Of a stretch of DNA of 64,000 bases, positions 1-64,000 are shown piece after piece. Within the stretch, counting starts at the first letter, position 1, and each line of letters opens with the position of its first letter. The notes under the pieces were generated by a model. The model saw only the letters and a list, made by a program, of their open reading frames with translations, was not told where the DNA came from and did no database searches. The position numbers were made by a program, and so were the translations under genes. The stretch comes from Lachnospiraceae bacterium (GTDB lineage: Bacteria > Bacillota > Clostridia > Lachnospirales > Lachnospiraceae): contig JAMPFQ010000004.1 of assembly GCA_023664345.1 (NCBI GenBank), positions 117,690 to 181,689 on the forward strand, written 5' to 3'.

Positions 1-999
1 TGCTGCGGGGAAAGAGGTTCCTTTAACGGCGAACTGACCCAGCGGGAACCGGTGAGCGGCGAACTGATCGACATTACCTGCGACTGCGGCCAGTATACCG
101 TGCCAGACAAGGCTGACGTCATCCTGTCCTATACAGATGAACGGTGGGCGAAGTGTACAGCGGCCTTATCGGAAATGTCCGACAGATCCGGCGCAGATAC
201 CGATGCTGCAAAGCCGGGCACAGAAAATGCTGAAAAAAGCGCAAAACGAAATGCCAGCAAAATTGACGTCACCAGAAAAGACGATGAAATCCACATCCTG
301 GCCACAGGGATCTCCACCCAGGCCGCCAATCCCGATAACGGAGACAGCGCCCTGACCCGGTTGGCAGACTTCCTCTGTGACAACCGGCTGCTTCCCGAAT
401 CCGACCTGCGTGTTTTTGCCCTGGCCAGGGATATCAACAATCATCACAACGGAGAGGCTTTGAACGTGTTCTGTGAGGATTCTCTCTCCGGCCCCATGGT
501 GATGGTGGCCACGCAGCTGTCCCTGCGCCGGGAAGCGGATGGGAGCAGGATACCCGTACTGGGATTCATCTCCAAGTTCCCGGTGACCAGAAACAATGTT
601 CCCTATGAGGAACACGCCGGAAAAGCCGCCGCAGAGAGAGGTTTTGCCTTAAAGGTAAGCAGACTCTCCAAGGCCAATTACTTTAACCCGGAGAGACAGG
701 TGGTAAAACGGCTGACGGAATGCAGCAATGAGATACTGGGCAGACAGGACAAACCCTTTGTCATGAGCGGCGGCACCTACGCAAGAAAGCTTCCCAACGC
801 TTTCGCTTTCGGGACGGGGATGCCCCTCCCCAAGCGACCGGAGACCCTATTCCGCCCGGGGCATGGGGACTACCACCAGCCGGATGAGAGTATTTCGCTG
901 GAGCGGATTCGTAAGGCGCTGGAAATCTATATCAAAGGGATCCTGCGGATCGACGAACTGGATATCGGTGGAAATGAAAACCCGGAGCCGCAGGACTGA
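1..999 (+). CDS. M20 family metallopeptidase (PepV/Sapep-like), 5'-truncated by window edge
   Basis: The reading frame is open from base 1, so only the last 332 residues are present; the GTG at 52 is internal. The C-terminal part matches the complete M20 protein at 4838-6328. Both carry GGTYARKLP...AFAFG and a terminal PGHG-x-x-H-x-PDE block that supplies a metal-ligand His in M20 dipeptidases. Members of this family hydrolyse dipeptides in the cytoplasm with two zinc ions. The catalytic N-terminal ligands lie outside the window. A Ser/Lys/Asn-rich insert at about residues 60-85 of the visible part has no counterpart in the second copy. It precedes a sugar-type ABC transporter and probably belongs with it. 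Family call is confident; substrate is unknown. Confidence 0.85.
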   Translation, partial: CCGERGSFNGELTQREPVSGELIDITCDCGQYTVPDKADVILSYTDERWAKCTAALSEMSDRSGADTDAAKPGTENAEKSAKRNASKIDVTRKDDEIHILATGISTQAANPDNGDSALTRLADFLCDNRLLPESDLRVFALARDINNHHNGEALNVFCEDSLSGPMVMVATQLSLRREADGSRIPVLGFISKFPVTRNNVPYEEHAGKAAAERGFALKVSRLSKANYFNPERQVVKRLTECSNEILGRQDKPFVMSGGTYARKLPNAFAFGTGMPLPKRPETLFRPGHGDYHQPDESISLERIRKALEIYIKGILRIDELDIGGNENPEPQD

Positions 1000-1175
1000 G
1001 ACGCATAAAAAGTGTGTTCGCTGTCTGATTTTAAGGACAGTTTACGCAGATATAAAGAAGCAGTAAACAAAGCAATAAAAAGAAAGGGAGAAAAGAGAAA
1101 AAGTAAACAGAAAAATGCAGTAACAGAAAAACGTAAAAACAAAAATGTAAGAGCAAATGAGAAGGGAGAAACAAC

Positions 1176-2861
1176 ATGAAGAAATGGGAAAAAACAAGTA
1201 CCCTGCTGGCAGCAGTACTGGCGGCTTCCACACTGCTTGCAGGCTGCGGCGACGCGGCTGACGGCAACAGCGCAGACAGCGGATCGACCAGCGGCAGCGG
1301 CGCAGTTTCACAAGGAGGACAGGGTGGCCCCGCCCATCCCATCGGCGACGGCTCCGTTACTCTGACTATCTTCTGCGATTTCCAGACCGCGGCAAGATCC
1401 TATTACACCGACCTGGGCGACAATCCCGTGGTGCAGTGGATCGAGAAAGATACCGGGCTGAACCTGGAATTCATCCATGCACCGGTAGGAGACGACGGCA
1501 CATTCTTCCAGAATATGCTGGCTGGCGGCGACCTGCCCGACCTGATCTTCTCCAGCAGATTCCAGACCCACTATCCCGGCGGCGTGGAGGGAGCCATCAA
1601 CGACGGCCTGTTGTATGACGTGACGGAACTGGTGGAGCAGAACGCACCTAATTTCTGGGCGCTCTGTGATGACGAGAACGATCCCGATATCCAGAAGAAG
1701 ATACGCGGCGACCAGGGCATGATCATCAAATTCGGCAGTACGTTCCTGCCCCCTACCGACAACAATAAAGTGTTCAACGGACTTGTCATCAGACAGGACT
1801 GGCTGGACAAATATGATCTGGAAGCGCCTGTGACACTGGATGAGTATACGGAAGTGCTCCGTACTTTCAAGGAGAACGGCGTGGAATATCCCCTGGCGCT
1901 GTGCGAGTTCTTTAATCAGTCACAGTTCAGCGCAAACAACCCGATTGCTTCCGCTTTCGGCGTATCCGTAAAGGAATTTGACCTGGATGCGGACGGCAAC
2001 GTGCACTACTGCAGAACCCAGGACGGCTATAAGGAATTCCTGAAGTTCCTCCACGGCTGGGCAGAAGAGGGTCTCATCGATGAAGACCTTGTAAGCCGCA
2101 GCATAGACGATGCCCTGAGACTGTTCCAGGGAGGACAGGCAGGAATGTGCTTTGCCCATACCTATAACGTAAAGCAGTCCGTGGCGGTAGGCCCGGCATC
2201 AGACCCTGAATTTAAGCTTCTGTGCCTTGAGATGCCCAAGATCAACGCAAGTGACGAGACACACCTTTCCTCCCCTACCAGGTCCATCAACAGCAATTCC
2301 TGGCAGGTATACGCGAAGACCAAATATCCCGAAGAAGCGGTCGCTTTCATCGACTATCTGATGAGCCCCGACACACTGCTGCTCACCGCATGGGGAACCA
2401 ACGAGGGAGAAAACAAGACCTACCAGATCAACGCTGACGGCCAGAGAGAGTTCACCGAATTCGTGACCAACAACCCCGACGGCCTGGATTATGATACCGT
2501 CCGCGCGTTGAATATGTGCGCACCTTTCCAGATCAAATACGATGAGACCATGGAAGCGTCACAGTACTCCGAGGCGGAATGCCATCAGTCATGGGACGCA
2601 TGGGGGAAGCAGAACGATGGCGACTGGAATCTTCCCAGATACCTTACGCTGACCACTGCGGAATCCGAGGAACTGACCAGGATCAAGCAGGATCTTGCCA
2701 ACTATTCCGACGAGATGGTATACAAGTTCATCTTCGGTCAGGAAGACATCGACGCTAACTGGGACGCTTTCGTGGCGGAACTGGAACGTCTGGGCAGCAC
2801 ACGCGGCGAGGAGATCAACAAAGAAGCTTATAACAGATATCTGGAGCGTGGCAGCAACTGA
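1176..2861 (+). CDS. Extracellular solute-binding lipoprotein (family 1, LplA-like)
   Basis: This 561-residue binding protein has a lipoprotein signal: MKK start, hydrophobic core, then LLAGC with Cys24 as the lipidation site. It would be anchored on the outer face of the membrane. A Gly/Ser-rich linker follows, then a two-lobe binding fold typical of large (about 500-560 aa) clostridial CUT1-type binding proteins paired with LplB/YtcP permeases. The start is set by a GAAGGGAG ribosome binding site 7 nt upstream. The two permeases follow after a hairpin. Members of this group usually bring in complex oligosaccharides; the flanking peptidases make a peptide or glycopeptide ligand possible. The actual ligand cannot be read from the sequence. 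Confidence 0.9.
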   Translation: MKKWEKTSTLLAAVLAASTLLAGCGDAADGNSADSGSTSGSGAVSQGGQGGPAHPIGDGSVTLTIFCDFQTAARSYYTDLGDNPVVQWIEKDTGLNLEFIHAPVGDDGTFFQNMLAGGDLPDLIFSSRFQTHYPGGVEGAINDGLLYDVTELVEQNAPNFWALCDDENDPDIQKKIRGDQGMIIKFGSTFLPPTDNNKVFNGLVIRQDWLDKYDLEAPVTLDEYTEVLRTFKENGVEYPLALCEFFNQSQFSANNPIASAFGVSVKEFDLDADGNVHYCRTQDGYKEFLKFLHGWAEEGLIDEDLVSRSIDDALRLFQGGQAGMCFAHTYNVKQSVAVGPASDPEFKLLCLEMPKINASDETHLSSPTRSINSNSWQVYAKTKYPEEAVAFIDYLMSPDTLLLTAWGTNEGENKTYQINADGQREFTEFVTNNPDGLDYDTVRALNMCAPFQIKYDETMEASQYSEAECHQSWDAWGKQNDGDWNLPRYLTLTTAESEELTRIKQDLANYSDEMVYKFIFGQEDIDANWDAFVAELERLGSTRGEEINKEAYNRYLERGSN

Positions 2862-2903
2862 TCGGACAGGAAAAACCGTGCGTCCGCCGGGCGCACTATG
2901 ACC

Positions 2904-2932
2904 GGGGCGGGTTTTCGGACCGCCCCGTTTTT
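2904..2932 (+). terminator. Hairpin with T-tract between binding protein and permeases (attenuator)
   Basis: GGGGCGG (2904-2910) pairs with CCGCCCC (2920-2926) around a 9-nt loop and is followed by GTTTTT. This is a typical intrinsic terminator, but it lies inside an apparent operon, 20 nt before the first permease start. Partial read-through would give more binding protein than permease. That role is inferred. Confidence 0.7.
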
Positions 2933-2952
2933 CCAACGAAAGGAGGAGGTTT

Positions 2953-3879
2953 ATGGGCGTAAAAACTCCGTTTATCAAGAGATTATGGAAGAACATGGCG
3001 ACTCACCCGCTGCTCTACCTGATGATACTGCCTGTTCTGGCATATTTTGTGGTTTACCATTATTATCCCATGTACGGAATGATCATATCCTTTTTTGACT
3101 ATGTTCCCACCAAGGGAATCTTCGGGAGTAATTTTGTGGGATTAAAGCATTTCAGGGCGTTTCTGGAGGATCCGTACTTTTTCCGTACCATGCGGAATAC
3201 CCTTTCCATCAACCTCCTGCTTTTGCTGTTTGGCTTTCCTTTTCCCATTGTGTTCGCCATTCTGCTGAACGAACTGCGCAGCGCCAGATTCCGCAAAGTG
3301 ACCCAGACCGTGACCTATATGCCGCACTTTATCTCCACAGTGGTGATCTGCGGCCTTATGCTGGATTTCTGCAAATCAAAGGGCGTGATCACCACCATAA
3401 TGAGCGCCGTGTCAGGAATGGAGCCGATAAACCTGTTCAGCCAGTCCGCTTTCTTCCAGCCGCTCTATGTGCTGATGTGCATCTGGCAGGAATTCGGCTG
3501 GGATTCCATCATTTACTTTGCCGCGCTGACCAGCATCGACCAGACGCTCTACGAAGCGGCGGACATCGACGGTGCAGGCAGATGGAAAAAAATCCTCCAC
3601 ATCACCATTCCCGGCATTTCCCCCACCATCATCATCCTGCTGATCATGCGTATCGGCAATATGATGACCCTGGGATGGGACAAGATCCTACTGCTCTACA
3701 ACCCCATGATCTATGAAAAGGCGGACGTGATCTCCACCTATGTGTACCGGATCGGCCTTATGAATTTCCAGTACAGCTTTTCCACGGCGGTGGGCGTCTT
3801 TAATTCGGTGATCAACTTCCTGCTGCTGCTTTCCGCCAACGCAGTCAGCAGAAAAGTAAATGAAACCAGTCTTTGGTAG
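2953..3879 (+). CDS. ABC sugar transporter permease, LplB type
   Basis: This 308-residue integral membrane protein has about six hydrophobic segments. It carries the permease EAA loop (EAADIDGAGRWKKILHITIPGI, about residues 198-219) that contacts the transporter ATPase. The N-terminal LLYLMILPVLAYFVVYHYYPMYGMIISF pattern is characteristic of LplB permeases. The start follows AGGAGGAGG with a 3-4 nt gap. It works with the adjoining permease and the upstream lipoprotein. No ATPase gene is in the cluster, so a shared MsmX-type ATPase encoded elsewhere probably powers import. Confidence 0.92.
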   Translation: MGVKTPFIKRLWKNMATHPLLYLMILPVLAYFVVYHYYPMYGMIISFFDYVPTKGIFGSNFVGLKHFRAFLEDPYFFRTMRNTLSINLLLLLFGFPFPIVFAILLNELRSARFRKVTQTVTYMPHFISTVVICGLMLDFCKSKGVITTIMSAVSGMEPINLFSQSAFFQPLYVLMCIWQEFGWDSIIYFAALTSIDQTLYEAADIDGAGRWKKILHITIPGISPTIIILLIMRIGNMMTLGWDKILLLYNPMIYEKADVISTYVYRIGLMNFQYSFSTAVGVFNSVINFLLLLSANAVSRKVNETSLW

Positions 3880-3890
3880 GAGGTGTGGAG

Positions 3891-4766
3891 ATGAAAAAGA
3901 AAAGTATCGGGCCTTTTCAGGTCATTAATGTATTGATCATGCTTTTTCTGATCTTTATAACGCTTTATCCCCTGTATTATGTGTTGCTGGCTTCCATCAG
4001 CGATCCCATCCTGCTGAAATCCCACACGGGCCCGCTTCTGTGGGTTCTGGGCGAGCCTACCCTGGCAGGATATGAGAGAACATTGGCAAACAAGAATCTG
4101 TTCAACGGATTTAAGATCACATTGTTCTACCTGGTCGTGGGCACATCCATGCAGCTGATCCTGACCAGCCTGGGCGCCTATGTGGTTTCCAGGAAGCATT
4201 TCCTGATCCGCAACGGCGTGATGAAATTCATGGTGTTCACCATGTTCTTCAGCGGGGGACTGATCCCCATGTTTTTCGCCATCCGCAATACGGGGATCTA
4301 CAACACCATATGGGTGTCCTCCATTCCCTATGCCGTCAGCGCCTATAACCTGATCATCATGAGGACTTTTTTCAGTTCCATCCCGGAAAGCCTGGAGGAG
4401 GCCGCCATCATCGACGGCGCCAATGATTTCACCGTATTTTCCAGAGTGATCATGCCCCTGTCCAAGCCCGTGGTGGCGGTGATGATGTTATATTACGGCG
4501 TGGGACAGTGGAACTCCTGGTTTCCCGCAGCCATGTTCAACAGAGACCGTAAGATCTATCCCCTGCAGATGATCCTCCGCGAGATCCTCATCGAAAACCA
4601 GGAGCAGAGTGCGGATTCGCTGTTTGCGGCGGTGGAGCAGTCCTTTTCAAACGACCTCGTAAAATACTGTACCATCGTGGTGTCCACGGTTCCCATATTG
4701 GTCATTTATCCTTTTTTGCAGAAATATTTTGAAAAAGGTGTTATGATAGGGGCAGTAAAAGGATAA
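3891..4766 (+). CDS. ABC sugar transporter permease, YtcP/AraQ type
   Basis: This is the second permease of the importer, 291 residues with six predicted membrane spans. Its EAA loop reads [24 protein letters not shown]. The C-terminus ([19 protein letters not shown]) is the usual ending of YtcP proteins. I place the start at the ATG at 3891, 7 nt after TAGGAGGTG, rather than at the in-frame TTG at 3873, which lies inside the end of the previous gene. The gene begins 12 nt after the first permease, so the two are almost certainly cotranscribed. Confidence 0.92.
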
Positions 4767-4802
4767 ACAGCTTCAGGTGCCGAAGTGCAGAAGCCGGAAC
4801 AA

Positions 4803-4820
4803 ATTGCCGCAAGCGGCAAT
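4803..4820 (+). repeat. Perfect 8-bp inverted repeat in leader of M20 gene
   Basis: ATTGCCGC (4803-4810) and GCGGCAAT (4813-4820) are exact reverse complements separated by AA. The site lies 5 nt before the ribosome binding site of the M20 gene. It could be a translational hairpin or a protein-binding site; no T-tract follows, so it is not a terminator. Confidence 0.5.
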
Positions 4821-4837
4821 TGAACAGGAGGATGGAC

Positions 4838-6328
4838 ATGGACAGAAAATCATACGATAAGGTCAGCCGGTGGTTCGACGATCACCGGGAGGAAATGACA
4901 AAGGATATCATGCGGCTGGTGCGGATTCCCAGCGTTTCCTGCCCACAGGAGGGGGACGAGGCTCCTTTCGGGCAAGGGTGCAGGGACTGTCTGGAAGAAA
5001 TGCTGGTGCTGGGCCGAGAACATGGTTTCTGTACGGAAAATTATGAGAACCGGTTGGGGAGCATCGGTTCCCGGGATAAGGACTGGGACAATATGATCGG
5101 CTTCTGGAACCACCTGGATGTGGTTCCGGTGGGGAATCAATGGACTTATGAGCCTTTTGAACCCATTCTGAAAGATTATTTCCTCATAGGACGGGGCGCC
5201 CAGGACAACAAGGGGCCTGCGGTGGGAATCCTGTACATGATGAAATGCCTGAGGGAACTGGAGATTCCCATGAAACATCAGCTGCGCCTGTTCGTGGGAT
5301 GCGACGAGGAGCGCGGCATGGCGGATATGGAATATTATACCAGCCGCTATCCTGTCCCCCGCCTGTCCATGATCGCGGACAGCGGATTCCCCGTATGTTA
5401 TGGGGAAAAAGGGATTATTGAGGGCAGTTTTCACAGCCGTGATACCGTCAGTGACCTGATCTTGGAACTGACAGGCGGCAGCGCCAGCAACATGATTCCG
5501 GATGCCGCTTATGTGGTGGTGCGGGCAACGGATGAACTTACGGAAGTTCTGCAGGAACACATAAGATCAGGGCAGACAGGCGCAATTCCGGCGATTGCGG
5601 AACAACAGGGTTTCCCACATATCAACGTGGAGCAGCAGAACGGCACCATCCGCATCTCTGCCACAGGCAAAAGCAGACACAGCGCTTTCCCCCAGGGCAG
5701 CGTAAACGCGATCCATGAACTGATGCGCTTTCTGAGCGAACTGACCCCATTGCCGGAAAAAGACAGGGAACTGTTCGGCAGGCTGGCATATCTGTCCGAG
5801 GAGTATTACGGCGAGCACACAGGCATCGCGGGCAGCGACGAAGTATCCGGCAGGACCACCTGCGCCGCCACGGTGCTGAGGCTTCAGGACAGGCAGGTGT
5901 CCCTGCTTTTTAACATCCGCTATATCATCACGGCGGACAGAACCATGCTTTCTGACAATCTGTCACGGACAGCGGCGGAAAACGGGCTGCTCTGGGAAAC
6001 GGAACGGGACTCCGCCCCGAATTATTTTCCCAGGGAACATCCGGCAGTACAGCTTCTCACAGACCTTTACAACGAGATCACAGGAAGCCATGCGGAAAGC
6101 TTCGTCATGGGCGGCGGAACCTACGCCAGGAAACTGCCCAGAGCCTTTGCCTACGGCGTGGGCGGAATGCAGGAATCAGAGGAAGACCTGCGATTGAAAA
6201 AACAGCTTTTCCTCCCCGGACACGGCGGCGCCCATGAACCGGACGAGGGGCTGAACCTGCGGCTCCTGACGGGAGCAATGAAGATATACACCATGGCGGT
6301 GATTGCTTTGAACGACTGCAAAATATAA
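4838..6328 (+). CDS. M20 family metallopeptidase (PepV/Sapep-like dipeptidase)
   Basis: This 496-residue protein has the M20 metal-site residues in order: His92 and Asp94 in NHLDVVPVG, bridging Asp123 in GRGAQDNKG, the Glu pair 157-158 in CDEERG, Asp181 in IADSGFPV, and the C-terminal [11 protein letters not shown] His. Enzymes of this type cleave dipeptides in the cytoplasm using two zinc or manganese ions. The ATG at 4838 is preferred because CAGGAGG ends 6 nt before it; the in-frame TTG at 4820 and ATG at 4832 are too close to or upstream of that site. It is a paralogue of the truncated gene at the left edge, and the pair brackets the ABC transporter. The operon may import and hydrolyse a peptide-containing nutrient. 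Confidence 0.92.
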
Positions 6329-6359
6329 GGCGAGATCAGCTTTCTACGCCAATCTCGCC
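6329..6359. terminator. Bidirectional terminator hairpin between M20 gene and AraC gene
   Basis: GGCGAGAT (6329-6336) pairs with ATCTCGCC (6352-6359). Reading leftward, the stem is followed by TTATATTTTG, a good U-tract; reading rightward the tail GCTTGCTTTA is weaker. The stem overlaps the stop codon of the leftward AraC gene. Confidence 0.6.
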
Positions 6360-7301
6360 GCTTGCTTTATAGGGAGCGTACCTGGGCGCGGATTTCAGGA
6401 TCTCACGCTTCTCATTGCGGAAAGCCTGGGGGCTGCATCCCATGATCTCACGGAAAGTCCGGTTGAAGCCGGAATGGGACTGGAACCCCGTATCCAGCGC
6501 GATGGAGAGGATACTGTCCTCCGTGCTGATCAGGAAATAACACGCTTTCCGGATCCGGACGCCGCGCAGATACTGGAGCGGCGTCTGATGGAAACCGCTG
6601 CGGAAATACGCGAGGAACTGCTTCCCGGACAGACCGCACAGCTGCGCCAGAAGCACGATATCCGGCTCCCTGGCATATTCCCTGTCCATGTAGGATATGG
6701 CAGGGAACAGCCGGGCGCGGAGATTCTCCGGCCGACACTCGGCAGGACGCTCCGCTCCGGATTCCCCGTAATTTTCCAGGTGCCAGCGGTAAAGCCGCAC
6801 CAACAGCGTCTCCAACAGCCCTGAGACCGTCTGGAGACAGTATTCCTCTTTCTGCTTGATCGTCTTGACGATCAGACGAATCAGCACCGCTTCCTCTTTA
6901 AAAGTGCTTGCCCTGAAAATCTTCGGGAAATCCGCATAACGATACCATAACATTTCCTCCGGCAGCCCCTTGGAGTAAAAAGGCGCCAGCGCCTCCTGAG
7001 GGTTGAAAAAAAGATAGTGACAGCATACATCCGTATCTTTCTGGGGCGGGAAAAAGGAAGCATGGGTATAAAACGGAGGCAGGAAAAGAAAATCGCCCGC
7101 ATCCACCTGCCTGTAAGTATTCTCCAGGTTCCACGTCATGGAGCCTTTCTCACATAACGCGATCTCAATACAGTTGTGGAAATGGATAAAGTCAACATGG
7201 TCGGAAATCTGAACTCCCTGCATCAAGAGCACGGGAAATCCCTGCGAAAATTCGTACTCACGGTATGTAATGGGGAGGGACGGAAAATCTTTGGCAGTCA
7301 T
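6336..7301 (-). CDS. AraC family transcriptional regulator with N-terminal cupin
   Basis: This 321-residue regulator has an N-terminal cupin-like effector domain (His-containing HFHNCIEIALCEKG, about residues 40-53). A C-terminal pair of AraC helix-turn-helix motifs covers about residues 215-310, with LAQLCGLSGKQFLAYFRSGFHQTPLQYL and the signature FQSHSGFNRTFREIMGCSPQAFR. The start codon overlaps the stop of the upstream Fur-family gene by 4 nt (ATGA), so the two are translationally coupled. Its target is unknown; the operon context suggests a link to metal or stress control. Confidence 0.9.
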   Translation of the reverse strand: MTAKDFPSLPITYREYEFSQGFPVLLMQGVQISDHVDFIHFHNCIEIALCEKGSMTWNLENTYRQVDAGDFLFLPPFYTHASFFPPQKDTDVCCHYLFFNPQEALAPFYSKGLPEEMLWYRYADFPKIFRASTFKEEAVLIRLIVKTIKQKEEYCLQTVSGLLETLLVRLYRWHLENYGESGAERPAECRPENLRARLFPAISYMDREYAREPDIVLLAQLCGLSGKQFLAYFRSGFHQTPLQYLRGVRIRKACYFLISTEDSILSIALDTGFQSHSGFNRTFREIMGCSPQAFRNEKREILKSAPRYAPYKASGEIGVES

Positions 7302-7726
7302 GGCAAATTCCTCCTGCAGTCCTTACAATACCCATACAGTTCCAGCTTATGTCCGGTCACTGTAAAGTCTCCCGTCTCCTGCCCTAAATGGATATGCGCG
7401 AAAGGACAGCTTTGCAGGGCGATCCTCTTATGGCATTCCAGGCACACGGCGTAGTGGGTGTGTCCGCCCCGGTTCAGTTCATAGACCAGGTTGCCTCCTC
7501 CCATCCAGGCAGTCTTTGACACCAGCCCCTTTTCCTCAAAAGCCGCCAATATCCTGTAGATCGTGGAAAGCGCGTATTCCTCGCCATCTGCCTGCTTTTC
7601 CGCCAGATGGTAGATCCGTACCGCGCTGAGCGGTTCCGCCGCCTCATACAGCACGGCATACACATTTTTCCGCTGCCTTGTCCATTTTATTCCCTTTGGG
7701 TATTCTACTTCTTTCTGTTCCGCCAT
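7298..7726 (-). CDS. Fur family metalloregulator (Zur/Mur/PerR-like)
   Basis: This 142-residue regulator has the Fur winged helix (LSTIYRILAAFEEKGLV, about residues 53-69). It is followed by the metal domain: HTH around residues 89-91, CxxC at 95/98, HIH at 111-113 and a second CxxC at 134/137, the structural zinc site. In the family the metal-bound dimer binds a 7-1-7 palindrome and represses uptake, efflux or storage genes. A matching palindrome lies at the head of this operon (9395-9431). A 7-bp hairpin (7745-7765) lies just before the ribosome binding site. Which metal it senses cannot be told from sequence; zinc or manganese is likeliest given the exporter gene upstream. Confidence 0.92.
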   Translation of the reverse strand: MAEQKEVEYPKGIKWTRQRKNVYAVLYEAAEPLSAVRIYHLAEKQADGEEYALSTIYRILAAFEEKGLVSKTAWMGGGNLVYELNRGGHTHYAVCLECHKRIALQSCPFAHIHLGQETGDFTVTGHKLELYGYCKDCRRNLP

Positions 7727-7818
7727 ATCAATTCTCCGTACTGGGGCATCTATTGTGCAGATGCCTTTCTTCCAATGTCATGACCAAAATCCGGACCTGT
7801 AAATATGGGACTGCATCC

Positions 7819-8520
7819 TCAATACAGCGCCGCCATCTGCTGATACTCAAAATCCGGTCTGCGTGCCAGAAAGATATCCCTTTCCGGCATTTTATCCAGG
7901 CCATATAACAGGTTGACAATATGCCACTGGTAATACCATTCTCCGGTGTCATAGTCCAGATCACGCTCATTCCAGAGCACGCGCCCATACTGCCCTGCGC
8001 CCAGGGAAAAGGCCGTCTCGTTTAAAATATCATGGCGGTACAGGGAAGAATCCACATTATGGTAATCCTTGTTATGTCCCCGCCTGACCGGCTGGCCGCC
8101 GCGGCGTTCATCATAAAAAAATGACACCTCGTAACTCCCTGCATCCCATCGGACAGCTAAATGAGTGAGATTTAAGTCCTGCGCCGAAAAATACCATTGA
8201 AAGCGGTATCCGTCGTCCAGGCGCAAAGCCTGGATCACAGTCTCCTTTTGCCAGAAACTCAGACGATGCACAAAAATATCTCCATGGAACGTATCAGGAG
8301 ATTTATCCAACGAATATGCCATGGGAAATCCCGCCCGAACCCCGGCGGAAACGGAACCCCTTTCTCTCTTGCCCCAGGCAAGGCAGATATCCTGAACCAG
8401 CAGCAAATGATACACCCCCGCGTATATGCCTCCCACGCTAACTCCCATGATTCCGCCTCGCGGAATCACAAATCTGGATGAAAAACGCCCTATGCTGCGA
8501 GCATTAGAACTTCTTTTCAC
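7819..8520 (-). CDS. Hypothetical protein in the metal-exporter operon
   Basis: I do not recognise this 233-residue protein. It has no signal peptide or clear membrane segment, and is rich in Trp, Tyr, Asp and Arg (HNKDYHNVDSSLYRHDIL, DYDTGEWYYQWHIVNLLYGLD). That composition suggests a soluble beta-rich domain. The first possible start is GTG at 8520, 1 nt after the stop of the upstream exporter. A second start, ATG at 8448, gives 209 residues and follows GAGG inside a perfect hairpin (GATTCCGC 8449-8456 with GCGGAATC 8460-8467). The basic N-terminal 24 residues may therefore not be translated. Its position between an exporter and a Fur gene suggests an accessory metal role. Confidence 0.65.
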   Translation of the reverse strand: MKRSSNARSIGRFSSRFVIPRGGIMGVSVGGIYAGVYHLLLVQDICLAWGKRERGSVSAGVRAGFPMAYSLDKSPDTFHGDIFVHRLSFWQKETVIQALRLDDGYRFQWYFSAQDLNLTHLAVRWDAGSYEVSFFYDERRGGQPVRRGHNKDYHNVDSSLYRHDILNETAFSLGAGQYGRVLWNERDLDYDTGEWYYQWHIVNLLYGLDKMPERDIFLARRPDFEYQQMAALY

Positions 8521-8521
8521 C

Positions 8522-9355
8522 CTAATATCCTACCACAATTCCCACAAAAACACCAATAAAATATAGCAGTGCCAGAATCTTCAGATTCTCTTTCCTGTCA
8601 TGGTTCACCCGAAACAGGATCAGCAGCCCCACCCCGGAACCGGTGAGCAGGCCAGCCAGCATGGCTCCCGTACCGATCACTCCTTCCAGATACAGCTGGG
8701 TGATTGCCACGGAACCCGCACAGTTGGGGATCAGCCCCACAAGGCTTGCCAGAACGGGTCCCAGCACTTTGCGGTTCAAGATCGATCCCGCCAGAGCGTC
8801 CTCCCCCACAAAGAAGAAAAGCAGGTTCAGCAAAAAAGTAATAATCAGGATAAAACCGCCGATCTGCGCCGTATGCACCAGGGCGGAGCGGAAAACACTT
8901 CCCTCCTCGCAATGGCAGTGCTCCTGTTCGCAGATCTCATGGATATGATGCTCTTCCTCCCTGTGGCGGGAAAAGACCATATCAACCGCAAAACCCGCAA
9001 CAATACCTATCGCCGCCTTTGCCAGCAATATCAACACGATGGTTCGGACCGGCGCCTGCTCCGAGATCAGGATCGGCAGCATTTCATCCGAGGTGGACAG
9101 ATAGATTGCCAGCAGAGCCCCCAAAGTGATCAATCTTCCCGCATACAGATTGGATGCCGCCGCGGAAAATCCGCACTGAGGCACTACCCCCAGCGCACCG
9201 CCGATCACAGGCCCCAGCCTCCCCGCCCTCCGCACCAGCCCCTGGGCTTTCTTTCCTGTCTTGTGCTCCAAATATTCCATTCCCAGATAAGTCAAAAACA
9301 AAAACGGAACCAACTTCACAGTATCCAGCAAAGTATCTATGATAACGCCTGACAT
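8522..9355 (-). CDS. Putative heavy-metal/manganese exporter (ArsP_2-like membrane protein)
   Basis: This 277-residue polytopic membrane protein has about eight to ten hydrophobic segments. Two related halves each contain a Pro-polar-Cys motif: VVPQCGFSAAASNLY (about residues 57-71) and LIPNCAGSVAITQLY. A cytoplasmic loop at residues 130-150 is packed with His, Glu and Cys (HREEEHHIHEICEQEHCHCEE) and should bind divalent metals. These traits fit the 10-TM heavy-metal exporter family (ArsP_2; often named putative manganese transporter). It is the first gene of the operon that contains the Fur-family regulator and is read from a promoter covered by a Fur-like palindrome. The metal is inferred, not shown. 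Confidence 0.8.
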   Translation of the reverse strand: MSGVIIDTLLDTVKLVPFLFLTYLGMEYLEHKTGKKAQGLVRRAGRLGPVIGGALGVVPQCGFSAAASNLYAGRLITLGALLAIYLSTSDEMLPILISEQAPVRTIVLILLAKAAIGIVAGFAVDMVFSRHREEEHHIHEICEQEHCHCEEGSVFRSALVHTAQIGGFILIITFLLNLLFFFVGEDALAGSILNRKVLGPVLASLVGLIPNCAGSVAITQLYLEGVIGTGAMLAGLLTGSGVGLLILFRVNHDRKENLKILALLYFIGVFVGIVVGY

Positions 9356-9394
9356 AATGTGCCTCCATTCATGGATAAAGAAATCCTAACGCAA

Positions 9395-9431
9395 GTACTA
9401 GATGCAAATGAGTTGCATTTGCATCTAGTAC
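9395..9431 (-). promoter_or_regulatory. Fur-family operator: perfect 15-bp inverted repeat
   Basis: GTACTAGATGCAAAT (9395-9409) and ATTTGCATCTAGTAC (9417-9431) are exact reverse complements with a 7-nt centre. Inside lies TGCAAATGAGTTGCA (9403-9417), a 7-1-7 site like those bound by Fur-superfamily repressors and close to the TGCAAAT-type boxes known for the manganese regulator Mur of alphaproteobacteria. It overlaps the end of the -10 element and the expected transcription start of the exporter operon. The Fur-family gene three cistrons downstream is the probable ligand, giving autoregulation. Confidence 0.8.
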
Positions 9432-9457
9432 TATACCACATTCCAGCACCTTGTCAA
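9430..9457 (-). promoter_or_regulatory. Sigma-A promoter of metal-exporter operon
   Basis: On the minus strand TTGACA (9452-9457) is followed after 16 nt by TATAGT (9430-9435). This near-consensus promoter points at the exporter gene at 9355. The operator palindrome begins within the -10 element, a placement typical of repression. Confidence 0.8.
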
Positions 9458-9488
9458 GCACTTATCCTTATATTGCTGCCAGCAACCA

Positions 9489-9665
9489 GGCGGTGTCATG
9501 CTGCCCTGTCATAGGCGGACTTTGGGGGACGCACTTAGCGGAGATGAAATCCACTGCCTACGAAGACTTGAACGCGAACGCTCTATTCGCGTACTAGTCG
9601 TAGTTGGCAGTTAGTTCAGCGCCGCGTTGTCCCGTCCGCATAGGATAGGACAGCATGACACCGCC
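9489..9665. repeat. Long imperfect palindrome (MITE-like or structured RNA element)
   Basis: GGCGGTGTCATGCTG (9489-9503) is the exact reverse complement of 9651-9665, and the match continues imperfectly for about 31 nt. The interior also folds: GGGACGC pairs with GCGTTGTCCC-like sequence, ACTGCCTACGA (9553-9563) with TCGTAGTTGGCAGT, and AACGCGAA (9571-9578) with TTCGCGT (9586-9592) at the tip. The whole 177 nt can form one rod. It has no ORF and fills the gap between divergent operator region and the DUF4179 gene. A non-autonomous transposable element or a structured RNA are both possible. Confidence 0.7.
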
Positions 9666-9701
9666 GTCCCATCCGCCATAAACCGACAAGCCGCCAGCCC
9701 C

Positions 9702-10775
9702 CTACTCCCCCAAAGAAAACGTCACCATCCACTTCCCTTCCACATGAATCCCCGATACCCAGAAATCCCCCCGCAGGGAATACTCCGGCAATTCCTCCGG
9801 CGATATCGCAAACACCTCATCCGTGTATGCCACCGTCTCTGTCTCCTCCGTAGCGCCCCAAAAATGCAGGCTGTAATCAGAATCCCTCCGACCACCCCGG
9901 CTGTCCACCACCCGAAAGAACCCATGATTATCATTTTCCAGATTATCCGGAGCCGCCTGCTGGATGTGCAGCATACCATCCACATAACCCAGCCCTGTCA
10001 GTTCCATTCCCACCACAGGGAACCGCTCATCCCCCTGCCCGGGAACCAGCACCTTTGCCTCATGCTCATTAAAATCCACATAGTCGCGCCAATGCAGCCC
10101 TCCCGCTCCACTCAGGGTGGCAGTCATGGTCTGGGGATCTTCCTCCGCCTCTGTCAGCGGTATGGGGATCTCGATATCCTCATAATACTCCTTTTGTCCG
10201 ATAAATTCCCTGACGGAAAAGGTGACTTTTCCCGTCCCGATCTCCTTATCATCCGTTATGGTGATCAGATAAGTAACGATCCCTGTCTCCTCGTCAAATC
10301 CCACTTTCTCACAGTGCCCGATACTGCTGTCCGCATTGGTCCAGATATGGTAACTGTCATAGAGATCCGTAGTGGCGTCGATGCGGTCTCCCTCCAGATC
10401 CTGCATGGTAATATAGACCTGTGCCACATTGCCCTGAATGCTGGCGGATACCACCTCCATGCGGATGCCCTGATCCTCGTCCCACATCTGCACGGGCACG
10501 AACCTCTGGGCCAGTCCCGGGGATACCAGATGCATCAACTGATAAATGACAGGATTCGACGCCATCACTGGCAGGGTGATGCAGGCGCATAGACATACCA
10601 CCGCAGCCGCAGCCGAGACTTTCAGGAATTTCCCGCCCAGGTACCTGCCCCAATACCTGCCCGGATGCTCCTTTCTTTCCTTCTGCTCCCCGGCCTTTTG
10701 CAGAAGTTCCTCCAGCAGCGCCTGATCCGGCGCGATCTGTTCATTCATTTTCCGATATTTTTCTTTAAATCCCAT
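9702..10775 (-). CDS. DUF4179 domain-containing anti-sigma factor
   Basis: This 357-residue single-pass membrane protein begins with a cytoplasmic helical segment (about residues 1-50). One membrane span follows at about residues 52-72 (KVSAAAAVVCLCACITLPVMA), then a large extracellular domain of the DUF4179 kind seen in clostridial anti-sigma proteins. It overlaps the end of the ECF sigma gene by 11 nt, so the pair is coupled. By family analogy it holds the sigma factor at the membrane until an envelope signal releases it. The signal is unknown. Confidence 0.85.
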   Translation of the reverse strand: MGFKEKYRKMNEQIAPDQALLEELLQKAGEQKERKEHPGRYWGRYLGGKFLKVSAAAAVVCLCACITLPVMASNPVIYQLMHLVSPGLAQRFVPVQMWDEDQGIRMEVVSASIQGNVAQVYITMQDLEGDRIDATTDLYDSYHIWTNADSSIGHCEKVGFDEETGIVTYLITITDDKEIGTGKVTFSVREFIGQKEYYEDIEIPIPLTEAEEDPQTMTATLSGAGGLHWRDYVDFNEHEAKVLVPGQGDERFPVVGMELTGLGYVDGMLHIQQAAPDNLENDNHGFFRVVDSRGGRRDSDYSLHFWGATEETETVAYTDEVFAISPEELPEYSLRGDFWVSGIHVEGKWMVTFSLGE

Positions 10776-11241
10776 AGCCTTCCTCCTCTAAGATCTCTCT
10801 CAGCATGATCCTCGCCCTGGTCAGCTGGGTCCTCACCGTGGACTCTTTCCGCCGGAGAATCTCCGCAATCTTCGCCACCGATAGTTCTTCATAGTAAAAA
10901 AGGTGTATCACGTCCCGATACTTCTGCGGAAGCCTGGAAAGTTCCCCGTACAGTTCCAGGCTTTCCCTTTCCTCAAAGGGCAGATCCTCCTCCAGCGCCA
11001 CGGTGCGCTTTTTCCAGAGGGAGGCCAGCAGTGTGTTGGAACAGTTGACCGTCACCCGCAGGAGCCATGCCTTGCAGTGTTCCTCGTTTTCAAATATAGG
11101 ACGCTTTTTCAGCAGCCGCAGGAACACTTCCTGATAGACCTCGTCTGCGTCCTCCTTTGTCCCCGTTCTGGCAAAGGCCAGGCGGTAGACCATATCTGAG
11201 TATGTTTTGATGATCTGTTCGGGATCATATCCTATGCGCAT
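10765..11241 (-). CDS. ECF-type RNA polymerase sigma factor
   Basis: This 158-residue protein contains sigma region 2 (YSDMVYRLAFARTGTKEDADEVYQEVFLRLL, about residues 14-44). Sigma region 4 follows (LPQKYRDVIHLFYYEELSVAKIAEILRRKESTVRTQLTRAR, about residues 103-143), with no region 3, which is the ECF layout. The start is supported by GAAAGGAGG upstream. A TATAAT-like element lies at 11304-11309 on the minus strand. It forms a two-gene unit with the DUF4179 protein and is expected to direct RNA polymerase to envelope-stress-type promoters, usually including its own. Confidence 0.92.
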   Translation of the reverse strand: MRIGYDPEQIIKTYSDMVYRLAFARTGTKEDADEVYQEVFLRLLKKRPIFENEEHCKAWLLRVTVNCSNTLLASLWKKRTVALEEDLPFEERESLELYGELSRLPQKYRDVIHLFYYEELSVAKIAEILRRKESTVRTQLTRARIMLREILEEEGYGI

Positions 11242-11366
11242 GGACGATCTGACCTCCTTTCACTGTTAATACCGTTAAGATACACGAAAAGCTACAAAAA
11301 CAATTATACCATTTCCCAGAATATGTGATAGAATATATCTGTTACAGATAATTTATGGGGATCATT

Positions 11367-13187
11367 ATGAAAACAGCGGAGCGTTTTAAAAAGAATATCC
11401 GGCTTCCCGCAGGCAGTATCCAGAAAAGGATACTGATCATCACCATATCCTGCCTGTTCTGTATGTGCGTCATCATCAGTTCCGTCAGTTTCTATATCTT
11501 CCAGAATTATCTGCAGAACAGCCTGATCCACTCTACGGAGGCCAGCCTGCAGCTGCTTTCGGATTCCATCAACAGTGGCATGGACGATATTTCACAGATC
11601 GTGCGGTTCTGCCAGACCAACACGAACATTGCTACTTATATACAGAGGAATCCCAATCCCGGCTCCATCCTGTCCGTGTCCACCTACGACCGTATGTACG
11701 AAGAATACGGCAACAATCCGTCAAAAGATCATATCAACAGGCTGGCTGTGATCACTAACGAACACTTTTTACAGATCGTCAGCGCCACCTACTCCTCCAC
11801 TGCCGACCTGACGTCTGAGGTGCCCAAACTGCCATATTTTGACAGGCTGCTGGAGGCTGATACCTACGATTTTTCCACCGGGTTTGTAAAAGACCCTTTT
11901 TCCCGCAACGGAAAAAGCGTGCTTCCGGTGATCCGGCCCATCACTTATAAATACAGTTCCGTCCGGGGCGGCGTCCTCTTTCTGGAGATCTCTTCCGATT
12001 TATTTACCAGCGCCCTGAAGCGTTATACGACTGCGGAGGACAGCTATATGTATCTGTCCATAGGCGGGCACAGTTACGTTTATCGGGATGACAGCCTTGT
12101 GGAAATGGACGAGCCTTACCAGATCACGCGGGATCTGTCTTCCTCCACGCTGACTGAAACCATCAGCGTCAAAGAGATCCAGGACGGGGAGGGTTCCCGC
12201 CTGGTGCTGATCTCCCCCCTGAACATGCCGGACTGTTACATCTGCCAGAGCATCTCCCATTCCGAACTGCGGGATCAGCAGCTGCTCCTGTGGCCCATCC
12301 TGGGCGGCACGCTGGTCAGCATCGTGGGAATCGGCATCCTGCTGATGATCACCCTGAACCGCATGATCAATGTGCCGGTCTCCAAGATCAGGGCAAAAAT
12401 GCTGCGGGTGGCGGACGGCGACTTTGAGCGCGACCCCTCCATCGAATGGAATCATGAACTGGGCGAGATCGGCAGGGGCATCAACGATCTGTCAGAAAAT
12501 GTCTACCTGCTGATGAACCGGAGGCTGGAGGACGAGAAACAGAAAAAAGACCTGGAATATAAAATGCTCCAGAGTCAGATCAATCCTCATTTTATCTACA
12601 ACACGCTAAATTCCATCAAATGGATGGCTACCATCCAGGGTTCTGCGGGAATCTCTGAAATGACCACCGCCCTGGCGAAGCTGTTGAAAAGTATTTCCAA
12701 GGGAACTAGGCTGATGGTCCCCATTGAGGAAGAACTGTCGCTCTTGCAGGATTATTTTACCATACAGAGTTACCGTTACGGCGGCACTATCACCATGGAG
12801 ATACAGGTGGATGAGGATTCCCTGTTACAGTGCCAGATCATAAAATTCACCTTACAGCCCCTGGTGGAAAACGCCATTTTCCACGGCGTGGAGCCCAAGG
12901 GGGCAGGACATATCCTGATCCATGTCTCCTCTGAAAAGCTGACGGAAGAAAGCGAGCCTTCCATCCGCATCGATGTGACTGATGACGGTATCGGGATACC
13001 TGCGGAGAAAGCTGCACAGATTCTCCTGTCCAACGAGGACAACAGCACGGAATTTTTCCGGGAGATCGGGGTCAGCAATGTGCATAAAAGGTTACAATAC
13101 GAGTTTGGCGCGGCTTACGGCATCACAATAGACAGTGTGGAGGGCGAATACACCACCATGTCCATCCACATTCCATGCAGGATATAA
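11367..13187 (+). CDS. Sensor histidine kinase, YesM family
   Basis: This 606-residue membrane kinase has a first TM at about residues 20-42, an extracellular sensor of about 250 residues, and a second TM near residue 305-330. A HAMP linker precedes the His_kinase domain with the phosphoacceptor motif QINPHFIYNTLNSIKWM. The ATPase domain has its N box (PLVENAIFHGVEP) and G box (DDGIGIP). The start at 11367 is preferred over ATG 11355, which lacks any ribosome binding site; 11367 follows GGGGA. The gene is 10 nt from its response regulator. YesM/YesN pairs usually sense and control polysaccharide uptake, which fits the adjoining heparinase-like gene. Confidence 0.93.
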   Translation: MKTAERFKKNIRLPAGSIQKRILIITISCLFCMCVIISSVSFYIFQNYLQNSLIHSTEASLQLLSDSINSGMDDISQIVRFCQTNTNIATYIQRNPNPGSILSVSTYDRMYEEYGNNPSKDHINRLAVITNEHFLQIVSATYSSTADLTSEVPKLPYFDRLLEADTYDFSTGFVKDPFSRNGKSVLPVIRPITYKYSSVRGGVLFLEISSDLFTSALKRYTTAEDSYMYLSIGGHSYVYRDDSLVEMDEPYQITRDLSSSTLTETISVKEIQDGEGSRLVLISPLNMPDCYICQSISHSELRDQQLLLWPILGGTLVSIVGIGILLMITLNRMINVPVSKIRAKMLRVADGDFERDPSIEWNHELGEIGRGINDLSENVYLLMNRRLEDEKQKKDLEYKMLQSQINPHFIYNTLNSIKWMATIQGSAGISEMTTALAKLLKSISKGTRLMVPIEEELSLLQDYFTIQSYRYGGTITMEIQVDEDSLLQCQIIKFTLQPLVENAIFHGVEPKGAGHILIHVSSEKLTEESEPSIRIDVTDDGIGIPAEKAAQILLSNEDNSTEFFREIGVSNVHKRLQYEFGAAYGITIDSVEGEYTTMSIHIPCRI

Positions 13188-13197
13188 AGGAGAAACC

Positions 13198-14805
13198 ATG
13201 TACAAATTACTTATCGTGGACGATGAACCCCTGGTCCAGGTGGGCATCAAGTCCATGCTGGACTGGGCGGAGCTGGATATCAAGGTGATCGGTACCGCAG
13301 TCAATGGCCAGGCGGCCCTCAAGATCATATACGAGCAATCCCCCGATATCGTGATCACAGATGTGAAAATGCCGGTCATGAGCGGTCTGGAACTGATCCG
13401 GAAATGCCGGGAACAGTGCGGCGATGAATATCCTTATTTCATCATCCTCACCAGCTATGAGGACTTCCATATGGTCAAGGAGGCTCTCACTTATCAGGTG
13501 ACGGACTATCTGGTAAAGATGGAGCTCACCCCCGCTTCCCTGACGGAAGCCATAGAGCGGGTATTAAAACGGATCCAGGAGTCTGCCAACAGGAACCGTT
13601 CCACGGAAAGCATCGTGCATCCTTTTTATGACAAATTTTTTATCAGGCTGATCAATGATCTGTTTGAATCGGAGGAGCAGTTTTCCCTACAGAGCCGGGA
13701 TCTGAACCTGGATTTCCACTATGACGGCTATGTCTGCTGTTATGGGGAAATGACCGGCTATCAGGCAGACTCCCTGCCCATGGAGAAGCAGCTGTCCCTG
13801 TTTTCCACCTCCATGCAGATGCTGAGGGAACTGGCGGGAAAATATCGTCCCTGTTTCTGCCTCTCCCTGGACACCAGGCACTTCGCCCTGATCTTCTGCT
13901 ATGAAACAGGGCAGGGCGACGATCTTCCTTACGGACCGGAGTTAAAGGAGATCCTGGCAAGCATCAGCAAGACCCTGACCAAGTATTACAATGTGTCTTT
14001 TCGCTGCGGCATCGGCAGCATGGTGGACGCTCCCCTTGCCATCTGCGACTCCTATCAGTGCTCCAGACAGGCAAACCTTTCCACAGAGGAGGAAAATCCC
14101 ATTGCCTTTTTTGAGGAATGCGTGAAATCGTTAGAAGCCCCTCATAATCCTTTTAACATCAGCCTGTTCAAACAGGATCTGACCAAAGCTTTTGAGGAAT
14201 ATGATGCCGAGACCCTGAACCGCACACTGGATGATCTCTGTGAACTTTTCCTGTCTCACCCTGACCATTTCGTGCAGGTCCTGGACGGCGCCTGTAATAT
14301 CTTATACTTGTCGATCTCCTTGCTCCAGGACGGGGAGAGGATCGTATCCGAATTTTTCCGGGATGATCCTGACGGATACCGCTCCATCTACAAGCAGACC
14401 ACCGTGGAGCAGATCGTCAACTGGCTCAATTCCTTTAAGCGACAGATGTGTCAGCTTTTCGAGAGCCATCATAAGGATTATAAGAATCATATCGTGACCA
14501 ATGTAAAAAAATATATCAACGCCCACCTGAAAGAGCGCCTTTCCCTGAACGAAGTGGCGGCAGTGTTCGGCATCAGCCCCAACTATCTGAGCCAGCTTTT
14601 CGGCAGATATAATGACGTGGGGTTTTCCGAATATATCAACACCTGCAAGATCGCGGAGAGCAAACGCCTGCTGGCGGAAGGCAACCTCAAGGTTTACGAG
14701 GTGGCGGAGATGCTGGGCTTTGAGAGCGCCTTTTATTTCAGCAAGGTATTCAAGAAAGTGGAGGGTGTCTCACCTACCGAATATCTAAACAATCAGTTCA
14801 TGTGA
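13198..14805 (+). CDS. Response regulator with AraC DNA-binding domain, YesN family
   Basis: This 535-residue protein has a receiver domain at residues 1-120 (acidic DDE at 8-10, phosphorylatable Asp55 in IVITDVKMPVMSG). A 300-residue middle region and a C-terminal AraC double helix-turn-helix follow (LNEVAAVFGISPNYLSQLF and VAEMLGFESAFYFSKVFKKVEGVSPTEY). The start at 13198 follows AAAGGAG; upstream in-frame codons lie inside the kinase gene. It is the cognate partner of the preceding YesM kinase. Its probable target is the lyase operon immediately downstream. Confidence 0.94.
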   Translation: MYKLLIVDDEPLVQVGIKSMLDWAELDIKVIGTAVNGQAALKIIYEQSPDIVITDVKMPVMSGLELIRKCREQCGDEYPYFIILTSYEDFHMVKEALTYQVTDYLVKMELTPASLTEAIERVLKRIQESANRNRSTESIVHPFYDKFFIRLINDLFESEEQFSLQSRDLNLDFHYDGYVCCYGEMTGYQADSLPMEKQLSLFSTSMQMLRELAGKYRPCFCLSLDTRHFALIFCYETGQGDDLPYGPELKEILASISKTLTKYYNVSFRCGIGSMVDAPLAICDSYQCSRQANLSTEEENPIAFFEECVKSLEAPHNPFNISLFKQDLTKAFEEYDAETLNRTLDDLCELFLSHPDHFVQVLDGACNILYLSISLLQDGERIVSEFFRDDPDGYRSIYKQTTVEQIVNWLNSFKRQMCQLFESHHKDYKNHIVTNVKKYINAHLKERLSLNEVAAVFGISPNYLSQLFGRYNDVGFSEYINTCKIAESKRLLAEGNLKVYEVAEMLGFESAFYFSKVFKKVEGVSPTEYLNNQFM

Positions 14806-14816
14806 GGGATATGGCA

Positions 14817-16640
14817 ATGGAAAAACGATTTTTAAACGCAATGGAACACTTTTGGGAGAAAAACGACCGGCTGCGGGACTTCCGGCCCTTTCCCGATATT
14901 GACGACAGAAAGGCCTACGAGGGACTTCCCCTGAAACTGCGCAGGGATCTGATCGAACAGGGAGAAGCTTATCTGGGCTATGGATATCCGGTGATACGTG
15001 CCACCGATTTTATGGATTTCAAGCGCACCGGGAATCGCGTTGACTTTGAAACTCGCTATTTTGAAAGACGATATGCCTTAAATGCCCTGACAGCAGCGGA
15101 ATGCGCGGAGGATAAGGGACGTTTTCTGGATGATATCATCAACGGCATCTTTGCCATCTGCGAGGAAAGCGCATGGCAGCTTCCTCCCCACAATACCTAC
15201 ATCCGCAACGCTCCCCAGGAGATCTTGCCCGACGTCACACGTCCTGTGTTGGATCTGTTTGCCTGCGAGACGGGAGCCCAGCTTGCCTGCGTCCGCTATC
15301 TGCTGGGAAGCCGCCTGGACAGGATAAGCCCCTTCATCAATACACGAATTGCTTATGAACTGGAACGGCGTATTTTAATCCCGTATGTTCACGAGCATTT
15401 CTGGTGGATGGGAAAAGACGAGGAACCCATGTGCAACTGGACTCCCTGGTGCACCCAGAACGTGCTGCTGGCTGTCTTTTTGCGCAGGGCGCTTCCCGGC
15501 ACGGAAAAGGCCGTTACCTTGAAAGCCGCGGAAAGCCTGGACTATTTTCTAAAAGATTACGGCGAGGACGGCTGCTGTGACGAGGGCGCCCAGTACTTTC
15601 GCCATGCAGGGCTATGCCTGGACGGTGCGACGGATATCCTGAACCGGATCACCAGCGGCGCTTTTGAGGGATTGTACGCATGGGATAAGGTGAAGAATAT
15701 CGCCTCCTATATTTTCCATGTACATGTAAACGACCGATATTATATCAATTTCGCGGACTGCTCCCCTGTAGCGGGGCGGGCAGGGGTGCGGGAATTCCTC
15801 TTCGGCAGGCGCACCTCCCAGCCGGAACTGATGCTCTTCGCCGCCAGGGATCTGAAAGCGGCACAGGGAGACATTTTTGCGGATGAATCCAACCGATTGA
15901 ACCTTTTTTACCGGATGCAGGCCATTTTCCATTATCAGGAGATCATGGACTATGACACCTCACGGACGCCGTTACATCAGGATATCTATTATCCCAGCGT
16001 GGGGCTGTTCCTCTCCAGGAACGATACGTTCTGCCTGGCGGTGAAAGCGGGAGACAACGATGACAGCCACAACCACAACGACACCGGAAGCTTTACCCTG
16101 TACAAGAACGGGCGTCCCCTGTTCGTTGACATCGGCGTGGAAAGTTACACGGCCAAGACCTTTTCCTCCCGCAGATACGAGATCTGGACCATGCAGTCCT
16201 GCTATCACAATCTGCCCACCATTGAAGGACTGGATCAGCGCGACGGCAAGGAATACCGCGCCACGGAGGTGGAAACCGCTTTCCACGACACGGAAAGCAG
16301 CATCTCCATGGAACTGTCCGGCGCTTATCCCTTGAAAACTTGCAAAAAACACTATACGCGCAGGATATTTTTTGATAAACTTAAAAGTAGTATTCTGCTG
16401 AAAGATGCCACGGATGCCGGGAATGTGGTCTTAAACTTCATCACATATGAAAAGCCCCTGGTAACGGACGATCACATTGAGATCGGGGATTTGGCACAGG
16501 CTGGCTTTTCAGGGGCAAAACCCATAGCGGTGGAAGTCCTGCCCATCACGGACGCAAGGCTGCGGACCGCATGGGATCACGATCTGTACCGCATCCGGCT
16601 GGCTATGACAGCAGCAGAATTCCAACTGGAGATAAAATAG
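14817..16640 (+). CDS. Heparinase II/III family polysaccharide lyase
   Basis: This 607-residue protein has an N-terminal alpha/alpha-toroid (about residues 1-360). It is followed by the heparinase II/III beta-sandwich with the diagnostic motif DSHNHNDTGSFTLYKNGRPLFVDIG, which holds a catalytic His and a metal-binding region. No signal peptide is present, so it likely acts on imported uronate oligosaccharides in the cytoplasm. The ATG at 14817 follows GAGGG by 8 nt; the GTG at 14802 overlaps the response-regulator stop and is less likely. Position after YesM/YesN suggests regulation by that pair. The exact glycan (heparin-like, alginate-like or other) cannot be told. Confidence 0.88.
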   Translation: MEKRFLNAMEHFWEKNDRLRDFRPFPDIDDRKAYEGLPLKLRRDLIEQGEAYLGYGYPVIRATDFMDFKRTGNRVDFETRYFERRYALNALTAAECAEDKGRFLDDIINGIFAICEESAWQLPPHNTYIRNAPQEILPDVTRPVLDLFACETGAQLACVRYLLGSRLDRISPFINTRIAYELERRILIPYVHEHFWWMGKDEEPMCNWTPWCTQNVLLAVFLRRALPGTEKAVTLKAAESLDYFLKDYGEDGCCDEGAQYFRHAGLCLDGATDILNRITSGAFEGLYAWDKVKNIASYIFHVHVNDRYYINFADCSPVAGRAGVREFLFGRRTSQPELMLFAARDLKAAQGDIFADESNRLNLFYRMQAIFHYQEIMDYDTSRTPLHQDIYYPSVGLFLSRNDTFCLAVKAGDNDDSHNHNDTGSFTLYKNGRPLFVDIGVESYTAKTFSSRRYEIWTMQSCYHNLPTIEGLDQRDGKEYRATEVETAFHDTESSISMELSGAYPLKTCKKHYTRRIFFDKLKSSILLKDATDAGNVVLNFITYEKPLVTDDHIEIGDLAQAGFSGAKPIAVEVLPITDARLRTAWDHDLYRIRLAMTAAEFQLEIK

Positions 16641-16651
16641 AGGTTATCGAT

Positions 16652-17323
16652 ATGCGTATTGAAGAATTAAAGCCGGGACAGGAACTGACCCTGTTCGTCA
16701 GCGTAAACAACAACTCATTGGTCTTCACCAGCAAGGTGCAGGAGATCAATTACAGGAGGCACATGATCTTCGCGGACGCCGTTTTTCAGGACGGCAAGCC
16801 CATATCTTTCCGGGGAAAGGGCGTTATCGTAAACGTCCTCGCCGCCACAGGGGATGAGAAACCGCATTTATTCAGAAATGTGTCGAACACCCTGCTGCGG
16901 CGATCCGATGGAACGCTCTGCTATAGCTTTACCACGCTCGCGGAGAGCGTGGCTTATAATCGGCGGGAAAATTTCCGCTGCTATGTGGGCATCGAGACCT
17001 CCATCCGGCTCGATTCCAACCGCGCCGCCTATGAGGCCATCATCCGCGATGTCAGTTCCAACGGCTTCGCGGTGGTTTGTGACAGCGATGTCATGTTCAG
17101 GGAGGGAAATCTGGTCCATGTTGTCCTCAATGACCAGATTGACGGCTTTGGAGAAAAATACTTTTTCCATCTGTATGGTCTGATAGCCCGGATCCAGGAA
17201 CTGGAAAACGGCAAGACCGTTTACGGCTGCCGTTTAAATAACCATGTGGCGGGACTGGATTCCTATCTTATGAAAAAGGAGCGCAGCCGCCTGAGAAAGA
17301 GCCACTATAGCCGCTTCCGGTAA
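16652..17323 (+). CDS. PilZ domain c-di-GMP effector (YcgR-like)
   Basis: This 223-residue protein has a YcgR-type N-terminal beta-barrel (residues 1-95) and a PilZ domain. Both c-di-GMP binding motifs are present: R105-E-N-F-R109 and D133-x-S-x-x-G138. The start at 16652 follows AGAGGTT by 6 nt, and the longer in-frame ORF lies inside the lyase gene. It probably changes behaviour in response to c-di-GMP, for example motility or exopolysaccharide production. Its place 11 nt after a polysaccharide lyase gene is unusual, and no flagellar genes are nearby. Confidence 0.88.
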   Translation: MRIEELKPGQELTLFVSVNNNSLVFTSKVQEINYRRHMIFADAVFQDGKPISFRGKGVIVNVLAATGDEKPHLFRNVSNTLLRRSDGTLCYSFTTLAESVAYNRRENFRCYVGIETSIRLDSNRAAYEAIIRDVSSNGFAVVCDSDVMFREGNLVHVVLNDQIDGFGEKYFFHLYGLIARIQELENGKTVYGCRLNNHVAGLDSYLMKKERSRLRKSHYSRFR

Positions 17324-17459
17324 AGTAAATACGGGGGGATTGTGTGATCTTTCCATACATTTCCGGGCATCTGTCTCGGAAAAATCCCCGACCGAAGCGG
17401 AGTTCTTCCAGGTCAGGGACAGGGAGGAGAATTGACCTCCGTGATGGATGAGTTGTCGT
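17324..17459. other. Convergent intergenic region with nested inverted repeats
   Basis: The 136 nt between the PilZ gene and the leftward module contain CGGGG...ATT pairing with AATCCCCG at 17384-17391 and, inside it, TTTCCG/CGGAAA. No T-tract follows on either strand, so termination is possible but unproven. No ORF is seen. Confidence 0.35.
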
Positions 17460-17996
17460 CTATCGCTCCAATATTTCCATCAGATAGTGCTCATCAGCTT
17501 TATGCGCATGATTGCGCTGTTTATACTCCAAAATTGCTTTGATCAATTTATTTATGTCTGTCCCATAGTACTCTTCATAAAATTGAGTCTCCCCCTTATA
17601 CCTTCGCCTGTTCAAAAAAATATTCTCTTTTGCAAAATCCTTGGGATGCTTTTGAGATTTTCCCTTTTCATATTCCTTAAATTTTCTCTCTGACAAAATT
17701 AAAAGAATTTCCAGTTCAGGAAGCGTGCAAAACTTCGTTACTTTTTTTATCTGCGTTCGAAATTCCGCAGGAATGATTAATTTATCAGTCTGTTTATCCC
17801 CGATTCTCCATACTTCAACATCACCTCCATAAATGCGCAGCTGCCCCATGATCATGGGTGAACTTTTAATCTGTCGTGCATGATAGGTAATACGCCCCAG
17901 CAGATCGTCCGCACTTACCTTTAGTTTCCCATGTTCCAGCAGCATATCTATTACCTTTTTTTCATTCGATCCTTCGCACATAATAAGATATTTCAT
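17460..17996 (-). CDS. Small partner of AAA ATPase, possible TOPRIM-like nuclease
   Basis: This 178-residue protein begins KYLIMCEGSNEKKVIDMLL. That opening, a beta strand ending in an acidic EG followed by a helix, is how TOPRIM-type nucleotidyl/nuclease domains start. A later RIGDKQTDK and PELEILLIL segment would supply further acidic residues. Its start overlaps the ATPase stop by 4 nt. Codon use is AT-rich, unlike the GC-rich genes on both sides, which suggests transfer. An ATPase with a small TOPRIM-like partner recalls anti-phage systems such as PARIS or Gabija, but I cannot assign it to a named family. Confidence 0.7.
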   Translation of the reverse strand: MKYLIMCEGSNEKKVIDMLLEHGKLKVSADDLLGRITYHARQIKSSPMIMGQLRIYGGDVEVWRIGDKQTDKLIIPAEFRTQIKKVTKFCTLPELEILLILSERKFKEYEKGKSQKHPKDFAKENIFLNRRRYKGETQFYEEYYGTDINKLIKAILEYKQRNHAHKADEHYLMEILER

Positions 17997-19111
17997 TGCA
18001 TTAAATCCTTCTTCAATTCCATTAATGCCTCGTAATTTACCGCAGTATCAAATGCATTTTGATAGAATTTCTTACTTTTTAAAAGTTCTGTTCTGATGCC
18101 ATACGTTTCATACATATTACTGATTTCCACCTTGCCTTTGGAATGAGTTACCCATATATTATCGCTTCGGTTAAACAAGTCTAAAATTTCACAATAATGT
18201 GTTGAAAAATACAATGTCGCATTATGACGGTTTACCTGTTTGTCTTTATAAAGCAAAACCAGATTTTCAACCAATGTTTTGTGAAAATGATTCTCTATTT
18301 CATCTATGATCAGATCAAAACCTTTTTTTAATGAAAAAGCAGCAAGAATATATAAATTAATACCCTTGGTTGTGCCACTGGAAAGGAAATGATATAACTC
18401 CCTTTCAGAATACTGTCTCTCTTCACCCTGATAGGTCAAAAGATAATGATTATCATCCATTTGCTTTAAAGCTGTAATATTATCATCAAAAATCCTAAGC
18501 ACATGGGTCATAATACAAGCATCCAATCCGCCATATTGCATGAATTTAAAAGCGGTCGGATAGCCCTGTTCGCAATCCGTGGTCAGATTATAAAATATTT
18601 CCCTGATCATTGCCTTTTTTAGCACAAAATATACAATCGAGAAATCTTCAGGGACTTCTCCATATATGTCAGCCCGTTCCCGCCACTCTTCTGTCATGAT
18701 CTGCTTTAACTTCGTTTTATAATATTTTTTTCTGAACAACTGCTGATTTAAAAAAACTGCCCTGTCTTCCAAAGTATCCGCATTGTCTAACTCTGTGATA
18801 TATTTATAAATATATCCATTTTCATAAAAAAGAATTTCCAGATATACTCCATGGTAATTGCTGTTTTTCTCAGATAATCTGAAGGTTCCCAAAATATCAT
18901 AGCACCAGTCCAACAGTTCCAAAGTAGAAGTCTTACCGGAAGCATTCTTTCCGACAATCCCTACTGTACTATATACATATAGTCCATCGTCAATCTCTAA
19001 CAGTTCGTATTCTTTGTCTTCGCTTGTTTTTTTGGATTGTGCAATAAAATTAAGGCAAAAGTTGTCAACGCAGTTCTTAAATCCTGTTGCCTTTATTTCC
19101 AAAATCTTCAT
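17993..19111 (-). CDS. AAA family ATPase (AAA_15/AAA_21, ABC/OLD-like)
   Basis: This 372-residue SMC/ABC-like ATPase has Walker A GKNASGKT at residues 54-61. A Ser-rich signature-like segment follows (HFLSSGTTKGINLYILAAFSL), then Walker B LIIDEIEN and a switch His in FSTHYCEILDLF. The N-terminal strand (KILEIKATGFKN) is typical of OLD/RecF-type ATPases. It is AT-rich and lies upstream of, and overlaps, the small partner gene. GGAGGT precedes the ATG. In known two-gene defence modules this type of ATPase senses an invader and controls the nuclease partner; that role is inferred here. Confidence 0.85.
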   Translation of the reverse strand: MKILEIKATGFKNCVDNFCLNFIAQSKKTSEDKEYELLEIDDGLYVYSTVGIVGKNASGKTSTLELLDWCYDILGTFRLSEKNSNYHGVYLEILFYENGYIYKYITELDNADTLEDRAVFLNQQLFRKKYYKTKLKQIMTEEWRERADIYGEVPEDFSIVYFVLKKAMIREIFYNLTTDCEQGYPTAFKFMQYGGLDACIMTHVLRIFDDNITALKQMDDNHYLLTYQGEERQYSERELYHFLSSGTTKGINLYILAAFSLKKGFDLIIDEIENHFHKTLVENLVLLYKDKQVNRHNATLYFSTHYCEILDLFNRSDNIWVTHSKGKVEISNMYETYGIRTELLKSKKFYQNAFDTAVNYEALMELKKDLMQ

Positions 19112-19207
19112 GAATTACCTCCGTGCGCCCTTATTATATGAACCCTATTATAAGACTATCACACTTTTAATTTATTTTAAACACTTTTTTTGTTTATATT
19201 CATTTAA

Positions 19208-22200
19208 TTAATCCACACTCTTCAAAGATTCCGTCATACTGATCTTCTCCAGCTTGCCGTTCATCAGCAGGTTTACTATCCACGCGAACAGGTATGTCAG
19301 TACCACGCTGTAGAGATAACTGACCGGACGCACCCGGATATCAAAGGCGATCATATCCACCTGGATCTCATTCATCACAAACCAGTGCAGCAGGCGTCCC
19401 AGGGGCAGACCCACTACGATGCCCATGGCAGCCAGCACCATATTTTCACGGAAAACATAGGACGCCGTTTCCCTCTTATGGAATCCCAGGACCTTGATAG
19501 TGGCGATCTCACGGATACGCTCCGTAATGTTGATATTGGTCAGATTGTACAGCACGATGAACGCCAGCCCCGCCGCGCAGGCAATGACGAACACCACGAT
19601 CAGGTCAAGGCTCTTCATCATGCTGGAAAAACGCTCCATAGTATCCGCATTCACGGACACACTGGCCACATCCTCCCATTTCATCAACGCCGCCGCTATC
19701 AGGTGCACATCCGCGCCCTCCGGAATATTGAGATAAAGATTCCTGCAGCCAGCTTCTTTCCCCGTCTGCTCTCTGTAAGTCTCACTGCTGATATAGACAT
19801 AATTGTAAATAAAGTTCTGATTGATCCCCGACACTCTTGCGGTGATGGTCCGCATATCTTCATTCTGGAGCGTAATAGTGTCTCCTATGGCAATTCCGCG
19901 ATCCCGTGCGATCTTATCGGTGATCACCAGTTCCCCTGCTCCGGGAAATGCCAGCTGCTCTCTGCCCTTTGTATGTAGATCCAGGAACGGCGCCATATCT
20001 GCTTCTTCCTCAAAAAGCAGCACATTGACCGTCTTTCTGCCGCTTTCCGTCACAAGGTCATAAGTTGTCTCATAAACCGGTACATACTGCCCGGCATCCG
20101 TTCCTGTGACATCCCTGATGATCTCATCTGTTTTACTCAATATTTCTTCGGAAATATCCTCAGAAAAAAGCACATCCAGATCGTAGATCTGTATTTCCTC
20201 AAACTGCTGTGTGGCCACATTCGCAATAGAATCCTTAATGCCAAATCCCGTCAGCAAAAGAGCCGTACATCCGCTGATCCCCATCACCATCATGATCAGA
20301 CGCTTCCGGTAACGGAAAATATTCCGTATGGACACTTTTCTCAGGAAACCCAGACGCTTCCAGAGAAATGTCACATATTCCAGAAATACCCTTTTCCCCA
20401 CTTTCGGCGACTTTGGCCTCATCAGCTGCGCCGCCACTTCTTTCAGTTCCATGCGGCATGAAAGCCAGGTGGTTCCCACAGAGCAGAGGATGGACACGAT
20501 CAGGGAGATCACGGCAAGCTTCCAGTCAAACACATAGACCAGCGTATCCACCCGGTACATGATACCATATGCCGCCCAGAGCACTTTTGGAAACAGCCAG
20601 GTTCCTCCCATGTAACCGATGGCACAGCCCAGCACTGCCGCTGAGCCGGAATAGAATGTATACTTGGACATGATGACCCTCTCGCTGTATCCCAGCGCCT
20701 TGAGCACACCAATCTGCGTCCGCTGTTCTTCCACCATGCGGTTCATTGTGGTAATGCACACCAGTGCCGCCACCAGGAAAAAGAACACCGGGAAAATATT
20801 GGCGATCCCCTCCACAATGGTGGAATCATTTTCAAAACACACATATCCCACGTTGGTGTCACGCCCCAGCAGATAGCTGTCAGGCGGTTCCAGATCCTCG
20901 ATCTCCCGCTCCGCGTCGTCCAGTTCCCGCTGGGCATCCGCGATCTTCTCATCGAACTCGCTCACGCCGTCTTCGTATTCCGCCTGACCATCCTCATACT
21001 CCGCCTGACCGTTCGCCAGTTCCTGCTCCTTTTCCGCCAGCGTCCGCTCCGCGTCCTCCATCTCTTTTCTGGCGTCTGCAAGCTGCTTTTTTCCATCCTC
21101 CAGCTGCGCCCTGGCATCCTCCAGCGCCGCCCTGCCTTCGGCAAGCTCCTGCTGGCCTTCCCACAGCTGGCTCCCTGCCTCATCCAGCTGCTGTCGGCCC
21201 GCAGCGATCTGCTCCTGACCTGCCAGAAGCTGCTGCTCATAGGCAGCGATCGCAGACATTCCCTCCGCAATGGCCGCTTTGCCTGCTTCCAATTCCTGAC
21301 GGCTTTGGACAAGCTGCTCCTGTCCTGCCTCGATCGTTTCCTCCTGTTTCCCAAGTTCACCTTTTGCAGCCGTGATCTGGGCGGACATCGCCGCTGCCAT
21401 ATCCGCCGGAATAGATCCCAGGGCAATCTGGTCATTCAGTTCTTTCTCCTGTCTTTCCAGTTCCTGCCGCGCCTGGGAAAGCTGCATGCTGGCAGACTGC
21501 ATTTCCGTCTCTTTCCCCGCAAGGATCTGCTCGCCAGCCGCTATTTCCGCGCTTTTTTCCTCCAGTGCCGCCCGCTGTGCCTCCAGTTCCTTTCTGCCTG
21601 CCTCCAGTTCCGCTTCTGCGGCATCCAGCTGCTGTCCTCCGCGAGCCAATGCCTCATAGCCGTCCCTTATCTCCGCCTCGCCCTCCGCAACCTCTTTTTC
21701 CTTATCCGCTATCTCCCTTTCTCCGTCCGCCAGTTCTTTCTCCTTATCCGCCAGGGTCCTCCGGGCGTCCGCCAACTCTTCCCTCGCATCCGCAAGCTGC
21801 CTTTCCCCATCCTCCAACTGTTCCCTTGCATCCTCCAGTTCCTCCCGGGCATCTGCCAGTTCTTTCTCCGCGTCCGCTTTCTCCGTTTCAAATTCCTCTC
21901 TCGCGTCCGCCAGTTCTTCCTCCGCATCCGCCAGGATCCTCTGATATCGCATATCCGCAGCCTGGGAAGCACAGTCCTCCCAGACGATTTCTTTCTCCGC
22001 GATAAAATCCTTGTACGCGTCACTGTACAGGGGAAAATCTTCCGTGAACCTGACATAGATCTCCGTGTAATAATCCACATCAAAACTTTCATAAGGCAGA
22101 TAGATAAAACCGCTGATCTTGCCGGTCCCCAGGGACGTATTTCCCCGCTCATACTGGATGTAGAGGGGAGACTGCGCAATACCCACAATGGTATATTCCC

Positions 22201-22687
22201 TGCGGGCAAAATGCTCCAGATCCTCCTCCGCATTATTTTCAGATAACGTCAATGACTCTCCAATACTGGCTTCCGTGAAAACATTTGCGTCCGCCACACA
22301 CTCGCCAGCGTTTTCAGGCATCCGGCCATTTAAGATCACCAGGCTGTTCAGTTCCTCCGTGATGCTGTGAACTTTCGCCACACTTTCACTCCCTGCGGTG
22401 TTCCGGTAGAGGATGTCAAAAGAAACTGCGCCTTCCGCGCCGCACACGCCCTCCTGCTGCCGCAGATACGCGACCTCCTCCTCTTCGAAGCCCATAGTTG
22501 ACAGCAGCCTGAAGTCATAAAATCCCTGTTCCGCAAGGTAATCTGTCGTGGTTTCTACCATGGCGGCCCTTGTCACCTTAAGACCCGCAAAAAAGCCCAC
22601 TCCCAGCGCCACGATAGCCAATATGGCGATGAACCGCCCAAAACTCTCTTTAATTTCCCGTAATGTCGATCTCCAGATCATTTTCAT
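19208..22687 (-). CDS. MacB/FtsX-like ABC transporter permease with giant coiled coil
   Basis: This 1159-residue membrane protein has a first TM at residues 17-40, a short MacB-like periplasmic-type domain, then about 370 residues (about 255-630) of nearly uninterrupted heptad repeats. These are rich in Ala, Glu, Leu and Gln with recurring ADAREELEDAR-like units. Two FtsX modules follow, each with several TM segments (for example IANIFPVFFFLVAALVCITTMNRMVEEQRTQIGVLKALGYSERVIM). The coiled coil would lie outside the cell and could reach far into the wall. It is paired with the ATPase gene 7 nt upstream. Mechanotransmission of this sort drives export or activates wall hydrolases in related systems. 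Confidence 0.9.
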   Translation of the reverse strand: MKMIWRSTLREIKESFGRFIAILAIVALGVGFFAGLKVTRAAMVETTTDYLAEQGFYDFRLLSTMGFEEEEVAYLRQQEGVCGAEGAVSFDILYRNTAGSESVAKVHSITEELNSLVILNGRMPENAGECVADANVFTEASIGESLTLSENNAEEDLEHFARREYTIVGIAQSPLYIQYERGNTSLGTGKISGFIYLPYESFDVDYYTEIYVRFTEDFPLYSDAYKDFIAEKEIVWEDCASQAADMRYQRILADAEEELADAREEFETEKADAEKELADAREELEDAREQLEDGERQLADAREELADARRTLADKEKELADGEREIADKEKEVAEGEAEIRDGYEALARGGQQLDAAEAELEAGRKELEAQRAALEEKSAEIAAGEQILAGKETEMQSASMQLSQARQELERQEKELNDQIALGSIPADMAAAMSAQITAAKGELGKQEETIEAGQEQLVQSRQELEAGKAAIAEGMSAIAAYEQQLLAGQEQIAAGRQQLDEAGSQLWEGQQELAEGRAALEDARAQLEDGKKQLADARKEMEDAERTLAEKEQELANGQAEYEDGQAEYEDGVSEFDEKIADAQRELDDAEREIEDLEPPDSYLLGRDTNVGYVCFENDSTIVEGIANIFPVFFFLVAALVCITTMNRMVEEQRTQIGVLKALGYSERVIMSKYTFYSGSAAVLGCAIGYMGGTWLFPKVLWAAYGIMYRVDTLVYVFDWKLAVISLIVSILCSVGTTWLSCRMELKEVAAQLMRPKSPKVGKRVFLEYVTFLWKRLGFLRKVSIRNIFRYRKRLIMMVMGISGCTALLLTGFGIKDSIANVATQQFEEIQIYDLDVLFSEDISEEILSKTDEIIRDVTGTDAGQYVPVYETTYDLVTESGRKTVNVLLFEEEADMAPFLDLHTKGREQLAFPGAGELVITDKIARDRGIAIGDTITLQNEDMRTITARVSGINQNFIYNYVYISSETYREQTGKEAGCRNLYLNIPEGADVHLIAAALMKWEDVASVSVNADTMERFSSMMKSLDLIVVFVIACAAGLAFIVLYNLTNINITERIREIATIKVLGFHKRETASYVFRENMVLAAMGIVVGLPLGRLLHWFVMNEIQVDMIAFDIRVRPVSYLYSVVLTYLFAWIVNLLMNGKLEKISMTESLKSVD

Positions 22688-22694
22688 TGATACG

Positions 22695-23399
22695 CTACCA
22701 CTCTATCTCTTCTATATCCACGATCCTGTCATTTTTCACCATGCTGACCACCGTGCCGTTCTTCACGGTAATGATCCTGTCCGCCATAGCCGTCAGCGCC
22801 TGATTATGGGTAATGACCACCACCGTCCTGCCTTTCCGCCTGCAGGTGTCCTGAAGCAGCTTCAGCACAGCCTTTCCGGTATTGTAGTCCAATGCTCCCG
22901 TGGGCTCGTCACAGAGCAGAAGCTTGGGATTCTTCGCCAGCGCTCTGGCGATGGCCACCCTCTGCTGCTCGCCTCCCGAAAGCTGGGCAGGAAAATTGTT
23001 CATCCTGTCTTTCAGCCCTACTTCCTGAAGCACCTGGGCCGCGTCCAGAGGTTCCTTACATATCTGCGCCGCCAGTTCCACATTCTCATGGGCGGTCAGA
23101 TTCTGCACCAGATTGTAAAACTGGAATACAAATCCGATATCATACCGCCGGTAATCAGTAAGCTGCTTCTTATTGTATGCGGAGACCTCCTGTCCGTCCA
23201 GCATGACGCGTCCGCTGGTCAGGCTGTCCATACCCCCCAGGATGTTCAATATGGTGGTCTTTCCCGCTCCGGAGGCTCCCACGATCACGCAGAACTCTCC
23301 CTGCTCGATCTCAAAATTCACATCCCGGAGCGCCAGGATCTCCACCTCGCCCGTCCGGTATATCTTCTTCACATTCTCAAAAGTCACAAACGCACTCAT
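22695..23399 (-). CDS. ABC transporter ATPase, MacB/LolD type
   Basis: This 234-residue ATPase has Walker A GASGAGKT (about residues 37-44) and Q-loop region [19 protein letters not shown]. The signature is [15 protein letters not shown], Walker B is [12 protein letters not shown] and the switch His is in VVITHN. The [32 protein letters not shown] block is typical of the MacB/LolD/FtsE group that drives mechanotransmission rather than bulk transport. It is encoded immediately before its permease and both are leftward. Confidence 0.95.
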
Positions 23400-23441
23400 T
23401 CCGATCCCTGCTGCCTTTCCTTTTTGTGGTCTGTTTCCGTA

Positions 23442-24212
23442 TCACATGACGATCACATGATCCGCCGTATTCTCCCCGGCTTCCCGCCCCACTATATTGT
23501 AAGCTTCCTGAAAATAATGGAAATCGTCCTTCATCAGACCCCGCGCCTGCATCTCCGCGAAAGATCGCGACACCATCGTCACATTTTTGTTGGTGCGGGC
23601 GATCCCCTCCTGGGCCGCCATGATCTCGCTGTAATCCTGAACGCCGGAACCGTTATAATGCCCTATCCTGACCAGAAAACACTTCTCAATCCCCGCCTGC
23701 AGCATATGATCCAGCATACGTTCAAACTCGGTGCGGTACTGCTCCCCCGGCTTGGCGATATCTCCGTCCGACTCTCCCTGGCACCAGAGCATGAATTTAT
23801 GCCTGATAGAAAATTGATTGTTTTGAAGAAATTTCACTGCCGCCCCCAGCCTTGCGGTCGCGTCCTCTAAAAATGCGCCGCCAGGCTGCCACTGATCGAT
23901 CCTGCTGCCGCCCTTTGATGCCGAGACCCCCACAATGGGAACACCGGTCTTCGCGTAATAAGCATTGGCAAAAGCCGTCACCATAGAGCCCGTCTTCATA
24001 TGACCATCATCAATGCCGCCCTGACGGTTTTCAGAGCGTCCGAAAGGTTCCTCTATGGCATATAATCCTTTCGGTTCCGACACTGCCCTGTACTCATATC
24101 CTGCGCCCTCCAGCAGTTTGGGCGCAGGCTGACAGTGCTCCCGTGTCACAATGCCCCGTCCCGCCATATTGGACTGGCCCATGAACAGAAATAAGTCAAC
24201 TGTTTTTCTCAT
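23442..24212 (-). CDS. SASA-type carbohydrate acetylesterase
   Basis: This 256-residue protein has the SGNH/SASA nucleophile block FMGQSNMAGRG near the N-terminus, the oxyanion region SKGGSRIDQW, WCQGESD and the C-terminal DDFHYFQEAYNIVG with the catalytic Asp/His. Such enzymes remove acetyl groups from sialic acid or xylan-type sugars. No signal peptide is visible, so it acts in the cytoplasm. Its start overlaps the ApbE gene by 17 nt, and the ABC ATPase follows after 42 nt, so all four leftward genes may form one operon. The natural substrate is not evident. Confidence 0.85.
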   Translation of the reverse strand: MRKTVDLFLFMGQSNMAGRGIVTREHCQPAPKLLEGAGYEYRAVSEPKGLYAIEEPFGRSENRQGGIDDGHMKTGSMVTAFANAYYAKTGVPIVGVSASKGGSRIDQWQPGGAFLEDATARLGAAVKFLQNNQFSIRHKFMLWCQGESDGDIAKPGEQYRTEFERMLDHMLQAGIEKCFLVRIGHYNGSGVQDYSEIMAAQEGIARTNKNVTMVSRSFAEMQARGLMKDDFHYFQEAYNIVGREAGENTADHVIVM

Positions 24213-25245
24213 TCCCTTCCTGATCCTCCACCACGTTCACCGTCATATCGCTATATTCACTTTGCAGGGAAAACACGGCTTCTATCCCTTCTGTGATAGA
24301 AAGATTCCCATCCTCCATCACTATGATCATATCAAAATCCCGGCGCTGCCGCCAGTAGTTCTCCGCCTTTTCTTTTCCCATCACAAAAAGGGCTGTGGAA
24401 AGTGCGTCACACCGTTTCCCTTCCCCGGCGATGACCGTTACCGAGGCCACCCCGTTATCCACGGGATATCCTGTGACAGGATCAATGATATGCCCATACC
24501 GTTTGCCGTCCTCACCGATAAAGTACCGCTCATAACTTCCGGAAGTGACCACCGCCGCGTCCGCCACCCGGATCACCCCCAGCACCCCGTCGGAAAAAGG
24601 ACTTCTCAGTCCCACCCGCCAGTAACTGCCGTCGGGCTTTGTGCCGATAGCCTGGATATTTCCGCCGATATCGAGCAACGCGGAGGAAACACCGTTTTCC
24701 TTGAACACCTGCACCGCCTCGTCGCCTGCGGATCCTTTTCCCACGGCTCCCAGATCCAACATGATCCCGGCATCCAGGATGAGTTCCCCATCTTCCAGAT
24801 GTACTCTGTCATATCCCACATATTCCAGAAGTTTCCCAATCTCCTTTTGGGATGGCACATGGTTCTCTCCTGTGGTAAATCCCCATGCCGTGAGGATCGG
24901 ATAGATTGTAGGCTCCAAAGCCCCGTCCGTATCTTCCGCCATTTCAAGGGCAAAAGACACCAGCTTTTCCGTCTCCCCGTTCACAGGCACGGGCTGCCCG
25001 CCGCTGTGGTTGGCCGCATAGATGTCGCTGCCCGCATCCGTGACAGACCAAAGCCCTTCCAGTTCCGCTATCCGCTTTTTGGCCTGCTGAAGGGCATATT
25101 CCGCATTTGCGCCGTATGCGGTAAATGTCATATAGGTATCCATTGCGAAAAAGGACTCCGAACGCGCCGTCCTATCGCTGCCGGACGGAGCGGAGCAGGC
25201 GGTAAGGCCCACACATAAAGGAAGCGTCAGGAGTATTCTTTTCAT
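24196..25245 (-). CDS. apbE: FAD:protein FMN transferase lipoprotein (ApbE)
   Basis: This 349-residue enzyme starts MKRILLTLPLCVGLTAC, a lipoprotein signal with Cys17 as the lipid-modified residue. Family motifs include FFAMDTYMTFTAYG, LDLGAVGKGSAGDEA, the flavin-binding DIGGNIQAIG and GHIIDPVTGYPV. It attaches FMN to threonine in target proteins such as RnfG/NqrC subunits or extracellular flavoproteins. I start it at 25245 since that gives the signal peptide; an in-frame ATG at 25287 would add 14 residues ahead of it. The likely flavoprotein target is not in the window. Confidence 0.92.
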   Translation of the reverse strand: MKRILLTLPLCVGLTACSAPSGSDRTARSESFFAMDTYMTFTAYGANAEYALQQAKKRIAELEGLWSVTDAGSDIYAANHSGGQPVPVNGETEKLVSFALEMAEDTDGALEPTIYPILTAWGFTTGENHVPSQKEIGKLLEYVGYDRVHLEDGELILDAGIMLDLGAVGKGSAGDEAVQVFKENGVSSALLDIGGNIQAIGTKPDGSYWRVGLRSPFSDGVLGVIRVADAAVVTSGSYERYFIGEDGKRYGHIIDPVTGYPVDNGVASVTVIAGEGKRCDALSTALFVMGKEKAENYWRQRRDFDMIIVMEDGNLSITEGIEAVFSLQSEYSDMTVNVVEDQEGNEKNS

Positions 25246-25481
25246 GATCTGGCTTTTGTCCTTCCAGTCAGCCAACCCTTTTCCCATACCGGAACACCAG
25301 CTTTCTGTATCCTTTGCTTTTGAGGTTTTTCATCGCTTTCATCCATTCGGAAATCGGATCCTCCGGCAATTTCCGCGCACATCTTTTGTTTCTCCCCGAT
25401 CAGTGGGAATGCCCCGGATGTCCGCATATTCCGGATCGCTTCCCGTCTACTTCTACAGGTTCAGAAATAAGAAGTTGTAAA
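25246..25481. other. Intergenic region, no clear gene
   Basis: About 236 nt without a convincing gene. A 61-codon leftward ORF spans 25242-25427, and a second leftward frame has protein-like text (LPEDPISEWMKAMKNLKSKG) interrupted by stops. This could be an eroded gene fragment. No promoter or hairpin stands out. Confidence 0.3.
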
Positions 25482-25976
25482 TTACCTTTTTATGATGAAA
25501 TTCAAATAACCGTTAATGGTATGAATCATAAAAAATACCGACGCAGCTCCGACTAATAAATAATTGCTTTTCCATAATCCAAAAAACAAGTAGTACAACG
25601 GAATAACCGCAAACTGGCTTATCAGAATCAACCAGCTATATTGAAAACCAAGGTAATAAAAAGCCCAACCTGTAAAATTTATCAGGATCATTAAAACAGT
25701 TATTGTAAAAAAGACTTTTTCTTTGTATGTAGCTATCGAAAAGAATTTATCGTTATCTTTAACGATTAACATTAACAAAATCATAGACAACATACCAAAT
25801 ATACCCTGTGTTTTTTCTATCCAAGGAATTTCATTCGACATATTCATGATAGGATTAGATTTTATCTTTATTAGCGGCATGATCATATATGGAATTTCCT
25901 GAATAACAAATGCAATAATTCCCGCAAAAGAAATTCCTAAATAATAATCCCTAAACAAATGAAAAAACTTTACCAT
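25482..25976 (-). CDS. Hypothetical multi-pass membrane protein
   Basis: This 164-residue protein has about five hydrophobic segments (around residues 12-35, 60-72, 88-108, 113-132 and 138-155) and a Lys-rich C-terminus. I do not recognise a family. It is distinctly AT-rich compared with the neighbouring operons and lies next to fragments of mobile elements, so recent transfer is likely. No partner gene is evident. The ATG at 25976 is close to GGAGTA. Confidence 0.6.
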   Translation of the reverse strand: MVKFFHLFRDYYLGISFAGIIAFVIQEIPYMIMPLIKIKSNPIMNMSNEIPWIEKTQGIFGMLSMILLMLIVKDNDKFFSIATYKEKVFFTITVLMILINFTGWAFYYLGFQYSWLILISQFAVIPLYYLFFGLWKSNYLLVGAASVFFMIHTINGYLNFIIKR

Positions 25977-26085
25977 GTACTCCTCCGTTCATAAATCCCG
26001 ATTGTGATTTGATGATTTTTTAGGGAAGCAAAATCACATAAAACATTATAACACAAGATAAACCAGGCGAAAAGAACTGATCGAA

Positions 26086-26301
26086 ATGCGTTTGTGTCAA
26101 GTACTCGTTGGCGCTTTTCCCAAGAAAATAATTTATGACGGATGCCACTGTGCGATCAGCCACATGACAATTCTTCCAACAGGTGATGTATATGCCTGTC
26201 GGCGGATGGAAAGTAAAATAGGAAATGGATTCGATACTTCCATGTATGACATTCTCATGAGTGCAATGGAGGTGCTATTATGGATACACAAACCTGTTTA
26301 A
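26086..26301 (+). pseudogene. Fragment of radical-SAM/SPASM maturase
   Basis: The 71-codon stretch contains GCHCAISHMTILPTGDVYACRRMESKIGN. This is the pattern of a SPASM auxiliary iron-sulfur domain (Cys-x-Cys, P-x-G-x-V-Y-x-C-R-R). The N-terminal radical-SAM core with CxxxCxxC and the rest of the domain are missing, and no ribosome binding site precedes the ATG. It is best read as a remnant of a peptide-modifying enzyme, lying beside a TnpV remnant. Confidence 0.6.
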
Positions 26302-26327
26302 AAAATTGACATTATGAACATCAGGCT

Positions 26328-26546
26328 ATGTATTTTTTTACAGCAAGGGGCAAGCTGCACACATACCTTGCTGACCTCAACGAACAGGCGCAGGATTGCT
26401 ATCTGCTCATCGTCCGGCAGATGGCCGAGGTTGAGGGTGTGACCGAGGACTTGAAGCGGCAGTCACAGTGGGAATGGGTCAGAGCGATGAACAGCATCGC
26501 CAGCCGCGCCGAGGAAATCATCGGGAGTGAGATGTGTAACCTTTAA
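26328..26546 (+). pseudogene. TnpV transposon protein, C-terminal fragment
   Basis: The 72 residues include GKLHTYLADLNEQAQDCYLLIVRQMAEVEGVTEDLK and EWVRAMNSIASRAEEII. This matches the C-terminal half of TnpV, a small protein carried by Tn4451-like and other clostridial mobile elements. The N-terminal half is absent. It marks the left side of the region holding the pst-pho operon. Confidence 0.7.
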
Positions 26547-26573
26547 TGGGTTCCGATGCCAGAAAGCGAATAT

Positions 26574-26618
26574 CGGAGGGAGGCTTGTTATAGTGGCAAG
26601 CCTCCCTCCGGCGTTTTA
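26574..26618 (+). terminator. Strong hairpin after TnpV fragment
   Basis: CGGAGGGAGGCTTG (26574-26587) pairs perfectly with CAAGCCTCCCTCCG (26597-26610) around a 9-nt loop, followed by GCGTTTTA. This 14-bp stem should end transcription before the pst promoter. Confidence 0.7.
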
Positions 26619-26640
26619 TGCGTTACAAATGATAAAATCA

Positions 26641-26681
26641 TTTTACATGAATTTTACAAAAGTTGTGTTTCAGATTTTACA
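26641..26681 (+). promoter_or_regulatory. PhoP/PhoB box-like direct repeats upstream of pstS
   Basis: TTTTACA occurs at 26641-26647, 26652-26658 and 26675-26681, with a degenerate copy (TTGTGTT) at 26663-26669. The spacing is 11, 11 and 12 nt, one helical turn, as in Gram-positive PhoP boxes (TT-A/C/T-ACA repeats). It lies 53-93 nt before pstS. The PhoB-like regulator encoded at the end of the same operon is the probable ligand, so phosphate shortage should switch the operon on. Confidence 0.75.
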
Positions 26682-26733
26682 AGCCAGCGGTATCCTTTCA
26701 CCGTAGCCAAAATTTGAAAGGAGACGATTTTAC

Positions 26734-27540
26734 ATGAGAAAATTACTTGCTATTACGATGACCCTTGCGCTCGCACTCGCGGCGCTGGCGGGCTGTTCGC
26801 AGAAAGCCTCCGGGACAGTATCTACGGACGGCTCCACCTCTATGGAGAAGGTGATCGGTGCGCTGGGAGAAGCGTTTGAAGCGCAGAACAGCGGAGTGAC
26901 TTTTACCTATAACCCCACCGGCTCCGGCTCTGGCATCCAAGCGGTGCAGGAGGGGCGCTGCGACATCGGACTCAGCAGCCGCGCCCTGAAGGACGAGGAA
27001 ACCGCCAGCGGCCTGACGGCGACCATCCTGGCCTATGATGGCATCGCGGTGATCGTCAACCCGGACAACCCCGTAACGGATATGGATGTGGAAACCATCG
27101 CCATGCTCTACACCGGGAAGATCACCAACTGGAAGGATGTGGGCGGCAATGACACAGAGGTTGTCCTGATTGGACGTGAGGCCGGGAGCGGAACCAGGGA
27201 CGGCTTTGAATCCATCACAGGCACAGCGGATGCCTGCCAGTATCGCCAGGAACTGACCTCCACCGGCGATGTGATCACTGCGGTTGCTCAGAATCCCAAC
27301 GCCATCGGGTATGCCTCCCTTGCCTCGGTCAAGGGCAGTGTCTGTGCCGTTTCTGTGGGCGGTGTAGTACCCTCGGAGGATACGGTCAGGGACGGCAGCT
27401 ATGTGATTCAGCGGCCCTTCATCCTGGTGACCAGGACCCACACCCCGCTCTCTGACACCGCGCAGAAATTCTTCGACTTTGCCACCTCCCCGGAGGCCGC
27501 CGCGCTGATCTCTGATGCCGGTGCGGTGGCGGCAAACTGA
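26734..27540 (+). CDS. pstS: Phosphate ABC transporter substrate-binding lipoprotein PstS
   Basis: This 268-residue lipoprotein has signal ending LAGC with Cys21. It also has PstS landmarks: VSTDGSTSMEKVIGALGEAF near the mature N-terminus (phosphate-contacting Ser/Thr), YNPTGSGSGIQAVQEG, DIGLSSRALKDEE, and REAGSGTRDGFESI. It captures phosphate outside the cell and delivers it to PstCA. The gene heads the operon and is followed 2 nt later by pstC. GAAAGGAGAC precedes the ATG. Confidence 0.96.
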   Translation: MRKLLAITMTLALALAALAGCSQKASGTVSTDGSTSMEKVIGALGEAFEAQNSGVTFTYNPTGSGSGIQAVQEGRCDIGLSSRALKDEETASGLTATILAYDGIAVIVNPDNPVTDMDVETIAMLYTGKITNWKDVGGNDTEVVLIGREAGSGTRDGFESITGTADACQYRQELTSTGDVITAVAQNPNAIGYASLASVKGSVCAVSVGGVVPSEDTVRDGSYVIQRPFILVTRTHTPLSDTAQKFFDFATSPEAAALISDAGAVAAN

Positions 27541-27542
27541 CG

Positions 27543-28418
27543 ATGGGACGCAGAAAACAGGCAGCAGAATACGCCGTCCACGGGGTGTTCCTGCTCCTTG
27601 GACTGATTACCGTGGGCTGTGTGCTGCTCATTACCGTGTACCTGATCCTGTCCGGCATCCCAGCTATCCGACAGATTGGCCTCTTTGACTTCCTGCTGGG
27701 CGGCATTTGGGCATCCACGGCAGCGGAGCCGTCCTACGGCATCCTGCCCTTTATCCTGGCCAGCGTTTACGGGACCGCAGGTGCGATCATGTTCGGCGTT
27801 CCCGTGGGATTCCTGACGGCGGTATATCTGGCAAAGCTGGCCCCGCCAAAGGTCAAAACGGTCGTAGAAGCCGCAGTCAGCCTCCTGGCCGGGATACCCT
27901 CGGTGGTCTACGGTCTGGTGGGTATGCTGGTGCTGGTTCCGGGGATACGGACGCTGTTCCGTGTCCCGGACGGGGCCAGTCTGCTGGCGGCGATTATTGT
28001 TCTGGCAATTATGATTTTGCCCTCCATCATCAAAGTGTCCGTTACCGCGCTGGAGGCGGTTCCCAGGGAATATGAGGACGCGTCCCTGGCCCTGGGAGCC
28101 ACGCCGACAGAAACCTATTTCCGGGTATCCGTCCCCGCCGCGAAAAGCGGCATCGCGGCAGCGGTGGTACTGGGTGTGGGCAGGGCCATTGGGGAGGCTA
28201 TGGCGGTGATGATGGTGTCCGGGAACGTGGCGAATATGCCCGCTCTGTTTCAGAGCGTCCGCTTCCTCACCACCGCTGTGGCCAGCGAGATGTCCTATTC
28301 CAGCCCAGGCAGCCTGCAGCGGCAGGCGCTGTTCTCCATCGCGTTGGTGCTGTACCTGTTTATCCTGCTGATCAACGCCGCGCTGAATTTCTTTCTGAAG
28401 CGAGACAAGGAGGAATGA
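27543..28418 (+). CDS. pstC: Phosphate ABC transporter permease PstC
   Basis: This 291-residue permease has six predicted TM segments. Typical PstC sequence includes YGILPFILASVYGTAGAIMFGVPVGFLTAVYLA, GIPSVVYGLVGMLVLVP and the cytoplasmic EAA-like loop YEDASLALGATPTETYFRVSVPAAKSGI. It forms the membrane channel with PstA. It starts 2 nt after pstS. Confidence 0.95.
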   Translation: MGRRKQAAEYAVHGVFLLLGLITVGCVLLITVYLILSGIPAIRQIGLFDFLLGGIWASTAAEPSYGILPFILASVYGTAGAIMFGVPVGFLTAVYLAKLAPPKVKTVVEAAVSLLAGIPSVVYGLVGMLVLVPGIRTLFRVPDGASLLAAIIVLAIMILPSIIKVSVTALEAVPREYEDASLALGATPTETYFRVSVPAAKSGIAAAVVLGVGRAIGEAMAVMMVSGNVANMPALFQSVRFLTTAVASEMSYSSPGSLQRQALFSIALVLYLFILLINAALNFFLKRDKEE

Positions 28419-28420
28419 AA

Positions 28421-29278
28421 ATGCAGAGCAATTCGATCTCCAAAAAGCGAAAAGCCTATATCGGTACCATGCAGCTGCTGATCGCACTGTCAGTCGCCCT
28501 CACCTGCGGCCTGACCCTGTTCCTGATTGGATATGTGCTGGTGAACGGCCTGACCCATGTGACATGGGAATTTCTGACCACCGCCCCCAGCATCCTGGCT
28601 GGCCGAATCGGTATCCTGCCGGACATTATGAACACAATCTATATCATCCTGGCTACGTTGCTGGCAGTTCTTCCCTTGGGTGTGGGGGCGGCGGTCTATC
28701 TGACAGAATACGCCGCGAACAAGCAGCTGGTGGCAGTGATTGAATACGCGGCAGAAACCCTCTCCGGCATTCCGTCCATCATCTACGGCCTGGTCGGGAT
28801 GCTGCTGTTCACCGGCATCTTCGGGACTTCCCTACTGGCCGGGGCACTGACGCTGGTCATGATGAACCTGCCCACCATCATGCGGACAACGCAGGAGAGC
28901 TTGAAAACAGTGCCGCAAAGCTACCGCGAGGGGGCCTTTGGCCTGGGAGCCGGGAAGTGGAGGACGATCCGCACCGTGGTGCTGCCCGGATGTGTGGACG
29001 GCATCATCACCGGCTGCATCTTGTCAGTAGGCCGCATTTTAGGCGAATCGGCAGCGCTGCTGTTCACTGCCGGAGCGGCCCACAAGCTGTTTGGCCTCTT
29101 TGACGGCCTTATGAACCAGGGCGCAACCCTCACCGTGGCGCTGTATTTCTACGCGAAAGAGTCCGGCGAGTTTGACATCGCCTTTGCCATTGCCGCCATT
29201 CTGATGCTGCTGACGCTGGCAATCAACCTTGCCGCCGTTCTGGTGGGATGGTGGTTCAAGAAAAGGAGGGCAGTATGA
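28421..29278 (+). CDS. pstA: Phosphate ABC transporter permease PstA
   Basis: This 285-residue permease has a PstA core: [12 protein letters not shown]-like [35 protein letters not shown], and loop [31 protein letters not shown]. The ATG at 28421 lies 6 nt after AAGGAGGA; the overlapping ATG at 28415 is only 1 nt from that site and less likely. It partners PstC. Confidence 0.95.
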
Positions 29279-30030
29279 GCAATATCATCACCGCAGAGGA
29301 TTTGTGCCTGTGGTATGACAAGACCCAGGCGCTGAAAAAAATCAATATCACGATTCGGTCAAACAGCATTACCGCGCTGATTGGGCCGTCCGGCTGCGGC
29401 AAATCCACCTTTCTGAAAACGCTGAACCGGATGAATGACCTTGTGGCCGGAGTTCGGATCACCGGCAAAGTGAAATACGGGGACGCCGATATTTTTGCGC
29501 CGTTTCTGGATGTGAACCTCCTGCGCCGGGAGACCGGCATGGTGTTCCAGAAGCCCACTCCCTTCCCCATGAGCATTTATGACAACATCGCCTACGGCCC
29601 CCGCACCCACGGCATCAAGAACAAGGCCAAGCTGGACGAACTTGTAGAGCGTTCCCTCCGGGGCGCGGCAATCTGGGACGAGGTAAAAGACCGCTTGAAG
29701 AAAAACGCCCTGGGCCTGTCCGGGGGACAACAGCAGCGATTGTGTATCGCCCGCGCTTTGGCGGTGGAGCCGAAGGTGCTTCTGATGGACGAACCCACCA
29801 GCGCGTTAGACCCCATCTCCACATCCAAAATTGAGGAACTGGCGGCACAGCTCAAAGAACGCTACACCATCGTGATCGTCACCCACAATATGCAGCAGGC
29901 CGTCCGCATTTCTGATTACACCGCCTTCTTCCTGCTGGGGGAACTGGTGGAGTTTGGGGAAACGGAAAAGCTGTTCTCCCAACCGGAAAATAAGAAAACC
30001 GAGGACTACATCACAGGGAGGTTTGGATAA
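29275..30030 (+). CDS. pstB: Phosphate ABC transporter ATPase PstB
   Basis: This 251-residue ATPase has Walker [10 protein letters not shown] and the Q-loop [21 protein letters not shown] that is highly specific to PstB. The signature is [16 protein letters not shown], Walker B is [15 protein letters not shown] and the switch His is in IVTHNMQQ. Its start overlaps the pstA stop (ATGA), and an AGGAGGG site precedes it. It powers phosphate import. Confidence 0.97.
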
Positions 30031-30681
30031 ATGCGGTCAAAATTTGATGAACAGTTGGCGCTTCTGAACAGTGAACTGATTCGGATGGGCGCTCAGTGCG
30101 AGGAGGCGATTTCCCTGGCGGCAAAGGCGCTGACGGAGGGCGACCGGACGCTGGCGGAACAAGTAAGGCCGCTGGAAGAAGAAATCGACCAGATGGAGCG
30201 GGACATCGAAACGCTTTGCTTGAAGCTGCTCCTTCAGCAGCAGCCGGTAGCCCGTGACTTGCGGCAGATCTCCGCGGCTATGAAAATCATCACGGACATG
30301 GAGCGCATCGGAGATCAGGCGGCGGACATTGCGGAAATCGTAATGGCTATGCTGTCGGAAGGATATGTCCCGGAGGATGTGGGACATATTCGGGAAATGG
30401 CGGCGGAAACGATCAAAATGGTCACGGAAAGCGTAGATACCTATGTCCGGCAGGATTCTGTCCGGGCCGGGCTGGTCATTGCCCATGACGACATCATTGA
30501 CAGCTACTTCACCCAGGTCAAGAAAGTGCTGATCCAGAAAATTGTGGAGCAGCCTGACCAAGGAGAACATATCCTCGATCTGTTGATGATCGACAAATAT
30601 TTGGAACGCATCGGGGATCACGCCGTCAATATCGCAGAGTGGGTGATTTTCTCCGTGAACGGAGTTCAAAAAGGCGAATGA
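30031..30681 (+). CDS. phoU: Phosphate signalling protein PhoU
   Basis: This 216-residue all-helical protein has the two PhoU repeats with metal-binding E/DxxxD-type motifs (QISAAMKIITDMERIGDQAADIAE and LDLLMIDKYLERIGDHAVNIAEWVIF). It links the Pst transporter to the PhoR kinase and dampens phosphate uptake and PhoB activation when phosphate is abundant. It begins directly after the pstB stop codon. Confidence 0.96.
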   Translation: MRSKFDEQLALLNSELIRMGAQCEEAISLAAKALTEGDRTLAEQVRPLEEEIDQMERDIETLCLKLLLQQQPVARDLRQISAAMKIITDMERIGDQAADIAEIVMAMLSEGYVPEDVGHIREMAAETIKMVTESVDTYVRQDSVRAGLVIAHDDIIDSYFTQVKKVLIQKIVEQPDQGEHILDLLMIDKYLERIGDHAVNIAEWVIFSVNGVQKGE

Positions 30682-30739
30682 ACAGCGTTGATAGCGGCGA
30701 AGCTGCATGGTAAAATGATAAGGCCAAGGAGGTGTAGAT

Positions 30740-31414
30740 ATGATTTTTTGCGTGGAGGACGATGATTCCATCCGCGGCTTGATGCTCTATGCGCTGAACG
30801 CCGCCGGATTTGAAGCAGAGGGCCTTGTGGATGGCCCCACCCTTTTCGATGCTCTGCAAAGGACAACGCCCCAGCTTATTCTTTTGGACATTATGCTGCC
30901 GGGGGAGGATGGCATTTCCATTCTGAAGAAGCTGCGGGGGCAGGCCGCTACCACCGGTCTGCCTGTCATCATGGCTACCGCAAAAGGGGCGGAGTACGAC
31001 AAAGTGACCGGGCTTGACCTGGGCGCGGACGACTATCTGGCAAAGCCCTTCGGCATGATGGAAATGGTATCGCGGGTCAAGGCGGTGCTGCGCCGTTATG
31101 ACGTAAGATCCGCAGAAAAGCAGATTTCCGTGGGCGGTCTGACCGTCCATCCGGGCGAGCGTACCGTAACGGCTGACGGAGAACGAATCCTCCTGACCTA
31201 CAAAGAATTTGAACTGCTCCGCCTGTTTCTGTCCCACCCTGGGATTGCGTTCACCAGGGAGCAGCTTCTGTCGGATATTTGGGGCATGGAATACTGCGGC
31301 GAAACGCGGACGGTGGATATGCACATCCGCACCCTCCGCCAAAAGCTGGGGGACTACGGCGCTATGATTGAAACCGTTCGGAATGTAGGCTACCGCATGG
31401 AGGTTCCGAAATGA
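30740..31414 (+). CDS. phoB: Response regulator PhoB/PhoP (OmpR type)
   Basis: This 224-residue regulator has a receiver domain with DD at residues 7-8, phosphorylatable Asp in LILLDIMLPGEDG (Asp52) and conserved Lys in LAKPF. A winged-helix domain follows (LTYKEFELLRLFLSHPGIAFTREQLL and RTVDMHIRTLRQKLG). AGGAGGTG precedes the ATG. It is expected to bind the repeats upstream of pstS. Together with the kinase gene it ends the operon. Confidence 0.93.
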   Translation: MIFCVEDDDSIRGLMLYALNAAGFEAEGLVDGPTLFDALQRTTPQLILLDIMLPGEDGISILKKLRGQAATTGLPVIMATAKGAEYDKVTGLDLGADDYLAKPFGMMEMVSRVKAVLRRYDVRSAEKQISVGGLTVHPGERTVTADGERILLTYKEFELLRLFLSHPGIAFTREQLLSDIWGMEYCGETRTVDMHIRTLRQKLGDYGAMIETVRNVGYRMEVPK

Positions 31415-33090
31415 CAAAGAAAATTTTCCGCTCTATCATCCTTGTCGCGGCGGCGGTGCTGCTGGCCAATCTGGTCATTGTCATGGGCTGTCTGTATGAC
31501 TATTACAGAACCGTGCAGGAAAATCAGCTCAAGGACGAGCTGCGTCTGGCCGCTTATGCGGTGGAGGAAAACGGGCAAAGCTATCTGGATGACCTGTCCG
31601 CCCGTGACCTCCGCTACACCTGGACGCCGGACTACCGACTGACCTGGATCGCCTCTGACGGCAGCGTGATTTTTGATACTCTTGAAGCGACGGAGAGCAT
31701 GGAAAATCACGGAAGCCGTATCGAGGTCAGAGAGGCATTTGCAAAGGGGGAGAGCAGCAGCGTCCGCTACTCCAGTACATTGACCGAACAGACATTATAC
31801 TACGCCAGAGCGCTGAATAACGGGACTGTACTGCGTATTTCCATCAGTCAGGCGACAATCTTCACCCTGTTTCTTGGGATGCTCCAGCCAATTTTGGTGG
31901 TTGCTGTCCTGGCAGTTATCCTCTCTGCAATCCTGGCGAACAAAATGTCAAAGAAAATTGTCCAGCCGCTCAATTCTCTGGATTTGGATCACCCTCTTGA
32001 AAATGACGCTTATGAAGAACTGGCCCCGCTGTTGGGGAGGATTCACCAACAGCACCAGCAGATCGATCGACAGTTACGGAACTTGAAAAAGAAAACAGAT
32101 GAATTTGAGCAGATTACAGGTCACATGAATGAGGGGCTTGTCCTCATGGATAACAGCGGGAAGATTTTAAGCATCAACCCCGCCGCCCAAACCATTTTTC
32201 AGACGGATAGTTCGTGTGTTGGGCAGTCGTTTCTGTTGATCGACCGAAGCCGTGACACCAGCACAGCAATTCAGTCCGCGGCAGATTATGGCCACGGCGA
32301 ATCTCGCGGGTCACAGAATGGGCGGGAATATCAGTTTGATGTGAGCCGCATTGAATCAGACGGTGCGATCATTGGAACTGTCCTGCTGGCCTTTGATGTG
32401 ACCGAGCAGCTTGCGGCGGAGCGCAGCCGCCGAGAGTTTACCGCCAATGTGTCCCATGAACTGAAAACGCCGCTCCAATCTATCACGGGCAGCGCCGAAT
32501 TGCTGGAAAACGGTCTTGTCAAGCAGGAGGATGTACCCCGCTTTATCAGCCTGATCCACACAGAGGCGGCGCGGCTGGTCACGCTGGTGGAGGACATTAT
32601 CCATCTGTCTCAGCTGGATGAGAGCATTGCCCCGGCCTGCGAGGATGTTGACCTCTTTGAAACGGCAAAGCGGGTAGTATCCGCTTTACGCAGCAATGCA
32701 GAAGCAAAGAAGGTGCAGATGACCATTGCCGGGGAGAGCGCCCACATCAACGGCGTACAGAGTTTTTTACATGAGATGATCTATAACCTCTGCGACAACG
32801 CAATCAAATACAATGTCGAGGGCGGGAGCGTAGAGGTTACTGTTGGCAGCGGAGATCACGGCGCTTTTGTCACAGTAAAGGATTCCGGCATCGGTATTCC
32901 GCAGGAATATCAGGCCCGTATTTTTGAGCGGTTTTTCCGAGTGGACAAGAGCCGGTCAAAGGCTTCCGGCGGAACCGGGCTGGGGCTGTCGATCGTCAAG
33001 CATATTGCGCAGTTTCACAATGCCACGATTCAGCTATATAGTCAGACTGGCGAGGGAACCATTATTTCCGCTGGTTTTCCAAATAAATAA
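31411..33090 (+). CDS. phoR: Phosphate-sensing histidine kinase PhoR
   Basis: This 559-residue membrane kinase has TM1 at about residues 8-28, an extracellular region, and TM2 at about 150-172. A PAS domain follows (LVLMDNSGKILSINPAAQTIF), then the H box NVSHELKTPLQSITGSAELL, N box LCDNAIKYN, and G boxes DSGIGIP and GTGLGLSIVK. The first codon overlaps the phoB stop (ATGA). It should phosphorylate PhoB when phosphate is low, under the control of PhoU and the transporter. Confidence 0.94.
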   Translation: MTKKIFRSIILVAAAVLLANLVIVMGCLYDYYRTVQENQLKDELRLAAYAVEENGQSYLDDLSARDLRYTWTPDYRLTWIASDGSVIFDTLEATESMENHGSRIEVREAFAKGESSSVRYSSTLTEQTLYYARALNNGTVLRISISQATIFTLFLGMLQPILVVAVLAVILSAILANKMSKKIVQPLNSLDLDHPLENDAYEELAPLLGRIHQQHQQIDRQLRNLKKKTDEFEQITGHMNEGLVLMDNSGKILSINPAAQTIFQTDSSCVGQSFLLIDRSRDTSTAIQSAADYGHGESRGSQNGREYQFDVSRIESDGAIIGTVLLAFDVTEQLAAERSRREFTANVSHELKTPLQSITGSAELLENGLVKQEDVPRFISLIHTEAARLVTLVEDIIHLSQLDESIAPACEDVDLFETAKRVVSALRSNAEAKKVQMTIAGESAHINGVQSFLHEMIYNLCDNAIKYNVEGGSVEVTVGSGDHGAFVTVKDSGIGIPQEYQARIFERFFRVDKSRSKASGGTGLGLSIVKHIAQFHNATIQLYSQTGEGTIISAGFPNK

Positions 33091-33589
33091 AAGTTTTGAA
33101 TCTCACTTCCCGATAGGAAGAAAAAGCGTTCGGTTTCCGAACACGCAGCCAGCCTCGGCATAGACCGCTCCGCTGGTCTGGCTGCGCGGCCATTTTGCCG
33201 CTGTCGGGCTGACGCCCGATGTTGATTTTTCAGATTTGAACCGATGGCGGTACGGGCAGAAATAACCTGTGCCGCCTTTTCAAACCGCCCCTCTCACCTG
33301 CTACCCCCCCTGGGAGGACTTTTCACGGAATGTCAATCCGCACAAAAACCCGGCAGCAACGATTATGAAAATCAGAGAAAATTAAAAACCTTGGTTTTTG
33401 CCCCTGACAAACAGTCCTTCCCAAGGTTATAAGGCGGGAAGTCTTTCCGCGCAAATCTACTTTCGCTTATATGCCAGATCGACAGTTTGCCCGGACAGGA
33501 AGGATGTCGCCGGGCCAGTCCGCTGTCAATCCGATTTACGTTGCCAGTGTTATGGTGTTCACTGGCGGTCGCTGCGAAAGGAACACAAA
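33091..33589. other. Degenerate region after phoR, mobile-element debris
   Basis: About 500 nt with no intact gene. Sequence such as the short inverted repeat CCAGCC...GGCTGG near 33148-33183 and a Pro/Arg-rich broken ORF resembles the intergenic part of an integrative element lying before its replication gene. Nothing can be named. It leads directly into the broken AAA_25 gene. Confidence 0.35.
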
Positions 33590-34005
33590 ATAGCAGAGAG
33601 ACAACAAACGCCAGAATTGAATGTCATCCCAGCGGAGGAACTGCTGGACACGCCCTACGCCCCGTCCAGCGCCTTGGTCGATGATTTATCGGTCAGGATA
33701 TCTATATCCTCGCCGGAGCGCCCAAAGTGAGCAAATCCTGGCTGGCGGGCCAGGTCAGCACAGGCGAGCCGGTCTGGGAACAGAAACCGAAAAGCGCGGC
33801 GTCCTCTATATCAGCCAGGAAGACACTTTCCAGAGAATCCAGAAGCGGCTGGACGATGTGAGCGGCGGCAGCCCCGTCCCCATCTGGCTGGCGACTGAGG
33901 CCATGTGTATCGGCGGGGGCTTCGAGGAACAGCTTGTGAACTTCCTCACCGCCCACCCCAGTGTGAAGCTGGTCATCATCGACACATTCCAGCGCGTCCG
34001 CAAAG
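33590..34005 (+). pseudogene. Broken AAA_25 (RepA/DnaB-like) ATPase of a mobile element
   Basis: Two reading frames together give a mobile-element ATPase. The first carries LNVIPAEELLDTPYAPS. A second runs on as IYILAGAPKVSKSWLAG (a decayed Walker A, GAPKVGKSWLA in relatives) to STGEPVWE. The third, after a shift near 33785, reads RGVLYISQEDTFQRIQKRLDDV...IWLATEAM...VKLVIIDTFQRVRK (Walker B). Residues between the Walker A and STGEP are missing. Such ATPases belong to integrative and mobilisable elements. The frameshifts and deletion show it is dead. Confidence 0.75.
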
Positions 34006-34194
34006 CTCGTTCAGGCCGTCTACGAGGACAAAGTGATGGGACACCGTCTGCATCCAGCTTATGAGAACCATTACGAGGCGGAGCGCACCGAGAAGCTGGA
34101 ACAGAAAGGGCGTTTGTCCAGCGAACTGGAAGCGTACCGGCAGGAGACGGACGATGTTCAGCAGTGGATGACGCTGATTCAGGAGTATCTGTGA
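34006..34194 (+). pseudogene. Large serine recombinase, C-terminal fragment
   Basis: The 62 codons read LVQAVYEDKVMGHRLHPAYE, a coiled coil, then DDVQQWMTLIQEYL. This matches the coiled-coil and W-x-x-L-I-x-x-Y segment near the C-terminus of Tn4451/TndX-type resolvases. It is fused in sequence to the end of the broken AAA_25 gene, without the intervening genes of a normal element, so a large internal deletion is implied. It ends at a junction with the truncated macro-domain gene. Confidence 0.65.
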
Positions 34195-34451
34195 ATTGGC
34201 GGCATTGACGATGGCTCCCACCGCCAGCCTTGTGATATCTCCCTGCCAGATAGAGAGTTTGTCTCCATAAGGATGGCGGCTGCCATACTGCTCTCTGACT
34301 GTCGGAATATCGGACAGCGTTACAATGCCTTTTTCTTACGCTTGTTTTCATAGCCGCTTCCCGCTTCCAGGTCTTTATACTGTGCGGAATCCTCCTTGAA
34401 CGCCTGCAGCAGATAATCCAGCCTGGCTTCCTGTGTCGTGAAGTTTTCCAT
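34189..34451 (-). pseudogene. Truncated macro-domain (ADP-ribose hydrolase) gene
   Basis: From the ATG at 34451 the frame reads MENFTTQEARLDYLLQAFKE...YKDLE and stops after a Lys-rich segment. A second frame continues KGIVTLSDIPTVREQYGSRHPYG...LSIWQGDITRLAVGAIVNAANSQ, the start of a macro domain. The rest, including the ADP-ribose pocket, is gone where the recombinase fragment begins. There is also an internal deletion. The intact gene was probably coupled to the PepSY gene, whose stop lies 2 nt upstream of this ATG. Confidence 0.75.
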
Positions 34452-34453
34452 GA

Positions 34454-35377
34454 TCACCGCCCCCTCACAGGCTCTTCTTCCCAGCTTACGATCTGGCCGG
34501 TACTGTCGATCTCAAACTCATACTCCGTACCGTTATAAATGATCTTGCCCTCGTACTCTATGCGTCCGTCGTCACGATCCGTTTCAAATTCCCTGATATC
34601 GCTTTCGGACGCACCGGGGACTTTGGCCAGTGCCAGTGCCTTGGCATCCTCGGCGGTGATGGTCCCGCCTGCGGATTGGGACGGCATATAATGCTCCGCG
34701 TCATGATCATAACCCACGACCTCTCCGCTGGAAGCATCTATCTCATAATCGTATTCTTTGAAATCAGCAGTATAAAATTCCAGTTCGTATACCTGGCGCC
34801 CGTTCTCATGATCCAGCTTGCCTTCCACAAAAGTCACCTGATCTGCCGTCAGCCCGGCATGGGCAAGCGCCTTTGCTTTGGCGTCCTCAAGGGTGATCGT
34901 TCCCGTGCCGCTCCCCGCCGCAGGATCGGATACAGCCTGCCCCGCTCCATGGTCTTCGCCCGGATGGCTTTCCGAATGGTGTTCCGAGCCAGCGGTCTGG
35001 CTCGTCTGGTCTGACACAGACTGACTCTGGTCAGGCGGATCCGTCCGGCTCGGAACCGCCTGGCTGGCAGCCGCGGCGCTTTCCTTTTGGTCCTCTGCCG
35101 CATCGTATATATTCACTTCCGCAACCGTACCGGCAAGCGCGTCAATCTCCACCTGATAACGCAGACCATCTGCCACAATATCGATCAGATAATAGTCCTT
35201 AGCCTCATGACTGACCAGATCCGCGGTAACGGAATCCGCTTCGTCAGCCGTCTTGTCACAAGTGCGCAGCGCCAGCTGCTTCGCCTGATCCGCTCCGATA
35301 TAGGACTGCTGCTCACCGCATCCCCCAAACGCCAGCAGCGCCAGGATCATAACCCCTGAAATATATCTCCTTTTCAT
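34454..35377 (-). CDS. PepSY-domain lipoprotein
   Basis: This 307-residue protein has a lipoprotein-like signal ending FGGC with Cys20. Three PepSY modules follow, one N-terminal and two C-terminal (ITLEDAKAKALAHAGL...VYELEFYTADFKEYDYEIDASSGEVV and ITAEDAKALALAKVPG...YEFEIDSTGQIVSW). A Ser/Gln/His-rich linker sits between them. PepSY domains often act as protease inhibitors or prodomains and as surface sensors. It is transcribed leftward, divergent from the MATE gene. Confidence 0.85.
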   Translation of the reverse strand: MKRRYISGVMILALLAFGGCGEQQSYIGADQAKQLALRTCDKTADEADSVTADLVSHEAKDYYLIDIVADGLRYQVEIDALAGTVAEVNIYDAAEDQKESAAAASQAVPSRTDPPDQSQSVSDQTSQTAGSEHHSESHPGEDHGAGQAVSDPAAGSGTGTITLEDAKAKALAHAGLTADQVTFVEGKLDHENGRQVYELEFYTADFKEYDYEIDASSGEVVGYDHDAEHYMPSQSAGGTITAEDAKALALAKVPGASESDIREFETDRDDGRIEYEGKIIYNGTEYEFEIDSTGQIVSWEEEPVRGR

Positions 35378-35528
35378 AAACGATCTCCTCCTTATCTTCT
35401 AAAAATATAATATATGCCCTATGGACAGGAAGTCAAGCGCGGAAAATCTTATAGCCTCAAAAGGGAAAATATGGTATGCTGAATGCAATGAATGCGGATC
35501 TGATCATACCAAACATAAGGAAAGCAAA

Positions 35529-36866
35529 ATGACTCAAGACTTGACCAAAGGGCCCGTGATGCGCTCCATGCTGCGCTTCGCCGTTCCCATGATCCTGGGA
35601 AATCTGTTACAGCAATGTTATAATATCGCGGACACGCTGATCGTCGGAAAATTCCTTGGCGCCAACGCATTGGCAGCCGTAGGGTCTTCCTTTACGCTGA
35701 TGACCTTTCTGACCTCCATCCTGCTGGGACTCTGCATGGGCAGCGGAACCGTGTTTTCCATCTGTTTTGGCAGGCAGGATGAGAAAGGATTGAAAGAGAG
35801 CATATATGCCTCTTTCGCGCTGATCGCGGGGCTGACGCTCCTGCTGAACATCCTTGCTTTCGCCTGCCTGGACCAGATCCGTTATTTTCTCCGGGTACCG
35901 ACAGAGGTATGGGGCGGTATGCGGGAATATCTGGCGATCATCTTCTGCGGCATCACCGCTTCCTTTTTATATAATTATTTTGCGTCCTTTCTGCGATCTG
36001 TCGGCAATTCCGTTGTACCGCTGGTCTTCCTGGCGGTTTCCGCCGGACTGAACATCCTGCTGGACCTGTGGTTCGTGCTGGGGCTCAAGCGGGGGATTGC
36101 CGGAGCGGCGGAAGCTACCGTGACCGCGCAATATATTTCCGGCCTGGGCATCACCGCCTATGCTTTGCTTGGCTGCCCGCAGCTGAAACCTGACGGGACA
36201 TGCCGGATCCGCTGGACATGCATCAAAGAGATCGCCGGATTTTCCGTCCTGACCTGCATCCAGCAGTCAATCATGAACCTGGGCATCCTAATGGTACAGG
36301 GGCTGGTCAACAGCTTCGGCCCGACGATCATGGCCGCCTTTGCCGCCGCCGTGAAGATCGACGCGTTCGCCTATATGCCCGTACAGGATTTCGGAAACGC
36401 TTTTTCCACCTTTATCGCCCAGAATCACGGTGCAAAAAAAGAATACCGCATCCGTGACGGGCTGAGGGGCGCTGTCTTGCTTTCCGCCGCTTTCTGCGCT
36501 GTGGTGTCCGTACTGGTATGGATCTTTGCACGCCCGCTGATGGAGTTGTTCGTGGAAGCGGGCGAGACAGCGGTGGTAGCAGAGGGAATCCGCTACCTGC
36601 ATATCGAAGGAGCCTTTTACTGCGGGATCGGCTGCCTGTTCCTGCTGTACGGCCTGTATCGGGCGCTGGGCAGGCCGGGTATGTCCGTGGTTCTCACCGT
36701 TATCTCCCTGGGCACCCGCGTGGCGCTGGCTTATACCCTCTCTGCCGTTCCCGCCTTTGGCGTGGCGGGGATCTGGTGGTCGGTTCCCATCGGCTGGTTC
36801 CTGGCGGATATGGCCGGGCTCGCCTACTATATTTTCCGAAAAAACAGGCTGCTCATCTTTACATAA
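35529..36866 (+). CDS. MATE family multidrug efflux transporter
   Basis: This 445-residue protein has 12 predicted TM segments. MATE signatures include LLQQCYNIADTLIVGKFLGANALAAVGSSF in the first bundle and a matching second-half motif GNAFSTFIAQNHGAKKEYRI. It exports organic cations or drugs using a sodium or proton gradient. The ATG at 35529 (MTQDLTKGPV) follows AAGGAAAG; the longer in-frame start at 35421 has no support. Confidence 0.92.
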   Translation: MTQDLTKGPVMRSMLRFAVPMILGNLLQQCYNIADTLIVGKFLGANALAAVGSSFTLMTFLTSILLGLCMGSGTVFSICFGRQDEKGLKESIYASFALIAGLTLLLNILAFACLDQIRYFLRVPTEVWGGMREYLAIIFCGITASFLYNYFASFLRSVGNSVVPLVFLAVSAGLNILLDLWFVLGLKRGIAGAAEATVTAQYISGLGITAYALLGCPQLKPDGTCRIRWTCIKEIAGFSVLTCIQQSIMNLGILMVQGLVNSFGPTIMAAFAAAVKIDAFAYMPVQDFGNAFSTFIAQNHGAKKEYRIRDGLRGAVLLSAAFCAVVSVLVWIFARPLMELFVEAGETAVVAEGIRYLHIEGAFYCGIGCLFLLYGLYRALGRPGMSVVLTVISLGTRVALAYTLSAVPAFGVAGIWWSVPIGWFLADMAGLAYYIFRKNRLLIFT

Positions 36867-36878
36867 GAAAACAGCCTG
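36839..36878 (-). terminator. Terminator of the leftward 36935-38436 gene pair
   Basis: On the minus strand CAGGCTG and CAGCCTG (36872-36878 and 36845-36851 on the plus strand) form a 7-bp stem followed directly by TTTTTT. It overlaps the 3' end of the MATE gene. Confidence 0.6.
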
Positions 36879-36934
36879 ATGAAAGCTTATTCGGAAAACC
36901 TGTCCGGATATCAGCCATTCAGCGCTCCCGTTAT

Positions 36935-37552
36935 TTACGGTTCGTAGCTGCAGCGCTCCAAAAAGGGAATCAATATACTTCCCGGATCCTCCTCGAACCC
37001 CTCCCTGCAGGTCAGTTCCATGCACACCGACGTATCGTCATAAACGCCAAAAGCCGATACTCCCCTCTCATAGGGATTGCTCTCACTGACACAATTATAA
37101 GTGAGCAGGCTGTAAGACTGTCCGTTACAGGTGATCTCCTCTTCCGTCAGAATCTCATAATTTCCCCTGGCGGCATCCAGCCATTTTACCACATCCTTGC
37201 GGGCTTCCTCCTCATTTTTATGCTCCCCCAGCACCAAGTAAAGCTGAGCGTCATACAGGTCAACGGTGGCGCCCTCGCTGTTTACATAAGGCTCTGACCC
37301 GCCCATGGTCCACGCCGCGTAATACAGGCCGTTGGCGGACAGTACATCCTTGCTGTCCAGCAGCGTCAGGCGGTTGTCCGCATTTTGGATGGTCAGATGG
37401 TTTCCAACTTTCAAAAATCCCTGATCGGACCATGTGTCCTCCCGCTCTGCCTGCATGGGAAAGGAAACATAATAATATCCCGCCAGCGAGAAAAGCGCCA
37501 CAATAGCAATGCATATCACAACTTTAAATGTCATACTGTTTCTCGATCTCAT
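36935..37552 (-). CDS. Hypothetical membrane-anchored protein
   Basis: This 205-residue protein has a single N-terminal TM (about residues 9-30, VVICIAIVALFSLAGYYYVSF). An extracellular domain with four Cys follows, which could form disulphides. I do not recognise a family. It is 53 nt downstream of another membrane-anchored unknown in the same direction, and the two probably share a transcript that ends at 36839-36878. Confidence 0.65.
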   Translation of the reverse strand: MRSRNSMTFKVVICIAIVALFSLAGYYYVSFPMQAEREDTWSDQGFLKVGNHLTIQNADNRLTLLDSKDVLSANGLYYAAWTMGGSEPYVNSEGATVDLYDAQLYLVLGEHKNEEEARKDVVKWLDAARGNYEILTEEEITCNGQSYSLLTYNCVSESNPYERGVSAFGVYDDTSVCMELTCREGFEEDPGSILIPFLERCSYEP

Positions 37553-37605
37553 CCTGATTCCTCCGTGTCAGTGTTCTTTCCTGTTTACAGGCGCGTGCAG
37601 AACCG

Positions 37606-38436
37606 TCACATCGCGCCGCAGCTTTTATAGAGTACATCCCATAATTCCGCACATCTGTCCACATGATCCGTTCTGTCCTCTGTGAAAAAGCAGCGTCTTC
37701 CAATGGAAAGCCCCGCCAGCAGTTCCTGATTACTGCCTGTTATCTCTTGCCCAAGGATGGATGCGGAATAATCCCCAAGATCCAATCCCGCAAGGAGCGG
37801 ACAGGCCGCCCACGCGATCACTTTATCCTCCGTGGCAAAATCCGTGTCCCCGGGGCAGCTTCCATCCGCAGCTGCGATCAGCTGATACTGCCGCTGGAAC
37901 CGCTCCGGATCATCCATCAGGAAAAGATAGCTTTCGCAGTCTGAAATATCGCCGATCAGGGAAAGTTCCGAAGCATATTCGTATTGAGCCATCTCCGGAT
38001 CGGTACTGTTCAGGCCGGAAAGATACTGATTGACCCGGACAATGATCTCCCCGTCTCCGTTAAAATCAGCAGCAAGCAAGGCAAAGGCATCTTCCAGCGC
38101 GGACACCGTATCCGCAGGCAGTTCCGCCTTTCCCACATAAGCGATCTGCAGGTCGGGTGCCTTGGCCCACCATCCCAGATAATTCCCGGTCACGTTTATG
38201 ACAATGCCCAGAAGAATGATGCCGCAGACCACATACCATTTATAGTAGTACCACCAGTTCTTCCACTTTCCCCACTGCTGCTGTTTCCGGGTAAGTTCCG
38301 GCGCTTCCACGGTCTGTATGTCTTCCGCTTCCCTCCGGTCCATCGGCAGCTTCGATCTGCTCAGATATTCCAGGTCTCCTATACGCATATCTCCATGACT
38401 CCCATTTTCCATCCGTGAGCTGTTTATCCCCGCCAT
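37606..38436 (-). CDS. Hypothetical membrane-anchored protein
   Basis: This 276-residue protein has a cytoplasmic N-terminus (about 60 residues, acidic then Trp/Tyr/Lys-rich), one TM near residues 68-90 (WYVVCGIILLGIVINVTGNYLGW) and an extracellular domain. The latter contains DFNGDGEI, an EF-hand-like calcium loop. Alternative starts lie at Met9 and Met17, and the latter follows GGAGAT. I cannot name the family. It is the first gene of a two-gene leftward unit. Confidence 0.65.
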   Translation of the reverse strand: MAGINSSRMENGSHGDMRIGDLEYLSRSKLPMDRREAEDIQTVEAPELTRKQQQWGKWKNWWYYYKWYVVCGIILLGIVINVTGNYLGWWAKAPDLQIAYVGKAELPADTVSALEDAFALLAADFNGDGEIIVRVNQYLSGLNSTDPEMAQYEYASELSLIGDISDCESYLFLMDDPERFQRQYQLIAAADGSCPGDTDFATEDKVIAWAACPLLAGLDLGDYSASILGQEITGSNQELLAGLSIGRRCFFTEDRTDHVDRCAELWDVLYKSCGAM

Positions 38437-38489
38437 CCTGGGCCGGGAAACCGCATCACATTTTCCGACAACAAACGACTACTGATGTT

Positions 38490-39488
38490 TCATGCTTCGC
38501 TCTGTTCCAAAGTCGTGCCGCCATACGCGTATGTCACAGGCAGGCAGACCAGCGGCGGCTTCACCGGCATGTTTTCCTGTAACAGCAGTTCCACGCACAT
38601 TTCCGCGATCTCTGACACGGGCTGTACGATGGTAGAGCACACATACTCCCCGCCAATATCTTTCGTCCCGTCAAAACCGATCAGCTGCACATCCTCCGGC
38701 ACTCTCTGCCCCAGCCTGCGCAGTACTTTCAAAACGTAATCCGCCACGCTGTCGGTGACGCAGAACAGTCCGTCGAAAGCCAGTTTCCCATCCCGCATAT
38801 GGGATATGAGAAATTCGTCAAATCCCTCATAGGGATCCCCATCGTTTAATATCTTCATCTCATAGGAAAGATTCCGGGAAAGGCAGCCGTTCTCAAATCC
38901 CGCTTTCCTCTTGTTGGGTTCGTTGGTCAGGGAAGCCCCCGTCCGCAGGAAAGCCACATTCCTACAGCCCAGATCCGCCAGCTTCTCCGCCGCCATCATG
39001 CCGCCCGCAAAATTATCGCTGGCTACGCAGGGGATCCTGGTCCCCATGGAACGGTCGATGGCCACAAAGGGAATGCCCTCCTCGATCTCCAGATCGGGAT
39101 TATAGGTCAGCCCGATGATCCCGTCCACCTTATTCTGCTGCGCCATCCTGATATATTCCTGCTCCTGTCCCATATCAGAATCGGTGGAACAGAGCAGCAT
39201 CCGGTATTTTCTCTTTAATAAGGAAATATTAATATAGTAGGCCAGCGAACCGTAAAAGGGTTCTTTCGTATTCGGGATCAGTACGGCCACGGTATGCGTC
39301 TTCTGCAGCTTAAGTCCCTGGGCGTAACTGTTGACCTGATAATTCAGCTTCCTGATGGCTTCCTCCACACGGATCCTGTAGGATTCCCCCACGGGCAGGC
39401 CGTTGACCACCTTGGAAACGGTCCCCAGCGCCACCCCCGCCTCTGCGGCGACATCTTTCATTGTAGGAGTGGAATTTGTCTTGTTCAT
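38490..39488 (-). CDS. LacI family transcriptional regulator of the fructan locus
   Basis: This 332-residue repressor has a helix-turn-helix at the N-terminus (TMKDVAAEAGVALGTVSKVVNG) and hinge (IRKLNYQVNSYAQGLKL). A periplasmic-binding-type sugar domain follows. The ATG at 39488 follows GGAGG by 5 nt; the ATG at 39500 is upstream of that site. It is divergent from the permease/GH32/fructokinase operon, which has several TTTCATGAAA-type palindromes in its leader, a form typical of LacI operators. It probably represses that operon and responds to a sugar from it. Confidence 0.93.
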   Translation of the reverse strand: MNKTNSTPTMKDVAAEAGVALGTVSKVVNGLPVGESYRIRVEEAIRKLNYQVNSYAQGLKLQKTHTVAVLIPNTKEPFYGSLAYYINISLLKRKYRMLLCSTDSDMGQEQEYIRMAQQNKVDGIIGLTYNPDLEIEEGIPFVAIDRSMGTRIPCVASDNFAGGMMAAEKLADLGCRNVAFLRTGASLTNEPNKRKAGFENGCLSRNLSYEMKILNDGDPYEGFDEFLISHMRDGKLAFDGLFCVTDSVADYVLKVLRRLGQRVPEDVQLIGFDGTKDIGGEYVCSTIVQPVSEIAEMCVELLLQENMPVKPPLVCLPVTYAYGGTTLEQSEA

Positions 39489-39542
39489 GATAGCCTCCAT
39501 TCCGCCGCCCGGTGGCGGCTTTGACCGGAGCGAAAGATACCC

Positions 39543-39559
39543 TGTGACGGCACGTCACA
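39543..39559. promoter_or_regulatory. 17-nt palindrome in LacI leader
   Basis: TGTGACG and CGTCACA flank GCA as a perfect inverted repeat, 55 nt before the LacI start. The outer TGTGA/TCACA halves resemble CRP-type sites, but the centre is 7 nt, not 6. It could be a site for autoregulation or for a global regulator. Confidence 0.45.
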
Positions 39560-39776
39560 TTTTTAGGCATTTTCCCGGGTAAGGCTTGAAACTTCTTCGC
39601 GAAATGCCCTCTGGGAGCGAAGATCGCCAAAGGCAATGAGAAGTCCTTCTCGCCCTATCCTCCGATAAATCGTTTCATGGAAAATGGATACAAAACGGTT
39701 GGCAAGGCAGATAATCTGTATCTTTTTTCCACTTTTTATTCATTATAATACATGAATAACTGTTTGTAAAGTGATT

Positions 39777-39809
39777 TTTCATGAAATGTTTCATGAAAAT
39801 AATTCATGA
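39777..39809 (+). promoter_or_regulatory. Tandem LacI-type operators upstream of fructan operon
   Basis: The perfect palindrome TTTCATGAAA occurs at 39777-39786 and again at 39789-39798, with a third half-match ATTCATGAT at 39802-39810. Related sequences are CGTTTCATGGAAAA at 39671-39684 and TGTTTCACGAACA at 39951-39963. Copies around the promoter fit binding by the divergently encoded LacI protein, possibly with DNA looping. Confidence 0.65.
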
Positions 39810-39900
39810 TTTTATTGTTAGATTTATATAAATTTTAATCCTCTATTTTATGCGTAAGCGACAAACTTTACAGTAAAAATTAAAAAATCATAAATAAATA

Positions 39901-39929
39901 TTGACCAAAAAATAAAACAGTGTTACCAT
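39901..39929 (+). promoter_or_regulatory. Promoter of fructan transporter operon
   Basis: TTGACC (39901-39906) and TACCAT (39924-39929) are 17 nt apart, about 110 nt before the first permease gene. An operator-like TGTTTCACGAACA lies just after the expected start point. Confidence 0.55.
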
Positions 39930-40039
39930 TTCAGCAAGAAGTACAAATAATGTTTCACGAACAGCGCGCATCGTGGAGCGGACAGTCAGCCGGAATGTGG
40001 TCACGAAAATGATCCGTCTGACAGGAAAGGAGAGAAAGA

Positions 40040-40981
40040 ATGAGCAAGAACAAGTCAGTTTCTGCAGGTCCCGCAATCACAGTGCAAAGGCCGCTGAAAA
40101 GGCGTCTGGTGGACCACTGGCAGTTATACGCAATGCTGCTGATCCCCGTTGTACTGACCGTTATCTACAAGTACATACCGATGTACGGTATACAGATTGC
40201 TTTCAGGGATTACAAAGCCAGCCGGGGATTCATGGGAAGTGAATGGGTCGGTTTTGAATGGTTCCAGCGTTTCTTCAGCGCACCAACTTTTGGGCGTATG
40301 ATGAAAAATACGATCTTACTGAGTTTCTTCAGCCTGCTGTGGGGGTTCCCTATCCCCATCATCCTGGCGCTGATGCTGAACCAGGTGCGGTTCCAGCGCT
40401 TTAAGAGAGTCACGCAGACCGTGCTTTACGCGCCCCACTTTATTTCCGTTATGGTCATCTGCGGTATGATCAAGATCTTTTTAAGCCCTTCCGGCGGCCT
40501 TCTGAACCTGATCGCGGGAACCTCCATCGATTTCCTCACGGAGTCTTCCGCTTTCCGTACCATTTACATCGCTTCCGGTATCTGGCAGGACGCAGGCTGG
40601 GGAATCATCGTTTACATGGCTACCCTGTCCAATGTGGACACTTCCCTTTATGAAGCGGCAAAGGTGGACGGCGCGTCCATGTTCCAGCGGATCCTGCATA
40701 TCGATGTGCCCGCGCTGAGATCCGTCATGGTGCTGAACCTGATCATGAGCGCAGGCGGCCTGATGAACGTGGGATTCGAAAAGGTATGGCTGCTGCAGAC
40801 GGATCTGAACAAGGCAACCAGCGATGTGATCGCCGTTTACGTTTACCAGCAGGGTATCGAAAACGCCAAGTACAGTTATTCCACGGCGGTAGGCCTGTTC
40901 AATACGGTGATCAATATCATCCTGCTGATCGTTGTGAACAAGATCGCGGGCAAGATATCTGAAGATACCAGTTTCATTTAG
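40040..40981 (+). CDS. ABC sugar transporter permease, LplB type (fructan locus)
   Basis: This 313-residue permease has six predicted TM segments and an EAA loop (YEAAKVDGASMFQRILHIDVPAL). It starts with the LplB pattern YAMLLIPVVLTVIYKYIPMYGIQIAF. AAAGGAGAG precedes the ATG. It is the first gene of the operon and resembles, but is distinct from, the permease at 2953-3879. No ATPase is encoded nearby, so a shared one is expected. Confidence 0.92.
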   Translation: MSKNKSVSAGPAITVQRPLKRRLVDHWQLYAMLLIPVVLTVIYKYIPMYGIQIAFRDYKASRGFMGSEWVGFEWFQRFFSAPTFGRMMKNTILLSFFSLLWGFPIPIILALMLNQVRFQRFKRVTQTVLYAPHFISVMVICGMIKIFLSPSGGLLNLIAGTSIDFLTESSAFRTIYIASGIWQDAGWGIIVYMATLSNVDTSLYEAAKVDGASMFQRILHIDVPALRSVMVLNLIMSAGGLMNVGFEKVWLLQTDLNKATSDVIAVYVYQQGIENAKYSYSTAVGLFNTVINIILLIVVNKIAGKISEDTSFI

Positions 40982-40991
40982 GAGGTGCGGT

Positions 40992-41900
40992 ATGAAAGCA
41001 AAGACAAAATCCGGAAAGCTGACAGGATTTTCCGAAAGGACCAGCGACATCATCCTGGTGATCCTCTGCTCCATTTTCCTGTTATTAGTTGCTTATCCCC
41101 TGTATTATATCCTGATCGCCTCCGTGTCAGATCCATATGATGTTTACGCAGGCAAGACTTTCCTGCTGCCGAGCCAGTTCACACTGGACGGATATAAGGC
41201 GGTATTTGCCGATTCCAGTATTCTGACAGGATTGATCAACAGCTTTAAATATACCATCATTGGTACAATATTTTCAGTGGTCCTGCTCTATCTGGCGGCA
41301 TACCCTCTGAGCGTGAAGAGCCTGCCGGGAAGAAAGTGGATCAGCATCTTCTTTATCATCACCATGTATTTCGGCGGCGGCATGGTTCCCACCTACCTGG
41401 TCGTAAAGCAGACCGGTCTGATCAACAATATCTGGGCGCTGTTCCTGCCGGGCGGCGTGGGCGTGGGCAACATGATCATCGTCAGAAATTTCTTTGAGAA
41501 CAGCATTCCCAAGGAAATGACGGAGGCTGCAGAGATAGACGGCGCTTCCAAGTGGACCACGTTCATCCGGATTGTGGTGCCCTTAAGCCGCTCCATCATG
41601 GCGGTCATGGTGGTGTTCAGCATGGTGGCTTACTGGAACGACTGGTTTACGGCCATGATCTATCTGCCCTCCCCCAGCAGGGCTCCGCTGCCCCTGGTAC
41701 TGCGCAACATCCTGATCAAGAGTTCGGCCAGCGCAAGCCAGGCAAGCACCATATCCGGCGGATTCGCGGAACTGAACAGGATGACGGAGATGATCAAGTT
41801 TTCCTCCATTATCATAGCGGCCGCTCCCATGCTGGTAGTATACCCGTTCGTACAGAAATACTTTGAAAAAGGCTTTATGGCCGGTGCAGTAAAAGGTTAA
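40992..41900 (+). CDS. ABC sugar transporter permease, YtcP/AraQ type (fructan locus)
   Basis: This 302-residue permease has six predicted TM segments, EAA loop EAAEIDGASKWTTFIRIVVPLSRS, and the usual YPFVQKYFEKGFMAGAVKG ending. It begins 10 nt after the partner permease with an AGGAGGTG site. The pair forms the channel for the binding protein encoded next. Confidence 0.92.
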   Translation: MKAKTKSGKLTGFSERTSDIILVILCSIFLLLVAYPLYYILIASVSDPYDVYAGKTFLLPSQFTLDGYKAVFADSSILTGLINSFKYTIIGTIFSVVLLYLAAYPLSVKSLPGRKWISIFFIITMYFGGGMVPTYLVVKQTGLINNIWALFLPGGVGVGNMIIVRNFFENSIPKEMTEAAEIDGASKWTTFIRIVVPLSRSIMAVMVVFSMVAYWNDWFTAMIYLPSPSRAPLPLVLRNILIKSSASASQASTISGGFAELNRMTEMIKFSSIIIAAAPMLVVYPFVQKYFEKGFMAGAVKG

Positions 41901-41912
41901 TCAGGAGGAGGC

Positions 41913-43610
41913 ATGGTTATTATTATGAGTAAGCAGAAAGAATACAGCTGTGGCAAAAAACTTGTATCCTGTGCGCTTGCGGCGGGTCTCGTCCTGTCGA
42001 TGACGGCGTGCGGGGACAAGGATTACGGCCACCATGAAAAAGGGGTGGCAAATCCCGATACCTCCCAGACAGAGTTCGCGATCATGGGCGGCCAGAGCGC
42101 GTTGAGTCCGGGCTATGACAATAATACCGTCCTGAACCAGCTTCAGGAAGACGTAGGGATCAATATCGAATGGACCACCATGAGCGAGTCCCTGGGAGAG
42201 CAGGTCAACATCCGTATCGCAGGCGACGAACTGCCGGACGCCTTTATGGGCGTGGGCTTCAGCAATTATGATATTTCCCGCTATGGGGATGACGGCACCT
42301 TTATCGACCTGACTCCCTATCTGACCGAGGAATATATGCCCAACCTGGCAAAGATTCTGGAGGAAAATCCGGATATCCGCAGCGCCATCACCATGGACGA
42401 CGGATACATCTACGGTCTCCCTGCAGGAGAGCGCATGGGAACCGCCGGCATCGGCGCACCGGAGGACTACAGCATTTATTCCATCCCCCAGTTCTCCATG
42501 ATCAACAAGGCATGGCTGGACGACCTGGGACTGGAAGTTCCCACCACGCTGGATGAACTGCACACCGCGCTGCAGGCATTCAAGGACAATGATATGAGCG
42601 CCAAATATTACGGCAACGCTCCGGGAAGCACCATCCCCATGAGTACCGGATTCGATCAGTGGTGCTGGGGACAGAATATCTTCTACTCCGGCTTCGGCTT
42701 CACCAACTGGCCCAACGACGTATGCAACGACCTTGTCCTGCGCAATGACGGAACCGTGGAGTTCATGTGCGTGACGGATCAGTACAGGGACGCCGTTACC
42801 TATTTCCATGACTGGTACGCAGAAGGACTGATGGATGTGGAAATGTTCAGCCAGGGAGACACCCAGCTGATCGCCAAATGTTCCCAGGGATATGTGGGCG
42901 TTTCCACTTGGTGGTACATCGAGGAACTGATGGGCGATTATGCGGAGGATTATGTGTTCCTGCCCATCCTTGACGGTCCCGACGGCACCCACAACGTGAC
43001 CATCCGTACCGGCGGCGGCATCAACAGCGGACAGCTGAACATCACAAAGAAATGCAAGAGTCCCGCCACATTGCTGAAATTCTTCGATATGTGGTACGAT
43101 CCCGAAATCGTCATGCAGCTTCAGTACGGCCCTATCGGCACCTACTTTACGGAACAGGATGAAAACGGCGTATGGCTGAGCATCTCCGACGAGGAGAGCC
43201 GGGAAAGGTTCGGAAAAGGCTCCGGTGAGTTAAAGGGTGAGTGTGAAGTATTCGGGCCTAAGCTGATCCTGAGCGATTACTACCAGACTACTTTCCGGAT
43301 GGAAGACCGTGCCATCGAGCGTCTGACAGATCTGTATGATTACTGGATGCCTTATGTGGCGGATACCACCACTTATCCGGTGGACTGCGTGTTCACGGGC
43401 AGGGAGCTGGACGACATCGACTGGTACAAAGCCAACTTCGAGAGCGCCGTGTCGGAGCAGGAAGGCCTCTGGCTGAAGAACGGCGGCCCTACGGACGAGG
43501 AATGGAACGCTTACATCGATCACCTGAGAAACAAGTGCGGCATGGATAAGCTGCTGGATGTGTACCAGAACGCCTACGACCGCTATTCAGGGAAAGTAAC
43601 GGCGGAATAA
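41913..43610 (+). CDS. Extracellular sugar-binding lipoprotein (fructan locus)
   Basis: This 565-residue lipoprotein has a signal peptide ending SMTACG, with Cys33 as the probable lipid-modified residue. It is a large LplA-type solute-binding protein. AGGAGG lies 4 nt before the ATG at 41913; the internal ATG at 41925 would also keep the signal. It is placed after its permeases, opposite to the order in the 1176-4766 importer. The GH32 and fructokinase genes downstream suggest the ligand is a fructo-oligosaccharide or sucrose. Confidence 0.9.
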   Translation: MVIIMSKQKEYSCGKKLVSCALAAGLVLSMTACGDKDYGHHEKGVANPDTSQTEFAIMGGQSALSPGYDNNTVLNQLQEDVGINIEWTTMSESLGEQVNIRIAGDELPDAFMGVGFSNYDISRYGDDGTFIDLTPYLTEEYMPNLAKILEENPDIRSAITMDDGYIYGLPAGERMGTAGIGAPEDYSIYSIPQFSMINKAWLDDLGLEVPTTLDELHTALQAFKDNDMSAKYYGNAPGSTIPMSTGFDQWCWGQNIFYSGFGFTNWPNDVCNDLVLRNDGTVEFMCVTDQYRDAVTYFHDWYAEGLMDVEMFSQGDTQLIAKCSQGYVGVSTWWYIEELMGDYAEDYVFLPILDGPDGTHNVTIRTGGGINSGQLNITKKCKSPATLLKFFDMWYDPEIVMQLQYGPIGTYFTEQDENGVWLSISDEESRERFGKGSGELKGECEVFGPKLILSDYYQTTFRMEDRAIERLTDLYDYWMPYVADTTTYPVDCVFTGRELDDIDWYKANFESAVSEQEGLWLKNGGPTDEEWNAYIDHLRNKCGMDKLLDVYQNAYDRYSGKVTAE

Positions 43611-43670
43611 AGAAGAGTTTGATAAATCTATTGTGAAAACAGCCTCAAAATGATAAACTGTAAAAAATCC

Positions 43671-43754
43671 ACCTGCGCGGTTACTGATCCAAAGGCCCGC
43701 CTGCATCGCCACAAATTGCATGAAGGCAGACTATCGGGTCGCAACCGCACAGGT
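43671..43754 (+). repeat. Intercistronic hairpin between binding protein and GH32
   Basis: ACCTGCGCGGTT (43671-43682) pairs with AACCGCACAGGT (43743-43754), 11 of 12 bases, and inner GCCTGCAT/ATGAAGGC can add a second stem. There is no T-tract. It may stabilise the upstream message or mark a processing site, giving unequal levels of transporter and enzyme. Confidence 0.5.
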
Positions 43755-43788
43755 AGAAAAAATCATGTAAAGGAGCGCCAGATTCGCT

Positions 43789-45276
43789 ATGACAAGTCAG
43801 ACATTGTGGGAATCCCGCAAATACGAGGAAGCTTTCGGAAAAACAATCTCAAAGGAAGAGCGCCCGGCCTTTCATCTGTCTCCCCGCACCGGGTGGATGA
43901 ACGATCCTAACGGACTATGCTGGTATGGGGGAAAATATCACTTATTCTATCAATACTACCCCTATGATACCCATTGGGGCCCCATGCACTGGGGCCACGC
44001 GGTGAGCCGGGATCTGCTGCACTGGAATTATCTTCCCGCAGCCCTTGCTCCGGATGAGATCTATGATAAGGACGGCTGTTATTCCGGCAGTGCGCTCATG
44101 CTCCCTGACGGCAGACAGTTGCTGATGTATACGGGAGTGATCAGGGAACGCCAGCCTAACGGCGGTTATAATGAGGTACAGACACAGTGCCTGGCCGTGG
44201 GCGATGGGATCGATTACATAAAATACGAGAAGAATCCTGTTCTGGACGAGAAAGACCTGCCCGAGGGCTGCAGCAGATATGATTTCCGCGACCCTAAAAT
44301 GTGGCGGGAAACGGACGGCACTTATCGCTGTATCACCGGGAACATGTCCCCGGACGGGAGCGGTCAGATTCTGCTCTTTTCCAGCCCCGATGGCTTTGAA
44401 TGGCATTACAAAAAGGTACTGGCGCAAAACCGCGATCGCTTCGGAAAAATGTGGGAGTGCCCCGACTTTTTCTTCCTGGACGGAAAATGGGTATTGCTGA
44501 CCAGCCCTCAGGATATGATGCCCTCCGGTTTCGAGTATCATAACGGAAACGGAACGCTCGGCCTGATCGGCGATTATGACAAGACAACGGAAGACTTTAC
44601 GGAAGAATCGGATCAGTCCCTGGATTACGGCATTGATTTCTATGCCCCACAGACGATCCTGACTCAAGACGGACGCCGGGTCATGATCGGATGGATGCAG
44701 AACTGGGATACCTGTACGCATAGGGGAACCCATGAAAATGGCTGGTATGGCCAGATGAGCCTGCCCCGGGAACTGTCCATCAGGAACGGACGCCTGTACC
44801 AGGCTCCTATCAGGGAACTGGAATCCATGAGGCAGAACAAAGTGGTTCACGAAAATGTCACCGTATCGGGAACCGTCAGACTGGAGGGCGTAAAGGGACG
44901 CCGGATCGATATGGAAGTGATGATCCGACCGGAAGAGGGCTGCGACCTTTATCGGAAGTTCGCGATCCGCTTTGCACAGAACGAGCAGTACCACACTTCT
45001 CTCAGCTTCCGGCCCCACGAGTCGGTGCTGAAGATCGACCGGAAATTCTCCGGCTCCAGAAAGGCGATCATCCACCAGCGGCGCAGCAAGGTGGGCCATC
45101 AGGACGGACAGTTAAAGCTGCGGATCATCCTGGATCGATACAGTGTGGAAGTTTTCGTAAACGACGGAGCACAAGTCGTATCCGCCGTCCTGTACACGGA
45201 TCAGGAGGCGGACGGCATTTCTTTCCTGGCGGACGGAACAGTGAACATCGACGTGGTGAAGTATGACCTTATTTAA
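43789..45276 (+). CDS. Glycoside hydrolase family 32 (sucrose/fructan hydrolase)
   Basis: This 495-residue enzyme has GH32 landmarks: nucleophile Asp in WMNDPNG, FYQYYPYDTHWGPMHWGHA, the RDP motif (YDFRDPKMW) with the transition-state Asp, and acid/base Glu in WECPDFF. A C-terminal beta-sandwich ends LRIILDRYSVEVFVNDG. There is no signal peptide, so hydrolysis is cytoplasmic after import by the preceding ABC transporter. It releases fructose for the fructokinase encoded 18 nt downstream. Sucrose and short fructans are the likely substrates; sequence cannot tell which. Confidence 0.95.
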   Translation: MTSQTLWESRKYEEAFGKTISKEERPAFHLSPRTGWMNDPNGLCWYGGKYHLFYQYYPYDTHWGPMHWGHAVSRDLLHWNYLPAALAPDEIYDKDGCYSGSALMLPDGRQLLMYTGVIRERQPNGGYNEVQTQCLAVGDGIDYIKYEKNPVLDEKDLPEGCSRYDFRDPKMWRETDGTYRCITGNMSPDGSGQILLFSSPDGFEWHYKKVLAQNRDRFGKMWECPDFFFLDGKWVLLTSPQDMMPSGFEYHNGNGTLGLIGDYDKTTEDFTEESDQSLDYGIDFYAPQTILTQDGRRVMIGWMQNWDTCTHRGTHENGWYGQMSLPRELSIRNGRLYQAPIRELESMRQNKVVHENVTVSGTVRLEGVKGRRIDMEVMIRPEEGCDLYRKFAIRFAQNEQYHTSLSFRPHESVLKIDRKFSGSRKAIIHQRRSKVGHQDGQLKLRIILDRYSVEVFVNDGAQVVSAVLYTDQEADGISFLADGTVNIDVVKYDLI

Positions 45277-45294
45277 GGCAAAAAGGGAATCAAT

Positions 45295-46260
45295 ATGAAA
45301 AAATTTGATGTTGTCGCCTTGGGCGAATTACTGATCGATTTTACGGAAAACGGAAGCAGCGGCCAGGGGAACCCTGTTTACGAGGCTAATCCCGGCGGTG
45401 CGCCCTGCAACGTGCTGGCCATGCTGAACAAGGCAGGCCGGAAGACCGCTTTTATCGGAAAAGTGGGAAAAGATATCTTTGGCAGCCGCCTGAGAGCGGT
45501 TCTGGACGAAGCAGGAATCGATACCTCCAATCTGGTCACGGACGAGGATGCCCGTACCACCCTTGCCTTTGTGGAAACACTGCCCGGCGGCGACAGGGAT
45601 TTTTCCTTTTACCGTAACCCCGGCGCCGATATGATGTTAAGAGAGGACGAACTGCAGGAGGATCTGATCCGGGACACCCAGATCTTCCATTTCGGAACCC
45701 TCTCCATGACCCATGAGGGCGTGCGCCGGGCGACCAGAAAGGCAGTAGCGCTCGCCAAAGAGAGCGGCGCACTGGTGTCCTTTGACCCGAACCTGCGCCC
45801 GCCCCTGTGGGCGTCCCTTGAGGAGGCCAGGGAGCAGGCTGCCTACGGCTTTTCCCAATGTGATATCTTGAAGATTTCGGATAACGAGATCCAGTGGTTT
45901 ACCGGAGAAGATGATCTTGACATCGGCATCAGAAAGTTGAAAGAGCAGTACAAGATTCCCCTTATCCTGCTTTCCATGGGCAGGGACGGGAGCCGCGCCT
46001 ATCATAAGGATCTGCGCGTGGAAGTGAAGCCTTTCCTGCAGGACGACACTATAGAGACTACCGGCGCAGGAGATACTTTCGGAGCCTGCTGCCTGCACTA
46101 TGTATTAAAATACGGTCTGGACGCTCTGGATGAGGAAAGATTGACGGAGATGCTGACCTTTGCCAACGCGGCGGCCTCCATCATCACCACCAGAAAAGGC
46201 GCCCTGCGCGTGATGCCTGCAGTGGAGGAAGTGGAATCCTTTATAGAAAGCAGGAAATAG
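45295..46260 (+). CDS. scrK: Fructokinase, PfkB family
   Basis: This 321-residue sugar kinase has PfkB signatures: N-terminal GGAPCNVLAMLNKAGRKTAFIGKVGKDIFG and the C-terminal anion hole and catalytic base TTGAGDTFGACCLHY (Asp as base). The sugar-site motif FDPNLRPPLW is characteristic of fructokinases. It phosphorylates the fructose released by GH32 to fructose-6-phosphate. It is the last gene of the operon, ended by a terminator. Confidence 0.93.
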   Translation: MKKFDVVALGELLIDFTENGSSGQGNPVYEANPGGAPCNVLAMLNKAGRKTAFIGKVGKDIFGSRLRAVLDEAGIDTSNLVTDEDARTTLAFVETLPGGDRDFSFYRNPGADMMLREDELQEDLIRDTQIFHFGTLSMTHEGVRRATRKAVALAKESGALVSFDPNLRPPLWASLEEAREQAAYGFSQCDILKISDNEIQWFTGEDDLDIGIRKLKEQYKIPLILLSMGRDGSRAYHKDLRVEVKPFLQDDTIETTGAGDTFGACCLHYVLKYGLDALDEERLTEMLTFANAAASIITTRKGALRVMPAVEEVESFIESRK

Positions 46261-46274
46261 GATAAGATAAAATG

Positions 46275-46306
46275 AACCGGAAGCGCAGCCATGCTTCCGG
46301 TTTTGT
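46275..46306. terminator. Terminator after fructokinase
   Basis: AACCGGAAGC (46275-46284) pairs with GCTTCCGGTT (46293-46302), followed by TTTGT. On the other strand the stem is followed by CATTTTATC, so it may also end the leftward flavoprotein transcript. Confidence 0.75.
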
Positions 46307-46323
46307 ATGTAAAAATATAGTTG

Positions 46324-46941
46324 CTAACGGATAAAGTTCATCCTGGCGAAAGGTTCCTTTTCCGGGACACCGTATTTCTCTTTCCCCAGGGCGATGCTCT
46401 TCATCAGGAATGCCATGTTATGCGCCAGGGTGCGCATCATCTGTAATCCCTCCAGATCCTGCTCCGCCTCCCCCGGCGCCGCGCCATGGATGCCGTTCCA
46501 GTACTGCCCGGAGGCAATGGGCATTCCCGAGATGCCGAAGAATTTATTCAGTTCGTCATAGGTTGCCGTCAGTCCGCCTCGCCTTGCCGCCGCCACCGCT
46601 GCGCCCACTTTCATGGTCTTGTCAAAATGTGTGCTGTAGAAAAGCCTGGTCAGGAAAGCCACCAGCGTGGCGTTGGCGGAAGCATAGTAAACGGGACTTC
46701 CCACTACAAGGCCGTCGCACTCCTCAAATTTCCCCGCCGCCTCATTCACCGCGTCGTCAAACACACACTTGCCGTTCTTAGCGCATTGCCCGCAGCTGAT
46801 GCATCCCCGGATATCCTTGTTTCCGATATGCAGGATCTCCACTTCGATCCCCTCCTCCGCGAATACCTTTTCCATCTCATGCAGGGCCACATAAGTGTTC
46901 CCCTGTGGTTTCGGGCTTCCGTTGATCATCAATACTTTCAT
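46324..46941 (-). CDS. Flavodoxin-like NAD(P)H-dependent FMN reductase with Cys cluster
   Basis: This 205-residue flavoprotein has an FMN phosphate-binding loop (MINGSPKPQGNT, residues 5-16). It also has a CxxCGxCxxxGxC cluster (CISCGQCAKNGKC, about 47-59) that in iron-sulfur flavoproteins holds a [4Fe-4S] centre, and the isoalloxazine loop GSPVYYASANATL. It could reduce quinones, nitro compounds or electron carriers. It is transcribed leftward, apart from the fructan operon. Confidence 0.88.
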   Translation of the reverse strand: MKVLMINGSPKPQGNTYVALHEMEKVFAEEGIEVEILHIGNKDIRGCISCGQCAKNGKCVFDDAVNEAAGKFEECDGLVVGSPVYYASANATLVAFLTRLFYSTHFDKTMKVGAAVAAARRGGLTATYDELNKFFGISGMPIASGQYWNGIHGAAPGEAEQDLEGLQMMRTLAHNMAFLMKSIALGKEKYGVPEKEPFARMNFIR

Positions 46942-46976
46942 ATTCCTACCTCCGTCTTATATTTTAAATATTACAG

Positions 46977-47495
46977 TTATACCTGCTTTCTCTGTAAATA
47001 TTTATCAAGCACGCTTAAAATATTGCTTGTGCACATACGTTTTTCTTTACAGGATAATTTATCCCCTGGTATTTCCTCGATTTTTTTCTTTCTTCTGAAC
47101 GAGGACGCTTCCGATACTTTTTCAGAATCTGAAATCCTTTTTCCCAAAAACACTTCCTCAACGTCATGGCAGAACCATATCAGATCATAATTTTTTCCCG
47201 CACAAAATTGACTGATATCGTTAAATTCCGCCGCATGTTCCATATTTCTCTCATACTGGTCAGTATCGATACAATATATTACCCTGGTGTCCCCATGTGT
47301 AAAATCCCTGGTCTTTTGATCGATCTCTTTCTCAACATCCCTGGAAGCATACCTTGATTTTGTATTCATATATACCTTGCTGATCTTGGTCTGATTATTT
47401 AATTCATACCAATGGCGTATCGCTTCCATAATGTAAATACTGTCCGTATCAGCCCTTTTGTTTGTTTCCACGCAAAATATCATTTGTACTGCCAT
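46977..47495 (-). CDS. Small partner of AAA ATPase, RloB/TOPRIM-like
   Basis: This 172-residue protein opens QMIFCVETNKRADTDSIYI, a strand ending in an acidic residue and followed by a helix. It continues with VIYCIDTDQYERN, an aspartate-rich DxD strand, and IWFCHDVEEVFLG. That Glu...DxD order is the outline of TOPRIM and RloB-like nuclease domains. It lies 3 nt after the ATPase gene and is AT-rich. RloB-like proteins with AAA partners occur in defence islands. Family assignment is tentative. Confidence 0.65.
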   Translation of the reverse strand: MAVQMIFCVETNKRADTDSIYIMEAIRHWYELNNQTKISKVYMNTKSRYASRDVEKEIDQKTRDFTHGDTRVIYCIDTDQYERNMEHAAEFNDISQFCAGKNYDLIWFCHDVEEVFLGKRISDSEKVSEASSFRRKKKIEEIPGDKLSCKEKRMCTSNILSVLDKYLQRKQV

Positions 47496-47498
47496 ATT

Positions 47499-48839
47499 TT
47501 ACTCTCCCAGAATCCCTACAAAATCGGTGGCATCTACGTTAAAAGGAGAATCTTTTATCATACCGTTTTTATAGCAGTTTTCCGGGGAAGCGTTTCCTCT
47601 GGACGTCCACGATACCAAATGATTGTCGCTTGATAAAAAGTCAATGGAATTTCTGTTTTCCCGCAGTATATTCATCGGATCCAGATTATGCGTGGTAAAG
47701 CACAGCTGCCCTTTGCCATAATACATAAAGTATTCAATCAGCTTACATAAATATACATCATTCAAATTGGAGTCCATTTCGTCAACAAAAACAATCCCCA
47801 CTGTGCTCGCCGCCACAAAACAGTCAAACAGCCGGATCAGCTTCTTGATGCCCGTGCTTTCAAACTCCCTGTTGATGCTGTAACTGCCATAATTCAAGTT
47901 CAGATCACATTCGTATTTTTCACCGTTTTCTTTCCGGTCAATGTCGATTGACACCAGGTCCGGCTTGAATATTTTAAGAAATTGTGTCAGTCGGTTGACT
48001 TTATCCTTATAATCTTCAAAATATTCTTTATCTATTATCCTGTCGCTGACGCTTAAATACATAGCTGTAATTTCACCATATTCAAAAACCCACTCCTGTA
48101 ATGCCTGATCGTTCAATCTGCTCTCCTTTAATCTTTTTCTTAAAAAATATAATTCATGTTGATCTTCTTCCTCAAGAAACACCTTTATCAATAATGTCAA
48201 TGTAAAACACGCTATTATATGAACGCATAATTCTCTATCAATTACCTCCGCATCTGCTAACAGAGCATCTTTTCTTAAATTCATGATATATATATATATA
48301 AGTGAATGCGCGGACAAAAGATTGGCGGATTTCCTTTCCAGAAATTGCTTTTCCCCATCACTGCAGGCGAGGTATGATAGTTCTCCATTCTGGCTTTCGA
48401 ATATGGTTTTGTAATGATTATTGACATAGTTCCCATTTTTCATTTTAAGCATTTCATATTGAATCTCATATAATCCCTTATCATTTTTCCCAATATAAAC
48501 TGAGTAATCATAAATGTCTTTAGATTCATTGACATCCACAAGAAACTCCATGCTAAACTGAAATGTTTTTGTAGACTTATTTATCATTTCATCCAGGAAA
48601 TCCTGGTTTTGGGATTCATTCAGATAGTTATCATTAAGGATTAAGTCCTGAGCGATCTTCACCGCCGTGATAATTGCCGATTTTCCCGAACCGTTCTCTC
48701 CATAAACAGCCTTAATCCTGTAGCGGTCGGAATCAAAGTCCTTATCAACCGTTTTCTTATAGAAATCAAGCCGGACTTCTTCCTTAATATTCTTTATTCC
48801 AGCAATACGCATGTTTAACAAATAAAAAACATTTGCCAT
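47499..48839 (-). CDS. AAA family ATPase (AAA_15/AAA_21-like)
   Basis: This 446-residue ATPase has Walker A GENGSGKS (residues 47-54), Walker B IVFVDEMDSNLND and the switch His region LCFTTHNLDPMNIL. A long helical insert separates the motifs, as in RloA/OLD-type proteins. It has low GC compared with the neighbouring operons. The gene order (ATPase then small acidic-motif protein), strand and composition match the module at 17460-19111, though the proteins are not close copies. It may guard against phage. Confidence 0.85.
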   Translation of the reverse strand: MANVFYLLNMRIAGIKNIKEEVRLDFYKKTVDKDFDSDRYRIKAVYGENGSGKSAIITAVKIAQDLILNDNYLNESQNQDFLDEMINKSTKTFQFSMEFLVDVNESKDIYDYSVYIGKNDKGLYEIQYEMLKMKNGNYVNNHYKTIFESQNGELSYLACSDGEKQFLERKSANLLSAHSLIYIYIMNLRKDALLADAEVIDRELCVHIIACFTLTLLIKVFLEEEDQHELYFLRKRLKESRLNDQALQEWVFEYGEITAMYLSVSDRIIDKEYFEDYKDKVNRLTQFLKIFKPDLVSIDIDRKENGEKYECDLNLNYGSYSINREFESTGIKKLIRLFDCFVAASTVGIVFVDEMDSNLNDVYLCKLIEYFMYYGKGQLCFTTHNLDPMNILRENRNSIDFLSSDNHLVSWTSRGNASPENCYKNGMIKDSPFNVDATDFVGILGE

Positions 48840-49275
48840 GGTCTCTACCTCTTTTTGTAATAGTATGCCCTGGTTTCAATGAAATATTACAAAATGTATT
48901 TTTTGTGTTCTGCTAGTATTATACATTTTTTTCCTCTGAAAATCAATTGTAATTCTGCAAAAAGGCTCCCAGGAAGTAACAGTTCAGCCCCGATGGTATC
49001 TGGTGGCTTGATAACGTGCAGATCAAGGGATTCCATTCTTAAATTGTAAATCGACAATATGTTTTCTGATAACTTGCAGTAAAACAGGAACCGGGGCAGC
49101 AGGGGCAGCTTTCTGTGGCGGCTCCGTCCCCTTAGCCCTAAACCATCAAATACCATCGCAGCTGAACTGTTACCCCGAGAACTCCCCCCACGGAAAACAG
49201 TTGGACGATTTGAAAAACGCAGCTGCTACAATGGTAGCAGTTTAGCAGTCACGAAAGAAAGGAACAGGAAACGAT
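48840..49275. other. AT-rich gap before phospho-signalling operon
   Basis: About 430 nt. An 89-codon leftward ORF (48887-49156) lacks a ribosome binding site and protein-like composition, so I do not call it. Near 49223-49240 lies a 7-bp inverted repeat, CTGCTAC-AATG-GTAGCAG, that contains a TACAAT -10-like element, possibly the operator-promoter of the downstream operon. Confidence 0.4.
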
Positions 49276-49995
49276 ATGAAATTTATGGAAGCGGTAGAGC
49301 ATGTGTTTTCTCACTACGCCGTATTTGAGGGGCGCGCCAGGCGCAGCGAATTCTGGTATTTTCAATTGTTCTATTATCTCGTCCTGACAGCTTTGGCCAC
49401 GCTGGCTTTCACCGGCATTGCAGCCTTGCTTATCCCCGTCTTCATGGTGGGAGCCCTCGTTCCCAACCTGGCAGTCTGCTGGCGGCGTTTCCACGACATT
49501 GGCAAAAGCGGCCTGTGGTATCTTATCATTTTTGTCCCGTTAGTGGGCGTTATCCTGATGATCGTATGGCTTTCACAGGACGGCCAGCCCGGCAACAACC
49601 AATATGGCCCCAATCCCAAAAATCCGGGACGTTACAGCGCTCCTCCCGGACAGGGTGCATCAAGCCTGCCGGGACGCGGATGCCTTGCCGTACAGTGTCT
49701 TGCGGGACCGCTGCAGGGACAGATCTATCCCATACGGGACGGAGAGATCCTGTTCGGACGGGAATCGGCCTGCGCCGTCAGGATGCCTGAGGGAACTCCC
49801 GGGATCAGCAGACGGCACTGCTGCATCAGGTGGCAGCAGGGAATGCCCATGCTGATCGACCTGTCGTCCAGCTATGGCACCTTTCTGGCGGACGGGAAAA
49901 AGCTCCCGCCCCACTACCCGGAACCGGTTGCAGCCGGAACGCGCTTTTATCTCGGAAACAGGGGAAACCTTTTTCAAATAATCGTCTATTCATAA
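49276..49995 (+). CDS. DUF805 membrane protein fused to FHA domain
   Basis: This 239-residue protein starts with a DUF805 module of about 110 residues (FEGRARRSEFWYFQLFYYLVLTAL and the RRFHDIGKSGLWYL motif, with four hydrophobic segments). After a Gly/Pro linker comes an FHA domain (about residues 135-239: LFGRESACAVRMPEGTPGISRRHCCIRW and LSSYGTFLADGKKL). FHA domains bind phosphothreonine peptides. It would hold a phospho-reader at the inner face of the membrane. It is the first gene of the seven-gene operon. Confidence 0.85.
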   Translation: MKFMEAVEHVFSHYAVFEGRARRSEFWYFQLFYYLVLTALATLAFTGIAALLIPVFMVGALVPNLAVCWRRFHDIGKSGLWYLIIFVPLVGVILMIVWLSQDGQPGNNQYGPNPKNPGRYSAPPGQGASSLPGRGCLAVQCLAGPLQGQIYPIRDGEILFGRESACAVRMPEGTPGISRRHCCIRWQQGMPMLIDLSSSYGTFLADGKKLPPHYPEPVAAGTRFYLGNRGNLFQIIVYS

Positions 49996-50008
49996 GGAGG
50001 AAACAGAC

Positions 50009-50632
50009 ATGGCAGAGATCAGACAGAAGATCATCAGCTGTCCGAAAGGACATTACTACGACGCCAACCGATACGAAAGCTGCCCCTATTGCACCACAGG
50101 AGGCTTCTCGCCCACCGTTGACCCTTTTGCAGGGGCAGGGGATGGTGTCGGACAGACGGAATATGACGGCGCCGGATCAGGAAACGCTTACGGAAACTTT
50201 ACCCCCACGGAAGCCCCTGAGGTCAAAAACCGGGCGGCGGAATCCATGAGCAAGACGCAGTTTGTGGATACTTCCACCCCCACCGGCCTGCCCACGCCCG
50301 TGGTAGGATGGCTGGTGGCAGTGGAGGGGCCCAGCCGGGGATCAGACTACCGGATCCATACCGGCTACAACTATATCGGTCGGGAAGTAGGCGATATCCG
50401 CATTCCGGGAGACAACACCATATCGGCGGAAAAAGATACCAATGTCACCTATGTGCCCCAGACAAAAAAATTCTACATCGCCCATGAACAGGGGAAAAAC
50501 GTCCTGCTGGTCAATGATCTCCCTGTGATCGGCGGCAGCATGGAACTGCATGATCATGACCTCATTATGATCGGCACCACGAAACTGATGTTTGTGGGCT
50601 TTTGCGGCGATAAGTTCAGCTGGGGCGACTGA
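50009..50632 (+). CDS. FHA-domain protein with zinc-finger-like N-terminus
   Basis: This 207-residue protein begins with a Cys/His motif (CPKGHYYDANRYESCPYC, Cys11, His15, Cys25, Cys28). A linker with Thr- and Asp-rich parts includes KTQFVDTSTPTG, a good kinase target. An FHA-like fold follows (YNYIGREVGDIRIPGDNTISAEKDTNVTYVP). The usual FHA SRxH motif is altered (SAEKDTNV), so phosphopeptide binding may be weak or different. AGGAGGAAACAG precedes the ATG. The phosphatase gene starts inside its stop codon. Confidence 0.8.
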   Translation: MAEIRQKIISCPKGHYYDANRYESCPYCTTGGFSPTVDPFAGAGDGVGQTEYDGAGSGNAYGNFTPTEAPEVKNRAAESMSKTQFVDTSTPTGLPTPVVGWLVAVEGPSRGSDYRIHTGYNYIGREVGDIRIPGDNTISAEKDTNVTYVPQTKKFYIAHEQGKNVLLVNDLPVIGGSMELHDHDLIMIGTTKLMFVGFCGDKFSWGD

Positions 50633-51690
50633 TGCGGAAAGGCTTGGGTATTCATATGACATTTTATAGCATGGCAATAAATCATTTCATTCTGTTGTCG
50701 GGAAATGACGCAGAAGCGGCGGAAGCCCTGATATCGGAATCCCTGATACCGGAAGATCTGACCGCACTGCTCCCGGCGGCAGGCGCTTTGGCCGCTGTTA
50801 TACTGCTGGCTCTCTGTCTGTTCCTGTTCTTTCGCATCAGGCGTAAACAGAAAAGGGAGGCAGAGAATATGGCAGCGGAAAACTTACCGAAAATTGCCCC
50901 CATTGGGGATGTGCTGGTAGGAAAACTACATGAGCAGGGCGCCCGGGAGGGACAGCAGGATTGCTTCGGCGTGTCGGATCAGTCCCTGATGCGGGATCGG
51001 GGCCTGCTGGCAGTAGTGGCTGACGGCATGGGCGGCCTGTCGGACGGCGACAAAGTCAGCGCCGCGGCAGTCAGCGCGGTCCTGGACGGATTCGCCCTAT
51101 ATCAGGGCAAGTGCACACAGGAACAGCAGCTGCTCATGCTGGCAAGGCAGGCGGTGGAAGCCGTGGACGAACTGCTGGGCCCCTCCGGCTATAACAAAAG
51201 CGGTTCTACCCTGGTCATGGGCCTGATCCGTGACAGCGCTTTCTCTTTCCTGTCCATCGGTGACAGCCGAATCTGCCTGTACCGTCACGGACTGCTGATG
51301 CAGCTGAACCGGGAACATATCTTTCGGAACCAACTGGCTCTTGACGCCATAAACGGGAATCTTCCCCTGCAGGACGCATACACAGACTCCCGTGGCAGCG
51401 GTCTTACCAGCTTTCTTGGCATGGGCGCACTGGAACATATCGATATGCCCGCGTCACCTGTACGGCTGATTCCGGGAGATAAACTGCTGTTGATGAGCGA
51501 CGGCGTTTACAATGCCTTGAGCGAGGAAGAACTGATCTCTTCCCTGAACGGCTCTCCCGAAGATGTGGTGTCAGGCCTCCGTCAGGCTATCCTGAAGAAA
51601 GGATTTACCAATCAGGATAATTACACCGCCGTCATTCTGGAATGTATGCCTGCCAACGGCACGGGGCAGGCAAAGAAAGAACAGGAATAA
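50632..51690 (+). CDS. Membrane-anchored PP2C-type Ser/Thr phosphatase
   Basis: This 352-residue protein has one TM near residues 45-67 (LLPAAGALAAVILLALCLFLFF) and a cytoplasmic PP2C domain. The latter has the metal-site motifs QDCFGVSDQ, VADGMGGLSDG, SIGDSRICLYRHG and LLLMSDGVYNAL, and DNYTAVIL at the end. It removes phosphate from Ser/Thr with two Mn or Mg ions. The ATG overlaps the previous stop (TGATG). No strong ribosome binding site lies ahead of 50632, so re-initiation is likely; the ATG at 50656 is an alternative. Confidence 0.9.
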   Translation: MRKGLGIHMTFYSMAINHFILLSGNDAEAAEALISESLIPEDLTALLPAAGALAAVILLALCLFLFFRIRRKQKREAENMAAENLPKIAPIGDVLVGKLHEQGAREGQQDCFGVSDQSLMRDRGLLAVVADGMGGLSDGDKVSAAAVSAVLDGFALYQGKCTQEQQLLMLARQAVEAVDELLGPSGYNKSGSTLVMGLIRDSAFSFLSIGDSRICLYRHGLLMQLNREHIFRNQLALDAINGNLPLQDAYTDSRGSGLTSFLGMGALEHIDMPASPVRLIPGDKLLLMSDGVYNALSEEELISSLNGSPEDVVSGLRQAILKKGFTNQDNYTAVILECMPANGTGQAKKEQE

Positions 51691-51693
51691 AAA

Positions 51694-52416
51694 ATGAGTG
51701 GATCGATCTTATACGCGAATTATACGGATACAGGCGGACGCCCCTGCAACGAGGACACAGTGGATCATAAAAGAACCGACCCGGATCATCTCTGTGTGGC
51801 GCTGGCTGACGGCCTGGGCGGGCATGGAGGCGGGAAATCGGCATCTCAGGAAGCGGTAAATATGATCCTGGAAAACTGGAATCATTCCTTTACCCCCAAT
51901 GACCTGTGCGACCTGATCATGGATGCCCACCGTCAGGTTCTGTCCCTGCAGACGCCAGTCTGCAGGATGAAGACCACCCTAGTTGTCCTGACGGTGGGGC
52001 CGGATCGGGCCATATGGGCTCATGTGGGCGATTCCCGGCTCTATCATTTCCTGGACGGAAAACTGATCTTCCAGACCAGGGATCACAGCGCCTCGCAGAT
52101 TGCCGTGCTGATGAACCAGATCAGGCCTGAGGAGATCCGGTTCCATGAGGACCGAAGTCACATTTTCCGGGCCCTGGGCCAGGAAAACGGTTTAAGCGTG
52201 GACACCCAGGAACAGCCCCTCTCACCCGGGCGGCACGCCTTTCTCCTCTGCAGCGACGGCTTCTGGGAATATGTCTATGAAAAGGAAATGGAGGAAGACC
52301 TGCATCTTGCGGCTTCCCCTGAGGATTGGCTGGAACGTATGAGGAACCGTCTGGGCAGCCGGGCTGGTGAGGACAACGACAACAATACCGCGGCCGCGGT
52401 CTGGCTGACGGTCTGA
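51694..52416 (+). CDS. Soluble PP2C-type Ser/Thr phosphatase
   Basis: This 240-residue protein is a minimal PP2C domain: RPCNEDTVDHK, VALADGLGGHGGGKSA, VGDSRLYHFLDGKL, FLLCSDGFWEYV and the ending EDNDNNTAAAVWL, all metal-site motifs. It has no TM, unlike the phosphatase 3 nt upstream. Two phosphatases in one operon suggest separate membrane and cytosolic pools of substrate. It overlaps no neighbour and is followed by the protease-FHA gene after 29 nt. Confidence 0.92.
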   Translation: MSGSILYANYTDTGGRPCNEDTVDHKRTDPDHLCVALADGLGGHGGGKSASQEAVNMILENWNHSFTPNDLCDLIMDAHRQVLSLQTPVCRMKTTLVVLTVGPDRAIWAHVGDSRLYHFLDGKLIFQTRDHSASQIAVLMNQIRPEEIRFHEDRSHIFRALGQENGLSVDTQEQPLSPGRHAFLLCSDGFWEYVYEKEMEEDLHLAASPEDWLERMRNRLGSRAGEDNDNNTAAAVWLTV

Positions 52417-52445
52417 TTCTTTGAAAGAGAGGATATAACCAAACC

Positions 52446-53858
52446 ATGAGAAAAAGAAACACCAAAGTTAAACTACGGATTCTGAGCCTCTGCATATGCC
52501 TGTTTGCCCTGGTATGCACCGGATGCTCCGGGTCATCTTCCGGCGTTTCCGGATATACGGATGCCAAAAACGGCGTGGTGGTGGTCTGCGAATATCTGGC
52601 TAACATCGCCGTGGAAAAAGACGGACAATATATGACCGTGTCAGACGCGGAACAGGCGATCGCCCACGGCAGCGGTTTTTTCATAGGAAATACGGGGGAA
52701 GACCCTCAATACCTGATCACCAACTATCATGTGATCGAGGATTACATGGAATATAACGCTGGAGAGACTTTCTTTGTTGAGGACACGGATGGGATCCTTT
52801 ATTACATGAAGAGTTACCTCCGGGTATATTTTGACTCCTCGGATTACGCGGAGGCCTATGTGGTGGATTACAACAAGACCGCCGATGTGGCGGTCCTGCG
52901 CCTGGAGAAACCCACTGATGCCCGGAAAGCCCTGCTCCTCTGCTCTCCCACAAACGATATGGTAGGATCCAAAGTGTACGCCATCGGCTACCCCGGCCTG
53001 TCCGACAATATCAGTGTGGATTCCGTCACTTCCTGGGGGCTGGACGATATCACTCTCACCTCCGGCATCATCAGCCGTCTTACCACTACTTCCGGAACCG
53101 GCGTGCAGAGCATACAGATCGACGTTGCCATCAAACACGGAAATTCCGGCGGCCCGCTGGTCAATGAAGACGGATCTGTTCTGGGCATCAATACGTGGAG
53201 TGTCACCAACAGCAGCGCGGAAGAGACAAATTACGCCGTCAATATCGATGAGGTCATCACGCTCCTGAACCTCCATAATATACCATATGCCACGGAATCT
53301 TCCGCAGGCCATGGGCCGAATCCAGCGGTCATTATCGGGATCTGTGTGGCCGCTGCTGTCATAGTTGTGATCGTCATCCTGGTGATCTGCAAAGGCAGGA
53401 AATCTTCCGGTGAAAAGTCCGGCACAACGTCACAGTCCGCTTCCCGGGACAGCGGATATGCTCCCGCAGCGCCACCCGCACAGCCGTCAGGTTCCTCGGC
53501 CCCCCAGCGCAAAGCCGATCCCCAGGATTCCGGTTTCCGGCTCCAGGGCGTGTCAGGAGCGCTGGAGGGACGGCGCTTTATGATCAGAAAGGACAGCCCG
53601 CTGACACTGGGGCGGAATCCCGATACCTGCAATGTGACATTTCCCGCCGATACTGCGGGTGTCAGCAATAATCACTGCCAGATCTGGTACGATCGCGGAA
53701 AGATATATATCAAAGACCTGGGATCCAGTCACGGCACTTTCCTCGTCTCAGGGGCGAAACTGGCCGCAAACCAGCCCATGCTGCTGTCTCCGGGAGAGAG
53801 TTTTAGCCTGGGTTCCGAGGAACAGACTCTGGTATTAGTTCAAAAGGGAGGCAATTAA
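52446..53858 (+). CDS. Trypsin-like serine protease, TM segment and FHA domain fusion
   Basis: This 470-residue protein has an N-terminal signal (hydrophobic to Cys27, VCTGC). An extracellular chymotrypsin/HtrA-like protease domain follows, with catalytic triad His96 (NYHVIED), Asp148 (KTADVAVLRL) and Ser235 (HGNSGGPL). There is one TM at about 295-316, a Ser/Pro-rich linker and a cytoplasmic FHA domain (about 375-470: LTLGRNPDTCNVTF, SNNHCQIW, DLGSSHGTFL). The layout would join proteolysis outside the cell to phosphothreonine reading inside. I know of no standard family with this layout. It sits between the phosphatase and kinase genes. Confidence 0.88.
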   Translation: MRKRNTKVKLRILSLCICLFALVCTGCSGSSSGVSGYTDAKNGVVVVCEYLANIAVEKDGQYMTVSDAEQAIAHGSGFFIGNTGEDPQYLITNYHVIEDYMEYNAGETFFVEDTDGILYYMKSYLRVYFDSSDYAEAYVVDYNKTADVAVLRLEKPTDARKALLLCSPTNDMVGSKVYAIGYPGLSDNISVDSVTSWGLDDITLTSGIISRLTTTSGTGVQSIQIDVAIKHGNSGGPLVNEDGSVLGINTWSVTNSSAEETNYAVNIDEVITLLNLHNIPYATESSAGHGPNPAVIIGICVAAAVIVVIVILVICKGRKSSGEKSGTTSQSASRDSGYAPAAPPAQPSGSSAPQRKADPQDSGFRLQGVSGALEGRRFMIRKDSPLTLGRNPDTCNVTFPADTAGVSNNHCQIWYDRGKIYIKDLGSSHGTFLVSGAKLAANQPMLLSPGESFSLGSEEQTLVLVQKGGN

Positions 53859-53859
53859 G

Positions 53860-55110
53860 ATGGCTGATCAGTTCTGTCCCCATTGCATGAACCATCTGTC
53901 CGAGGCGCAGAATTTCTGTCCCGACTGCGGCATGGACATCAACATGGAAGCGCCGCCCCACCACCTGCCCATAGGCACGGTACTGCGCAACAGGGGAAAA
54001 CATGCTTTTCTCTTTGGCGTGGTAAAAGGCGAGGGCGGCTTCGGCCTTACATACATTGGCAGGGAACTGTCCTCTGACCGCCTGGTAGCGATCAAGGAAT
54101 ATTATCCGTTCCGCTGCCAGCCCCAGCGTCTGCCCGACGGTTCCGTACAGCCCCAGGAACGGTTCCAGGATATCTATGCCCATGGAATGCAGAGTTTTTT
54201 AAGCGAGGCCAGCATGCTCCAGGCCGTGTGCGATATCCCATCCATCGTTCATGTGCTGGATTATTTTGAGGCAAACGGAACGGCCTATATGGTGATGGAA
54301 TACCTGAACGGCTCCACACTGTATCACATCATGCAGACACAGGAGCGGATCTCACCGGAGATCCTGCTTCCCAAATTCCTGCCGCTGATGCGTGACCTGT
54401 CCAGCCTGCATACTGCCGGTGTGCTCCACAGGGACATCGCCCCGGACAATATCATGTGGATGCCAGACGATACCCTGAAACTCCTGGACTTTGGCTGCGC
54501 CCGCTCCCTGGAGGACGGTCGATCCATGACCGTGGTGCTGAAGCCGGGGTTTGCCCCCATTGAGCAATATCAGACCCGGGGACAGGGGCCTTACACGGAT
54601 ATTTACGCCCTGTGCGCCACCATCTATTACTGCCTTACCGGCAAGGTTCCCCCGGCTTCACCGGAGCGGCTGACCGCCACCTTTGACAACCAGCAGGATC
54701 CCCTGATCCCTCCCTCGGCAATGGGCATCTCCATTCTGCCGGAGCAGGAGCAGTGCCTGATGTGGGGACTGTCCTTACAGCCCTCCACCCGTCCCCAGAA
54801 AATAGCGGATCTGGCCTCCCGCCTGGAGAAAGCGTCCACGCCTCCCCGGAAACAGGCTGTCCAACTCCCGGAGAATCCGGCGATCCAGCCTGATCCAGCC
54901 GTTGTGGAGAATGCGGCTGCCAGCCCAGACCCCGCGGCTGTGGGGAATATGGCCGCCAACCCGGTCGTTTCCTACAACGACTATCAGACCGAGGCCAACA
55001 ATACGCCACCGGAACAACTGCGCTCATTTTTGAGCGAACACAAGCTTGTGGTGGGCATTATCGCGGCTGTACTGCTCTTTATCCTGCTGGGACTGCTTAC
55101 CAGCATTTAA
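53860..55110 (+). CDS. Tail-anchored Ser/Thr protein kinase with zinc ribbon
   Basis: This 416-residue kinase has an N-terminal zinc ribbon (CPHC at 6-9, CPDC at 20-23), then a kinase domain. The domain has a glycine loop GEGGFGLTYIG, Lys79 in VAIKEYYP, the catalytic loop HRDIAPDN and LDFGCAR. The catalytic-loop Lys of ordinary kinases (HRDxKPxN) is Ala, as in a clostridial clade with HRDISPDN. It ends with a Pro/Ala linker and a C-terminal TM (about 394-416), so the catalytic part stays in the cytoplasm. It begins 1 nt after the protease-FHA gene. Confidence 0.9.
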   Translation: MADQFCPHCMNHLSEAQNFCPDCGMDINMEAPPHHLPIGTVLRNRGKHAFLFGVVKGEGGFGLTYIGRELSSDRLVAIKEYYPFRCQPQRLPDGSVQPQERFQDIYAHGMQSFLSEASMLQAVCDIPSIVHVLDYFEANGTAYMVMEYLNGSTLYHIMQTQERISPEILLPKFLPLMRDLSSLHTAGVLHRDIAPDNIMWMPDDTLKLLDFGCARSLEDGRSMTVVLKPGFAPIEQYQTRGQGPYTDIYALCATIYYCLTGKVPPASPERLTATFDNQQDPLIPPSAMGISILPEQEQCLMWGLSLQPSTRPQKIADLASRLEKASTPPRKQAVQLPENPAIQPDPAVVENAAASPDPAAVGNMAANPVVSYNDYQTEANNTPPEQLRSFLSEHKLVVGIIAAVLLFILLGLLTSI

Positions 55111-55147
55111 CTTCCTTGACTTACCAATTCTGTTCAGAGGAGAAATA

Positions 55148-55176
55148 TTGTGAAAAACAGAAAAAAAAGCTACAAT
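55148..55176 (+). promoter_or_regulatory. Internal promoter for large kinase gene
   Basis: TTGTGA (55148-55153) and TACAAT (55171-55176) are 17 nt apart, about 35 nt before the kinase ATG. The 100-nt gap between the two kinase genes is the longest in the operon, so an extra promoter is plausible. Confidence 0.55.
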
Positions 55177-55210
55177 ATGATCATGCTTGGAGAGAAAGGA
55201 GGTGCTGATC

Positions 55211-58200
55211 ATGCCTAAACAGTATTGTCCCTACTGCATGTCCCCTGTGCCGGAGGGCGAGACCTGTTCCGTGTGCGGGCTGACCGAGGGAACCTATGTA
55301 TCCTCGCCCCATCATCTGCCGCCGGGAACCGTCCTGATGGACCGCTATCTGGTAGGACGCGTGCTGGGCGAGGGCGGATTTGGGATCACCTATATCGGCT
55401 GTGACACGCGGCTGGAGTTAAAAGTCGCCATCAAGGAATATTATCCTTTGGACCGGGCTACCAGAAACGCCTCCGCATCCCTGGCGGTAACAGGCTTCAT
55501 CGGCCCCTCCGCCAAAAGCTTTGAGCGGGGCAAGCAGAAATTCCTGTCGGAAGCCCAGGTGATGGCACGCCTGGACAAACAGCAGGTCATCGTCAGCGTC
55601 CGCGACTTTTTCGAGATCAACAACACGGCATATATCGTGATGGAATATATAGAGGGCGTCACCTTTCATGAACTTGTGGAACAGAAAGGCGGACGGATCG
55701 CCCCGGAAGAATTCTTTCCCATGATCGAGCCCCTGTTCCATGCCCTGTCCATCATGCATGAGCACGGACTGATCCACCGGGATATCTCTCCCGATAACCT
55801 GATGCTGGAGAATGGCAAGATCCGCCTGCTGGATTTCGGCTGCGCCCGGGAAGCCTCCCGGGGCACGGAGACCATGACCATCGCCCTAAAGCACGGTTAT
55901 GCGCCCATCGAGCAGTACCAGCAGAAAGGGCAGGGACCCTGGACGGATCTCTATGCCCTGTGCGCCACCATCTATTACTGCCTCACCGGAAGAGTTCCCC
56001 CGCAGGCACTGGACCGTATCACGGAAGACGAACTGCTGCTGCCCAGCAAGCTGGGGGTCAACCTGACGGAGGCACAGGAGAAAGCGCTGTTGAAAGGAAT
56101 GCGCCTCCAGCCCAACCGCCGCTTTGCCAATGCGGAAGAATTATGGGCCGCTCTCTATACCACTGCGCCTGAAAACAGTGCGGCTGTCATACCGTTTCAT
56201 GCTCCCCGGACGGAAACGGAGACTCCGGCCACATCAGAAACCGAACCTGAAATTGCAGACAGCGGAATTGTTTCCGCGGACACATCAGGAAAAGATGATC
56301 TCCAGCCTGGAAAGGCCATAGCGGATATCATTGACAAGGGCAAACCGGATTCCAGAGAAACCGCACCAAAAGCTGCTGGCGGATACAATGGGGACGCAAC
56401 GGGCGCGGCTAAAGTGACTGGCAATAATCCCAGAACATCGGACACCGCCAAAGTGGGCGACATCAGTTCCCAGACAGCAGAAAGCGCCGACGGGTACAGT
56501 ACGGAAACAGAAGATTTCCCTGCAGCAGGAAACACTCCTGCCACCCCTAAATGGAAAACATTGTTACAGAATAAGAAGTTTCTCATTCCGGCGGGAACCG
56601 CTGCCACCTGCGTTCTGATCATCGCGGGCGTGGCGCTCTTCCGTGCCGGAACCAGGGAGACCATGAATCCCGGTCAGGAAAGTACGGAAAACCTTTCCAC
56701 GGAAAGCAGCCAGGCTTCCGCCCAGGTCACTCCTGACGAGGCAGCGCCCTCCCCAACGGATCATCCCGAATCACCGGATCCCGGCATATTTGAGAGCGCT
56801 TACCGCCTGACGGAATCCGATGTGGAACGCTTTCAGGAACTGATGGAAGATTCTTCCGTCAGCGCTGTTATCCTGGAGGGCCAATGGTTCAATTTCCCGG
56901 AGACCTTAATCATTACAAAGCCCGTGATGGTGGCGGAAGGAACCGCGTGGGACGCAGTGAACCTGACAGTGGAAGAAAACGGCTTCCTGCAGATCGACGG
57001 ACGGCTGAACATGCCGGAACCCGGTCTTCTGCGGCTTGTCGGCGACAGTGCGCGCATGACGGTCAGCGGCACAGGAACATTTTATACAAAGGGTATGGTC
57101 TGGATGGATCAGGAAGAATGCCTGGTCATGGACGGCCAGTGGGACTCCGAGGAGAATGCCCATGTGCTGGTATTTTCCGAAGACATCTTTGAGAAAGAGG
57201 ACGTGGTATCCGTGAAAGACCTGGATACCCTGGAGCGCGTTGCGCGGCTGGGTGTAACAGCCAGCATCGACGAGAATATCACCCTGCCCTTTGGCCTAGG
57301 CATTACTTCTCCCATACGCATCTCGGAGGGTGTGGAAGTCACCCTTTCGCTGGGTCAGGAATTTCAGCTGGGAGGGGATGGTCTGCTACTCAATAACGGC
57401 ACGATCAACGGCATATATTTGTGTGACAACGCCGTTATGATCAATCGCGGCACCCTGACCGGGGAAATATACGGTTGGGATGGGGGCGGTTTCTGGATTC
57501 AGGATAACAGCGCCCTGATCAATTACGGCTCTGCTGACGCCTGTGATGTGAGCCGGCTGTGGGACGACTCCCTGCTGCTCAATATGGGAACCATAACCGC
57601 CTATGATTACAACCTGACAGGCGGGGATATGGCAAACTTCGGCACTATCGACATACCGACTGACAACGGACAGCTTTTCATAAGCGGCGGCAGCTGGTTT
57701 TTAAACGGCCCCGACGGCGTGGTCACTGCGGCATCTTTATCCAGCCTGACCAACCGGGGCAGGATACGCAACGAGGGCGAGATCCATCTGCAGACCGGTT
57801 CCCTGTACCGGAGCGCCCTGCTGGAAAATAACGGGGTCTTCCGGGTGGACAGCGGATCGTCACTGGATACCACGGAAGGAAACGGCCTCTACTACGGCTC
57901 CGGGGAATATTCCCTGAGCGGAAGCCGGGCAAAAGTCTGGCCTACCATTGGCAGCCTAACATTGGCAGACAGGGAATGGCTCACCGTATCCACGGAAGAG
58001 GAACTGATCCAGGCCATGGAAAACCCTGATGTTCGGGAGATCTGTATTGAAACGGCTGTTACCGTGAACTCCGACCTGATCGTCAGAAAAGACCTGTACC
58101 TCACCCAAAACGGTTCCCTGACCCTGGCGGACGGCGCTGCCCTGACCGATTACGGCGGCCTGATCAAACTGTATGACCAGTCCAGCCTGCGGGCGGACAA

Positions 58201-58942
58201 TATCACTCTGTGCGAGGACTCCCAGCTGTACATGGAGGGCGGCGCCACCCTGGAAGTGAATCCCGGAGGGAGCCTTACTCTGGACAGCGCCCTGTTCTGG
58301 GGTCTGTCAGGGAATATCCGGCTGAGCGGAACCGACATAACCCTGAAGAACAATTCCGGCTTCCTGTTCCAAATGCCGGATACCTTTGACGTAGCGGACA
58401 GTGCGATATCCCTGGAATCAGGCTCCACCTTTACCACTCCTTACCAGGACGGCGCCAGCCTGCGCAGCGCAGCGTTTACCATTCCCGAAAACGCCAAGAC
58501 CGCCAGCATGATCCTGCTAGCGGACACGGAGATGACAGACTGCACCCTGAACATCGACGGGGGAATCCTGTTGAATACCGCCGCGGACATGACGTTTCAG
58601 AACTGTTCCGTGAACATTGGCAAAAGCGGCTACCTGCAGACTGCCTGCGGCGGTTCACACCTGAATCTTCTTGGAGGCTCCTCCCTGGAAGTGTGGGGGA
58701 TCATGGATGCCGCCGGCTGGGACGAAGCCAGTCTCACCGTCCATGGCTCTTTCAAGAACCACGGTATCGTACAGCTTAACGTGCCGGTCAGCCTGTCCGA
58801 ACCGATCATAAACGAAGGCACTATCTATTATAATGCCAGAGAAAATGCCCGCCATTTGGAGGCTCACGGCGTGGAACGGCTGGATCTGTCGCAAATCACC
58901 GGCAATCCGCCCATAGATCGCGTCATCGAGAACATACACTGA
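55211..58942 (+). CDS. Receptor-type Ser/Thr kinase with large repetitive extracellular domain
   Basis: This 1243-residue protein has a zinc ribbon (Cys6, 9, 19, 22). The kinase domain (about 42-315) has GEGGFG at 53-58, Lys75, HRDISPDN at 189-196 and DFG at 208-210. A Thr/Glu/Ser-rich linker and a TM at about 457-477 follow. The remaining roughly 760 residues lie outside and consist of repeated beta units (LLNNGTINGIYLCDN, MINRGTLTGEIYGWD, LLNMGTITAYDYN), as in right-handed beta-helices. The domain could bind a surface polymer. ATG 55211 follows AGGAGGTG by 7 nt; the TTG at 55187 is less likely. Confidence 0.88.
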   Translation: MPKQYCPYCMSPVPEGETCSVCGLTEGTYVSSPHHLPPGTVLMDRYLVGRVLGEGGFGITYIGCDTRLELKVAIKEYYPLDRATRNASASLAVTGFIGPSAKSFERGKQKFLSEAQVMARLDKQQVIVSVRDFFEINNTAYIVMEYIEGVTFHELVEQKGGRIAPEEFFPMIEPLFHALSIMHEHGLIHRDISPDNLMLENGKIRLLDFGCAREASRGTETMTIALKHGYAPIEQYQQKGQGPWTDLYALCATIYYCLTGRVPPQALDRITEDELLLPSKLGVNLTEAQEKALLKGMRLQPNRRFANAEELWAALYTTAPENSAAVIPFHAPRTETETPATSETEPEIADSGIVSADTSGKDDLQPGKAIADIIDKGKPDSRETAPKAAGGYNGDATGAAKVTGNNPRTSDTAKVGDISSQTAESADGYSTETEDFPAAGNTPATPKWKTLLQNKKFLIPAGTAATCVLIIAGVALFRAGTRETMNPGQESTENLSTESSQASAQVTPDEAAPSPTDHPESPDPGIFESAYRLTESDVERFQELMEDSSVSAVILEGQWFNFPETLIITKPVMVAEGTAWDAVNLTVEENGFLQIDGRLNMPEPGLLRLVGDSARMTVSGTGTFYTKGMVWMDQEECLVMDGQWDSEENAHVLVFSEDIFEKEDVVSVKDLDTLERVARLGVTASIDENITLPFGLGITSPIRISEGVEVTLSLGQEFQLGGDGLLLNNGTINGIYLCDNAVMINRGTLTGEIYGWDGGGFWIQDNSALINYGSADACDVSRLWDDSLLLNMGTITAYDYNLTGGDMANFGTIDIPTDNGQLFISGGSWFLNGPDGVVTAASLSSLTNRGRIRNEGEIHLQTGSLYRSALLENNGVFRVDSGSSLDTTEGNGLYYGSGEYSLSGSRAKVWPTIGSLTLADREWLTVSTEEELIQAMENPDVREICIETAVTVNSDLIVRKDLYLTQNGSLTLADGAALTDYGGLIKLYDQSSLRADNITLCEDSQLYMEGGATLEVNPGGSLTLDSALFWGLSGNIRLSGTDITLKNNSGFLFQMPDTFDVADSAISLESGSTFTTPYQDGASLRSAAFTIPENAKTASMILLADTEMTDCTLNIDGGILLNTAADMTFQNCSVNIGKSGYLQTACGGSHLNLLGGSSLEVWGIMDAAGWDEASLTVHGSFKNHGIVQLNVPVSLSEPIINEGTIYYNARENARHLEAHGVERLDLSQITGNPPIDRVIENIH

Positions 58943-58946
58943 TTGT

Positions 58947-60068
58947 TCAATCCCCTCCGGCGGAGCCAAAGACACAGGAAATGACCTGTTCCAGCCTGTC
59001 GCTCATGGGCTCCTCCGGACTGGAGGAGATGGCGTAAAGGATCAGCCAGTCCGTAGCATTTCTGGGATCCAGGGGCGCCATGCCGCTGTCTTCCAGAATA
59101 GCGTTCAATGTCCACCAGTGGTATTCCACCTTGTCCTCCAGCGGCATATAGTCCTCGTCCAGTTCATTATAGGAATCCGATCCCGCCGTTTCATTTTCCG
59201 TGACCACATACAGCAGGAGCAGCAGCTTGCGCGGCACATCCTCCTTGTGGTTGCGGATGTTTTTTATGGAGGTGGCGTTGGGCCAGTTCTGCTTTAACAG
59301 CTTCTGCACTACCGTGTAATCCGTCCGTTTCCTGCCGGAGGGAATCTGCAGGGACAGATAGGTGTCCATCACCGCCTCCAGGGAATAATCCGGCTCCGTT
59401 TCCTCATAATCCCATTGGGGCGTGGGATGGATCAGCTGATTCAGATATTTTTCAAAGTAATAATAAGCCCGCAGGTGCATGGTCCCGAAATTATCCAGAT
59501 TTCTGACATAACAGTTTCGCAGTTCTTCCACGGTTCCCGCAATTTGAAATTCCGCCCGCACCTCATGGGTCAGCCGGGATGTGCGCTTAGTGCGCGCCGC
59601 ATTGCGCTCCTCCACAGGGGGCAGGGAATCAAAAAACCTCCCCGCATTTTCATAGGCATATCCGCTGCGCAAAAACCAGACAAATACGATCTCCCTGTTA
59701 TTCCGATACTGGATGCCGAAACCGGTACAGAGACTGAGCAGATAATTTAATTGTTGTTCTCCCAGATTCAGGGCAAAGGCGATCCGAAACACATCCTCCC
59801 TGTCGGAAGGATTGTTCCGCCCGGAAAGCCAATTGCGGATCTTTTTGGAGATCGACTGGGGATTCGCTTCCGGCGTGACCGACAGGAAAAAATCCGTCAG
59901 GCGGACGGACAGATCCACAGCGGGATACATCTCCCGCAATGTGTCCGCAAAACTCCGCATCACGATCCGACCGTTTCTCAGGTAGTCCGCAGCCATGGCA
60001 GGAGTCATGTTCCCCGATATGATATTTTCATACTCCACAGCGGATAAATGGGTCAATTCAACTGGCAT
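58947..60068 (-). CDS. Hypothetical protein with XRE-like N-terminal region
   Basis: This 373-residue soluble protein has, at about residues 73-110, a helix-turn-helix-like stretch (SISKKIRNWLSGRNNPSDREDVFRIAFALNLGEQQLNYLL). That pattern is seen in Xre-type regulators of clostridia. The rest is helical and charged with no motif I recognise. It converges on the kinase gene with only 4 nt between stops. It has its own consensus promoter upstream. It could be a regulator of the phospho-signalling operon or a kinase substrate; neither is shown. Confidence 0.7.
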   Translation of the reverse strand: MPVELTHLSAVEYENIISGNMTPAMAADYLRNGRIVMRSFADTLREMYPAVDLSVRLTDFFLSVTPEANPQSISKKIRNWLSGRNNPSDREDVFRIAFALNLGEQQLNYLLSLCTGFGIQYRNNREIVFVWFLRSGYAYENAGRFFDSLPPVEERNAARTKRTSRLTHEVRAEFQIAGTVEELRNCYVRNLDNFGTMHLRAYYYFEKYLNQLIHPTPQWDYEETEPDYSLEAVMDTYLSLQIPSGRKRTDYTVVQKLLKQNWPNATSIKNIRNHKEDVPRKLLLLLYVVTENETAGSDSYNELDEDYMPLEDKVEYHWWTLNAILEDSGMAPLDPRNATDWLILYAISSSPEEPMSDRLEQVISCVFGSAGGD

Positions 60069-60123
60069 AAAAGTCCTCTAAATATATATTTCAGGTTAAG
60101 AAAGCCCGACAGTTCTATGTTCC

Positions 60124-60151
60124 ATTATACTTTTTCGCTTATAAATGTCAA
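60124..60151 (-). promoter_or_regulatory. Consensus sigma-A promoter of the 60068 gene
   Basis: On the minus strand TTGACA (60146-60151) is followed after 16 nt by TATAAT (60124-60129). Both boxes are perfect. The start codon lies about 55 nt downstream. Confidence 0.85.
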
Positions 60152-60226
60152 ATCATAATCTTGTTGCCACCAAACCTGAATTATGATAGCATATAGGTAT
60201 GTCTGACATAAGAAAAGGAGAATAGC

Positions 60227-60700
60227 ATGGGATTTTTGAATAAATTGTTCCGCAGGACGGGTAATACGAGCACGGTAAATGCCACGGGTCAAAGAAAACA
60301 GTCTGCAGCCAATGTTTCCTGGGAGGAAGACCAGACCGCCAGAGAGAACGCCTCCGAAACAAGAGAGAGGAATCGCAGCGGCGAGCGTCTGCTGAGACAG
60401 AGGATCGAAGAAGCCGCAGCCCGGGAGAAGCCGGAATACGAACTGCGCCGGAACGTATCCAGCCGGGAGGTTGGCGCCCCCCAGGATGCGGAACCGACTT
60501 TTGATTACGGATTCTACAAAAATGGTATCTTGACAGCAGTGATCATGATCCTGGATGACGGCAATGGTTACCGCCGCCGCAGCGTGCGGCTGGCACAGAT
60601 GGCCTGCGGTCAGCGCGGGGTGACATACATGAATTTTATGTCCTACATGATGAACCGGCCGGAGTATATCTCACAGCGGCTCCAGCAGAACCTGCGGTAG
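60227..60700 (+). CDS. Hypothetical protein upstream of reverse transcriptase
   Basis: This 157-residue protein has a basic, Arg/Glu/Asn-rich N-terminus, then a compact C-terminal part (FYKNGILTAVIMILDDGNGYRRRSVRLAQMACGQRGVTYMNFMSYMMNRPEYISQRL). I know no family. AAAGGAG precedes the ATG by 7 nt. The frame stops at 60700, but protein-like text continues in the -1 frame to about 60900, so the natural protein may be about 67 residues longer. It is 255 nt ahead of, and in the same direction as, the reverse transcriptase. Confidence 0.65.
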   Translation: MGFLNKLFRRTGNTSTVNATGQRKQSAANVSWEEDQTARENASETRERNRSGERLLRQRIEEAAAREKPEYELRRNVSSREVGAPQDAEPTFDYGFYKNGILTAVIMILDDGNGYRRRSVRLAQMACGQRGVTYMNFMSYMMNRPEYISQRLQQNLR

Positions 60701-60900
60701 ACAGGGCTTACAGCGACGCCGATTCTCTGCGGCGCATGAAAGGGCAGCCGCACTTCCAAATTCTGCGGCGTGCGGAAGAGCAACAGCATATTCAGACGGA
60801 GAGGGAAATGCAGTACAGGCTGCGCCCGCGATGGACAAAGCCTGTTCCGGATCATAATACAGCCTTGCGGGCGGCGGGAACAGGTTCCGTTCAGTGTTGA
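60697..60900 (+). pseudogene. Frame-shifted continuation of upstream hypothetical protein
   Basis: Reading from 60697 in the frame -1 to that of the 157-residue protein gives VDRAYSDADSLRRMKGQPHF..., 67 residues rich in Gln, Glu and Arg, then TGA at 60898. The composition and the third-position GC look coding. No strong start or ribosome binding site lies within it (ATG at 60739 is unsupported). A frameshift mutation, or programmed -1 shift near CTGCGGTAG, would join it to the preceding gene. Confidence 0.45.
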
Positions 60901-60919
60901 AATAAGCATAGCTTATTTC
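60899..60919. repeat. Perfect hairpin just upstream of reverse transcriptase
   Basis: GAAATAAGC (60899-60907) and GCTTATTTC (60911-60919) pair around ATA. It starts within the stop of the frame-shifted stretch and ends 36 nt before the reverse-transcriptase start. A Pyr-rich tract follows. It might terminate the upstream transcript or fold in the leader of the enzyme message. Confidence 0.5.
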
Positions 60920-60955
60920 TTTCAAAGCTTTTTCCCTCTCTCTTTTTACGAACGG

Positions 60956-62218
60956 ATGACGATGGAGACAAATATTGTGGAACTGGCCGCCACTCGGGAG
61001 AGTTGGCTGGCCTTTTTAAATGAAAAGAAAGAAAGGCAGCACCTGAGCCATAAGGAGGCAGAACAGATTCGGGACTTTATCGACCGCCAGGGCTATCTGC
61101 CGCTCTGCGAAGCCTGCATGGAAAGAACCTTTCCCTCCGATCTTCCCGTCAAACAGACCATCAATAAAGAGGGCAGTCGCAAAAAGCGGGTAGTATACAC
61201 TTTTTCCGGCGATGAGGGCATATTCCTGAAATTTGTGGCTCACAGCTTAAACAGGTATGAAGATGTCTTTTCCGACAACTGCTACGCTTTCCGCCGCCGG
61301 ATAGGCGTGAAAGAAGCCATGGAGCGTCTGCGGACAGACCCCCGGACAAAGCAAAGCTGGTGTTTAAAGACAGATATCAGCAACTATTTTAATTCCATAG
61401 ATGTGGCAAAACTGCTGCCCATGCTGACATTTTTACAGGAGAAAAATCCCGAAGTCCATGACCTGCTGGCACGGCTGCTCACAGAGGAGCGGGTCCTTGC
61501 GGGCGGCAAGCCGATCCGGGAGCCTCATGGCGCCATGGCGGGGACGCCCATATCCCCCTTTCTGGCCAATCTGTATCTTGGGGACGCAGATCGCTTTTTT
61601 GCAAAAAAGGGTGTTCTGTATCTGCGGTACTCCGATGATATCCTGCTCTTTGCGGACAGCAGGGAGGAGCTGGATCACAGGCAGGAGCAGCTGTATGGAA
61701 TGCTGACGGCGCTGGGATTGTCGGTGAACCCTGATAAGGTAAGCGTCTCCGCGCCGGGGGAGAGTTTTGAGTTCCTGGGATTCGCATACCGACAGGGGGA
61801 ACTGGATCTGTCCGCCAACACCATCCGCAAGACCAAAGCAAAGATCCGGCGGAAAAGCGATGCCCTGAGGCGCTGGCAGCGCAGGAAAGAACTTTCCCCC
61901 GACAAGGCAGCGGTGGGGCTGATCCACACCATGAACCGGAAATTTTACGGCTGTATCAACCCGCTGGAGGACGAACAGGAAGCGGAAGATATCTTCACCT
62001 GGAGCCGCTGGTTTTTCCCCTTGCTGACCACCGACAGGGGACTGCGGGAAATCGACGCATACATGCAGGAATACGTCCGCTACGCCGCCACCGGACGGCA
62101 TTATAAGGGAAACTACCGGATTTCCTATGAACAGATGAAACGGTGGGGGTATGTGAGCCTGGTGCACGAATTTTATCAATATAAGGAGCATAGGAAACAA
62201 AATGGCGCATTCAACTGA
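60956..62218 (+). CDS. Free-standing reverse transcriptase (group II-like)
   Basis: This 420-residue enzyme has reverse transcriptase motifs in order. Motif 3 is CLKTDISNYFNSID (catalytic Asp140), motif 4 AGTPISPFLANLYL, motif 5 YLRYSDDILLF with YSDD at 225-228, and then NPDKVSV and EFLGFAY. A C-terminal thumb-like basic region follows. It lacks maturase X/HNH domains, and no group II intron RNA is seen around it. Motif 4 has the SP form, not the SQ form typical of diversity-generating retroelements. It could belong to an unknown-group or defence-type RT. ATG 60956 or 60962 are both possible, with a weak ribosome binding site. It overlaps the MATE gene by 17 nt. Confidence 0.85.
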   Translation: MTMETNIVELAATRESWLAFLNEKKERQHLSHKEAEQIRDFIDRQGYLPLCEACMERTFPSDLPVKQTINKEGSRKKRVVYTFSGDEGIFLKFVAHSLNRYEDVFSDNCYAFRRRIGVKEAMERLRTDPRTKQSWCLKTDISNYFNSIDVAKLLPMLTFLQEKNPEVHDLLARLLTEERVLAGGKPIREPHGAMAGTPISPFLANLYLGDADRFFAKKGVLYLRYSDDILLFADSREELDHRQEQLYGMLTALGLSVNPDKVSVSAPGESFEFLGFAYRQGELDLSANTIRKTKAKIRRKSDALRRWQRRKELSPDKAAVGLIHTMNRKFYGCINPLEDEQEAEDIFTWSRWFFPLLTTDRGLREIDAYMQEYVRYAATGRHYKGNYRISYEQMKRWGYVSLVHEFYQYKEHRKQNGAFN

Positions 62219-63557
62219 TTTTTCAAAAGGAAAGGTCTGGCAGAACATTGTCGCCCAGTCCATCCCGCTGATACTGGCGCAGCTGGTACAGCTTTTATAC
62301 AATGTGGTGGATCGCATTTACATCGGACATCTGCCCGGGGCGGACAGCATGGCGCTGACCGGAATCGGGCTGGTGTTCCCGCTGACCACCCTGATCGCGG
62401 CCTTTACCTTTCTCTTCGGCACGGGAGGCACACCCCTGTTCTCCATCGCCAGGGGCGCGGGGGAGGAAGCGCGGGCGGAAAAGATATTGGGAAACACCTT
62501 TTCCCTGCTCCTGGGCACGTCCCTTGTGCTGCTGATATTCTGCTACCTGTTCCGCAGACCTGTACTCTACCTGTTCGGCGCAAGCGACGATTCCTATGTG
62601 TATGCCGACGCTTACCTGCGGATCTATCTGCTGGGCACATCTTTTACCATGCTGACCACGGGGCTGAACGGTTTTATCAACGCCCAGGGCTTTCCCCGCA
62701 TCGGAATGCTCACCACCCTGCTGGGAGCGGCTCTGAACCTGGTATTGGATCCGGTGTTCATTTTCGGGCTGGATATGGGCGTGGGCGGCGCAGCGCTGGC
62801 CACCGTGCTGAGCCAGACGGTCTCCTGCGTCTGGGTGCTGAGATTCCTGACAGGAAAGAAAGCGCTGCTGCGCATCCGGAAAAGAAACCTGCGGGTGGAC
62901 TGGCAGCTGATCCGGGAGATCGTGACCCTGGGGCTTTCCGGCTTCATCATGCAAGGTACCAACTGCCTGGTCCAAGTTGTGTGCAACGCCACCCTGAAAA
63001 TTTACGGCGGCGACCTGTATGTGGGCATCATGACGGTGATCAATTCCGCCCGGGAAATCCTGTCCCTGCCGGTAAACGGCATTACCAGCGGCGCCCAGCC
63101 CGTGCTGGGATACAATTACGGGGCGAAACAATATGATAAAGTCCGCCAGGGAATCCGTTTTACCGCCGCTCTGGGAATCGTTTATACGCTGCTGGCATGG
63201 CTTCTGGTATTCTTAAGCCCCCATCTGATGCTGTCCGTTTTTACGGAGGATACGGCAATGATCGAAGCGGGCGTGGGGGCGCTGCGGCTGTACTTTTTCG
63301 GCTTTTTCTTTATGGCGTTCCAGTTTACGGGACAGTCCGCCTTCACCGCTCTGGGATATTCCCGCCATGCGATCTTTTTCTCCCTGCTGCGCAAGGCGGT
63401 GATTGTTGCCCCCCTGACCATACTGCTGCCCAGGCTGGGGCTTGGAGTGGACGGTGTGTTTCTTGCGGAACCCATTTCCAACGCCATTGGCGGACTGGCA
63501 TGTTTTGTGACAATGTATTTTGCGCTGTACCGGAGATTAAAAACAGAATCTCTGTGA
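62202..63557 (+). CDS. MATE family efflux transporter
   Basis: This 451-residue protein has 12 predicted TM segments. MATE motifs include LAQLVQLLYNVVDRIYIGHLPG in the first half and LPVNGITSGAQPVLGYNYGAKQYDKV in the second. It differs from the MATE gene at 35529-36866. Its start lies inside the reverse-transcriptase coding sequence, with AAGGAG 10 nt upstream, so the two are coupled. Whether that coupling has meaning is unclear. Confidence 0.92.
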   Translation: MAHSTDFSKGKVWQNIVAQSIPLILAQLVQLLYNVVDRIYIGHLPGADSMALTGIGLVFPLTTLIAAFTFLFGTGGTPLFSIARGAGEEARAEKILGNTFSLLLGTSLVLLIFCYLFRRPVLYLFGASDDSYVYADAYLRIYLLGTSFTMLTTGLNGFINAQGFPRIGMLTTLLGAALNLVLDPVFIFGLDMGVGGAALATVLSQTVSCVWVLRFLTGKKALLRIRKRNLRVDWQLIREIVTLGLSGFIMQGTNCLVQVVCNATLKIYGGDLYVGIMTVINSAREILSLPVNGITSGAQPVLGYNYGAKQYDKVRQGIRFTAALGIVYTLLAWLLVFLSPHLMLSVFTEDTAMIEAGVGALRLYFFGFFFMAFQFTGQSAFTALGYSRHAIFFSLLRKAVIVAPLTILLPRLGLGVDGVFLAEPISNAIGGLACFVTMYFALYRRLKTESL

Positions 63558-63687
63558 TATCCTTTCCGCCGTTATATCAGTGAACGGAGCGGCACAAAAA
63601 ATTTATAAGAAAATGAAAGGATTCCACTATACCGGACGTATTACTTATAAAGAGCAAAGTCTAACCAGCCAAAATGGAGGTAGTGTT

Positions 63688-64000
63688 ATGAAGAAAAGTC
63701 TAACAAAAATTTTATTATTGATGTCAGCCGTGATCGTCCTTTTCGGAACTGCATCAAATGTGGCATTTGCGGAATCCGAGCATCATGAACATACAAGAGG
63801 GAAAAAGGTGACTGTGCGCCATGCATCCTGTTATCAGGACGGTTTCTGCAGTCAGGACGGAAGCTGTGACGTAAATGGGGTGTGCCAGAATGGCGGACAC
63901 TGCTTCGGAAAAACCTGCACACACAACTCCAGCTGCGCAGTTCACAATGGCAGCTGCCCTGATATCACCTGCACTCACAACTCAAACTGTCAGGTGCACA
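63688..64000 (+). CDS. Cys-rich secreted protein, 3'-truncated by window edge
   Basis: The visible 104 residues begin with a signal peptide (MKKSLTKILLLMSAVIVLFGTASNVAFA, cleavage after Ala28). A His-rich stretch and a Cys-rich repeat region follow, with Cys every 5-8 residues in recurring units such as CTHNSSCAVHNGSC and CTHNSNCQVH. The frame is still open at base 64000. TGGAGG precedes the ATG by 7 nt. Regular Cys and His suggest disulphide-rich or metal-binding repeats at the cell surface. I do not recognise the family. Confidence 0.75.
   Translation, partial: MKKSLTKILLLMSAVIVLFGTASNVAFAESEHHEHTRGKKVTVRHASCYQDGFCSQDGSCDVNGVCQNGGHCFGKTCTHNSSCAVHNGSCPDITCTHNSNCQVH

Follow-up and report, generated by a model that had tools for sequence, protein, structure and literature searches.

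The window, the whole 64,000-nucleotide stretch of Lachnospiraceae DNA analysed here, contains an operon of seven + strand genes, g1–g7, at positions 49276–58942 (~9.7 kb). Seven same-strand genes had been predicted from the sequence, and all seven open reading frames were found at that place and on that strand. The internal gaps computed from the coordinates are 13, −1, 3, 29, 1 and 100 nt. Gaps of 30 nt or less, with exceptions at two points, had been expected; the tight spacing holds, with the g6–g7 gap as the sole exception. A promoter-like match in this gap (9 of 12 positions) is just a pattern; the stretch has 14 such matches against 8.0 expected. The operon holds two of the five Pkinase, two of the four PP2C_2 and two of the four Pfam FHA matches in the 3.88 Mb genome (47 contigs). 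Chance clustering is therefore not an issue.

Gene g1 (49276–49995) encodes a DUF805 membrane part with two TM helices predicted by hydropathy (at 35 and 79) fused to an FHA domain (Pfam DUF805, 6.8e-28; FHA, 6.6e-12) that retains the GR and SRRH residues. The g2 protein (50009–50632), here called ZnFHA, has no Pfam match and combines a putative zinc finger, a likely disordered linker and a divergent FHA domain. Both g3 (50632–51690) and g4 (51694–52416) match PP2C_2 (4.7e-12 and 1.4e-12) with catalytic motifs kept, in line with the two phosphatases predicted; g3 has an N-terminal TM helix (at 49) and a PP2C domain that would be cytoplasmic, and g4 is soluble. A trypsin-like protease followed by a TM helix and an FHA domain makes up g5 (52446–53858; Trypsin_2, 1.3e-25; FHA, 3.9e-13; helices at 10 and 296). 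The last two genes encode zinc-ribbon Ser/Thr kinases: g6 (53860–55110; Pkinase, 9.3e-30) ends in a membrane helix (at 396) with no outside domain, and g7 (55211–58942; Pkinase, 9e-32) continues after its TM helix (at 458) into an outside domain of ~766 aa. The predicted zinc ribbons are seen in g6 as sub-cut-off Pfam matches and in g7 as a CxxC..CxxC pattern with no Pfam zinc-ribbon match. The ATG of g7 at 55211 is preceded by a good ribosome-binding site, judged by eye, and the TTG at 55187 is an alternative open start.

Three FHA readers, one of them fused to DUF805, had been predicted together with a protease–FHA fusion. These readers turn out to be g1, g2 and g5: the protease fusion belongs among them and is not an extra protein; Pfam confirms the DUF805–FHA fusion of g1, and the divergent FHA of g2 is seen by family profile and model, not by Pfam. 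Hydropathy gives no TM helix in g2 or g4. From the predicted helix positions, a cytoplasmic location is possible for the kinases, the phosphatases and each of the FHA domains, and we infer that the protease and the 766 aa domain of g7 lie on the opposite side of the membrane. Gene content, clustering, domain order, TM helices and catalytic motifs are all read or predicted from sequence.

Convergent with the operon lies n8 (58947–60068, −), a recurring neighbour and optional partner. Its protein has no Pfam match and its family none that is convincing; the structure model is poor, and the protein is predicted to be helical. Relatives of n8 stand beside the cassette in loci L129, L086, L088, L094 and L026/L112, with a fragment in L087. 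Flanking the operon are an AbiLi-type AAA ATPase (47499–48839, −; 114 bits in PADLOC) with a 172 aa partner (46977–47495, −), and a reverse transcriptase (60770–62218, +; RT_UG26, 516 bits) just preceded by a 157 aa gene with no Pfam match above cut-off.

The putative zinc finger ligands of g2 are C11, H15, C25 and C28, and its linker carries Thr67 and Thr83. The structure model (mean pLDDT 80.9) has low confidence at about 31–90 and places the FHA domain at about 97–199. The nearest structures are GarA, OdhI, DgcB and MDC1, with the human MDC1 FHA tying with the bacterial switches in structural likeness. According to the model, the fold of g2 is an FHA domain of the GarA/OdhI type. A linker Thr is near-invariant in the family (87 of 90 aligned members); in a smaller alignment the Thr of g2 and that of the family are some two columns apart, and the surroundings of the Thr differ in L129. 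Thr83 stands only 14 residues ahead of the FHA fold, which is short for docking in cis. FHA residue retention was assessed by column conservation across the 90 aligned sequences. Two usual FHA positions are changed in g2 (R140 to A and H143 to D), as they are also in L128, and g2 sits on a very long branch of the ZnFHA tree; its phosphate binding may therefore be weak. The KT motif occurs 72 times in ZnFHA proteins against 5.2 expected after shuffling. It is mildly enriched in kinases (60 against 36.8), VWA-FHA proteins (15 against 9.9) and unlabelled genes (145 against 107.5). As a phosphosite common to all partners it was rejected, being not enriched in Tryp-FHA proteins (9 against 10.8) or PP2Cs (16 against 17.8).

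Both g6 and g7 carry the VAIK, HRD and DFG motifs; in g6 the PIEQY motif follows. The motif P-x-E-[QA]-[YF] after DFG was found in 125 of 141 cassette kinases and in none of eight kinases from fetched loci without ZnFHA. At this position the PrkC of the same genome has SPEQA. For the 143 kinases of loci L021–L039, L049–L134 and the window, a TM helix after the kinase domain was predicted in 126 and absent in 17. Clustering by sequence divides the 117 outside domains longer than 60 aa into 43 groups, 25 with a single member, and puts that of g7 with L129 only. The operon had been described as sensing outside while writing, reading and erasing phosphothreonine inside. The sequence bears out a membrane-spanning write, read and erase module, from which the function is deduced; outside sensing is narrowed to one kinase, g7, as g6 has no outside domain.

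To see how far the gene set extends, a five-row ZnFHA alignment was searched against one GTDB genome per species, and 455 of 492 pattern matches were relatives of ZnFHA. The best 80 of the 455 were kept, and 79 loci were counted after L048 was dropped as the same record as L030; the ZnFHA gene is identical in L086 and L088 and in L112 and L026. Domain-bearing open reading frames were given priority over antisense ones in labelling. Among these best 79, PP2C genes are present in 76, kinase genes in 68 and both in 65; Tryp-FHA occurs in 40, VWA in 48, PrsW in 14, EssC in 3 and n8 in 5. The 14 loci lacking PP2C or kinase are all 17.1 kb or shorter and cut by a contig end, and all 46 loci longer than 20 kb have both genes, whether or not fragments and kinase-FHA labels are excluded. 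Of 522 labelled genes, 512 lie on the same strand as ZnFHA, and for 72 of the 79 ZnFHA genes a neighbour on that strand is labelled. The 78-row ZnFHA tree comprises Bacillota (48), Pseudomonadota (12), Synergistota (5), Thermodesulfobacteriota (4), Acidobacteriota (3), Myxococcota (2) and Rhodothermota (1), with three ungrouped rows including the window; these seven phyla are ranks taken from record titles.

Since the 79 loci were chosen by ZnFHA similarity, evenly drawn genomes were used besides. A nine-row ZnFHA alignment matched 31 of 200 family genomes at 1e-10, and the g5-type protease alone matched 18 of the 200. ZnFHA matches were found in 20 of 61 genomes of the genus at 1e-20 and in 8 of 299 genomes of the phylum sample at 1e-25. 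PP2C accompanies ZnFHA in nine of nine further fetched loci and in all ten genus and phylum regions (four and six; seven further genus genomes and G344 are left out, and L168 looks like the record of L100). Twenty more regions from 19 family-sample genomes (G079 and G088 not taken) have PP2C in 18 and kinase in 11; PP2C is missing from L150 and from L153, which ends just past ZnFHA. ZnFHA also matches 19 plasmid records, none over more than 80% of its length. Clustering together with patchy presence in the samples indicates an accessory, patchy cassette that stays together. The window operon likewise has ZnFHA clustered with PP2C genes and P-x-E-Q-Y zinc-ribbon kinases, and the set is not peculiar to it: this is a widespread cassette.

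The original prediction proposed a search of other Lachnospiraceae for the same gene order. In relatives the genes were found clustered, not scattered, and the genus sister L128 keeps the window order of six (DUF805-FHA, ZnFHA, PP2C, PP2C, Tryp-FHA, kinase) up to its contig end, with best-match identities of 55–80%, highest for ZnFHA. Locus L129 has FHA, ZnFHA, PP2C, PP2C, Tryp-FHA and three kinases, then the convergent n8; its FHA protein has three predicted TM helices and no DUF805 match. Another example is the Azospirillum lipoferum plasmid NC_016587.1 (L139), with VWA-FHA, ZnFHA, PP2C, PP2C, Tryp-FHA, an FHA-kinase-DUF805 protein and a kinase, an integrase upstream, a transposase downstream, and OmpA and DUF4384 neighbours. 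On Ruegeria and Leisingera plasmids (L140, L141), ZnFHA-type genes adjoin dynamin-family genes, and a gene annotated as zeta toxin family lies near that of L141; L023 has a dynamin-FHA fusion.

The architecture of the effectors is constant. A TM helix separates protease and FHA in 58 of 59 proteins and VWA and FHA in 45 of 45 (103 of 104 together), and each of the 18 PrsW-FHA proteins has at least three TM helices. Such placing of a TM helix between the outer domain and the FHA suggests inside-to-outside control. The His, Asp and Ser columns of the protease triad are kept in 95, 96 and 93% of 63 aligned sequences, and all three residues are present in g5. A lipoprotein anchor for g5 was considered and rejected, with a lipobox-like pattern in just 4 of 59 proteins. 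DUF805 was also dropped as a general component: confident matches are limited to the window, L128 and the FHA-kinase-DUF805 protein of Azospirillum, two further matches are short and weak, and it is absent from the ten further loci examined (four genus, six phylum).

Could the operon be a variant of the PrkC/Stp-type system for growth and cell wall? The enzyme classes are the same, and so are the general models that its kinases and PP2Cs match. However, a true PASTA kinase/Stp pair is encoded on contig C12 of the same genome with 602 and 299 bits, above the NCBIfam cut-offs, whereas the window proteins stay far below them (g6 130.5 and g7 153 against the 450 bits of NF033483; g3 88 and g4 140.6 against the 230 of NF033484). 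These scores uphold the prediction that the operon is not the usual PrkC/Stp pair, and with the different activation-segment motif and the accessory distribution they leave the variant highly improbable. Contig C25 (L039) has another group of kinase, PP2C and FHA-DUF6382 genes, with Tad-pilus-type genes and a WG-repeat protein next to it. An anti-phage or conflict system, set between defence-type genes and acting by protease-mediated shutdown, is hardly more attractive, and we rate it improbable. In its favour are the flanks matching AbiLi and the DRT class RT_UG26, the patchy distribution, and plasmid relatives of which some lie beside integrase, transposase or dynamins. PADLOC models, which have no printed cut-offs, also match g6 (up to 143 bits for PD-T4-6 kinases and 139 for mad6; g7 was left out), g5 (RT-Protease_XI 67, LmuA 44) and g4 (PDC-M21C 38), but most of what these matches span is the kinase, protease or phosphatase part, and a complete defence system was not seen among them. 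Against the NCBIfam MADS6 cut-off of 460 bits, g6 and g7 reach 78 and 110. The AbiLi pair has 36.8% G+C as opposed to 56% in the operon. Suggestive as the flanks are, a defence island was rejected: neither flanking gene has a relative in loci L021–L039 and L049–L134, and the flank position in L128 is taken by a membrane protein that matches YtvI below the cut-off.

A cassette that regulates a secretion or surface machine (type VII, Hcp-like or an ExbB-like motor), with the machine here encoded elsewhere or missing, has more in its favour, and we still consider it doubtful. ZnFHA cassettes stand beside EssC in L051, L061, L065, L152, L162 and L163, and in L029 a trypsin-PP2C-kinase triad without ZnFHA adjoins an FtsK/EssC protein. 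In nine of the twenty regions ZnFHA follows a VWA protein, a protein of ~725 aa and one or two of ~141 aa (two in seven of the nine); the profile of the ~141 aa family matches Hcp1 weakly (E 0.37). A gene family with one scanned MotA/ExbB member recurs in nine loci, all from Gram-negative phyla by title, and a second, unassigned family recurs in twelve. On the other hand, the genome of the window has no WXG100 protein at E 0.001 (the control was detected in B. subtilis), its best EssC score (TIGR03928) is 115 bits at the FtsK gene against a cut-off of 778, and it has one full FtsK and one short match. A type VII partner, real in some relatives, was thus rejected for this genome. A general ZnFHA/EssC link was rejected as well, since ZnFHA (31) and EssC above cut-off (42) overlap in 8 of 200 family genomes, where chance alone would give ~6.5; a partial EssC below cut-off is found in two more of the genomes with ZnFHA. 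The Bacillaceae locus L077 has neighbours that look metabolic by eye. Taken together, the machine-adjacent loci suggest a portable controller.

Within a type VII secretion locus with WXG100 and EssC (L152:3596-19901), kinase, kinase, ZnFHA, PP2C and PP2C genes are embedded. A second ZnFHA sub-type, marked by the ~725 aa protein and the faintly Hcp1-like ~141 aa proteins, is found in L153–L161 and also in L132, L167 and L170–L172, most with a VWA protein; L132, L161 and L167 belong to the genus of the window, and a DnaJ protein was identified in L161. This sub-type could represent an undescribed machine in Bacillota.

We favour, as slightly more probable than not, that the operon is a member of a widespread, patchily distributed phosphothreonine cassette working across the membrane. 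The signal, phosphorylation and protease-gating steps are what we infer from its parts. The outside domain of g7 would sense a surface or envelope cue and alter kinase activity, while g6, without such a domain, might serve as a second kinase or a constitutive one. Targets of the two kinases would be the ZnFHA linker, with Thr83 first and perhaps Thr67 as well, and partner proteins. The phosphothreonine might then be read by the FHA domain of ZnFHA itself, as in GarA, OdhI and DgcB, or by those of the membrane effectors. Recruitment or switching of the FHA tails of g1 and g5 would gate the trypsin-like protease outside from the inside, and the membrane and soluble PP2Cs would reset the circuit. 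Weighing against this reading are the two changed FHA positions and long branch of g2, the short spacing and column offset of its Thr, the presence of Tryp-FHA in no more than 40 of the 79 loci, the lack of a VWA protein in the window, the 17 kinases with no TM helix predicted after the kinase domain, and the tie of MDC1 with the bacterial switches. A bolder version is a portable inside-out chassis: a ZnFHA hub with a GarA-like phospho-tail, two PP2Cs and kinases with exchangeable antennae would control, through phosphothreonine, whatever membrane effector has an FHA tag in the cytoplasm (surface protease, PrsW intramembrane protease, VWA protein or DUF805), and lineages would have coupled it variously to type VII secretion, an Hcp-like machine or proton-driven motors. 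It is a tentative idea that we hold to be rather less likely than not true. If the cassette reading is correct, some gut Lachnospiraceae and many other bacteria would possess a second, accessory phosphothreonine network beside PrkC/Stp. It would be a clear unit of hub, writers, erasers and FHA-tagged effectors, in which a kinase in the cytoplasm controls a protease outside it. Thr83 of g2 would be a precisely placed candidate phosphosite, and the kinase antennae, as the source of variation, may encode niche cues.

No description of this gene set was found in the open-licence PMC literature, which agrees with the earlier view that no described system with this set is known. PrkC/Stp shares a Hanks kinase and a PP2C with the operon, but the window has no match at the PASTA-kinase level and the genome has a separate pair. 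The TerY-P triad of vWA, PP2C and zinc-ribbon kinase is similar in the last two; unlike it, the operon has three FHA proteins and no vWA gene, since no VWA match was found by Pfam among g1–g7 or n8. In the threonine phosphorylation pathway of type VI secretion (PpkA, PppA, Fha and TagF), a kinase, a PP2C and an FHA reader act on a membrane machine. The operon differs in having two kinases, two PP2Cs, three FHA proteins and a protease as the likely output, and against the TagH-type FHA model (TIGR03354, cut-off 120.25 bits) g1 scores 24.8, g5 27.7 and g2 nothing. In Agrobacterium, Fha is reported to read phosphothreonine on TssL (PMC3953482).

The self-tail switches GarA, OdhI and DgcB have in common with g2 the FHA fold and a conserved Thr before it. 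In g2, however, a zinc finger stands in front, the Thr lies close to the fold and the partners are membrane proteins; it lacks a GGDEF domain, and no metabolic enzyme was seen as its target. The archaeal motility repressors ArnA and ArnB include a protein of the same zinc finger and FHA architecture with a different ligand set: the finger of ArnA is of the four-Cys RanBP2 type (PMC6509490), whereas that of g2 is C, H, C, C, and the window has no VWA gene. A predicted actinobacterial theme, as set out in a passage of PMC7159879, places a zinc-ribbon kinase, PP2C and standalone vWA beside GAP1-N2 GTPases. It resembles the cassette in joining a zinc-ribbon kinase with PP2C and vWA, but it is GTPase-centred, and that passage has no ZnFHA or protease-FHA. 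Also related are PrsW peptidases joined to FHA or Zn-ribbon domains, proposed in PMC3482391 as signalling peptidases acting on FHA-sensed cues, and PrsW-FHA occurs in 14 of the 79 relatives. The passage concerned deals with single proteins, as opposed to the gene set with a trypsin-like protease seen here; with that proposal, inside-out control of a protease had already been put forward. The parts and the logic are known, while the assembly, the hub and the spread of the cassette appear undescribed.
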